Below, in pieces: positions 1 through 33,863 of a DNA stretch of 33,863 bases (position 1 is its first letter; each line of letters begins with the position of its first letter). The stretch comes from an uncultured Rhodospirillales bacterium (GTDB taxonomy: Bacteria; Pseudomonadota; Alphaproteobacteria; Azospirillales; Azospirillaceae): assembly GCA_903931735.1 (NCBI GenBank), contig CAIZDL010000196.1, forward strand, positions 1 to 33,863, in the 5' to 3' direction. A model generated the notes under the pieces. That model saw only the letters and a list, made by a program, of their open reading frames with translations, did no database searches and was not told where the DNA came from. The position numbers were made by a program, and so were the translations under genes.

Positions 1-1
1 A

Positions 2-271
2 CTCGGCGGGGAAAAAGCCTTGCGATCCGGGAAGATTCGCCGAGCGCATGTCCTGAAATCGTGCTTGAAAAATGGCATTGGAACGCCGGCAATGGTCTCG
101 GCGCAATTGGGTTTCTACCGGAAATTCCATGGAATCGAAGGGGGAGCGCTTGCCCGAAACCAAATCAACATCCAGGAAAAAGAACTGAAAACCTATCGGG
201 AAAATCTGAAAACGGATTTGACCGCGGCAAACGGGATTGAGACTGATTTGCAAAAAGCAGTCGCAAGCTAA
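2..271 (+). CDS. C-terminal part of an unrecognised protein, cut by the window edge
   Basis: The frame is open from the first bases and ends at TAA (269-271), giving 89 residues with no required start inside the window; a TTG at 20 could be a start but the frame continues upstream. The last 35 residues are rich in Lys, Glu and Leu (from NIQEKELKTY to the end) and look like a short coiled coil. No domain is recognised. It is convergent with the minus-strand small-gene cluster and is separated from it by a GC-rich hairpin at 302-321. Codon usage is less GC-biased than in the late genes. Confidence 0.5.
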   Translation, partial: LGGEKALRSGKIRRAHVLKSCLKNGIGTPAMVSAQLGFYRKFHGIEGGALARNQINIQEKELKTYRENLKTDLTAANGIETDLQKAVAS

Positions 272-301
272 CGGCAAAAGCCGAAAGGATTGAAAATTCA
301 C

Positions 302-321
302 CCCCTCGGACGTGCGAGGGG
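302..321. terminator. Hairpin between convergent genes
   Basis: CCCCTCG (302-308) and CGAGGGG (315-321) form a perfect 7-bp stem with a 6-nt loop, GACGTG. It lies between the ends of a plus-strand and a minus-strand gene, where a bidirectional terminator would be expected. There is no clean T-tract on either side, so termination is inferred from position only. Confidence 0.4.
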
Positions 322-329
322 TATCCTGA

Positions 330-686
330 CTAGGGGGAGGGGTAGAAAATGGCCAGGATTTGATTGGCGGAAAGCTCACCGCTGCGAGGGCACTCGGTCG
401 GGAGTTTACCCTTGCGCAATCCCAGTTGCTCAACCCGCAGCGCCTCCAGGCCAAACTTGCAGGCAGTCTGCGACAGCGCGTTCAGCGCGCATTCGTCGCC
501 GTCGAATTTCGGGGCGCAAAGACAGGGATGAAGATCAACCAAGTCGCCGTTGCGCTTCTCAAATTGAAACCAGGCGTTGCGCTTGGGAATGCCGGCACCA
601 GGCCATTGCGCGTTGAATGCGCGAGCTTCGGAAGGGGTGAAAGAAACGTAGAAGCAGTAAGATTGGGGGTTGGATTGGAATTTCAT
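330..686 (-). CDS. Hypothetical phage protein, 118 aa
   Basis: ATG at 686-684, TAG at 330-332. The protein begins MKFQSNPQSYCFYVSFTPSEARAF (first 20 are MKFQSNPQSYCFYVSFTPSE) and contains the SEARAFNAQWPG segment, typical of small soluble phage proteins that I cannot assign to a family. It is the last gene of the leftward small-gene cluster. The start is preceded by a pyrimidine-rich leader almost identical to the one before the gene starting at 2732, which supports this ATG. No Shine-Dalgarno sequence is seen. Function unknown. Confidence 0.65.
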   Translation of the reverse strand: MKFQSNPQSYCFYVSFTPSEARAFNAQWPGAGIPKRNAWFQFEKRNGDLVDLHPCLCAPKFDGDECALNALSQTACKFGLEALRVEQLGLRKGKLPTECPRSGELSANQILAIFYPSP

Positions 687-711
687 TTGAGACGAGAGGT
701 CAGAGGTTGAG
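684..711 (-). repeat. Repeated pyrimidine-rich leader, copy 1
   Basis: These 28 bases, counted from the start codon outward, match 2730-2757 at 27 of 28 positions. Read on the minus strand the core is CTCAACCTCTGACCTCTC, followed by a few bases and the ATG. Shorter versions with CTCAACCTC precede the genes starting at 1639 and 2442. The element takes the place of a ribosome binding site but resembles the anti-Shine-Dalgarno sequence rather than its complement. Confidence 0.7.
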
Positions 712-735
712 AGGAGGGGAGTTGAATTTGCGCGC

Positions 736-1062
736 TCATTGTGCGCCTCCTTTCGCGAGGGCGAGGGCGGCGCGGGCTTTGTCCCACTTCGACCAACAGG
801 GATCGGCTTTGCGCTGGGCCTTGGTCATCGACGATGCTCCGCGTGGTGTTACGCAAGAAATGAATTCAGACGCCCCATTGCCGCCCATATTCGCGACGTA
901 ATAATGCACGAGATCAGAGAGCGCGGCGACAAGCGCGGCGTGAGAGTTAAGCTTGTGCATGATCTCGCCGCGATACGACGGGCCAGAACTTGCGATGTAT
1001 ACGCCATTAGCATCGACGATGAAATCGAAGCCTTGGGCGCGGACTGGATAGGCGGCACTCAC
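736..1062 (-). CDS. Hypothetical phage protein, 108 aa
   Basis: GTG start at 1062-1060, overlapping the TGA of the upstream gene in a GTGA arrangement, which strongly favours this start. The N-terminal half (VRAQGFDFIVDANGVYIAS) reads like a small beta-rich domain; the middle holds NSHAALVAALSDLVHYYVAN, which resembles the C-terminal helix of the phage HTPGPW-type family (NAxLIAAAPDLLxAL) encoded two genes upstream. The C terminus is basic. Second to last gene in the leftward cluster; function unknown. Confidence 0.65.
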   Translation of the reverse strand: MSAAYPVRAQGFDFIVDANGVYIASSGPSYRGEIMHKLNSHAALVAALSDLVHYYVANMGGNGASEFISCVTPRGASSMTKAQRKADPCWSKWDKARAALALAKGGAQ

Positions 1063-1298
1063 GCGGCACCTCCGATCTTGGCCAGCGTTTCGTCGGCCAA
1101 CTCGCGCGCCTCTTCGATGGTCATGGCTGCATCGGATTGGATCAGGCGGAGGGCGCGAAGCAGGTCCGGCGCGAGATCCTCAATCCTGCCAGACTCGGTA
1201 TATTCGCCCGATGGTGCATCTTCGTCCCAAGTCCAAAGGGCGGCTATGAGATAGTGCCGAGTGAATTCTGGCAGGTTGAGGAAGTGAATGGTATTCAT
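1059..1298 (-). CDS. Hypothetical phage protein, 79 aa
   Basis: ATG at 1298-1296 overlaps the stop of the upstream gene as TGATG, and the gene ends in a GTGA overlap with the next one, so it is embedded in a coupled series. The protein starts MNTIHFLNLPEFTRHYLIAA and is acidic and helical, with ESGRIEDLAPDLLRALRLIQ followed by a helix DAAMTIEEARELADETLAKI. A longer frame upstream of the ATG is low-complexity and less plausible. No family recognised. Confidence 0.65.
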   Translation of the reverse strand: MNTIHFLNLPEFTRHYLIAALWTWDEDAPSGEYTESGRIEDLAPDLLRALRLIQSDAAMTIEEARELADETLAKIGGAA

Positions 1299-1639
1299 CA
1301 GACGGTCCCCCCTTCTGCGCGTGCGATTGCAGCTTTTGCCGCAACGATGAATGGCCAGTTTCGATATGGGGAGGGGGTTTCTTCCGACCAAACGACGGCC
1401 GATTTAAGTGCTGATAAAAGATCATCATGGCAATTAACTGCCCGGACGATCAAAAGCGCGTTTGAATGTTGCTCCAATTCCCGATAAAATGGGCGGGGTT
1501 CAATGCTGGCAACATGCGTTTGCTTGTTTGGATTTGAACTGGAGCCTTCACTGACAATTGCCAGTGAATTTGACGAACTAGCAATTGAACCAATTTTCCA
1601 AGGGAGAGGGGAATGCGCGGTCTGTTTTTGTGTTTTCAC
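1298..1639 (-). CDS. Small phage protein of the HTPGPW / NAxLI...ALK type, 113 aa
   Basis: The sequence HSPLPWKIG near the N terminus, QHSNALLIVRAVNCHDDLLSA in the middle and AKAAIARAEG at the end form a layout seen in very many phage hypothetical proteins (HTPGPW ... ADARLIAAAPDLLEALK ... ARAAIAKAEG). Their role is unknown. I place the start at the GTG 1639-1637, shortly before HSPLPW, because the frame upstream reads into the preceding gene and has no sensible sequence. The leader contains the CTCAACCTC motif (1656-1664). Ends in a TGATG overlap with the next gene. Confidence 0.65.
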   Translation of the reverse strand: MKTQKQTAHSPLPWKIGSIASSSNSLAIVSEGSSSNPNKQTHVASIEPRPFYRELEQHSNALLIVRAVNCHDDLLSALKSAVVWSEETPSPYRNWPFIVAAKAAIARAEGGTV

Positions 1640-1677
1640 GGTTTTTAGTTTGTTTGAGGTTGAGACGCTGAAAAGGG

Positions 1678-1986
1678 TTAGACTTTCAAGCTGGCAAAAA
1701 ATTGATGCACCATCCCGGTATCCGGCGTGCCGTCCTTCGTTTGCCAGGTCCATTTTTTCCAATGGGCGAGAATACGCTGCGCCTGGGCGAGCGTGAAATC
1801 CTGGCCCGGGGCGAGCTTGGCAACCAAAGCCTGAGGCAAGCGGTCAGAGCGCAGCCCGATGCCATGGATCGCAGCAACTGCGTCCATCGCCTCGCAGGCC
1901 GTGGCCATAGTGCATCGCCCCATCTGCGCGGGTAAAGTGCATTGCGTGATGGGGTAGAGGGTTTGAATTGAGATTGGAAAATGCAT
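1678..1986 (-). CDS. Hypothetical phage protein, 102 aa
   Basis: ATG at 1986-1984 and TAA at 1678-1680. Internal Met codons at residues 22, 27 and 34 are alternative starts; the segment from MATACEAMDAVAAIHG onward looks best conserved in character. The C-terminal half (FTLAQAQRILAHWKKWTWQT) is helical and aromatic-rich. The bases before the ATG, read on the minus strand, are CCTCTGACCATTTTTCACC, again without a Shine-Dalgarno sequence. Not recognised. Confidence 0.6.
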   Translation of the reverse strand: MHFPISIQTLYPITQCTLPAQMGRCTMATACEAMDAVAAIHGIGLRSDRLPQALVAKLAPGQDFTLAQAQRILAHWKKWTWQTKDGTPDTGMVHQFFASLKV

Positions 1987-1998
1987 GGTGAAAAATGG

Positions 1999-2442
1999 TC
2001 AGAGGATGAAAGACGAAACGCCCTTTTCCTTCAGGACGTTGCGGAACACCTCGCGCGCATAGTATGCGCCATTGGTTCCCCTTGGGGCACCTGGCAGGCT
2101 GTCCACGTTGCCCAAAGCCTGCCACAGGCACTCGGCCCCGATACCCGTCACCCCCTCGCCCTTCAGACGGCGCAAATGGGTTTTGACCTTGGCTAATAGC
2201 GCCGCGCGAAAGTCCTTAGACGTGCCGGCGGCTGCGGCCACAAACGGAACCAAAGTGCCGTTGCCCTTTTCATCTGAAGTCCAAACGGGATTGCCGTCAG
2301 AGTAGGTGACAGTGTATGCGGGTATGCGCGGGGCACCAGCTTCGCGCCAGAGTTGAATCTGGCGTTCCGCCCAGGCAATGGCGGCCGATTGAATGGGCAA
2401 GCAATTGCGTTGCCCGGAAGTGGAAGTGATGGAATAAGACAT
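1999..2442 (-). CDS. Hypothetical phage protein, 147 aa
   Basis: I take ATG at 2442-2440; an upstream in-frame TTG at 2469 overlaps the stop of the preceding gene and is an alternative. The protein has a hydrophilic N-terminal part with AAIAWAERQIQLWREAG, a short beta-rich part (YTVTYSDGNPVW) and a helical C terminus (FRAALLAKVKTHLRRLKGEG). The start is preceded by a CTCAACCTC-type leader (2453-2461). No function can be assigned. Confidence 0.65.
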   Translation of the reverse strand: MSYSITSTSGQRNCLPIQSAAIAWAERQIQLWREAGAPRIPAYTVTYSDGNPVWTSDEKGNGTLVPFVAAAAGTSKDFRAALLAKVKTHLRRLKGEGVTGIGAECLWQALGNVDSLPGAPRGTNGAYYAREVFRNVLKEKGVSSFIL

Positions 2443-2465
2443 GAGGGATTGAGAGGTTGAGGGTT

Positions 2466-2732
2466 TCAAACAGAAGGGATTTCATCGGCCAGTAAACGCT
2501 CCAGGCGATCGCAAGCACCAAGCGCGATCACAAATTCATTGCCAATGCGTTTCTCAATCTTTCCCCATTTTTCGCCGGCATAATCGGGGAAGTCGGATTT
2601 GAAAAAGTCGCAGGACGCGAGGCGATGCTTTCGCATGATTGCCGTTTCATCGGCCAGGATAAAGGCATGGCCGCGTTTAATGTCGGCGCAGCATTCGCGA
2701 AGGATTTGACGGTTCTTGGCAGAGAGCTTCAT
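2466..2732 (-). CDS. Hypothetical phage protein, 88 aa
   Basis: ATG at 2732-2730, TGA at 2466-2468. Small, basic at the N terminus (MKLSAKNRQILRECCADIKR) with two Cys residues side by side; a C-terminal helix reads FVIALGACDRLERLLADE. The start codon follows the second copy of the repeated leader. No family recognised. Confidence 0.65.
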   Translation of the reverse strand: MKLSAKNRQILRECCADIKRGHAFILADETAIMRKHRLASCDFFKSDFPDYAGEKWGKIEKRIGNEFVIALGACDRLERLLADEIPSV

Positions 2733-2757
2733 TTGAGAGGAGAGGTCAGAGGTTGAG
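2730..2757 (-). repeat. Repeated pyrimidine-rich leader, copy 2
   Basis: 27 of 28 bases identical to 684-711. A further partial copy, GAGGTTGAA on the plus strand, follows at 2762-2770. It sits immediately before the start of the 88-aa gene. Confidence 0.7.
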
Positions 2758-2777
2758 GAGCGAGGTTGAATTGAGAC

Positions 2778-3020
2778 TTAATTGAGTAGAAAGGATTTGA
2801 TTTTCGAGTGTCTGCAAACCTTGCCATAAATGGCGTAAAGCTCGCGACTGCCAGGGCAACCAGGCAAAGTGATTGCCGCAGCGTTGACTCGGGAATAAAG
2901 TTGACCAAAGCAAATTCCGCCATGACCGCGCGTGCGTAGGATTTCAATTTCAGACAAGAGGAGAGCGCGCAGAGCATTCTCGAATTGGGAGGGGAGGCGA
3001 AGGGGGAGGGGGGAGGTCAT
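2778..3020 (-). CDS. Hypothetical phage protein, 80 aa; first gene of the leftward cluster
   Basis: ATG at 3020-3018; the frame is open to 3077 but the upstream residues are not convincing. The body FENALRALLLSEIEILRTRG is helical, followed by GHGGICFGQLYSRVNAAAIT and a basic C terminus ending KSFLLN. As the first leftward gene it abuts the divergent control region and is the best position for a regulator, but no helix-turn-helix is evident. Confidence 0.55.
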   Translation of the reverse strand: MTSPLPLRLPSQFENALRALLLSEIEILRTRGHGGICFGQLYSRVNAAAITLPGCPGSRELYAIYGKVCRHSKIKSFLLN

Positions 3021-3070
3021 GGGGAAATCCAATCCACCCACCAGGAACATGCAAGGGATTTGAACAACTT

Positions 3071-3131
3071 TGTGCAATTAAAGTTGCGTGCCAAGTCCAA
3101 CTAAATTGCACACAAAACACCAGTTGGCACG
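3071..3131. promoter_or_regulatory. Divergent control region with interleaved inverted repeats
   Basis: TGTGCAATT (3071-3079) pairs with AATTGCACA (3104-3112), and CGTGCCAA (3087-3094) pairs with TTGGCACG (3124-3131), in the order A-B-A'-B'. A third copy of AATTGCACA lies at 3786-3794 downstream of the small terminase gene. The region separates the leftward small-gene cluster from the rightward packaging genes, so these are candidate operators. The interleaving could also form an RNA pseudoknot. A weak -35-like TTGCCA is at 3136-3141, without a convincing -10. Confidence 0.45.
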
Positions 3132-3185
3132 AAACTTGCCAGCGTAACCACAAACCGGATACACGATACTTAGAGCTTGCGCTTT

Positions 3186-3201
3186 TGTTCCACGTGGAAC
3201 A
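3186..3201. promoter_or_regulatory. parS: Perfect chromosomal-type parS site (ParB binding site)
   Basis: TGTTCCACGTGGAACA is a perfect 16-bp palindrome identical to the canonical parS of bacterial chromosomes (consensus TGTTNCACGTGNAACA, bound by ParB/Spo0J). It ends 13 bases before the ATG of the small-terminase-like gene. No ParA or ParB is encoded in this window, so if functional it would use the host ParB or one encoded elsewhere on the element. The palindrome also gives an alternative TTG start for the terminase gene (MFHVEQ), which I consider less likely. Confidence 0.75.
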
Positions 3202-3214
3202 GCCATTGCCACAA

Positions 3215-3712
3215 ATGGGAAAAAACAGTGTCAAATCTAAGCCAGCACCCAACCCCCCTAAACCGGTGTCACAAGCCATCGGAAAGCCGGAAATACGCAC
3301 CTTGCCTCCCTCGCCCGAAGTTGTTGCCCGTCACCCCCAAGCTGCGCACTTGCGGTCCTGGGCTCCTGGGCAATCGGGCAATCCATCCGGCCGCCCAAAG
3401 CTCAATCGAGACTTGCAAGCTCTAGCCAGAGAGCTGACCGAGGAAGCTGTATCCATCTTGGGGATACTTATGCGCAGCGCCGAGGACGAGCGCACACGCG
3501 CATTTTGCGCTTGCGCAATCCTCGATCGAGGGCACGGCCGGCCGCGCGAACAGAAGGAGAAGGACGAGAAGCTAGTGGAAGGCTGGGATGCCATGTCATA
3601 CACTGAGCGCATTGCCGAGCTGCGAGCGCAGCGTGGTGCATTGCCGGCGCTGCCAGCACCAGCAGCACCAGGACCAGCGGTGACTGAGGACACGGCTAAA
3701 GGGAAAAGCTAG
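3215..3712 (+). CDS. DUF5681-type protein, probable small terminase subunit
   Basis: 165 aa from ATG 3215; TTG 3185 lies inside parS and is a weaker choice. Residues 51-61 read PGQSGNPSGRP, the hallmark of the DUF5681 family, which in many phages sits in front of the large terminase and is taken to be the DNA-recognising small subunit. Residues 66-112 (helices around LARELTEEAVSILGILMRSA and CACAILDRGHGRPRE) also fit the family. The C terminus is an Ala/Pro-rich tail. In this genome it is separated from the large subunit by about 2.5 kb that contains a sigma factor, so the assignment rests on the motif plus loose synteny. Confidence 0.75.
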   Translation: MGKNSVKSKPAPNPPKPVSQAIGKPEIRTLPPSPEVVARHPQAAHLRSWAPGQSGNPSGRPKLNRDLQALARELTEEAVSILGILMRSAEDERTRAFCACAILDRGHGRPREQKEKDEKLVEGWDAMSYTERIAELRAQRGALPALPAPAAPGPAVTEDTAKGKS

Positions 3713-3862
3713 AAAAAAGGGGGGTGTGCCCAATCTACAGAGTCCCACCCAAGACTGGTGCGTGTGATCCTAATTATTTTTTAGAAATTGCACAGAAAAT
3801 ATTTTTGCGGATTTCCGTGGGGATTTTGTATCCAACTCTCAACTACAACTCCCCACTCCCCT

Positions 3863-3888
3863 GCCGGTGGCCCGTCAGGGCCACCGGC
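3863..3888. terminator. Very stable 11-bp hairpin after the small terminase gene
   Basis: GCCGGTGGCCC (3863-3873) and GGGCCACCGGC (3878-3888) are perfectly complementary around a GTCA loop. Flanking CCCC and GGGG runs could lengthen the stem. No T-tract follows, so it may act as an mRNA-stabilising or pause structure rather than an intrinsic terminator. Confidence 0.5.
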
Positions 3889-4062
3889 GATGGGGTGAAC
3901 GGGTGTATTGAAGAACCAACTACTCAAACCCCAACCACCGCCTGGTCTGTGGCCATCGTTCACGACTCTGGGGGCTAAAGGGACCGAAGGACCGGCTCGT
4001 GCCGGGCGTTCGGGCCTGTATGTGATTTCGATCCTAGTGGTCAAAACGGAAAAAGTCAAACT

Positions 4063-4077
4063 ACTTGACCGTCAAGT
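4063..4077. promoter_or_regulatory. Inverted repeat, candidate operator
   Basis: ACTTGAC-C-GTCAAGT is a perfect 7-bp dyad with a single central base, located about 150 bases before the first gene of the coupled small-gene cassette. The spacing suits a dimeric DNA-binding protein. No regulator can be linked to it. Confidence 0.35.
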
Positions 4078-4189
4078 AAACTGGGGGTTGGAAACGGATG
4101 ACTGTGGCCATCAAGGGTTTGCATTTATTTTCCATCTTTACAATCATCCGGGTGCCGGGGGTGGCTGGGGAAGTTGAAAAAAGTTGAAA

Positions 4190-4231
4190 ATAGTTGTTGC
4201 ATGAGCAACTGCATTGCTGTTTGTTGCCCCC
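4190..4231 (+). promoter_or_regulatory. Leader with GCAACTGCATT element
   Basis: The 11-mer GCAACTGCATT (4205-4215) occurs 16 bases before the ATG at 4232 and again at 11306-11316 before the portal gene. Here it overlaps a small hairpin GTTGC-ATGA-GCAAC. It is one of only two such leaders and is a candidate promoter element for the phage sigma factor. Confidence 0.35.
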
Positions 4232-4555
4232 ATGGACTCACCTGCCAAAGTTACTCCCTCCTCTGAAGACGCCGAGTGCGCCTGGACCGTGCTGCGCCTT
4301 TTTTACGCCGGTCGCGAGGATGCTCCCGCCATCATCGCCCGACACGTCCGCTCCGAAGTCGCGAAGGCCACGAAGGAGTTGTTGAAGGACAAGGCGCGGC
4401 TCGACTGGATGGAGGCACACCCGTCGCAGGCGCAGGTCCAGGGTGGACCTGACGATGGCCACACGGCGACGGTCTGGGGTCTCATGGCGCACTCGGGATC
4501 GTTTCGCGATGCCATCGACACTGCCCATTCGCAATCCGGAGGGAAGGCTACATGA
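4232..4555 (+). CDS. Hypothetical phage protein with RLDWMEAH motif, 107 aa
   Basis: ATG at 4232. The middle KDKARLDWMEAHPSQAQVQ and the end GSFRDAIDTAH follow a layout often seen in small phage proteins (ERLDWLE ... LRxAIDAAM) of unknown role. The N-terminal half is helical. TGA overlaps the ATG of the next gene (ATGA), starting a four-gene coupled series. Confidence 0.65.
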   Translation: MDSPAKVTPSSEDAECAWTVLRLFYAGREDAPAIIARHVRSEVAKATKELLKDKARLDWMEAHPSQAQVQGGPDDGHTATVWGLMAHSGSFRDAIDTAHSQSGGKAT

Positions 4556-4704
4556 CCCGCCTCGTTCAGCTTCGTCTCCTGCAAGCCGAGTTTCCCGGCC
4601 GCCCGATGGGCTGGCACGTCCTGCAATGCTACCAGACTGATCGGGCGAAGCGGATGGCTCTTGAACTCAAAAACCAACTGGACCGGGAACAGAAATCCAA
4701 ATGA
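4552..4704 (+). CDS. Small hypothetical protein, 50 aa
   Basis: ATG at 4552 overlaps the previous stop as ATGA, and its own TGA overlaps the next ATG in the same way. The protein MTRLVQLRLLQAEFPGRPMG and so on ends in a charged helix (RMALELKNQLDREQKSK). The double coupling and sensible composition support it despite its size. Function unknown. Confidence 0.6.
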   Translation: MTRLVQLRLLQAEFPGRPMGWHVLQCYQTDRAKRMALELKNQLDREQKSK

Positions 4705-4811
4705 AACCCCGCACCATCTTCGCCCTCGCCTGCCTCGCAATCGCGCTTGCCTGCACCTTCGAGCTTGGCCGCGTTTACGAGCGGGCGCAACGGGTGACTT
4801 TTCAACCATGA
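4701..4811 (+). CDS. Tiny membrane or lipoprotein-like peptide, 36 aa
   Basis: ATG at 4701, TGA at 4809, with ATGA overlaps on both sides. A basic start (MKPR) precedes a hydrophobic stretch TIFALACLAIALACTF and a charged tail ELGRVYERAQR. The hydrophobic stretch could be a single membrane anchor, or a lipoprotein signal with Cys18 (ALAC) as lipobox. A spanin-like role is possible but unsupported, since no lysis genes are near. Confidence 0.55.
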   Translation: MKPRTIFALACLAIALACTFELGRVYERAQRVTFQP

Positions 4812-5212
4812 CAACCAAAGAACTGATCGCCGAACTGCGCGGGCACGCCAACCGAATGACATCGGCGTGGCCGAATGCGACTGCCGCGGTGCGCGCCGCC
4901 GCCGACATGCTCGAAGCCCAATTCGTTTCTGCGGAACGTGACGCGGAGGCTCTGCGCCAGCTTAGGGCCGAGATTTCATCGTTAAAATTCCACGAAGGAA
5001 ATTACGCGGCACTTCGCAAGATCGACACGGAGGAAATCACCCAACTCCGCGCGGCACTCGCGGCGGCGAAAGAGGCACTCAGGACGTGCATTCGTTCTGA
5101 TGACCCAGACGACATTGGGTGGAATTATTGGTTCGATCACGAAGAAGTCGCCTCCACCCTCGCGAAAATCGAAGCCATCTCGCTGTCATCGAAGCCAGAA
5201 AATCCCTGTTGA
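4808..5212 (+). CDS. Coiled-coil hypothetical phage protein, 134 aa
   Basis: ATG at 4808 in an ATGA overlap decides the start. The N terminus MTTKELIAELRGHANRMTSA with RAAADMLEAQ is the pattern of phage proteins that carry an N-terminal LIxxLRxxA helix; long helical heptads follow (AERDAEALRQLRAEISSLKF, ITQLRAALAAAKEALR). The C-terminal part is acidic. Last gene of the coupled small-gene cassette. Confidence 0.65.
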   Translation: MTTKELIAELRGHANRMTSAWPNATAAVRAAADMLEAQFVSAERDAEALRQLRAEISSLKFHEGNYAALRKIDTEEITQLRAALAAAKEALRTCIRSDDPDDIGWNYWFDHEEVASTLAKIEAISLSSKPENPC

Positions 5213-5270
5213 CTCGCTGCCGCTCGCACCCCAGCCTTCCGTTCTCACGGGGCATGGCCGCTATGGGTAG

Positions 5271-5326
5271 CCGGCCGATGCTGGCCGGGGAGGCGGGTCA
5301 AACCGTCCCCCGGCCTTAATTTTTTC
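5271..5326 (+). terminator. Attenuator-like leader of the sigma factor gene
   Basis: GGCCGGGG (5283-5290) can pair with CCCCGGCC (5308-5315), a stem followed directly by TTAATTTTTTC and the ATG at 5327, which is intrinsic-terminator architecture. The same 5' arm can instead pair with CCGGCC at 5271-5276 across a GATGCT loop. The two structures exclude each other, as in transcription attenuators. The sequence shows only pairing potential; regulation is inferred. Confidence 0.5.
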
Positions 5327-5929
5327 ATGCCTGAAACGATTCCAGTCCAAACCGATCTGACCGACGACCAGATGGCGTTGGTCCAGGAGAACATGGCGTT
5401 GGCCCATTTCATGGCCAACCGGACGATGGACCTGGACCCGCACCAAGCCCTGTCTGTGGCCATGGGCGGGCTGATCCGGGGCGTCCAGACCTTCGACCCC
5501 ACGAGGGTCTGCTCCACCGGCAAACTGGCCACGCTGGGCGGGCACATGGCTCGCTGCATCCGCTGGGCGTTGTCTCGGGAGCGGATGAAGCTGCGATCCG
5601 TGACCCGTGGCGGCTGGCAGATTTTCGTGAGTCTGGACGAGTCAATGGGGGATGATCGAACGCTGCTGGGATCGACTCCCGATGATACCGCGGTCAATCC
5701 AGCCGACGAGCTTTCAACCCGAGACCTGCACGCCATGATCCGGGGGTTGCTGCCTGAACTCACCGATCGGCAACGCTTCGTGATCGAGCGGCGCTTCGGG
5801 CTGAACGGGCACCGTGCCATGCTGGGAGAGGAAGTGGGGCAGCTTTTGGGTGTCACCCACCAGCGGGTCCAGCAGATCGAAAAGGAGGCCGTGACCCTGC
5901 TGGGCCGCCGGCTGCCGAAGGAAGTCTGA
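5327..5929 (+). CDS. Phage-encoded sigma-70-family RNA polymerase sigma factor
   Basis: 200 aa. Residues about 20-90 resemble sigma region 2 (NMALAHFMANRTMDLDPHQA, then a GLIRGVQTFDPTR segment like the GLxxAxxxFDP of region 2). Residues 144-197 are region 4: LTDRQRFVIERRFGLNG followed by the helix-turn-helix EEVGQLLGVTHQRVQQIEKE. Region 3 is reduced to a short linker. It should bind host core polymerase and direct it to phage promoters, most simply those of the late genes. It lies between the two terminase genes behind a terminator-like leader. The first codons share the TGCCTGAAAC sequence with the large terminase gene. Confidence 0.88.
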   Translation: MPETIPVQTDLTDDQMALVQENMALAHFMANRTMDLDPHQALSVAMGGLIRGVQTFDPTRVCSTGKLATLGGHMARCIRWALSRERMKLRSVTRGGWQIFVSLDESMGDDRTLLGSTPDDTAVNPADELSTRDLHAMIRGLLPELTDRQRFVIERRFGLNGHRAMLGEEVGQLLGVTHQRVQQIEKEAVTLLGRRLPKEV

Positions 5930-6070
5930 TTTCATTGGGATTTCCCCGATGACAAGGGAGTCGTTTCCGCCGCCTGTTTTGACTCGTCCCTCGCCGGCAA
6001 TGCGCTTGTATTTCCCCCACAGGCGTCCTGACGGGGATGCCGTTGGGCCAGTGTCGCTCGGGCCGCTCTC

Positions 6071-6110
6071 CGGGGTGCAAGGGGTCGAATCCCTTGCACC
6101 CCGTTGTTTT
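6071..6110 (+). terminator. Strong intrinsic terminator with a T-arm-like loop
   Basis: CGGGGTGCAAGGG (6071-6083) pairs perfectly with CCCTTGCACCCCG (6091-6103) around the 7-nt loop GTCGAAT and is followed by TTGTTTTTT. This is a good rho-independent terminator for the sigma factor transcript. The loop and the adjacent 5+7 bp also mimic a tRNA T-arm stacked on an acceptor stem, but no D- or anticodon arm is present. Confidence 0.7.
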
Positions 6111-6184
6111 TTACCGCTTGACGCCCGGCCATGCCGTTGCATTGTGGCCACAGACGTTCGCAGCGAGGCCTGAGGGTAGCTGCC

Positions 6185-6226
6185 GATCCCCGGAGGATTT
6201 CACCCTCCGGGGATCGCAATCTTTTC
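6185..6226 (+). terminator. 12-bp hairpin in the large terminase leader
   Basis: GATCCCCGGAGG (6185-6196) and CCTCCGGGGATC (6204-6215) are perfectly complementary around ATTTCAC and followed by GCAATCTTTTCC, seven bases before the GTG start. It could terminate or attenuate transcription into the terminase gene. The T-tract is short, so read-through is likely. Confidence 0.5.
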
Positions 6227-6232
6227 CAACCC

Positions 6233-7705
6233 GTGCCTGAAACCATCGACATTGAATCCGGTCCCGCCCGTTCGTTCGCACCCTCCTCGAACGGCCTGAC
6301 CCTGTGGGAGTTCTTCTCTGAGGCGTTCGTCCCCTTGCAGGGGCTTTCGATCCCGCTGAAGCCGGCGCACCAGGAGATTTGCAACGTCATCGAGGACTCC
6401 TTGATGTGCAACCTGTCCTACGAGTTCGTGGTCCTGAATGTGGCTCCGCGCTTCGGCAAGACCAAGATTTGCGAAGCGTCGATCCTGTGGTTCGAGGGGC
6501 TGCTGCCGGACGCGCAGTTCATCTACACCGTCTATTCGGCCGCCATGGCCATCGAGACCAGCCGCTATATCCAGACCGTGATGCGGATGCCTTGGTATCT
6601 GCAACTCTTCCCCGAGTGCCGGCTGGGCGACGTGCAGAAGGCCGAACAGTTCAAGACCACGCGCGGCGGCCAGCTTTACGCCGACGGCGTGGGCGGTTCG
6701 CTGACGGGACGCGGCGCCGGGATGAAAGATCGGCCAGGCGGGGCGATCTTCGGCGACGATTGCTCGAAACCCGACGAGGCGCAGTCCCAGATCGAAATCG
6801 AGAAACTGCACCACTGGTTCGAGAACACGCTGAAGTCGCGGCGCAACTCCTCCGACAAGTGCCCCATGATCTTCCCCCAGCAACGGCTCGGGCCGGATGA
6901 CATGTCCGGGTATCTGATTTCCAACTACCCGAACAAAACCCTGCACCTGAAGTTCCCGGCGATGGTGAACGGTTTCTCCGTCCTCCCTGAGACGGTCAGC
7001 ACGTCCTCGCTGGAAGATACGAAGCGGAACAATCCCTTCGTCTTCGCCAGCCAATACATGCAGGAGCCGATCATCATGGGCGGCAACATGATTAAGCCCG
7101 AGTGGTTCGGCTATTTCGATCCCGACGAGCCGCTGCTGTTCGAGTGGCGCATGGTCACGACCGACACGGCTTGGAAGACGAAGGAGGCCAACGACTGGTC
7201 AGTCTTCCAATGCTGGGGCAAGCTGAACGCCAAAATCTACCTGATTGACCAGGTGCGGGGGAAATGGCTCTCCCCGATGATGATCGCCACGGCACGGTCG
7301 TTCTGGGATGGCCACAAGACCAACGACACGAGGCAGGGCTGGCTGCGGAAGATGGTGATCGAGGACCACAGCAGCGGCACCTCGGCGATCCAGCAGCTTG
7401 CCAACGAGGGCATTCCCATCGAGCCGATCATCCGCATCAAGGACAAGGTAACGCGGGTCGAGGACATTCTGCCCATGATCGCCACGGGGCGGGTCATGCT
7501 GCCCAAGGGCCGGCCGTGGCTGTCCGATTTCCTCTCCGAGTGCGCCGCCTTCCGCAAGGACGGCAATCACAAGCACGATGACATGGTTGACCCCCTCGCC
7601 GACGCCGCCCGGTTGATGCTGGGCGAGTCTTTGTCCTGCTTCGATGTCATGCGCCCTCCGGGCGATCCGATGCTGCCAAAGGCGATCCGGGGTCGGTCTC
7701 GGTGA
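6233..7705 (+). CDS. terL: Terminase large subunit (ATPase and nuclease)
   Basis: 490 aa from GTG 6233 (MPETIDIESG); the longer upstream frame runs through a hairpin. Residues 71-77 APRFGKT are a Walker A variant as found in the Terminase_6 family, residues 171-176 AIFGDD the Walker B. The nuclease domain starts near 305 with TTDTAWKT (Asp311) and ends with the metal-binding HKHDDMVD (448-453); IEDHSSG near 376 is the middle acidic motif. It packages DNA into proheads. The last 59 bases overlap, antisense, the end of the DUF6378 gene. Confidence 0.93.
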   Translation: MPETIDIESGPARSFAPSSNGLTLWEFFSEAFVPLQGLSIPLKPAHQEICNVIEDSLMCNLSYEFVVLNVAPRFGKTKICEASILWFEGLLPDAQFIYTVYSAAMAIETSRYIQTVMRMPWYLQLFPECRLGDVQKAEQFKTTRGGQLYADGVGGSLTGRGAGMKDRPGGAIFGDDCSKPDEAQSQIEIEKLHHWFENTLKSRRNSSDKCPMIFPQQRLGPDDMSGYLISNYPNKTLHLKFPAMVNGFSVLPETVSTSSLEDTKRNNPFVFASQYMQEPIIMGGNMIKPEWFGYFDPDEPLLFEWRMVTTDTAWKTKEANDWSVFQCWGKLNAKIYLIDQVRGKWLSPMMIATARSFWDGHKTNDTRQGWLRKMVIEDHSSGTSAIQQLANEGIPIEPIIRIKDKVTRVEDILPMIATGRVMLPKGRPWLSDFLSECAAFRKDGNHKHDDMVDPLADAARLMLGESLSCFDVMRPPGDPMLPKAIRGRSR

Positions 7706-7958
7706 GTTTTTCCATCGCTCGGGCGTAACCGGCGATGTCCACCAGATTGTCCCGCGAATGGTGGTTGCACTCGCGGGAAACCTTAAGGAGCACCATGCAG
7801 AGCCCGACCTGCTGCGGCGTGACCTCGATGTCGAGCACCTGCGACCAGAGCGCGGCGATCCGCTCGAAGCTACGGTTGGGCGGGCCGTAGGAATTCTCCC
7901 GAGGACCGTCAACCAGTCGGGATGCCTCTTCGAGAATAGTTTCAAGGTGCGCGCTCAT
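7647..7958 (-). CDS. DUF6378-type phage protein
   Basis: 103 aa from ATG 7958-7956. The sequence from EASRLVDGPRENSYGPPNRS through FERIAALWSQVL to VGLCMVLLKVSRECNHHSRD and NLVDIAGYARAMEKL fits DUF6378, a widespread phage family of unknown function. The start overlaps the upstream stop by 17 bases. It is the last gene of the minus-strand accessory cassette and its 3' end converges with and overlaps the large terminase gene. Confidence 0.8.
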   Translation of the reverse strand: MSAHLETILEEASRLVDGPRENSYGPPNRSFERIAALWSQVLDIEVTPQQVGLCMVLLKVSRECNHHSRDNLVDIAGYARAMEKLTETDPGSPLAASDRPEGA

Positions 7959-8220
7959 TTTGTTCGGGGACGATGGCTTCAACGAGTTTCTGCTTCCGGG
8001 TCGCGATCTTGCTGCGCCGGGCCAGGTCGATCATCAGGTTGTCGGCCAGCGTCTTGATCTTGGGCATGAACTCCTGCACGAGAAAGCCTTCGATCTGAAG
8101 ATCGGCGAGTCGCTTCCCCGACTCGGGATCGGTGGCATCGAACAGCCGTTTGTCCGGCGCGGCGAAGTCAGCCTTCAGTTTGAACGAGGAGCCTTCGATG
8201 GTGATGGAGATGGTTGTCAT
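7942..8220 (-). CDS. Hypothetical phage protein, 92 aa
   Basis: ATG at 8220-8218 overlaps the stop of the small membrane protein gene as ATGA. The N terminus MTTISITIEGSSFKLKADFA is beta-rich; the C-terminal half is helical and basic (LARRSKIATRKQKLVEAIVP). Not recognised. Coupled on both sides within the accessory cassette. Confidence 0.65.
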   Translation of the reverse strand: MTTISITIEGSSFKLKADFAAPDKRLFDATDPESGKRLADLQIEGFLVQEFMPKIKTLADNLMIDLARRSKIATRKQKLVEAIVPEQNERAP

Positions 8221-8372
8221 TTTAGTTTTTCAGTTCCCCTGATTTTTCTGACGATTACGAGTAGCCCTTTTCCACAAATCCAAACACCTCCGAAGAAAGC
8301 AAGTCCGCCCGCGAAAATTAGCATCGTCTCCCAAAAACCGACTCCTGGAATTTCGCGCAGTTCAGGGTTCAT
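8217..8372 (-). CDS. Small membrane protein, 51 aa
   Basis: ATG at 8372-8370 and TGA at 8219-8217, both in ATGA overlaps with the neighbours. A polar N terminus (MNPELREIPGVGFWE) is followed by a hydrophobic, Gly-rich stretch from TMLIFAGGLAFFGG to GLLVIV and a basic end RKIRGTEKLK. It could form one long or two short membrane helices with the basic end in the cytoplasm. A holin-like function is conceivable, but its place in a glycosyltransferase cassette suggests otherwise. Confidence 0.6.
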   Translation of the reverse strand: MNPELREIPGVGFWETMLIFAGGLAFFGGVWICGKGLLVIVRKIRGTEKLK

Positions 8373-8836
8373 GCTGGAAAGCGTTTGTCGAAACGGGCGA
8401 GATCGGCGTCAGCGAGTTCACAGGCTTTTTCGGAGCCGTTGTAATTTTTACGAACAGCGTTCCCCGATTCCCAAACGGTTGTGTGGACAGCGTTGTGGAA
8501 GTCGAAGCGTTCGATCCAATAGTTCGCCCGGACTTCGATCAGGATGGGGTTCGGTTTGGGTTCGGGCGTAGCCTGCGCGACGGGTTCGACCGAAGCGGGG
8601 CTTTCTTCAGGAAAGATTTCCTCGCGTTCGACGCTTCCGTCAACATTCACGGCTGTCCCGTTCGTGTCCACTATCCAACAGTGGTCGAACTCCTTTCGAT
8701 GGTTGGCTCCGTTCGGCATCAAACTAGTCAAACGCTGACGAGCATTGTCGATACTCAGGTGTGGGCCATCGTTCAAGAAGCCGTTGGAAATCCAGAAAGG
8801 AAGCGTGGCGGGGACTTTGATTCTTTTGATGTTCAT
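8369..8836 (-). CDS. Hypothetical protein, 155 aa
   Basis: ATG at 8836-8834, three bases after the upstream glycosyltransferase stop. Two parts: an N-terminal domain up to about residue 70 (PATLPFWISNGFLNDGPHLS, WIVDTNGTAVNVDG), a Pro/Glu/Ala linker (PEESPASVEPVAQATPEPKP) and a C-terminal part with WIERFDFHNAVHTTVWESGN. The C-terminal part resembles no family I can name. Member of the coupled accessory cassette. Confidence 0.65.
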   Translation of the reverse strand: MNIKRIKVPATLPFWISNGFLNDGPHLSIDNARQRLTSLMPNGANHRKEFDHCWIVDTNGTAVNVDGSVEREEIFPEESPASVEPVAQATPEPKPNPILIEVRANYWIERFDFHNAVHTTVWESGNAVRKNYNGSEKACELADADLARFDKRFPA

Positions 8837-8839
8837 GGT

Positions 8840-9556
8840 TCAAATTCCAAATTTCAGCAGTTCACGGATCGCAGCCTGCTCGGCGTTCACCGCGGCGAAG
8901 TTGCGCGGCCCGTCGCTGTCATAGTGTCGGCGGTAGGCTTGCAGGATTTGCGGGCAGTTGCCGAGGCGCAGCCCGGCACGCACCATCTCGACGGACATCA
9001 TCCAATCGTTCGCGAATTTGAACTGGTTTCGGAACTTCACGCCGGAGGCGATCAACTTGCGGAGATCGAACATCAGCGTTGGCGCGTGCATAGCCCATCG
9101 GGCTGGCAGTTGTGCCACAATATCGGCGTGCAGATACGAATGGTATTCAGGCGGGTCTCGCCGAAAGTTGAGCGTCCCAATGTCGTGCCAGAATGGGGCA
9201 AACGCACCCGAGACACACGCCAGTTCGGGCTCCAACTCGAACGCCTTCAGTTGGTTCGCGATGCGGTCGGGGCAGGCAATGTCGTCGCTGTGCTGGATCG
9301 CGAGGTAGTCGTATTCCTCGCCGTGGTCGCGAACCCAGGCGTCGAGACGGGTGCACGGGTGCGCTCGGTGCTCAATTACGTTTATTCCGCCAACCAGATG
9401 CTCGGCGATTTCCTTAGTCCAGTCAGTCGAACCGCCATCAAGAACCCACATCTCGCGATGCCCCGATTGCTCTTGGATGCTGTCAATCGCTTCACCCAGA
9501 TACCGGGCAGAGTTGAATGTTGGGATGACGACGGCGACGGAGGGAGGGTTATTCAT
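8840..9556 (-). CDS. Family 2-type glycosyltransferase (GT-A fold)
   Basis: 238 aa from ATG 9556-9554 (MNNPPSVAVVIPTFNSARYL); the frame is open a little further up but this start puts the Rossmann strand at the N terminus as usual. VVIPTFN (9-15), DGGSTD (40-45) and HSDD (89-92, the DxD equivalent) are the nucleotide-sugar and metal-binding motifs; ANDW (182-185) lies where the catalytic base motif is expected. It should transfer a sugar from a nucleotide donor; the acceptor is unknown and may be host envelope glycan or a virion protein. No membrane segment is seen. Confidence 0.85.
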   Translation of the reverse strand: MNNPPSVAVVIPTFNSARYLGEAIDSIQEQSGHREMWVLDGGSTDWTKEIAEHLVGGINVIEHRAHPCTRLDAWVRDHGEEYDYLAIQHSDDIACPDRIANQLKAFELEPELACVSGAFAPFWHDIGTLNFRRDPPEYHSYLHADIVAQLPARWAMHAPTLMFDLRKLIASGVKFRNQFKFANDWMMSVEMVRAGLRLGNCPQILQAYRRHYDSDGPRNFAAVNAEQAAIRELLKFGI

Positions 9557-9749
9557 CGACGCGAAGATAAGGTGGACCGAAATTGACGACACAGTTTGCC
9601 CCGCGCCCGTTGGTTGAATCGGCGTAAGCCAAGGCGATTTCTTTCGGCTTGATTGTGGCCACAGTGATCGCGGCAGGCGGTGTCAATTTAGCCGTCTTTC
9701 CGATGACGATCAGACCGCCCAAGGTTTGCAGGAAATTTCTTCGGTTCAT
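9549..9749 (-). CDS. 66-aa protein with Tat-like signal sequence
   Basis: ATG at 9749-9747 overlaps the upstream stop (ATGA), which fixes the start. The N terminus MNRRNFLQTLGGLIVIG matches the twin-arginine signal pattern (RRxFLxxL, then a weakly hydrophobic stretch), with a possible cleavage region near TPPAAITVA. The remaining about 40 residues (IKPKEIALAYADSTNGRG, one Cys, NFGPPYLRVDE) match nothing known to me. Export by the Tat route is inferred. Very unusual for a phage gene; it lies between two glycosyltransferase genes. Confidence 0.6.
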   Translation of the reverse strand: MNRRNFLQTLGGLIVIGKTAKLTPPAAITVATIKPKEIALAYADSTNGRGANCVVNFGPPYLRVDE

Positions 9750-11107
9750 GGCCGGTTCCCCCGCAGTTGCAGCGCGTCGTAGCGCATCATGTGCCCGACC
9801 TTGACCGTCGTGTCCACATAGACAATGCCGCCCATGTCCCTCCACATCCGGTCCACGGTGTAGTCCTCGCTGTCCCGGTGCCGGTCAACCACCTGATCGT
9901 GGAAGATGAAGTTGACGGCATGACCCCGGAACTCCTCCACCGTCTCGTCGTATTCGGTTTGTGGATTCTCCGCGATGATCGCGTCGAAAACATCGAGGTC
10001 GTAGAACTTGAACCCGGTGCCGATCTCGGCACATTCCTGCAATCCGTTCGACATCGTGCCTTTGCCGGGGATGGGAGTGAAGCACCAGTCGAACGGGGGT
10101 TTCTTTTTCGGGTAGAGCGCGCCGACGACGGGAGCTTGATGCCGGGCCATCTTCAACAACTGTTCGAGGTTGAAGATCATGTCGTAGTCGATGAACCCGA
10201 TCCTGCCTGCCTGCTTCCCGTCCACGACCAGATTGCGGGCCTTGTAAAGCAGCAGGTCGCGCATCCGAGGGGTCTGCGTGCCGCCGCCGTCGAGCTTGAC
10301 GAACCGGGTCTGGCCGGCCTTGTTCGCCGCCTCGAACAGCGCGAAGAGGGAGGCGTTGAAAGTTTCGACGTGAGCCATCCCCTCGTAGTTGGGCATCGCC
10401 AGCACGACGAGGTTGGGATCGCGCTTGGACAGGCGTTTGATCCGGCGATAGGTCGTGGTCGGGCCGTGGTAGCTGCCGTCGGCCGAGACCTTTTTCAGCA
10501 TCAGCCTCGCGATGGGGATTTTGGTGAACTCGTTGTGGCCGAGGAAATGGCACAGCCAATCGCCACACTTCCACCGTGCCTCGTTGTCGCCACCGGGACT
10601 CGCGTTCATGTCGCGGGGCATCGCCAGCGTGATCTTTTTCGCGAAGTCAGGTTCGCCCTGCATGACGTTCCAAAGGTGATTCTGCCAAATCCAAGCGTAG
10701 TCCCGCCAGACCGGTTCGTCCGCAATCATGCGGTCGATCACGGCCATCGACGCCGGATCGTTCCACCAGATTCCAACATCGTTGTTGATGGGCCAATCGG
10801 TGTGGGATTCGCGAGCGAACATGACCCCGACCCGATGGTTGGCTTTCTGCGCCACTTGTTGCGGCGTGATCGACTGATTCATCATCAACACATCCGAGCC
10901 GTGCGTCAGCACCATGTCGAATTGTGGCAGAAGTTTTTTGAGGGCGACAAGAAATCCCAGCTTCGACGGCTCCCAATCCATGCGGAGCGTCTGCTGGCTG
11001 AACCCGTGCCGCTGCGCGTAGGCCAGATGGTTCGGCGCGGTGATTCGGGCCAACTCCAAATTGAGCGGGTTGGTGACACTGTGACAGGTGAGCAGGCAAA
11101 TGTTCAT
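9746..11107 (-). CDS. Two-domain glycosyltransferase
   Basis: 453 aa, ATG 11107-11105 in an ATGA overlap. The N-terminal domain (about 1-225) starts MNICLLTCHS and has HLAYAQRHGF and THGSDVLMMN (69-77), the layout of GMA12/MNN10-like galactosyltransferases. The C-terminal domain (about 230-450) starts DPNLVVLAMPNYEGMAHVET and has the metal-binding IDYDMIF (306-312), ALYPKKK (330-336) and a His-rich part near FIFHDQVVDRHRD, typical of GT-A enzymes found in phages. Two catalytic domains on one chain suggest addition of a disaccharide or of sugars to two acceptors. Family labels are by resemblance only. Confidence 0.75.
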   Translation of the reverse strand: MNICLLTCHSVTNPLNLELARITAPNHLAYAQRHGFSQQTLRMDWEPSKLGFLVALKKLLPQFDMVLTHGSDVLMMNQSITPQQVAQKANHRVGVMFARESHTDWPINNDVGIWWNDPASMAVIDRMIADEPVWRDYAWIWQNHLWNVMQGEPDFAKKITLAMPRDMNASPGGDNEARWKCGDWLCHFLGHNEFTKIPIARLMLKKVSADGSYHGPTTTYRRIKRLSKRDPNLVVLAMPNYEGMAHVETFNASLFALFEAANKAGQTRFVKLDGGGTQTPRMRDLLLYKARNLVVDGKQAGRIGFIDYDMIFNLEQLLKMARHQAPVVGALYPKKKPPFDWCFTPIPGKGTMSNGLQECAEIGTGFKFYDLDVFDAIIAENPQTEYDETVEEFRGHAVNFIFHDQVVDRHRDSEDYTVDRMWRDMGGIVYVDTTVKVGHMMRYDALQLRGNRP

Positions 11108-11256
11108 GGGAGAGTGGCGATGATTCGGGACAACACCTCACGCTGCGCCAGCTTCGATTTCCGGGCGTGATCTGCCAGCCGTTTCATCTCAGCGTCGGTC
11201 AGGCGGAAGCAGCGGTTCTTTTTGCGCTCGGAGGAAGTGAGTTTGCGACGGGGCAC
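11104..11256 (-). CDS. Ribbon-helix-helix-like small protein, candidate cassette regulator
   Basis: 50 aa from GTG 11256-11254; TTG at 11286 or 11292 would add up to 12 residues. The strand-like NRCFRLTDAEMKRLADHARK followed by SKLAQREVLSRII has the shape of MobC/CopG-type ribbon-helix-helix domains (RxxRLTxxExxxLxxxAxxxGxSxSxxLR). It is the first gene of the accessory cassette and would be well placed to control it, possibly by binding in the divergent region before the portal gene. Stop overlaps the next ATG (ATGA). Confidence 0.6.
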   Translation of the reverse strand: MPRRKLTSSERKKNRCFRLTDAEMKRLADHARKSKLAQREVLSRIIATLP

Positions 11257-11384
11257 AAAGGGATGCCTGTGGCCATCGCTTTTCAATGACAATGCAAAAA
11301 ATCATGCAACTGCATTACTCGCGTCCCATCAACGATTTACGCTTGCTTTTTTTCCATGGGGTGCTTGCCTGCTTGACAACTCCC
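11257..11384. promoter_or_regulatory. Divergent region between accessory cassette and portal gene
   Basis: Contains TGTGGCCATC (11268-11277), GCAACTGCATT (11306-11316), a T-run and TTGACA shortly before the portal ATG (too close to be its -35). The same two motifs, in the same order, occur upstream of the gene at 4232. Promoters in both directions are expected here because transcription diverges. Confidence 0.4.
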
Positions 11385-12917
11385 ATGCCCACCACGCTCG
11401 CCGATGTCAAACACGCTGCCTCCCAAGCGATGAGGGAGGCGTCGAATCCCGCGCCCGTCACCGCGCAGGAATTGCGGGATAGCATCGGGCGTGACGAGCG
11501 GCTGAACTGGTTGGAGGACGTGTTCGACGGGGGCGACGGCTACGGCGGCTACACCACCGCCCCGTCGTCGCTTCCCTTCACGCTGTCCCAGTCGAACAAC
11601 TACACCCCGCTCTCCCTCAACCGCATCCTGCTCTCCTACTCCTACATGACGCAGGGGCTCGTGCAGACCGTCATCAAGCAGCCGGTGGAAGACGCCTTTC
11701 GCGGCGGGATTGAAATCATTTCCAAGGAACTTTCCCCCGAGGAAAAAGGCGATCTGACCGGCATCATCTACGCCCGCAAGCCGGTCGAGCTTGGCCACGA
11801 GCACCCCATCCGGCACATGATGACGGCGATGGGCCTGGCCGGCGTTGATCTCGACGATAGCGACATCGACGCCAACAAAGAGACCCAATGCTGGGCGCGA
11901 CTCTACGGCGGCGCAGGGCTGCTCATCAACACCGACCAAGACCTTTCAAGTGATCTGGACGTGGAAAAGATCGGGGCGGAATCGCCGCTGCAATTCATCG
12001 CCTGTGACCGCTGGGAACTCGTTCTCTCCCAGATCAACATCTGGGATTTGACCGAGCGGTGCCCGTTCAACTATTACGGCCAGCGGGCCAATCGCACGCG
12101 GGTCATCAAGGTCATGGGTGAGAAGGCTCCGAGCTACATTCGCCAGCGGTTGCAGGGCTGGGGCATGAGTGAGATTGAACGCTGCATCCGGTCGATCAAC
12201 GCCTTCGTCAAGTTTGAGAACGTGGTCTTCCAGTTGATGGATGAGGCGAAGATCGACGTTTTTTCCATCGACGGTTTGAACGCCAACGCGATGTCCCCGA
12301 ACGGCACCGCGTTGATGAAACGGCGCATTGCCATGGCGCAGGGCCAGAAGAATTACCAGAATTCGATCACCCTGGATTCCAAGGACATTTACGAACAGAA
12401 ACAAATCCACTTCTCCGGCATCGCCGATCTGTGGGAACAGCTTCGACTCAATCTTTCGTCGGCCCTGAAAATCCCGATGAACAAGCTGTTCGGCCAGTCG
12501 GCCACCGGCTTCGGCGGCGGTCAGGATTCCATCGAGAACTACAACTCCATCGTGGAAGCGATTCGGGAAAAAGCGACCCCCTGCATCATGGAGACGATCC
12601 GGCTCCGGGCGCAACAGCTTTTTGGATACCAACCGAAATTCACCATCCGTTTCAAGCCGCTGAAAGTGCTGGACGGAAACGAGGAACAGACCGTCCTCAC
12701 AGCCAAGCAGGACCGGGCCATCGAACTGTTCACGACGGGACTGGCCACAGGCAAAGAGACGAGCGAAATCCTCGCCAGCGAAAGCCTGTTGATGATCGAC
12801 ACCGAAGTCCTGAAGGGGACGCGGGAGCCGGTCAGCCCGCAGGCCGAGGCCGACGCGGAACTGGCGGACAAGAACATTGCGGCGAAACCGAAACCCAAGC
12901 CGGCAGCGAAGAAATGA
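11385..12917 (+). CDS. Portal protein (DUF1073 family)
   Basis: 510 aa from ATG 11385 (MPTTLADVKHAASQ). The core from about residue 80 to 440 fits DUF1073 portals: NRILLSYSYMTQGLVQTVIK, QPVEDAFRGGIEI, and the hallmark MNKLFGQSATGFGGGQDSIE followed by a coupled NYNSIVEAIREK helix. The tail is a Lys/Pro/Ala-rich extension. Twelve copies should form the ring at one capsid vertex through which the terminase pumps DNA. Its TGA overlaps the next ATG. Separated from terL by the minus-strand cassette, which is atypical. Confidence 0.9.
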   Translation: MPTTLADVKHAASQAMREASNPAPVTAQELRDSIGRDERLNWLEDVFDGGDGYGGYTTAPSSLPFTLSQSNNYTPLSLNRILLSYSYMTQGLVQTVIKQPVEDAFRGGIEIISKELSPEEKGDLTGIIYARKPVELGHEHPIRHMMTAMGLAGVDLDDSDIDANKETQCWARLYGGAGLLINTDQDLSSDLDVEKIGAESPLQFIACDRWELVLSQINIWDLTERCPFNYYGQRANRTRVIKVMGEKAPSYIRQRLQGWGMSEIERCIRSINAFVKFENVVFQLMDEAKIDVFSIDGLNANAMSPNGTALMKRRIAMAQGQKNYQNSITLDSKDIYEQKQIHFSGIADLWEQLRLNLSSALKIPMNKLFGQSATGFGGGQDSIENYNSIVEAIREKATPCIMETIRLRAQQLFGYQPKFTIRFKPLKVLDGNEEQTVLTAKQDRAIELFTTGLATGKETSEILASESLLMIDTEVLKGTREPVSPQAEADAELADKNIAAKPKPKPAAKK

Positions 12918-13873
12918 AGACCCTTCTCGGTCCCATCCTCCACCGCGACGAATACACCCGCTGGATCGAGCGGGAGGCGAACGGTTGGCTCGACGAGGCA
13001 GTCTTCGCTCCGCTGGACGCCGCGATGGAAGACGAGCGTCTGAATGAAAATGACAATTCCTTCGTCGCCGCCGCGCTGATCGCCGGGACAATCTGGTATG
13101 CGGCCGGGGTTTTCGGCGGCGAGTTTGATTCCAAGATCAGTCGTGAACTACGAATGTTCGGAGCCACGCTGGCCGCTGACGGCACCTTCCGGCTTCCCGA
13201 TTGGAAACTGACAATCCCCCTGCGCTCGGCCATCGCCTACGCCTCGCACCGTTCGCGCTACGCCCACGGCGGCGTCGTCACCATCGCCGACACGATTCTC
13301 GACAACGTGAAAAAGGCCGTGCTCGGGATCGGGGCGGCTTTGATCTTTCTTCGCATCCTGAGCGATCTCGAAATCCAATCGCGGCTGGCTCTCGACCATC
13401 GCACCGAGTTGCCTGTGGCCATCGGCAAGCCCGTTTCCTCGGCGGCGCAGGAGCGGGAGTTCGACGACCGCCTGAAAAAAATCACGGCGGACGCGCTCGA
13501 AGACTTGAAAAAAAAAGTCGCCGACAATCTCGCGGACGGCGGACGACCTGACAAGCTGAAGGCCATCGTGGCGGCTTGGAAAACGAAACTGCGCTCCCGA
13601 ATCGCCACCGAGGCCGAGCACCAGGCGGCCATTGTGGTCACGGCCCATCGCCGGGAACTGGCACGGCGGCTGGGAATTTCCGAATACATCTGGCAGACGA
13701 TGGAGGACTCGAAGGTGCGGAAGTGCCATCGTTTGTTGAATGGTAAAACATTCAACTGGGACAACCCTCCGGTCATTGACGACCGCACCGGCTTTCGGGG
13801 GAATCCAGGGGACAGCGCCAACTGTCGGTGCCATCCGCGTTTGATTCTTACGGAGGCGGAAAGAGCCGCATGA
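12914..13873 (+). CDS. Phage head morphogenesis protein (MuF / SPP1 gp7-like)
   Basis: 319 aa, start fixed by ATGA overlap with portal. The N-terminal two thirds are helical (long Lys/Asp-rich helices near DDRLKKITADALEDLKKKVA). The C-terminal MuF signature is clear: DSKVRKCHRLLNGKTFNWDN, then a GF-NPGDSANCRCHPRLIL end, the conserved CxC-H motif. Minor head protein associated with portal, ejected or needed for prohead assembly. Confidence 0.88.
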   Translation: MKTLLGPILHRDEYTRWIEREANGWLDEAVFAPLDAAMEDERLNENDNSFVAAALIAGTIWYAAGVFGGEFDSKISRELRMFGATLAADGTFRLPDWKLTIPLRSAIAYASHRSRYAHGGVVTIADTILDNVKKAVLGIGAALIFLRILSDLEIQSRLALDHRTELPVAIGKPVSSAAQEREFDDRLKKITADALEDLKKKVADNLADGGRPDKLKAIVAAWKTKLRSRIATEAEHQAAIVVTAHRRELARRLGISEYIWQTMEDSKVRKCHRLLNGKTFNWDNPPVIDDRTGFRGNPGDSANCRCHPRLILTEAERAA

Positions 13874-14058
13874 ACCAGATGCAAACACTTTCTTTGCTGC
13901 CCACTCCGGCCCTGCGGGAACGGCTGAATTCGCTCGTGCAGGAACGGGAGTCAATAATTTCTAAAAAAAGACGCTTGACAGATGCCGAGGAACAGGCCAA
14001 ACGTGCAATCAGTAGGGTGGAATCAGAGATCGCCCAGCGTGCGATTCGGGTTCCATGA
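13870..14058 (+). CDS. Coiled-coil hypothetical protein, 62 aa
   Basis: ATG 13870 in an ATGA overlap. Mostly one charged helix (LRERLNSLVQERESIISKKR, then DAEEQAKRAISRVESEIAQR). Its TGA again overlaps an ATG (14055) in the frame of the next gene, but that frame has a TAA after five codons. Could be a small scaffold or chaperone; unproven. Confidence 0.6.
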   Translation: MNQMQTLSLLPTPALRERLNSLVQERESIISKKRRLTDAEEQAKRAISRVESEIAQRAIRVP

Positions 14059-14072
14059 CGCGACCTTTCTAA

Positions 14073-15056
14073 ACGACTCCTGAATCCCTCGCCCTCTCCG
14101 TCATCGACGCCAAAGCCCAACCCATCACGGTTGGAGATGAGGTCGTCAACGGCAAAGAATTCTGTCGCCGGTTCGCGGCGAAGTTCATTCAGCCAGGTCT
14201 GGTGAAGTTCAAGATCAAGGGTCGCGAGATCGTTTCCCTGTTGCGGAAAGAAACCATCGAGAACGCGCTCGGTTCCATGATGGGCTCGAAGGTTCGCGTT
14301 GGCCACAAGGACGCCACCGAGCACGGCAGCGTTTCGGAAGTCGGTCGCGATTCCGATTCCGGCTGGTTCGAGTGCAAAGGTCTCGTCGAGACCGAGGCCG
14401 CGCAGCAGGCGATCAAGTCCGGCCAGCGCGTGTCCTGCGCCTATCGCGTGAACTCCACGGCTCAGGGCGGCACGCTGAACAACGTCCCCTACGACGAAGA
14501 GATCACCGGCATTTCCTTCACCCATCTTGCCATCGTCGGCATCGACGATGCGCGCTACGAGGACGCCACCATCGTTCTGAATTCCAAATCATCCGACACC
14601 ACCATGAACAAAGCAATCCGCTGGATCAAGAAAACCCTCGTCGGCGACAAGCCGGTCGTGGAAACGGGCGACATCCCCGCCGACGACACGCGCATGAATT
14701 CGCTGGTCGAGAAATACCGGGCCAAGCACAAAAAGCCGGAACCCATCGCCGAGCGGTTCGTCGAGATCGACGGCACGCAGGTTCCCATGGCGGAACTCGA
14801 AGCCCTCGAAATCGAGAACGCGAAGCCGACCGAAACCGACGCCGAGAAGGCGACCCGGTTGCAGGCCGAGGAAACCGAACGCCTCAACGCCAAGCGCAAC
14901 GGCTACAACGAATTTCTCAAGGTTGCCGGCGCCAAGGCGCGCGGCCAATCCGAGGCCACCGATGACGTGGAGTTCATCTCCCCCGACACGATGGACATCA
15001 AAATCCAGCGCGGGCATCGGGAGTTCGGACAGAAACACCTCGCGGGCAAAAACTAA
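14073..15056 (+). CDS. Prohead protease/scaffold-type protein (DUF2213-like), start unclear
   Basis: The frame codes convincingly from about 14073: SLALSVIDAKAQPITVGDEV, then EFCRRFAAKFIQPGLVKFKI and SKVRVGHKD, matching the N-terminal layout of DUF2213-type proteins, whose core continues with AIKSGQRVSCAYRVN and the SFTHLAIVGIDDARYEDA end. Downstream is an acidic, helical scaffold-like part. The coupled ATG at 14055 is in this frame but is followed by TAA at 14070-14072. The first canonical start after the TAA is CTG 14199 or GTG 14202, which would remove about 42 residues of good coding sequence. Read-through, a non-canonical start or a nonsense mutation are all possible. Confidence 0.75.
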   Translation, partial: TTPESLALSVIDAKAQPITVGDEVVNGKEFCRRFAAKFIQPGLVKFKIKGREIVSLLRKETIENALGSMMGSKVRVGHKDATEHGSVSEVGRDSDSGWFECKGLVETEAAQQAIKSGQRVSCAYRVNSTAQGGTLNNVPYDEEITGISFTHLAIVGIDDARYEDATIVLNSKSSDTTMNKAIRWIKKTLVGDKPVVETGDIPADDTRMNSLVEKYRAKHKKPEPIAERFVEIDGTQVPMAELEALEIENAKPTETDAEKATRLQAEETERLNAKRNGYNEFLKVAGAKARGQSEATDDVEFISPDTMDIKIQRGHREFGQKHLAGKN

Positions 15057-15074
15057 CCCTGACCGATCACCACC

Positions 15075-15560
15075 ATGTCAACCTTCCAGAACCAGAACCA
15101 ATTCGATCAGACGCCCGAACTCGGCAGCCTCGTCCTGAGCGCGCCGAACAACGTCGTCTCCGTCCTCATCAACCCGTCGAGCGTTGCCGCCGTCTGCCAG
15201 AACGGCAGCCCGGTCAAACTCATCACGGGGCTGATCGGCAGCAACCCGAGCGGCATGGCCCTCGTCGATGTCACGAGCGATCCGCCGAACGATGTCGTTT
15301 ATGGCTTCATCCTCTACAACCCGCGCAAGAACAGCCACTCGCCGGGCGACACGGTGGAAATCGCCATCGCGCCGTCGGAAATCTGGCTCGAAGCCAGCGC
15401 GGCGATCAACCGTGGCCAGACCGTGCAGTCCAACGCCAGCGGCCCGACCGTCGCGGCCAACAGTGTTTCCGGCCAGCAATTCAGCGGCACCGCCATCGGG
15501 CAGGTCGCGGCTGGTTCCACGCTGATCGCGATCAAGATCGCTCCCGGCAAAACCGCTTAA
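15075..15560 (+). CDS. Capsid decoration protein-like, 161 aa
   Basis: ATG 15075 after ATCACCACC. The protein is beta-rich and Gly/Ser/Ala-rich, with NGSPVKLITG, VYGFILYNPRKNSHSPGDTV and a terminal GTAIGQVAAGSTLIAIKIAP, as in head decoration or stabilisation proteins encoded right before the major capsid gene. About 160 residues is the usual size. It should bind the outside of the capsid. Confidence 0.7.
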   Translation: MSTFQNQNQFDQTPELGSLVLSAPNNVVSVLINPSSVAAVCQNGSPVKLITGLIGSNPSGMALVDVTSDPPNDVVYGFILYNPRKNSHSPGDTVEIAIAPSEIWLEASAAINRGQTVQSNASGPTVAANSVSGQQFSGTAIGQVAAGSTLIAIKIAPGKTA

Positions 15561-15584
15561 TCCCAACCCTCTGACATCACCACC

Positions 15585-16727
15585 ATGAGAGCCATCCAAT
15601 ACGTCAAGCGGGGTCGTTTCGATCTCCAACACCTTCCTTCCGATGTCCGCCTAAACTCCAAGGGGGAGATCGAGGGCGAGAACTACATCGTCCGTGGCGG
15701 CGACCTCCTGGTCGCCAACGGCATCAAATCCACGAACGGGATGGAAATCATCAACTCGACCGGCGATGTCAACGCCGACGCGATGGGATACCAGATCGTC
15801 ATCGACACCCTGACCTACATCAAAAAGCAGGTCACGATGCAGAAGTTCTACGAGATCAACTTCGCCGACTACATCCCCACCGCCGTCGGCGACGGGGCGT
15901 TCTCGGCTTCGCTGCTCACCAACCTGACCTTCTCCGTCGCCGACGATTTCGAGTCGGGCAACGTCGGCACGGCAGTCGGCGGCAGCAAGATTTCGGAGGT
16001 GGACACGACCATCGCCAGCAAGTCCGTCCCGGTCATCAACTGGGTCAAGGGCATCAGCTATTCGATCTTCGACATCAACCAAGCCCTCGTCGCCAACAAC
16101 TGGGACATCATCATGGGCAAGGAAAAGAGCCGGATGCTGAACTGGAAACTCGGTCTACAAAAGATCGCGTTCCTTGGCTCGAAGGCCAACAGCACCAATG
16201 TCGCCGGCCTGTTCAACAACGGGTCCGTCAACATCAACACCTCGTTCATCACCGCACCCATCAGCAGCCTGAACGCGGCCGGTTTCGCGGCCTTTGTGGC
16301 CGGCCTGATTGCGGCGTATTCGACCAACACGGCGGCCACGGAAACGAAACCCAACCGTTTCGTCATCCCGCTCTCCGACTGGCTTGCCCTCGCGACTCCG
16401 GTCCCCGGCACCGTCACGCTGCTCCCGATGATCGACTACCTGTTGCTCGCGTTCAAAAAGATCGCGGGGGACAGCTTCGAGATCATGCCCTCGGCCTACG
16501 CCGACGGCGCGAACAACAAGGCGTTCCTCGGCGGCAACGGCAAGCAAATCTATGCCCTCTACCGGGACGATCCCGAGTCGATCCGCATGGACATCCCGGT
16601 GAACTACACCCCGACGCAGCCCAATTCGCTCAACAACTTCCAATTCCAGAACGCGGCCTACGCCCAATATACCGGCGTCGGTTTCTACCGGAATCTGGAA
16701 ACCCTGCTGTTCCAATACTCGGACTGA
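15585..16727 (+). CDS. Major capsid protein (DUF2184-type, HK97 fold expected)
   Basis: 380 aa, ATG 15585 after a CACC leader. Landmarks are the N-terminal arm (about 1-80), WVKGISYSIFDINQALVANN, the MLNWKLGLQKIAFLGSKANS segment with GLFNNGSVN, and the domain around PSAYADGANNKAFLGGNGKQ ending in a C-terminal strand with YTGVGFYRNLETLLF. These follow the DUF2184 capsid family. Preceded by decoration protein and protease, followed by connectors, as expected. Confidence 0.88.
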   Translation: MRAIQYVKRGRFDLQHLPSDVRLNSKGEIEGENYIVRGGDLLVANGIKSTNGMEIINSTGDVNADAMGYQIVIDTLTYIKKQVTMQKFYEINFADYIPTAVGDGAFSASLLTNLTFSVADDFESGNVGTAVGGSKISEVDTTIASKSVPVINWVKGISYSIFDINQALVANNWDIIMGKEKSRMLNWKLGLQKIAFLGSKANSTNVAGLFNNGSVNINTSFITAPISSLNAAGFAAFVAGLIAAYSTNTAATETKPNRFVIPLSDWLALATPVPGTVTLLPMIDYLLLAFKKIAGDSFEIMPSAYADGANNKAFLGGNGKQIYALYRDDPESIRMDIPVNYTPTQPNSLNNFQFQNAAYAQYTGVGFYRNLETLLFQYSD

Positions 16728-16733
16728 TCTCCC

Positions 16734-17069
16734 ATGACCTCCGTCTTCAACACCAGCCGCGAGCGCACCGTCATCCACACCATCAAGAGGGATGACGGCA
16801 AGCCGGTTCATCTCCGGCTTCTGCCGAACAAGCTGACGCAGATTCCCGAGGGCGTGCTCCCGGAAATCCGCAAGAGCCTCACCGATTCCCAGAACGCCGA
16901 ACTGATCGTCGGCGACGAGGAAATCTCCAAGGCCCGCGCTTCGCAGGCCGCGCTGCTCAACGCCGAGAAGGCGCGGGCGGACGGCCTGGCGAGCGAGAAC
17001 GAGGCGCTGAAGAAACAGATCGAGCAACTGCAAAATCTGTCGGCCGGAAAAAAGGGTCGGGCTGCCTGA
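16734..17069 (+). CDS. Hypothetical virion-module protein with coiled coil, 111 aa
   Basis: ATG 16734 six bases after the capsid stop. N-terminal part (VIHTIKRDDGKPVHLRLLPN) is beta-like; the C-terminal half is a Lys/Glu/Ala coiled coil (ALLNAEKARADGLASENEAL, KKQIEQLQNL). Genes of this sort follow the capsid gene in several myophages without known role. It might be a head-associated or scaffold factor. Confidence 0.65.
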   Translation: MTSVFNTSRERTVIHTIKRDDGKPVHLRLLPNKLTQIPEGVLPEIRKSLTDSQNAELIVGDEEISKARASQAALLNAEKARADGLASENEALKKQIEQLQNLSAGKKGRAA

Positions 17070-17079
17070 CCCATGAGAA

Positions 17080-17535
17080 ATGTCCTACGTCATCCCGACT
17101 CCGGCTGATTTCCAAGCCCAGTATCCGACCGACTTCCCTTATGTGCCGGTGGGCGGCGATCAGACGGACCCCCGCTATCTCAGCACCGCCGAAATCCAAA
17201 ACGCGATCAACATGGCTTCCGTCCATTTCAATCCCGCGTTCTGGAACAGTCAGATGCAGTTCACGATGATGTATTGCATGTTGGCCGCCCACTGGCTGGT
17301 CATCAACGCGCAGAACGCGGCCACGGGCCTGAGCGGACAGTTCTCCTGGCTCACCACCCACAAGAATGTGGACAGCGTGCAGGAGTCGTTCTTGGTGCCG
17401 GAGTTCGTCCACGAGAACCCGGAGTGGGCTGCAATCAGCAAGACGCGCTACGGGGCGCAATACCTGTCCTTCGTCATGCCCTATGTCCGGGGCACGATGT
17501 TCACCACCTACGATCCGGCACACGCCGGTTCCTGA
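17080..17535 (+). CDS. Head-tail connector (DUF4054-like)
   Basis: 151 aa from ATG 17080. The sequence PTPADFQAQYPTDF, YLSTAEIQNAINMASVHFNP, MYCMLAAHWLVINAQ and the terminal RYGAQYLSFVMPYVRGTMF match the adaptor-type helical bundle of DUF4054, which docks on the portal. Position after capsid and before the gp10-like gene agrees. Confidence 0.8.
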   Translation: MSYVIPTPADFQAQYPTDFPYVPVGGDQTDPRYLSTAEIQNAINMASVHFNPAFWNSQMQFTMMYCMLAAHWLVINAQNAATGLSGQFSWLTTHKNVDSVQESFLVPEFVHENPEWAAISKTRYGAQYLSFVMPYVRGTMFTTYDPAHAGS

Positions 17536-17536
17536 C

Positions 17537-18055
17537 ATGCTCGAAGTCACCCTTGATCTCACCGGGTTCGACGCCGTGGCCGGCGAAATCGAAAGCGTGC
17601 TTTCCAGCGCGTTGAAGGTGGGTGTCTTGCCCGAGCACAACGCCCGCGACGACGGCGACACGAACGCGGTCGTCGGCCTGAAGAACGAGTTCGGCTGGGG
17701 TCCGAGTGAAACCTCTCCCGAGCAAGAATCGGTTCGCGGTCGCTCGCACATGGAATGGGGTCACATTCCCCAGCGCAGTTTCCTGCGGGTTCCCCTGATC
17801 GAACATCTCGGCCGTAAAATCAACGAAAGCGAATCCGTCATCAAGGAAGCCGTCGAGGGTCGGTTGTCCGTCGGCTTGCCTGAGATCATCGGCAGCGTGG
17901 CCACGCAAACGATCCAGGATGCATTCGACACCGCTGGCTTTGGCAAGTGGCAGGCGAACGATCCCGACACCGCCAAGTGGAAGGGGAGCGACCGCCCGCT
18001 GATCGACACCAATCAACTGCGCGACTCCATCGCGTTCGAGGTGGTCCCTGCATGA
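17537..18055 (+). CDS. HK97 gp10 / Mu G-like neck or tail completion protein
   Basis: 172 aa from ATG 17537. The central PQRSFLRVPL segment and the C-terminal WKGSDRPLIDTNQLRDSIAF are the hallmark of gp10/virion morphogenesis proteins that join head and tail. The N-terminal part has the NEFGWG segment (VGLKNEFGWGPS) also typical. TGA overlaps the next ATG. Confidence 0.82.
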   Translation: MLEVTLDLTGFDAVAGEIESVLSSALKVGVLPEHNARDDGDTNAVVGLKNEFGWGPSETSPEQESVRGRSHMEWGHIPQRSFLRVPLIEHLGRKINESESVIKEAVEGRLSVGLPEIIGSVATQTIQDAFDTAGFGKWQANDPDTAKWKGSDRPLIDTNQLRDSIAFEVVPA

Positions 18056-18489
18056 ACGCCTACCCCGACACGCTCGTCTCGAAGTTCCCCGCCGTTTACC
18101 GCGCCGGGGTCCAGACCGTGCAGCAGGCGGCGCGCACGCAGCCGCAGGCCGGTGGCGTGATGTCTGACTGGTTCATCAAGCTGGTCATGGTGCGGATCAC
18201 CAAGGAACAGCAGGACAGCCAGATCGTCGAAAAGCAGACCCCCTTCGTCCAGCAGGGCGTCGTCCAGCCTTATCATGGCAAAATCCTTCAGATCATGCGG
18301 GAAGGCGAACGCAGTTGGAAATGGAGCACCATCCACAGCACGCCCGCGCTGCTGCTCGACGTGGACGATCTGATCGTCGTCAACTCAGTGCAATACCGCG
18401 TGATGACAGAGCGAGATTTTTCCCTTTTCGGTTACGTCAAATACCATGTCATCCGTGACTACTCAAACCAACCCGCCCTTGGAACTTGA
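18052..18489 (+). CDS. Putative head-closure/neck protein, 145 aa
   Basis: ATG 18052 in an ATGA overlap. After a helical N terminus the protein is beta-rich (QPYHGKILQIMREGERSWKW, LLLDVDDLIVVNSVQYRVM, RDFSLFGYVKYHVIRDYS), the pattern of small barrel neck proteins found between the gp10-like gene and the tail terminator. Its last 44 bases overlap the next gene in another frame. Confidence 0.6.
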   Translation: MNAYPDTLVSKFPAVYRAGVQTVQQAARTQPQAGGVMSDWFIKLVMVRITKEQQDSQIVEKQTPFVQQGVVQPYHGKILQIMREGERSWKWSTIHSTPALLLDVDDLIVVNSVQYRVMTERDFSLFGYVKYHVIRDYSNQPALGT

Positions 18490-19003
18490 CCCGTGCGTCG
18501 AGCCCATTGTGGCAATTTCGCAGGCCGCTGCGGATTGGCTGGGCGTGCCCCGGATTCGCTGCTTCATCTACAACCAGAAGTGGCTGATCCCGGATGGCCC
18601 GTCGATGTTCATGGTCTTCTCGGTCATCAGCGACATGCCCTACGCTTCGGGACTTTCCTACGCCGCCAACCCCGTCACCGGGGAGTTGGAAGAAACGGTG
18701 GGCGGGAACACGCGCTCTGTCATCCAATGGGAAATTTGGAGTCGCAACGCCGACGCCAGGCTGAACCGGGTTCGGGCCATCAACTTCCTGCACTCGACCG
18801 CCTGCCAGCAACTCTGCGAAAAGCACGGCTTTGCTGTGGCCAGCGCACCCACCTCTTTCGGCGATCTGTCCTACAACGACGGGGCGGCGCGGATGAACAA
18901 ATATCAGATCACCTTCACGGTCCTGACCGGCGAAGCCAACACCCGCGTCGTCGATTCCTTCAACAAATTTACCGGCAGCCCGGCGTTCGTTTTCAATCCC
19001 TGA
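18446..19003 (+). CDS. Phage neck/tail terminator protein
   Basis: 185 aa, ATG 18446. Begins within the previous gene. Residues from WEIWSRNADARLNRVRAINF to ACQQLCEKHGFAVASAPTS and RMNKYQITFTVLTGE are typical of the LIC_12616-type neck terminator family found before DUF3383 sheath genes. It would cap the tail tube and sheath at the head end. Confidence 0.75.
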   Translation: MSSVTTQTNPPLELDPCVEPIVAISQAAADWLGVPRIRCFIYNQKWLIPDGPSMFMVFSVISDMPYASGLSYAANPVTGELEETVGGNTRSVIQWEIWSRNADARLNRVRAINFLHSTACQQLCEKHGFAVASAPTSFGDLSYNDGAARMNKYQITFTVLTGEANTRVVDSFNKFTGSPAFVFNP

Positions 19004-19015
19004 TCCTTTCCTACC

Positions 19016-20152
19016 ATGCTCACCAACGTCCAACCGATCACGAATTTTGTCACCGTCACGATTGTGCCGAGCGCAGCCGGGCAGCCCGCCTACGCCTACA
19101 ACAACATCCTGCTGATCGACAAGGAAACACCCATCGTTTCGGTGTCGCCCTTCGGTGCCTACACCAACATCGCACAGGTGGCCACAGACTGGGGCACCGG
19201 CAGTGAAGCCTACGCGCAGGCGGCGGCGATCTTCAATCAGGTGCCAAACCCGACCTCGGCCAACGGGCAACTCATCATCTGGCCGATGCTGCCGAACGAC
19301 ACGATCACCACGGCGGTCCTCGCCGCGTCGAATGACGTTTTCTTCGGTGGCGTCCTGTTCGCGGGCTACACCCCGAACGACGCGGAAGTTCTCGCCGGAG
19401 CCAACACCGTGCAGTCGATGATGACGATGCTGGCCAACCCCCAGAACCTCGTCACCGCGATCCAAGGCGGCGGCAGCATCGCCAACATCACCGCTGCCGG
19501 TCTCAGCAAGACCCGTGGCTTCCTCTACACCCAAGGGGGCACGGCTCTCGCGGCCCGGATCGCCATCGCCGCCGAGTTCTCCCGCGAGATTTCGGTGGAC
19601 TTCTCCGGTGCCAACGTGGCGCTGAACATGAACCTGAAGCAACTGGTGGGCATCGCCCCCGACCAGGGCATCAACCAGACCAACGTGGCCCTGGTGGCTG
19701 CCGCTGGCGCGGACATCTACACCCCCATCGGGAACACGCAGGGCATCACCACCAGCGGGGCCAACACCTTCATCGACCAGATTTACAACCTGAACTGGCT
19801 GCAAGGCGCGGTGCAGGTTGCGATCTTCAACGCGCTGGCCACGACCGCCACCAAGATTCCGCAGACCGAGCCGGGGATGCAAATCCTGAAGTCGGCCGTC
19901 GCGACCGTGCTGCAACAGGCGGTCACGGCCGGCGTGCTCGCCCCCGGAGCGTGGAACTCCTCCACGACCTTCGGGCCGGGCACCGCCCTTGTGGACAACA
20001 TCCTGCAAATCGGCTGGTATATCTACAGCCAGCCGGTCAATCAGCAGGCGCAGAGCGCACGGGTTGCCCGGCAGGCTCCGCTGATTCAGGTCGCCGCCAA
20101 GCTCGCGGGCGCGATCAACACTTCCGCGACCATCATCTTCGTCAACCAGTAA
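19016..20152 (+). CDS. Tail sheath protein (DUF3383 family)
   Basis: 378 aa, ATG 19016 after CTACC. The whole length fits DUF3383: N-terminal VTVTIVPSAAGQPAYAYNNI, central SKTRGFLYTQG, AAEFSREISVDFSGANVALN and MNLKQLVGIAPDQGI, and a C-terminal domain ending in AINTSATIIFVNQ. Contractile sheath subunit; makes this a myovirus-type tail. Followed directly by the tube gene, as usual. Confidence 0.9.
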   Translation: MLTNVQPITNFVTVTIVPSAAGQPAYAYNNILLIDKETPIVSVSPFGAYTNIAQVATDWGTGSEAYAQAAAIFNQVPNPTSANGQLIIWPMLPNDTITTAVLAASNDVFFGGVLFAGYTPNDAEVLAGANTVQSMMTMLANPQNLVTAIQGGGSIANITAAGLSKTRGFLYTQGGTALAARIAIAAEFSREISVDFSGANVALNMNLKQLVGIAPDQGINQTNVALVAAAGADIYTPIGNTQGITTSGANTFIDQIYNLNWLQGAVQVAIFNALATTATKIPQTEPGMQILKSAVATVLQQAVTAGVLAPGAWNSSTTFGPGTALVDNILQIGWYIYSQPVNQQAQSARVARQAPLIQVAAKLAGAINTSATIIFVNQ

Positions 20153-20164
20153 GGAAAAACCACC

Positions 20165-20626
20165 ATGGCCCAAAAACAAATCTCCCTCACCGGCACCGAT
20201 ACGCTGCAAATCTTCGGGCGCACGATCACGGCCTTCGGGACCGGCGATTACTTCACGTTCACCTTCGACGAGGAGTTGTTCAAGATCGAGATCGGCAAGG
20301 ATGGCAACGCCGTCTATGCCTTCAACGCCCCCGGCCTGAAGGTCAAGGGCGTGCTCAAAATCCTGCGCGGCTCGCGGGACGACCGTTTCCTGAACGCCGT
20401 GCTCGCCGGGATGGTCGCCGATCCGGCCGGCTTCGTCCTCGGGACGTGCATCGCGGTCAAGCGGATCGGCAACGGCAGCAACGTCATTGTCAACGACACC
20501 TACCTCTTCGGGGGCGGCGTCTTTTCCAAGTTCCCTGGCGTCAAGGGCAACCAGCAGGGCGACACCGAACAGGCGATGGCGGTTTACGAGTTCATGTTCA
20601 CCAGCGCCGACCGCGCCGAACAGTAA
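20165..20626 (+). CDS. Tail tube protein (DUF3277-like)
   Basis: 153 aa, ATG 20165. Beta-rich (QISLTGTDTLQIFGRTITAF, GDYFTFTFDEELFKIEIGKD) with the GLKVKGVLKILRGSRDDRFL and YEFMFTSADRAEQ segments that fit a DUF3277-type tube or structural protein. It follows the sheath and precedes the frameshifting chaperone. This is the only late leader with a purine-rich AAGGA at a reasonable distance (10 bases). Confidence 0.8.
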   Translation: MAQKQISLTGTDTLQIFGRTITAFGTGDYFTFTFDEELFKIEIGKDGNAVYAFNAPGLKVKGVLKILRGSRDDRFLNAVLAGMVADPAGFVLGTCIAVKRIGNGSNVIVNDTYLFGGGVFSKFPGVKGNQQGDTEQAMAVYEFMFTSADRAEQ

Positions 20627-20629
20627 GCC

Positions 20630-21076
20630 ATGATCCAGACCAACGAGCGCGTGGTTTTGCCGAGCGGACGGGCCTTGGAATTTCAAGACCCAGGCTGGGC
20701 ATTGAGCTGCAAACTCAAATGCCTCGTCTTTCAACTGGCCCGGCAGACCAACATCGGGGACATGAACCTCGGTGAAGCCCTGAAGGGCGGCGGTCTCTCC
20801 ATGGAAAAAGTCGAAGTCAACGACCTGAAGAACGTCTTCTGCACGTTGCTCGGCAGCGAGGAATTGGACAAGCTCCTGCTCGCCTGCATGAAGGGCGGCT
20901 CGCTGCTCAACGGGGTGCGGATCACCGACCAGACCTTCGAGGACGTGATCCTCCGGGAAGATTTCATTCCCTGCCAGAAGGAGGTTGGCTGGCGCACGCT
21001 GTCCCCTTTTTTCAAAAGCCTCGGTTCGCTGTTGTCGGCCCTCGGGATTCAGACGACGACACCAAGCCCGACGTAA
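20630..21076 (+). CDS. Tail assembly chaperone, short (unshifted) form
   Basis: 148 aa, ATG 20630. Contains RALEFQDPGWALSCKLKCLV, VNDLKNVFCTLLGSEELDKL and EDVILREDFIPCQKEVGWRT, the layout of phage chaperones located between tube and tape-measure genes. Reading ends at TAA 21074. A slippery T-TTT-TTC (21007-21013) lies near its end. Confidence 0.8.
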   Translation: MIQTNERVVLPSGRALEFQDPGWALSCKLKCLVFQLARQTNIGDMNLGEALKGGGLSMEKVEVNDLKNVFCTLLGSEELDKLLLACMKGGSLLNGVRITDQTFEDVILREDFIPCQKEVGWRTLSPFFKSLGSLLSALGIQTTTPSPT

Positions 21077-21252
21077 GGGTCGAGTGCGATGAAGCCACGG
21101 TCATCGCCGTCCGGCTGGCTCTTGCGGGGTATTATCCGTCGCCTGACACGGTTCTTGTCTCGGCAACCAACTTGGTGTTGGCTTGCTGGGACCACCTGAT
21201 TTTTCAGAAACAATACGAGGAAACCCATCGCGAGTTGAACAAAAAAACATGA
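20630..21252 (+). CDS. Tail assembly chaperone, -1 frameshifted long form
   Basis: Join of 20630-21013 and 21013-21252, about 207 aa. The -1 frame is open from before 21013 to TGA 21250 and codes for a sensible protein (VECDEATVIAVRLALAGYYP, ACWDHLIFQKQYEETHRELN) that has no start codon of its own. Slipping on T-TTT-TTC joins it to the first frame, the equivalent of lambda G-GT and of the gp41/42 pair in Mu-like phages. The TGA overlaps the tape-measure ATG. The exact slip site is inferred. Confidence 0.75.
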
Positions 21253-22739
21253 CCGTAGCGGAATTAGTCGTCTCCATATTTTTCAAGTCCAACGACCCAC
21301 AGGCGTTGCCGCACTTGAAGACGGGCCTGCAAGGCGCGAAGCAGGACGCTGATCGACTCGCCACTGCCATCGTCCTTGTGAACGGCGGCCTTTCTGAAAT
21401 GGCGAGGGCGGGAAACCGCGCCATGGCCGCAATTTCTTCGGGGCTGATTCCCCGCCTGTCCGGCGCATCGCAACAGACGATCCGGCTGGGCAACTCACAC
21501 GGGGTATTCGGGACTTGGTTGGTTCCTTCAGTTGCAGGCGGGGGTGCGTCGGGTATTGGCGCAGGCGGTGGACCAGCAGGAGAAGGCATTGGTGGCCCAC
21601 TGGGACCAGTCCTCCCCAACCTGAAATTGAGACCAGAGGCACCGGATTTGAAAAGCACCCTGAAAGCCACGACCATGTTCACTGTGGCCATTGATGCCCT
21701 CAATCTCGCCATGACGAAACTTGTCGTATCGGGAGGAAACGCTGCGCTTGCTTTGTCCCGGTTTCGCATCAACACCGGCGGCAGCACCCAAGACCTGCAA
21801 CGGCTGCAAGGTGCATTCGCAACGCAGGGAATTTCGGGCGATGAAACGCAGAATGCTTTTCAGGCGATCAAGGACGCGCAGGCACAGGTTAAACTGGGTC
21901 AGGGTAATCCATCTGTGCTGGGCATTCTTGGAATCGACGTGAACGAAAACGACATGAACGTCATCGTTGCGCAGATGCAAAAAGTGATGAAGACGTTGGA
22001 CCCGAACATCGCCCGCCAGTTCGCGCAACAACTCGGTTTTTCAGCCAACATGCTTGCGGCGATCCAGAACGCGGACTTGAACGATACCGGCTTAATTCTA
22101 AGCGAAGACGACATCAAACGCCTGAAGGAATTCAACGAGACGTGGAACCGTCTTGGGCGCGATCTGATTCAGTTCAAAAATCAGATCGCCATCATCCTCG
22201 GCCCAGCGTTCGAGGACATCGCGAAGATGCTGGAATACGTCGTCAAAAAAGGTGAGGGCTTTGTGCAATGGTTGAAAGAAAGTCCAGCAGCGGCATCGGC
22301 GGTGAAGGGGTTGGTTGTGGCCATGCTCCTACTTGGTGCAGCCCTGCCCGTCGTCGTGGCTGGATTGGCTGCGCTGGCTGGAATCGCGTTGGCCCCAGAA
22401 ATTGCAATGTGGACTGGCTTGTTCCTTGCCCTCGGCGCGGCTGTTGATTTTGTCGTCGAAGGAATCGGGGAAATGGCCGACACCCTGCGTTCAGTTCCCA
22501 ACTGGATAAATAATCTGCTGGGTGGAATCCCTCAGAACATCGGGAACTTAATCGAAGGCTTGCCCAAAGATTACGTCGGTGCACAGCTCAAACACCCAAA
22601 TCAAGTTCACCAAACCAACCATATCAGCGTCTCCATCGACGGATCGAAATCTCCGCAAGCCACGGTGCAGGAGTTTGACCGACACCTGACTCGGATTATG
22701 ACCGGCACGATGGCCACAACCGGCCCGTCGATTTATTGA
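21249..22739 (+). CDS. Tail tape measure protein (short)
   Basis: 496 aa from ATG 21249 in an ATGA overlap. N-terminal helix and Gly-rich segment (about 95-125, GGGASGIGAGGGPAGEGIGG), a helical middle, and a long hydrophobic region (about 366-425, VVAMLLLGAALPVVVAGLAA) as in tape measures. With roughly 1.5 angstrom per residue the tail would be near 75 nm, short for a myovirus. It sets tail length and may help DNA pass the membrane. Confidence 0.85.
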   Translation: MTVAELVVSIFFKSNDPQALPHLKTGLQGAKQDADRLATAIVLVNGGLSEMARAGNRAMAAISSGLIPRLSGASQQTIRLGNSHGVFGTWLVPSVAGGGASGIGAGGGPAGEGIGGPLGPVLPNLKLRPEAPDLKSTLKATTMFTVAIDALNLAMTKLVVSGGNAALALSRFRINTGGSTQDLQRLQGAFATQGISGDETQNAFQAIKDAQAQVKLGQGNPSVLGILGIDVNENDMNVIVAQMQKVMKTLDPNIARQFAQQLGFSANMLAAIQNADLNDTGLILSEDDIKRLKEFNETWNRLGRDLIQFKNQIAIILGPAFEDIAKMLEYVVKKGEGFVQWLKESPAAASAVKGLVVAMLLLGAALPVVVAGLAALAGIALAPEIAMWTGLFLALGAAVDFVVEGIGEMADTLRSVPNWINNLLGGIPQNIGNLIEGLPKDYVGAQLKHPNQVHQTNHISVSIDGSKSPQATVQEFDRHLTRIMTGTMATTGPSIY

Positions 22740-22740
22740 A

Positions 22741-23589
22741 ATGGTCAACGCGCCCGTCATCGTCGTCCCCACGAATCAAACGTCCAGCACGTTTGATCCA
22801 GTCGCGCTGCTCAATTCTTCGCAGCAACAGGCGATCATCCGGCCGATGAATCCACCGCCCGGCATCGCGGGTTGGGTTATGGACGTGGTAGGCGACGAGG
22901 AAGTCCGCCTGACCAGCAACATCAGCGATCACTACACCGACAACAACACCACGATCCAAGACAACATCGCGCTCCCGCCGGCGGAGATCACAACGACGGG
23001 ACTTGTGGCTGAACTGCTTTTGACTCCGAGCGCCGCCGGGGCCGTCGATTCCCCTCAAAACCAAACGCAGGGCTCGTTGATTCCCATTGAAGCCTTTTTC
23101 CCCGGCTTCACGCCCCAAGCGGCGCAAATCATCGCCCAAAAGGCGGCGGCGCAAATTAACAACGACGAGAGAATCCTGACCAATAACACGCTGGCGAAGT
23201 TTCAACAGGCGCTCAGCCCACAAGAACCGGGGCAGACGCGCCAGTCGAACGCCTTCGCTTTCTTCGTTCAGCTTTGGAAAGCACGGCAGCTTTTCACGGT
23301 CGAGACCCCGTGGGGATTTTTCAACAACATGGCGATGGCCAGCCTCAGTGGAAGGCAGGGACGCGAGTCGCGTTACCAAACTCAGTTCACGATCACCTTC
23401 AAGCAAATCCGTTTCGCGGGCAGTGTCGTCATCACGGCAGGGCAGATTGTCGGACGCGCGGCAGCTTACACCGCACCGACCGTGAACAACAATCTCGGCG
23501 TCGATTCGGGGCTGACCCCGGAACAGGCCGTGACGGAGTTCGCCAACATCGGACGCGGCGCATTCAACCTTCCTCCTGTGCTACCCTAA
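22741..23589 (+). CDS. Dit-like tail/baseplate protein
   Basis: 282 aa, ATG 22741, one base after the tape-measure stop. SNISDHYTDNNTTIQDNIAL near residue 60 and VETPWGFFNNMAMASLSGRQ followed by SRYQTQFTITFKQIRF match the distal-tail-like (Dit-like) domain of myophages located directly after the tape measure. It joins the tube end to the baseplate hub. Ends in TAATG overlap. Confidence 0.75.
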   Translation: MVNAPVIVVPTNQTSSTFDPVALLNSSQQQAIIRPMNPPPGIAGWVMDVVGDEEVRLTSNISDHYTDNNTTIQDNIALPPAEITTTGLVAELLLTPSAAGAVDSPQNQTQGSLIPIEAFFPGFTPQAAQIIAQKAAAQINNDERILTNNTLAKFQQALSPQEPGQTRQSNAFAFFVQLWKARQLFTVETPWGFFNNMAMASLSGRQGRESRYQTQFTITFKQIRFAGSVVITAGQIVGRAAAYTAPTVNNNLGVDSGLTPEQAVTEFANIGRGAFNLPPVLP

Positions 23590-23951
23590 TGAACCTTATC
23601 ACTGGACTGACCGACGATCCCGCGCAGAACGCCACCGTCACTCTACCTGACGGCAGCACCGCCATCCTGTCGCTGAATTACTCGCCGCAGCAACTCGGAT
23701 GGTTCTTCGGGGTGCAGTATCCGACCAATGGATTCAACGTCACCGGCCAACGGCTCTGCACCTTTCCCAACGTCCTGCAACAGTTTCAGAACGCAATCCC
23801 GTTCGGAGTTGCCTGCATCACTGTCGATGGCTCCGAACCCACCGGAGAGGAGACCTTCGTTGACGGCACGACCGACCTTTACCTGCTGAACTCGAATGAC
23901 GTGGCCTACGTCAACGACGTGGTTTTCCTCAACCAGTCGCCAGCCTTGTGA
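23589..23951 (+). CDS. Baseplate plug-like protein, 120 aa
   Basis: ATG 23589 overlapping the previous TAA. Compact and beta-rich, from LPDGSTAILSLNYSPQQLGW through GFNVTGQRLCTFPNVLQQFQ to DGTTDLYLLNSNDVAYVNDV. This layout fits the small baseplate plug proteins of cyanophage Pam3-type tails, between the Dit-like and hub genes. The assignment is by resemblance and position. Confidence 0.65.
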   Translation: MNLITGLTDDPAQNATVTLPDGSTAILSLNYSPQQLGWFFGVQYPTNGFNVTGQRLCTFPNVLQQFQNAIPFGVACITVDGSEPTGEETFVDGTTDLYLLNSNDVAYVNDVVFLNQSPAL

Positions 23952-23954
23952 ACC

Positions 23955-24902
23955 ATGGCTTCCCCATCCACCGTCGGAAAATGGCTACCGCGATATGAGT
24001 TGCGAGTCGAGACCGCGCCGGGACCGAGCACGGTCCAAAATCCATCCGGCGTGGACACCATTTCAATCACACTCCCGCTGACTCTTGATTTCGAGATCAA
24101 CCGGCAATTTCAAGCGCAGGCTCAGACGGGAAATTTCAAGATCAAGAATCTTAACCCGGATGATCGTGATCTGCTTTACAAGGACTGGATGAAATTCCTG
24201 CCCCAGCGGTTCGTCCAACTTCGTGCCGGGTATCCGGGGTTCACTCCGCTGATCTTCAACGGTTGGGTTCAAAACGCCTTCAGTTACCGCAATGCCGGGG
24301 AGACTGACACGATCACTGAACTGCAATGTCAAGACGGCGTTTATCAGCAAAGTCTCGGCACGCCCCCTGCTCAGGGCGTGCCCACGGTCGGCGGGGTGTC
24401 AGCGGCGACGTATTCGGAAATCCTGAACAACATCAACTCCGCGCTGCCCGGCAGCCCGCCGTCGGCGATCATTGGTAATTTTCCAACAACTCCCGTGCGC
24501 GGACTGGCCTTGGCTGGATCGACGTGGGACGTGATCCAAACGCTCGCTAACGGACAAGCCACCATTGACAACGGCCAGTTGAAATGTATGCAGCAGGACG
24601 AAGTGTTTCAGAACGCGCAACTGCCAGTCCTCAATTCTGATTCTGGTCTGCTCGGTTCGCCCCGGATTTCTAACTCCACCATCGAGGCCGATTTCCTGTT
24701 CGAGCCTCGCGTTACGCTCGGGCAACTGATTGAACTGCAAAGCGTGACCCAACGGGTTTTCAATGGTCCTTACAAGGTCATGGGCTTCGTCCATCGGGGA
24801 ACGATCAGCGGCGCGATGGACGGCGAACGCATCACGACCATGACTTTTTGGAAAGGGACCGCGCCGTTCGTCGTCATCCCCGGAAACGCCATCCTGCAAT
24901 GA
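23955..24902 (+). CDS. Baseplate hub protein (gp27/gp44-like)
   Basis: 315 aa, ATG 23955. Barrel-like N-terminal domain (YELRVETAPGPSTVQNPSGV, SITLPLTLDFEINRQF, GNFKIKNLNPDDRDLLYKDW) and LIFNGWVQNAFSYRNAGETD, plus a C-terminal GPYKVMGFVHRGTISGAMDG segment, as in hub subunits that hold the spike. Its position before the Gp138-like spike gene agrees. Stop overlaps the next ATG. Confidence 0.75.
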   Translation: MASPSTVGKWLPRYELRVETAPGPSTVQNPSGVDTISITLPLTLDFEINRQFQAQAQTGNFKIKNLNPDDRDLLYKDWMKFLPQRFVQLRAGYPGFTPLIFNGWVQNAFSYRNAGETDTITELQCQDGVYQQSLGTPPAQGVPTVGGVSAATYSEILNNINSALPGSPPSAIIGNFPTTPVRGLALAGSTWDVIQTLANGQATIDNGQLKCMQQDEVFQNAQLPVLNSDSGLLGSPRISNSTIEADFLFEPRVTLGQLIELQSVTQRVFNGPYKVMGFVHRGTISGAMDGERITTMTFWKGTAPFVVIPGNAILQ

Positions 24903-25609
24903 GTGCAAACGCCTACACCCCTTCCACGCAACAACAGGTGGCGAAACCCAACCTCGCCAATGTTATCGCGTCAAAAATCCAGCAGGCGTTGCTCACGACC
25001 AACTGCCACGCGATCGGGATCATCCAATCGTTCAACGCCACGAATCAGTCGGCCACGGTGCAGATGGCGTTGCTGCGAAACGTGCCGACCCCAAACCCGA
25101 AATTCGGGGTCACTTCCGACGAAGCCGAGATCATCTACATCCCGACGCCCTACCCCATCCTGACCAACGTGCCGGTGGCCTGCTGGGGCGGTGGCGGCTG
25201 CTCCCTGACCTTCCCCATCGCGGCAGGGGACGAATGCCTCGTCTGCTTCAACGACCGCTGCTTCGATTCCTGGTGGGCCAACGGCACGACAGCCACGCCG
25301 CCCAATGTGCCACGGTATCACGATCTCAGCGACGGCATCGCCCTCGTGGGGGTGCGGAGCGTGCCGAACGCCCTGGCCGGTTATTCAACGGCGGATGCGG
25401 TCTTGCAAAATCAGACGAAGGGGAGTCAGATCGCGCTCGGGACTCACATCCGAATCGCCAACACCACCGCCTCCATGCTCACCATCCTCAACGATCTCCT
25501 CGCCATCCTGACGACGATCAACACGGCGGGCTTCGGCGGCACCAACCATTCAGCCACGGCGGCCATCGCGGCAGCGCAGGCGCAAACGACCGCGCTGTTC
25601 AAAACCTGA
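24899..25609 (+). CDS. Central spike / Gp138 N-terminal-domain protein
   Basis: 236 aa, ATG 24899 in ATGA overlap. An OB-like N-terminal domain with HAIGIIQSFNATNQSATVQM, PVACWGGGGCSLTFPIAAGD and ECLVCFNDRCFDSWWANG, then RYHDLSDGIALVGVRSVPN: the Gp138_N layout of myophage spikes. The C terminus is an Ala/Thr-rich helix without a metal-binding tip motif. It would pierce the outer membrane. Confidence 0.8.
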   Translation: MSANAYTPSTQQQVAKPNLANVIASKIQQALLTTNCHAIGIIQSFNATNQSATVQMALLRNVPTPNPKFGVTSDEAEIIYIPTPYPILTNVPVACWGGGGCSLTFPIAAGDECLVCFNDRCFDSWWANGTTATPPNVPRYHDLSDGIALVGVRSVPNALAGYSTADAVLQNQTKGSQIALGTHIRIANTTASMLTILNDLLAILTTINTAGFGGTNHSATAAIAAAQAQTTALFKT

Positions 25610-25610
25610 C

Positions 25611-26000
25611 ATGGCTACAGCAACCCAGATGACCTTTCGGGGATTGACCGCGACCGGCGATTGGACGTGGGGCAACGGCGTGCAGAATTACCTGACGGCG
25701 GAAGCGGCTATCGAAGCCAACATCCAGACGGCGCTGCAAATCTTTCTCGGGGAGTGTTTCTGGGCCACCGGATTTGGCGTCGATTGGATCACGTTGCTCG
25801 GCTCGGCCGGCGAGGCGCAGACGGCTGCCAACATCATCCTGCAAACCCGGACGATCATCGTGCAGGCGTTCGGGGTCACGTCGGTCAACTCGGTGCGCCC
25901 GTCGTTCAATTCGTCCACCCGGCATTTCTCTCTCACCTACAACATCAGCACGATCTACGCCGTGAACGTCCTCGGCCAACTCGTCAACCCACTTTTATGA
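25611..26000 (+). CDS. Baseplate wedge protein (gp25/W-like)
   Basis: 129 aa, ATG 25611. DWTWGNGVQNYLTAEAAIEA followed by NIQTALQIFLGECFWATGFG and the terminal FSLTYNISTIYAVN resemble gp25-type wedge proteins, which have a conserved TALxTxxGExFxxxxFG segment. It sits between spike and J-like gene as in other contractile tails and joins the sheath to the baseplate. Confidence 0.78.
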   Translation: MATATQMTFRGLTATGDWTWGNGVQNYLTAEAAIEANIQTALQIFLGECFWATGFGVDWITLLGSAGEAQTAANIILQTRTIIVQAFGVTSVNSVRPSFNSSTRHFSLTYNISTIYAVNVLGQLVNPLL

Positions 26001-27178
26001 GCGTCAACGCCGTCACTCCCTCCGGTCTCACGATCCAAAGCTACAGTGACATCGTGAACGAAATCCTCAACGGGACGGCAGCGTTCGCGGGGATGTATTC
26101 GATCTACGGGGCTAACATCAACATCAACCCCAACTCCCCCGACGGCCAGATGATTAACATCGTGGCGCTGGCGAAGGAGGACATGCTACAACTGATCCAA
26201 CAGGTGAACGCCTCGTTCGATCCCGATCAGGCCGTGGGCACCGTCCTCGATCAGCGGTGCGCGATCAACGGGGTCGCCCGGACAGCGGGCACCTACACCC
26301 AAACCAACGTCTCGGTGACGGCCACACAGGCGGCGACGTTGCAAGGTCTGGACCTTTACCCCTCGGCTCCCTTCACCGTCGCCGACGCGGCGGGAAACCA
26401 GTATCAGCTTGTTACTACTTACGCCTTCTCCGGGTCCGGCACGAGCGTCCTCGTCTTTCAAGCCGCGCTGCTCGGGGCGATCCAGACCGTCACCAACACG
26501 ATCACGACCATCGTCACGCCGCAGTTGGGGGTCGCCTCGGTCAACAACCCGACGGCCGCCACCACCACGGGCGTCAACGAACAGACCGACGCCTCGCTGA
26601 AGATCGCCCGGCGTCAGGCGATTTCCAAAGCCAGCCGTGGCTTTCAAGAATCCATCTTCGACGGCGTGGCACAGGTCGCGGGCGTGACTAGCGTGCAGGT
26701 TTACGAGAACAACACCAACGGCACCGTCGGCGGCATCCCGGCGTATTCCATCTGGGTCATCGTCGCGGGCGGCGCACAACTGGCTGTAGCCACCGCCATC
26801 AACAACGCCCGTTCGCTGGGCGTGGGCATGAAGGGATCAACGACGCAAGCGGTCGTCAACCCGGACGGAAACTCCATCACCATCGCGTTCGATTACGCCA
26901 TCGCGCAGAACCTTTTCATTTCGTTCGGCTACACCGTCGTCACCGGCAGCGATCCGGGCGGTGCGTTCCTCGCGGCGCGGATCGCGGCAGAACTAACCTA
27001 CGCTCCGGGGCAGACTGCTGTGGCCAGTGTGATCTCGGCTTTGGTGCAGGCCATCGCGCCGAACATTTCCATCACTTCAATGGGCGTGAGCAACACGGCG
27101 GGAAGCTATCTCGCCACCAAACTGCCGACTGACAATCAACATCAGTGGGTCGTTTCTGCCGCCAACATCGTGACGTAA
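25997..27178 (+). CDS. Baseplate J-like protein (gp6 / Mu gp47-like)
   Basis: 393 aa, ATG 25997 in ATGA overlap. IVNEILNGTAAFAGMYSIYG and NINPNSPDGQMINIVALAKE, then FDPDQAVGTVLDQRCAINGV are typical of the N-terminal part; EQTDASLKIARRQAISKASR and VYENNTNGTVGGIPAYSIWV of the J-like core. Forms the wedge ring of the baseplate. Confidence 0.88.
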   Translation: MSVNAVTPSGLTIQSYSDIVNEILNGTAAFAGMYSIYGANININPNSPDGQMINIVALAKEDMLQLIQQVNASFDPDQAVGTVLDQRCAINGVARTAGTYTQTNVSVTATQAATLQGLDLYPSAPFTVADAAGNQYQLVTTYAFSGSGTSVLVFQAALLGAIQTVTNTITTIVTPQLGVASVNNPTAATTTGVNEQTDASLKIARRQAISKASRGFQESIFDGVAQVAGVTSVQVYENNTNGTVGGIPAYSIWVIVAGGAQLAVATAINNARSLGVGMKGSTTQAVVNPDGNSITIAFDYAIAQNLFISFGYTVVTGSDPGGAFLAARIAAELTYAPGQTAVASVISALVQAIAPNISITSMGVSNTAGSYLATKLPTDNQHQWVVSAANIVT

Positions 27179-27182
27179 TCCC

Positions 27183-27989
27183 GTGGCCGTTCTCTCCCTC
27201 ACCGACCTCTGCGACCGCTACGTTGCCTTGCTGGCATCGCAGTATCAGCAGCCGAACGCGCAACGCCAGATCGCGCTTTGGGCCAAGCAGTTCCTCGCGG
27301 ACAACTTCATCCAGTCGGTTCAATCGGCCTACAACTTTCCGGGGGCGCAGGGGACGCAACTCGACGTGTTGGGGAAATACATCGGGGTCACTCGGTTCCA
27401 AGCCCCGTCGGCGCATCCTCCGTTCTTCGGGTATTTCCCCGGTAGCTTCGGGGCGGCGCACGCGCCTGCAAATTATCAGGGAACTTGGGTGCCGGGGACG
27501 AACACGCCCACACTGGCGAATGGTGTGGGGACGAACGGGTTTTGGTATGCCGTCCAAGTGGCCGGGGTTTCGACCTCGCCGATTTCCAACACGTTCGCAC
27601 AGGGCGACATCATCTGGTATAACGGATCGGTATGGGCGCGGGACAGCACCTACAACGCCAACGGCTACAACATCCCGGCCGGCACCGCCAACGTGGGCGC
27701 GGTTTACGACACCCCCTACTACGCCATGGCTCCGCTGACCGCCTTGAGCGACGATCAATACATTCAACTCCTCTACCTTCAGATCGTCCGCAACGCCTCG
27801 AACGGTTCGCTGCCCGACATTCTCGACCGTCTGCAAAATTACTTTGGGACGGCAATCTCGTTGGTTGACAACCTGAACATGACCGTGACATACACCGTCA
27901 CGCAAGCCGTGGTTATCCTCCCTCTCACCGTCCTTCAGAACTTCCTGCCGGTCCCGGCAGGGGTCGCCGTCACCGTCAACCTCGTCTGA
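27183..27989 (+). CDS. DUF2612-like baseplate/tail protein with an inserted module
   Basis: 268 aa, GTG 27183. The two ends fit DUF2612: LLASQYQQPNAQRQIALWAK and TQLDVLGKYIGVTRF at the N terminus, LSDDQYIQLLYLQIVRNASN, GSLPDILDRLQNYFG and LVDNLNMTVTYTV at the C terminus. Between them about residues 95-160 form an extra aromatic segment (GTWVPGTNTPTLANGVGTNG, FAQGDIIWYNGSVWARD) that resembles a small carbohydrate-binding fold. Probably attaches the fibre to the baseplate. Confidence 0.78.
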   Translation: MAVLSLTDLCDRYVALLASQYQQPNAQRQIALWAKQFLADNFIQSVQSAYNFPGAQGTQLDVLGKYIGVTRFQAPSAHPPFFGYFPGSFGAAHAPANYQGTWVPGTNTPTLANGVGTNGFWYAVQVAGVSTSPISNTFAQGDIIWYNGSVWARDSTYNANGYNIPAGTANVGAVYDTPYYAMAPLTALSDDQYIQLLYLQIVRNASNGSLPDILDRLQNYFGTAISLVDNLNMTVTYTVTQAVVILPLTVLQNFLPVPAGVAVTVNLV

Positions 27990-27991
27990 CC

Positions 27992-28777
27992 ATGATTAAC
28001 CTGCCGCGCAAAACCCAGTTCCCCCTTGGATCGTCCCCGCCTGCCAACGACGCCTCGGTTTTCGGTTCCACGGCCGCCGGATCGACGGCCTACAGCGACG
28101 ACATTGTGGAACAGCAATGCGGCATTGGCGGGACGACTCCCACGGCGCAATGGCTTGCTGGTTTCCTGTCCGCGCTGGTCGGCAACGGCAGCCCAATCTC
28201 GACGGATCACGCGACGTTGTTTCAAATGCTGGCCACGCAGATCGCCTACATCCTACAAAAGATGGGGGCATACTACGACGCCAACACGACCTACTACGTC
28301 GGCGACGTGGCAACTTTTGGATCGCCGCCCGTCTCCTACCAAAGCCTGACCAACTCGAATACCGGCAACACGCCGAACACCAGCCCGGCCAACTGGGGGC
28401 CGTTCATTTCCGCGCAGACCGCGATCAATCCGGCCCTCCCGAAAGCATGGGCGGTTTTCACCGGCAACGGAACGGTCAACGTCAACTGCACCATTCAGGG
28501 CGCGATGAACGTCACGTCCGTCGTGAAACGCGGCAGCGGCAACTACGAAGTAAATTGCACCAACAGCGTCGGGAGCACGAACTACGGGGTGACGGCATCG
28601 TCGATGTTAAATAACGGTCAATCCCAAGCATCAGATGCAGGCAGTATCTTCACGATGGGACTCAACGGAGGCCCAGCAGCGGTGAAAACCGGGACACAAT
28701 TTAAGTTCTACATGCTGAACGGCAGCGGCACGCCTAGAGACACCCTCATCTGTTTCGTCGCCGTTTTCGGACCATAA
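27992..28777 (+). CDS. Tail fibre-like protein with carbohydrate-binding-like module
   Basis: 261 aa, ATG 27992. An N-terminal attachment part (QWLAGFLSALVGNGSPISTD, LATQIAYILQKMG), then AYYDANTTYYVGDVATFGSP and the YQSLTNSNTGNTPNTSPANW segment, which has the CBM5/12 layout (YxxGDxVxxxGxxYxxxxxNxGxxP...W). The remainder (about 145-261) is Gly/Asn-rich beta sequence, GSGNYEVNCTNSVGSTNYGV. Likely a receptor-binding or fibre-adaptor protein. Confidence 0.7.
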   Translation: MINLPRKTQFPLGSSPPANDASVFGSTAAGSTAYSDDIVEQQCGIGGTTPTAQWLAGFLSALVGNGSPISTDHATLFQMLATQIAYILQKMGAYYDANTTYYVGDVATFGSPPVSYQSLTNSNTGNTPNTSPANWGPFISAQTAINPALPKAWAVFTGNGTVNVNCTIQGAMNVTSVVKRGSGNYEVNCTNSVGSTNYGVTASSMLNNGQSQASDAGSIFTMGLNGGPAAVKTGTQFKFYMLNGSGTPRDTLICFVAVFGP

Positions 28778-28794
28778 CCACTCGCCAAGGAAGA

Positions 28795-28813
28795 CCGAGC
28801 CTGCCCGGCTCGG
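28795..28813. terminator. Hairpin between two fibre-region genes
   Basis: CCGAGCC (28795-28801) and GGCTCGG (28807-28813) form a 7-bp stem with loop TGCCC, 18 bases after the previous stop. No T-tract. If the next gene starts upstream at CTG 28801 the hairpin would cover that start. Confidence 0.4.
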
Positions 28814-28890
28814 AAGTCCTCCCACCATCAATCCCAGCCTACTCTCCCGTCGCCATCCGCCTTCAGTGTTCGACCGCCAGCGCGCCTCCC

Positions 28891-29664
28891 GTGCCGCCGT
28901 TCGATGTCAACACGGAGTTGCCCCCGGCGATGTGGCGGGCGCAGTCCATCGCGATTCAGGTGGGGGTTTTTCAGCCGAACGGATCGTGCGTTGACCTGAC
29001 GGATTACCAATACCTGCAACTGACCATCGCGCAGTTTCAGAACTCGCCGACGAATTTCATTTCGACCTTCGTCACGACCTCGGACATTACCCCGGTCATT
29101 TCGCAGGCGGATTGGTTGGCGGGAATCGCGCAGCAAGCCGAATTCGATCTGGCAGCCTACGAGACTGACATCACCCTTTTCGCGCAGCCTTCGCAGCCCT
29201 ACTGGATTCAATTGTCCGGCCTGAACGCGGTCGGCACCCTGATTATCCTGGCGGCGGGAACGATCAATTTTTACAACGCCGGCAGCGGAACGCCTGCCCC
29301 GGTAAAAGCGCAGACTGATTACCACGCGCAAACCAACTCGGGGGGACCGGGACTGATCCAACCGCTCTCGACGATTCATACTGAAAACGTGAACCTAACG
29401 GGATCGGGCGGCACGCGGGACTTCATTCTTTCTGCGCCATTCTTACCACAGGCAGGGGCTCGCACCTGGATCAAGTTCGCGACGGCGACTCCGGGCGTGG
29501 CCATTCCAGCCGGGATCACAGTCAGGGTCCGCAATCTGACATTCGACGGCACGATCCTCGCGCAGTTTACGACCGATGGCTACAGTTCGTCAGCCTACGT
29601 CTCGCTCTATTTCGACGGCACGGACTACGGAGTCGATCTGGTTTCTCTCCCGGCCGGTTACTGA
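28891..29664 (+). CDS. Hypothetical fibre-region protein, 257 aa, start uncertain
   Basis: GTG 28891 is the first conventional start, but the frame reads plausibly further up (IPAYSPVAIRLQCSTASAPP) to about 28831 without ATG, GTG or TTG; CTG 28801 is another option. The body has VNTELPPAMWRAQSIAIQVG and VDLTDYQYLQLTIAQFQNSP, then a C-terminal domain with FDGTILAQFTTDGYSSSAYV and FDGTDYGVDLVS. Probably a small tail or fibre-associated protein; no family named. Confidence 0.65.
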   Translation: MPPFDVNTELPPAMWRAQSIAIQVGVFQPNGSCVDLTDYQYLQLTIAQFQNSPTNFISTFVTTSDITPVISQADWLAGIAQQAEFDLAAYETDITLFAQPSQPYWIQLSGLNAVGTLIILAAGTINFYNAGSGTPAPVKAQTDYHAQTNSGGPGLIQPLSTIHTENVNLTGSGGTRDFILSAPFLPQAGARTWIKFATATPGVAIPAGITVRVRNLTFDGTILAQFTTDGYSSSAYVSLYFDGTDYGVDLVSLPAGY

Positions 29665-29673
29665 TTTTTCACC

Positions 29674-32600
29674 ATGAACATCCTTCGCAAACTCATCCTC
29701 TTGGCCAGTGTCACACTCGGCCTTCACGCGAACGCGCAGACGCCAACCAACGTACAGAAGACGACGGGAAGCAACGTCATCACGGCTCCGGTTGTCGTCG
29801 GCACGCCGAGCGCGACGATCACCACGGGTGGCATCCTCTCGCTGCAAGGCGGGACGTTTTCCTTTTCGTCGGGCACGTTCACCGGAAGCACGCCGTTCAT
29901 TCCGGCCGCGCTCATCGTTGGCTACGACGGCGGAACGGTGACGAGCGTTACTTTCTCCGTTGGCACAACGGGGTTTACCGGGACATTCGCCAACCCGACC
30001 ACAACGCCGAGCATGACCCTTGGAGGGACGCTCACTTATTCTAACGGCGGGACGGGAACCAGCAGCGCGCTCACCGGATTCTTGTTCGCCAACGGTGGCG
30101 CGTATTCGGCTACTACCAGCATCCCCAGCGGGTCGCTCTCGGGCGTCTTCACCCTCGCAGGCCCAAACACCGCGACCGGCAGCAACGCATTTTTGGGCGC
30201 GAACACGTTCAGCGGGCCGTTGACGGTCAACACCGTGAGCAACATGATTTTCGTGGATCAGGGCAGCGGGCACGACACGGGCACGCTGGCGGGCGTCATC
30301 GGCCAGCCGAATCTACCGTTCAAGACCGTGAGCGCGGCCTTTGCGGTGGCGACTTCTGGAAGCACGATCTACCTTCGCGGGAATTACACCTACACGACGG
30401 GCTCGACGCTGACCTTTCCGAGCGGCGGCAATGTGACACTGAAGGGCGACAGGCAGTTTACGACCACGATTACAAGAGGCGTGAACGTCAACGCGTTCTT
30501 GCTCACCAATGCAAACAACACCACGACGACCAGCGGAAAGGACTCCAATATCACGATTCAGGATTTGACCATCGACGGCAACGGCGCGAACCAAAGCGGG
30601 ACGTGGGGCGGCATCAACCAGACGGCTTTTTTTCAGGGCGTGGATAATCTCAGGATTGAGCGGGTCCAATTCGCCGGAGCGAAGGGGTTCAACTTCCAAG
30701 CGGCGAACTGCAACAGCGGATTCGCCAGCCAGATTTCCTATGCAGAGGCTGACAACGGGCAAGCGAACCGGGACGGCCTGCATTTCAACTCCTGCCACTA
30801 CTGGGTAATTTCCAACAGCGTCGGCGGAACCTACGACGATCAGATCGCTGTCATCGGCGACGAATACGGTTACACCCCGACAATCGCTACTGGCTCGACC
30901 TCGGACATGATCGTTATGGGCGTCATCGGCACAGGCAACACAGGCACGAATAACGTGGGTAGCGGGGTGCGAGTGGACGGCAACAGCGCAGGGGCGTATC
31001 GGATTTCGGTTTCTGGCATCACCGGGCTTTTCGCACGCGGCGGGTTGGTGGTGGATAGCACTTACACGACGGCGAGCGTGATTGAGGGGTTGGTTGTTAA
31101 TGGCGTCGATGTCATCCTTCCTGCTGGGGCGACACGCGGAGCCATCGACATTTCGAGCACGGTTTCGTCCATGACGATCTACTCAGGAAACAACACGAAC
31201 GCCGTCAGCAACGGAGGATCAGTGACGACCTGGATCCAACCTTCAACCTTCACTGGCATGACCGGATGGGTCACTGACCTGACGATGATCGGCGGCCAGT
31301 TCTGGGGCAGCACGACAACCGCGAGCTACATCGGGAACGCGGATTTGGTTTTGCTCAATGGCGGGGGTGTGACGAGAGGGAAGATTATCGGGGCGACGAT
31401 GCATGATTCGAGCAACGCGCACACGGCGGGCGCGATCCTTTACACCCTGACCGGAAGTTACGGCGTCATCACACTGGAAAACTGCACGACGGAAAATATG
31501 GATCAGATGGTCAACATCCTGAGCGATCCGGGCGCGGATGCCGTCCTCAACATCTTCAACAGCCAGCAGACGGGAGCCAGCAGTGGAACGCATTCCATGG
31601 TGCAAATCGCGGCGAGCACCAATGGGCGGACGATCAACGTCCTCAACGACACCACAGACGGCGTTGCAGGGCTCGTCTCTGGCGGCGGGGGCTTCAGCTA
31701 CACGCCCGGCCTATTCGGATTCAACACCGGCCCGCAGATCGGCACCGGACTGGCCGAGTGGCAGGTTGGCGGGAGCAACGAAGTTTTCAACTCAGCGGTG
31801 ACGGAAAGCCGTGTCCTGTTCGGCGCGGTGACTGGAACGACATCGGGGACGTTTTCCATCGGCCTTGACTCGGCTCTTGGCGGCGCGTCCGGCGCGGAGT
31901 TTTTCATCAAAGACCTGAAGAACGCCAAGACGCTGGTTTCGATCACGTCATCGACGACCTCGAATGGGGCCAATTTCGACTTCACTGGCACAGGGCACTT
32001 TCACAACAACTTCCTGATCGACAACGGCGGCACGTTCACAGACACGCTCGGGCAGGTCATCACGGGCTCGATTTCAGCCACCACCCTCAACGGCCTGACC
32101 CTCAGCGGCAGCGGCGGCATGAACCTCGGCACGGGCACGCTCTCGCTGGCGAGCGGCACGGCGACGCTGGCGGCTGGGCAGGAAGTGACGACGTTCACCA
32201 GTAGCGGCAACGACATTACGCTTACCCAAAGCGGCGCGACCTTGACCATCGCAAGCACCGTGACCCAAGGAACCGGCATCACCGCCACGGTCGGCACCGG
32301 AACGCTCGCGGGAACCGTGACCATCGCAACCACGATCACGCAGGCATCCCAGCTCGCAACCGTGACCTCCACGACCGGCCTGACGGGCAGCACCAATGGG
32401 ACGACGCTCACCATCAACTCGCCGATCACCCTCGCTGGCACCGGCACGTTCACCATGACGACCAGCACGACGTTGACCGGCGGGGGCACGATTTCCTTGG
32501 GCGGGTTTACCACGACCATCGACGCTTCAGGCCATCCGGCGTTTCGGGATTTGGCGAATACGTTTACGGCGGCGCAGACGATCAGCCTGTCCGGCGCGGG

Positions 32601-33863
32601 ACCGGCGTTGACGCTCTCCAGCAGCGGGACGGCGTTGAGCATTACCAGCGGCACGCTCTCAGCGGCGGCGATCTTGGCGAGCACGGTTTCAACATCGGGT
32701 GCAGTCACAGTAACTGGCCTGCTGACGACCGGCTCGACTTCGCAAGGAGCCGTTGTCGCCACGAGCCTTTCGACGAGCGGGCAACTAGTTTCGGCATCCG
32801 CTAGCACAGGGCTGACGACGGCAACCACGCTGACGGCCTCCACGGTTTCGACTTCGGGCAATGCGACCATCAGCGGCACGCTTCAGAGCGGGGCGATTAC
32901 AGGGACGACGGTTTCGCTGTCGGGGGCGGAAACGGTGAGCGGGTTGCTGACGACGCAGACGATTGCCGGGCCGCAGGGCGCGGCGACCATCAGCGGGGTT
33001 TTGAATGCAGGCAATAACTCGACCATCACTTTCTTGATGCCGACAGTGACTTCCGGGGCCAATATCGCGCTGACGGGCACGGTGTCCACCGGCGCGGTTC
33101 AATTCGTGGTCACAAACTCCAGTTCCGGAGCATATGCCGGGGCCGGGTTCAATGCCTTTAACAACCTCGGTCGCTTGGGACAGTTCGTGAAGGAGGGAGG
33201 AAGTTACGCCGGCTACAAAATTTTCGGCGCAAACGCATCAGGTTTTTACAACGATGGGAATGGAGGCAACCTCGCGCTGCTCAATGACTCTGCCGCGAGC
33301 ATTGTGATGGCCACGAACGGAAGTTCGACGGCTCAGTGGACATTGGCCAGCACGGGGGCGATCACCAGCACCGGGAGCTATACCGTCAACGGGGCTTTCA
33401 CAGCCACCGGCGCAGGCACGATCAGTGCCAGTTTCACCGCCAGCAGTTCCGTCCTCTTCCCTGGCCTATCTCAGACCGGCGCGGTGGAGTTCGTCGGCGA
33501 ATCCAGCGCGGCCAGCGGCAACATCGTGGGCCTCACCACCGCCGCCGCCGCTACGTTGCTCGGCATCTCCAGTCGAACGGTCAAGCACGACATCGCCGAC
33601 TTCGACGGGGACGCCCTCGATATCGTCAACCAGATCGACATCCGCCGATTCCACTACAACGCCGACAGCGGCACCGGCTACGATCCAACCGTCTGGCACT
33701 ACGGGCCGATTGCGGAGGAAATGGCCCTTGTCTTCCCGGACGCTGTTTCAGGCACGCCTCCGTCCATCGACGAAAAGGACCAGATCGCACTCGACACTAA
33801 GGCCATCCAACAGTTGAGCGAACGGCAGACTGCCTTGACTCAACCCGACTGGATCGCACGCGG
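29674..33863 (+). CDS. Giant tail fibre/spike: signal peptide, beta-helix, Ser/Thr/Gly repeats, S74 chaperone (3' end cut off)
   Basis: ATG 29674 after TTTTTCACC; open through the right edge, at least 1396 aa. The first 22 residues (MNILRKLILLASVTLGLHAN, AQ) look like a Sec signal peptide with an ANA-Q cleavage site, unusual for a virion protein. From about residue 192 (IFVDQGSGHDTGTLAG, PFKTVSAAFAVATSGSTIYL) a right-handed beta-helix of pectate-lyase type follows. Residues about 790-1130 are Thr/Ser/Gly-rich repeats. From about residue 1298 (SSRTVKHDIADFDGDALDIV, then WHYGPIAEEMALVFPDAV) lies a peptidase S74 intramolecular chaperone, which normally trimerises the fibre and cuts itself off. 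It should bind or degrade a host surface glycan. No stop was found when each line was read in frame. Confidence 0.85.
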   Translation, partial: MNILRKLILLASVTLGLHANAQTPTNVQKTTGSNVITAPVVVGTPSATITTGGILSLQGGTFSFSSGTFTGSTPFIPAALIVGYDGGTVTSVTFSVGTTGFTGTFANPTTTPSMTLGGTLTYSNGGTGTSSALTGFLFANGGAYSATTSIPSGSLSGVFTLAGPNTATGSNAFLGANTFSGPLTVNTVSNMIFVDQGSGHDTGTLAGVIGQPNLPFKTVSAAFAVATSGSTIYLRGNYTYTTGSTLTFPSGGNVTLKGDRQFTTTITRGVNVNAFLLTNANNTTTTSGKDSNITIQDLTIDGNGANQSGTWGGINQTAFFQGVDNLRIERVQFAGAKGFNFQAANCNSGFASQISYAEADNGQANRDGLHFNSCHYWVISNSVGGTYDDQIAVIGDEYGYTPTIATGSTSDMIVMGVIGTGNTGTNNVGSGVRVDGNSAGAYRISVSGITGLFARGGLVVDSTYTTASVIEGLVVNGVDVILPAGATRGAIDISSTVSSMTIYSGNNTNAVSNGGSVTTWIQPSTFTGMTGWVTDLTMIGGQFWGSTTTASYIGNADLVLLNGGGVTRGKIIGATMHDSSNAHTAGAILYTLTGSYGVITLENCTTENMDQMVNILSDPGADAVLNIFNSQQTGASSGTHSMVQIAASTNGRTINVLNDTTDGVAGLVSGGGGFSYTPGLFGFNTGPQIGTGLAEWQVGGSNEVFNSAVTESRVLFGAVTGTTSGTFSIGLDSALGGASGAEFFIKDLKNAKTLVSITSSTTSNGANFDFTGTGHFHNNFLIDNGGTFTDTLGQVITGSISATTLNGLTLSGSGGMNLGTGTLSLASGTATLAAGQEVTTFTSSGNDITLTQSGATLTIASTVTQGTGITATVGTGTLAGTVTIATTITQASQLATVTSTTGLTGSTNGTTLTINSPITLAGTGTFTMTTSTTLTGGGTISLGGFTTTIDASGHPAFRDLANTFTAAQTISLSGAGPALTLSSSGTALSITSGTLSAAAILASTVSTSGAVTVTGLLTTGSTSQGAVVATSLSTSGQLVSASASTGLTTATTLTASTVSTSGNATISGTLQSGAITGTTVSLSGAETVSGLLTTQTIAGPQGAATISGVLNAGNNSTITFLMPTVTSGANIALTGTVSTGAVQFVVTNSSSGAYAGAGFNAFNNLGRLGQFVKEGGSYAGYKIFGANASGFYNDGNGGNLALLNDSAASIVMATNGSSTAQWTLASTGAITSTGSYTVNGAFTATGAGTISASFTASSSVLFPGLSQTGAVEFVGESSAASGNIVGLTTAAAATLLGISSRTVKHDIADFDGDALDIVNQIDIRRFHYNADSGTGYDPTVWHYGPIAEEMALVFPDAVSGTPPSIDEKDQIALDTKAIQQLSERQTALTQPDWIAR
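32040..33060 (+). repeat. Low-complexity Thr/Ser/Gly/Val repeat region of the tail fibre
   Basis: Degenerate units such as LSTSGQLVSASASTGLTTAT and STSGNATISGTLQSGAITGT recur with threonine-rich beta-strand periodicity. This is the expected shaft of a trimeric fibre. Copy number may vary between strains. Confidence 0.6.

Follow-up and report, generated by a model that had tools for sequence, protein, structure and literature searches.

The gene for the head-maturation protease of a tailed phage, found in a genome assembly of an uncultured Rhodospirillales bacterium, has at its likely start an ATG that overlaps the stop codon of the preceding gene and is followed after five codons by an in-frame TAA (Table 1). 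We favor, with moderate confidence, the explanation that this ATG is the genuine start of the gene and that the TAA is a nonsense codon, either a recent mutation or an error in the consensus, that lies in an unconserved and disordered leader and is not programmed.

The stretch of DNA analyzed here, to which we refer as the window (C196:1-33863; 33,863 nucleotides), belongs to a 3.48-Mb genome that is split over 291 contigs, and its G+C content is 0.59 compared to 0.55-0.63 in the eight readable contigs of ten sampled. The window contains a tailed-phage structural module, as indicated by family matches to terminase, portal, head morphogenesis and head maturation protease, and by further matches to head protein, major head protein, sheath, tape measure and baseplate. 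Judged by the family matches of its neighbors, the protease gene sits between the head-morphogenesis gene and the gene for the major capsid protein. The order of genes is that of gp45-gp50 of Bdellovibrio phage phi1422 (NC_019525), i.e. portal, head morphogenesis, protease, small protein and major capsid protein, with 38% identity for the portal and 42% for the capsid protein. Phi1422 differs from the window in having an extra gene (gp46) between portal and head morphogenesis, in having no small gene before the protease, and in that its protease has its own ATG close to the core. We note that elsewhere in the window a sigma-70 region 4 protein is encoded directly 5′ of the large terminase gene (5327-5929), that the beginning of the terminase ORF looks non-coding (6131-6211; −8.9 over codons 2-9), so that its true start may lie downstream, that a block of minus-strand genes, whose products include a family 2 glycosyltransferase as well as a DUF6378 protein, separates terminase from portal (7647-11107), and that a long tail protein, whose C terminus carries a Peptidase_S74 (endosialidase chaperone) domain, begins at 29674 and continues past the end of the window at 33863.

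Table 1 Features of the protease start region, in positions of the window.
Feature	Position	Strand	Remarks
Alternative frame for a +1 shift	14039..14083	+	GTG 14039 to TCC TGA; shift would enter at GAA 14082
Small coiled-coil-like gene	13870..14058	+	Between head-morphogenesis gene and protease; its TGA (14056-14058) overlaps ATG 14055
ATG, most likely natural protease start	14055..14057	+	ATGA overlap; CC at -2/-1; start junction as in relatives
In-frame TAA, codon 6	14070..14072	+	Read from the sequence
N-terminal leader after TAA, residues 1-27	14073..14153	+	Mostly disordered in the model; unconserved
Head-maturation protease open frame (DUF2213, phrog_530), 327 aa	14073..15056	+	Ends at TAA 15054-15056
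GTG, first ATG/GTG/TTG past TAA, residue 44	14202..14204	+	Inside core
His78 codon	14304..14306	+	Invariant in alignment of 39 sequences; candidate catalytic residue
Ser121 codon	14433..14435	+	At least 90% conserved in alignment of 39 sequences; candidate catalytic residue
His151 codon	14523..14525	+	Invariant in alignment of 39 sequences; candidate catalytic residue

From ATG 14055 the protease frame reads M-T-R-P-F and then TAA, after which it stays open to the end of the gene. There is no ATG, GTG or TTG in this frame over the 43 codons from 14073 to GTG 14202, a gap that has a probability of 0.09 when these three codons occur at 5.4%, as they do within 23 other genes. A preliminary description of this DNA had reported the overlap with the previous stop, the early TAA and the absence of start codons for about 130 bases, and all three hold. 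The only standard start before the protease core is ATG 14055, and this is closed by TAA 14070. Like 12 of the 25 assigned starts in the window, ATG 14055 is preceded by CC at −2/−1 (C at −1 is found in 18 of the 25), compared to 35 of 379 other plus-strand ATGs. Pairing with the anti-Shine-Dalgarno sequence is at background level at both 14055 and 14202 (−3.1 each; random median −2.8), and does not exceed background at most starts in the window.

The preliminary description also held that the frame codes well immediately after the TAA, which is correct from about 14082 but does not extend to the codons directly following the ATG. Using a codon model trained on 24 other genes of the window, we found that the protease frame beginning at 14082 has log-odds of 7.6 over 14 codons, a score reached by 0.05% of wrong-frame null windows, and of 14.8 over 25 codons, a score reached by none. 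The eight sense codons between 14058 and 14084 (with the TAA skipped) score −4.3, the null median being −4.5, and over codons 2-9 just one of the 24 other genes scores below the early codons of the protease gene. A coding map placed the best-scoring start of the protease coding stretch at 14082, to within a few codons; the first codon model, on which the map is based, was trained with a wrong-strand ORF (9767-11167) that was left out of later scoring. By impression from the coding map, the window has no second gene that is split.

The protein encoded by the open frame is a DUF2213-like protease, as the preliminary description had proposed, since it matches PF09979 (DUF2213) with 23.6 bits, above the curated cut-off of 22. 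It also matches phrog_530 (E 1.7e-8), and it resembles the proteases of these families in the place of its gene and in its conserved His78, Ser121 and His151, which form a candidate triad for which we take the Ser-His-His triad of assemblin to be the model. The early in-frame TAA and the lack of a usable standard start before the core set it apart from them. Likeness to the capsid maturation proteases of herpesviruses, which are of the assemblin type, is at the level of the fold: all 23 Foldseek matches with E up to 0.001 were herpesvirus proteases; the lowest E is 3.5e-5, and the TM-scores, taken by query length, are low (0.23 to 0.28). In the AlphaFold model (39 sequences; mean pLDDT 75.6, pTM 0.50), 24 of the 27 residues that directly follow the TAA fall in segments with pLDDT below 50, and the confident core begins at about residue 31, with strands at 32-39, 42-48 and onward. 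According to the model, initiation at GTG 14202 would remove strand 32-39 and cut into strand 42-48. An N-terminal profile aligns from residue 24 on, leaving the leader outside; with it the candidate starts score 30.6 to 31.4 bits and are not separable, whereas a start at GTG 14202 drops to 9.4. Counted by eye, the leader from ATG 14055 to the first profile-aligned residue is 29 residues long compared to about 10-25 in 19 relatives, among which both its length and its sequence differ. As modeled, the leader is probably dispensable to the protein.

Protease-only searches uncovered distant relatives only, at six viral loci, where 3 to 10 residues separate the protease start from the first residue that aligns. 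Such searches gave no match in a first scan of genome contigs, in plasmids, in 82 genomes of the family (the same 82 served for the order; the genome of origin excepted) or in phages at E 1e-5, and a single other match at E 1e-3 in 398 genomes drawn from the phylum; when E was allowed to reach 10, phages gave 82 weak matches, the best of which (7e-4) was to Acetobacter phage phiAO1. The capsid protein found phi1422 and one weak match in the family, and nothing in a second scan of genome contigs. Scans with the sheath protein and with the portal protein singly found no relatives, and a degenerate pattern for the N-terminal peptide had no match in viral contigs. The useful relatives came from viral contigs (IMG/VR) scanned with capsid and portal alignments that included proteins of the window and of phi1422, the scans listing the best 80 of 107 and the best 80 of at least 489 matches. 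In this way we obtained at least 159 viral loci (L041 to L199), 105 of the 159 encoding a related protease, and we scored the protease start at 96 of these 105, leaving out four near a contig end and five with a late match. No copy of the same phage was found among the relatives searched, and none of the papers listed in a literature search dealt with the early stop or the start of this protease gene.

The preliminary description had called for a comparison with relatives, and in those that lack the small gene the start junction looks as it does at ATG 14055. Specifically, of the relatives aligned at the N-terminus, the 14 close ones that have no small gene (L132, L161, L123, L126, L041, L043, L044, L049, L121, L133, L134, L130, L122 and L048, of which L161/L123 and L041/L043/L044 are near-identical) all have a protease ATG or GTG that overlaps the upstream stop, through ATGA or GTGA in 11, the type seen at ATG 14055 (ATGA), and through an 8-base overlap in three. 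For L130 we took GTG 6550 as the start in place of a doubtful TTG picked by the start rule. Outside the 14 are L154 (8-base overlap), L152 (no overlap), exact duplicates, and L112, L052, L163 and L193, in which the start rule found no overlapping start. The N-termini of L041, L043 and L044 align with that of the window without gaps (MSTxLExTPET-like compared to MTRPF-stop-TTPES), a similarity that is suggestive only (shuffle p 0.06 over 12 positions and 0.08 over 18). At codon 6, where the window has its TAA, 7 of 18 distinct N-termini have Glu, two have Asp and one has Gln in what is a weak alignment; CAA, put forward in the preliminary description as an example of the codon from which the TAA arose, is thus unsupported, Glu being the commonest residue.

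These findings suggest the following course of events. ATG 14055 would be the translationally coupled start of the protease gene, and the TAA would have taken the place of a sense codon in the disordered and unconserved N-terminal leader, having arisen either as a real recent mutation in this copy of the phage or prophage or as an error in the assembly consensus. Standard decoding of the gene as written would give a five-residue peptide only and, since a restart at GTG 14202 would cut into the core, the gene in this form probably has little or no activity. We favor a nonsense codon because of the synteny of the start, the CC-ATG context, the variable and disordered leader and the Glu at codon 6 of relatives, and because we found no evidence of read-through or of a suppressor and noticed no second split gene; from this we infer that the stop is recent and not programmed. 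Of the three options that the preliminary description had offered, a nonsense change is the best supported, a non-canonical start is less likely, and programmed read-through is unsupported. Several observations nevertheless count against a nonsense codon: the similarity at the N-terminus is suggestive only and the profile falls short of the leader, the region from ATG 14055 to 14084 looks non-coding and the leader is longish, and at each of the eight scored small-gene loci the protease has neither ATG nor GTG. Moreover, a lesion in so tolerable a place is equally expected of a functional phage that uses another start.

A functional restart is for this reason a serious rival, although we consider it unlikely. 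Ribosomes that had translated the five-codon ORF would restart at a non-AUG codon between 14073 and about 14160 (e.g. ATC 14103 or ATC 14124), giving a protease with a shorter leader. The poor scores of the early codons, the longish leader and the small-gene lineages without ATG or GTG are what give this possibility its weight, and both the disorder of the leader in the AlphaFold model and the short distance from start to first aligned residue in the six distant relatives are consistent with it. The codons on offer are less so, as those from the TAA to 14103 include neither TTG nor CTG and are all weaker. Nor does the background-level anti-Shine-Dalgarno pairing described above help, which covers the starts at 14055 and 14202 only.

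The small coiled-coil-like gene between head morphogenesis and protease is present in only some of these phages. We built a profile of the small gene from the window and from the ORFs in the same place in L051, L137, L142, L145 and L148, which match it by construction; the profile also finds near-identical copies in L138, L143 and L147, and it finds L144 independently but weakly (E 2.4e-4). At all eight of the scored small-gene loci (L051, L137, L138, L142, L143, L145, L147 and L148) the protease lacks an ATG or GTG, compared to 4 of 88 other scored loci, one further locus (L091) that was startless by script having been recounted by eye as ATG-bearing because of an in-frame ATG near the estimated core codon. 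Fisher tests on this association overstate it because of dependence among the loci: the pairs L137/L138, L142/L143 and L145/L147 are each near-identical, and a single contig supplies both L055 and L188. L144, the weaker match, which lies near a contig end, has an in-frame protease ATG. In L145 (6946), L147 and L148 (5577) the stretch from the in-frame stop upstream to the core is free of ATG, GTG and TTG alike, and the CTG of these three loci aligns with the TTG of L137 and L142. Over the eight codons that precede the TGA of the small gene, L137 and L142 differ from L145 and L148 (four pairings, between two related groups) by 2-3 nonsynonymous changes in the protease frame and by 5-6 in the small-gene frame. 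This conservation indicates that translation in these four loci is probably already in the protease frame at that point, from TTG or CTG, and on the sequence evidence the proteases of the small-gene lineages most simply start at one of these two codons. All eight of these loci are thus like the window in having the small gene directly 5′ of a protease without an ATG or GTG start, and unlike it in that a TTG or CTG occupies the start position, with no stop between this codon and the core. It is conceivable, though we think it quite unlikely, that the small-gene branch deliberately starts its protease without AUG or GUG (at TTG, at CTG or by restart past a five-codon ORF closed by TAA), thereby keeping the level of the head protease low, and that the window, its normal start shut by a stop codon, is the extreme form of this arrangement.

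A +1 frameshift, programmed or accidental, could also bring ribosomes into the protease frame, in this case from GTG 14039 by a slip at TCC-TGA (14078-14083). This idea is attractive because the region from the ATG to 14084 looks non-coding while the alternative frame looks mildly coding over 14057-14080 (+2.4; 95% null limit 1.0), and the best-scoring beginning of the protease coding stretch, 14082, is where the shift would enter; over 13 codons from 14042 the alternative frame scores just −0.4, with 5.9% of null windows as high. The TGA of the small ORF likewise gives a +1 entry into the protease frame in L137, L138, L142, L143, L145, L147, L148 and L051. We nevertheless consider a shift at TCC-TGA highly unlikely, because the protease frame, and not that of the small gene, is conserved before the TGA in L137/L142 compared to L145/L148, because a TTG or CTG start is simpler, and because the small gene of the window is in the wrong (third) frame, ending at 14056. 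In addition, the codon before the TGA varies between loci (AAC, TAC, AGT, TCC), leaving no conserved shift codon, and an N-terminal test was not in favor (p 0.33-0.35). Programmed read-through of the TAA to give full-length protease is extremely improbable: the frame is indeed the same on both sides, but TAA is an ordinary terminator here that ends 7 of 22 other window genes counted as well as the protease gene itself, a stop-reading anticodon is absent from all 35 tRNA genes found in the genome (ARAGORN found no tRNA in the window), and the fold of 14060-14200 is unremarkable (z −1.2; 19 of 200 shuffles as stable). In the 19 relatives displayed, whose starts were chosen from open frames only, unsystematic inspection showed no short ATG-to-stop frame directly 5′ of the protease and in its frame.

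Should the protease indeed be translated from a non-AUG codon, the window would be a natural example of the dosing of an assembly protease through a crippled start. Under the nonsense reading that we favor it serves instead as a caution: where a coupled start has an early in-frame stop beside it, the simplest explanation is a nonsense allele or an error in the consensus, and gene finders demanding a standard start would place that of this protease within its core.
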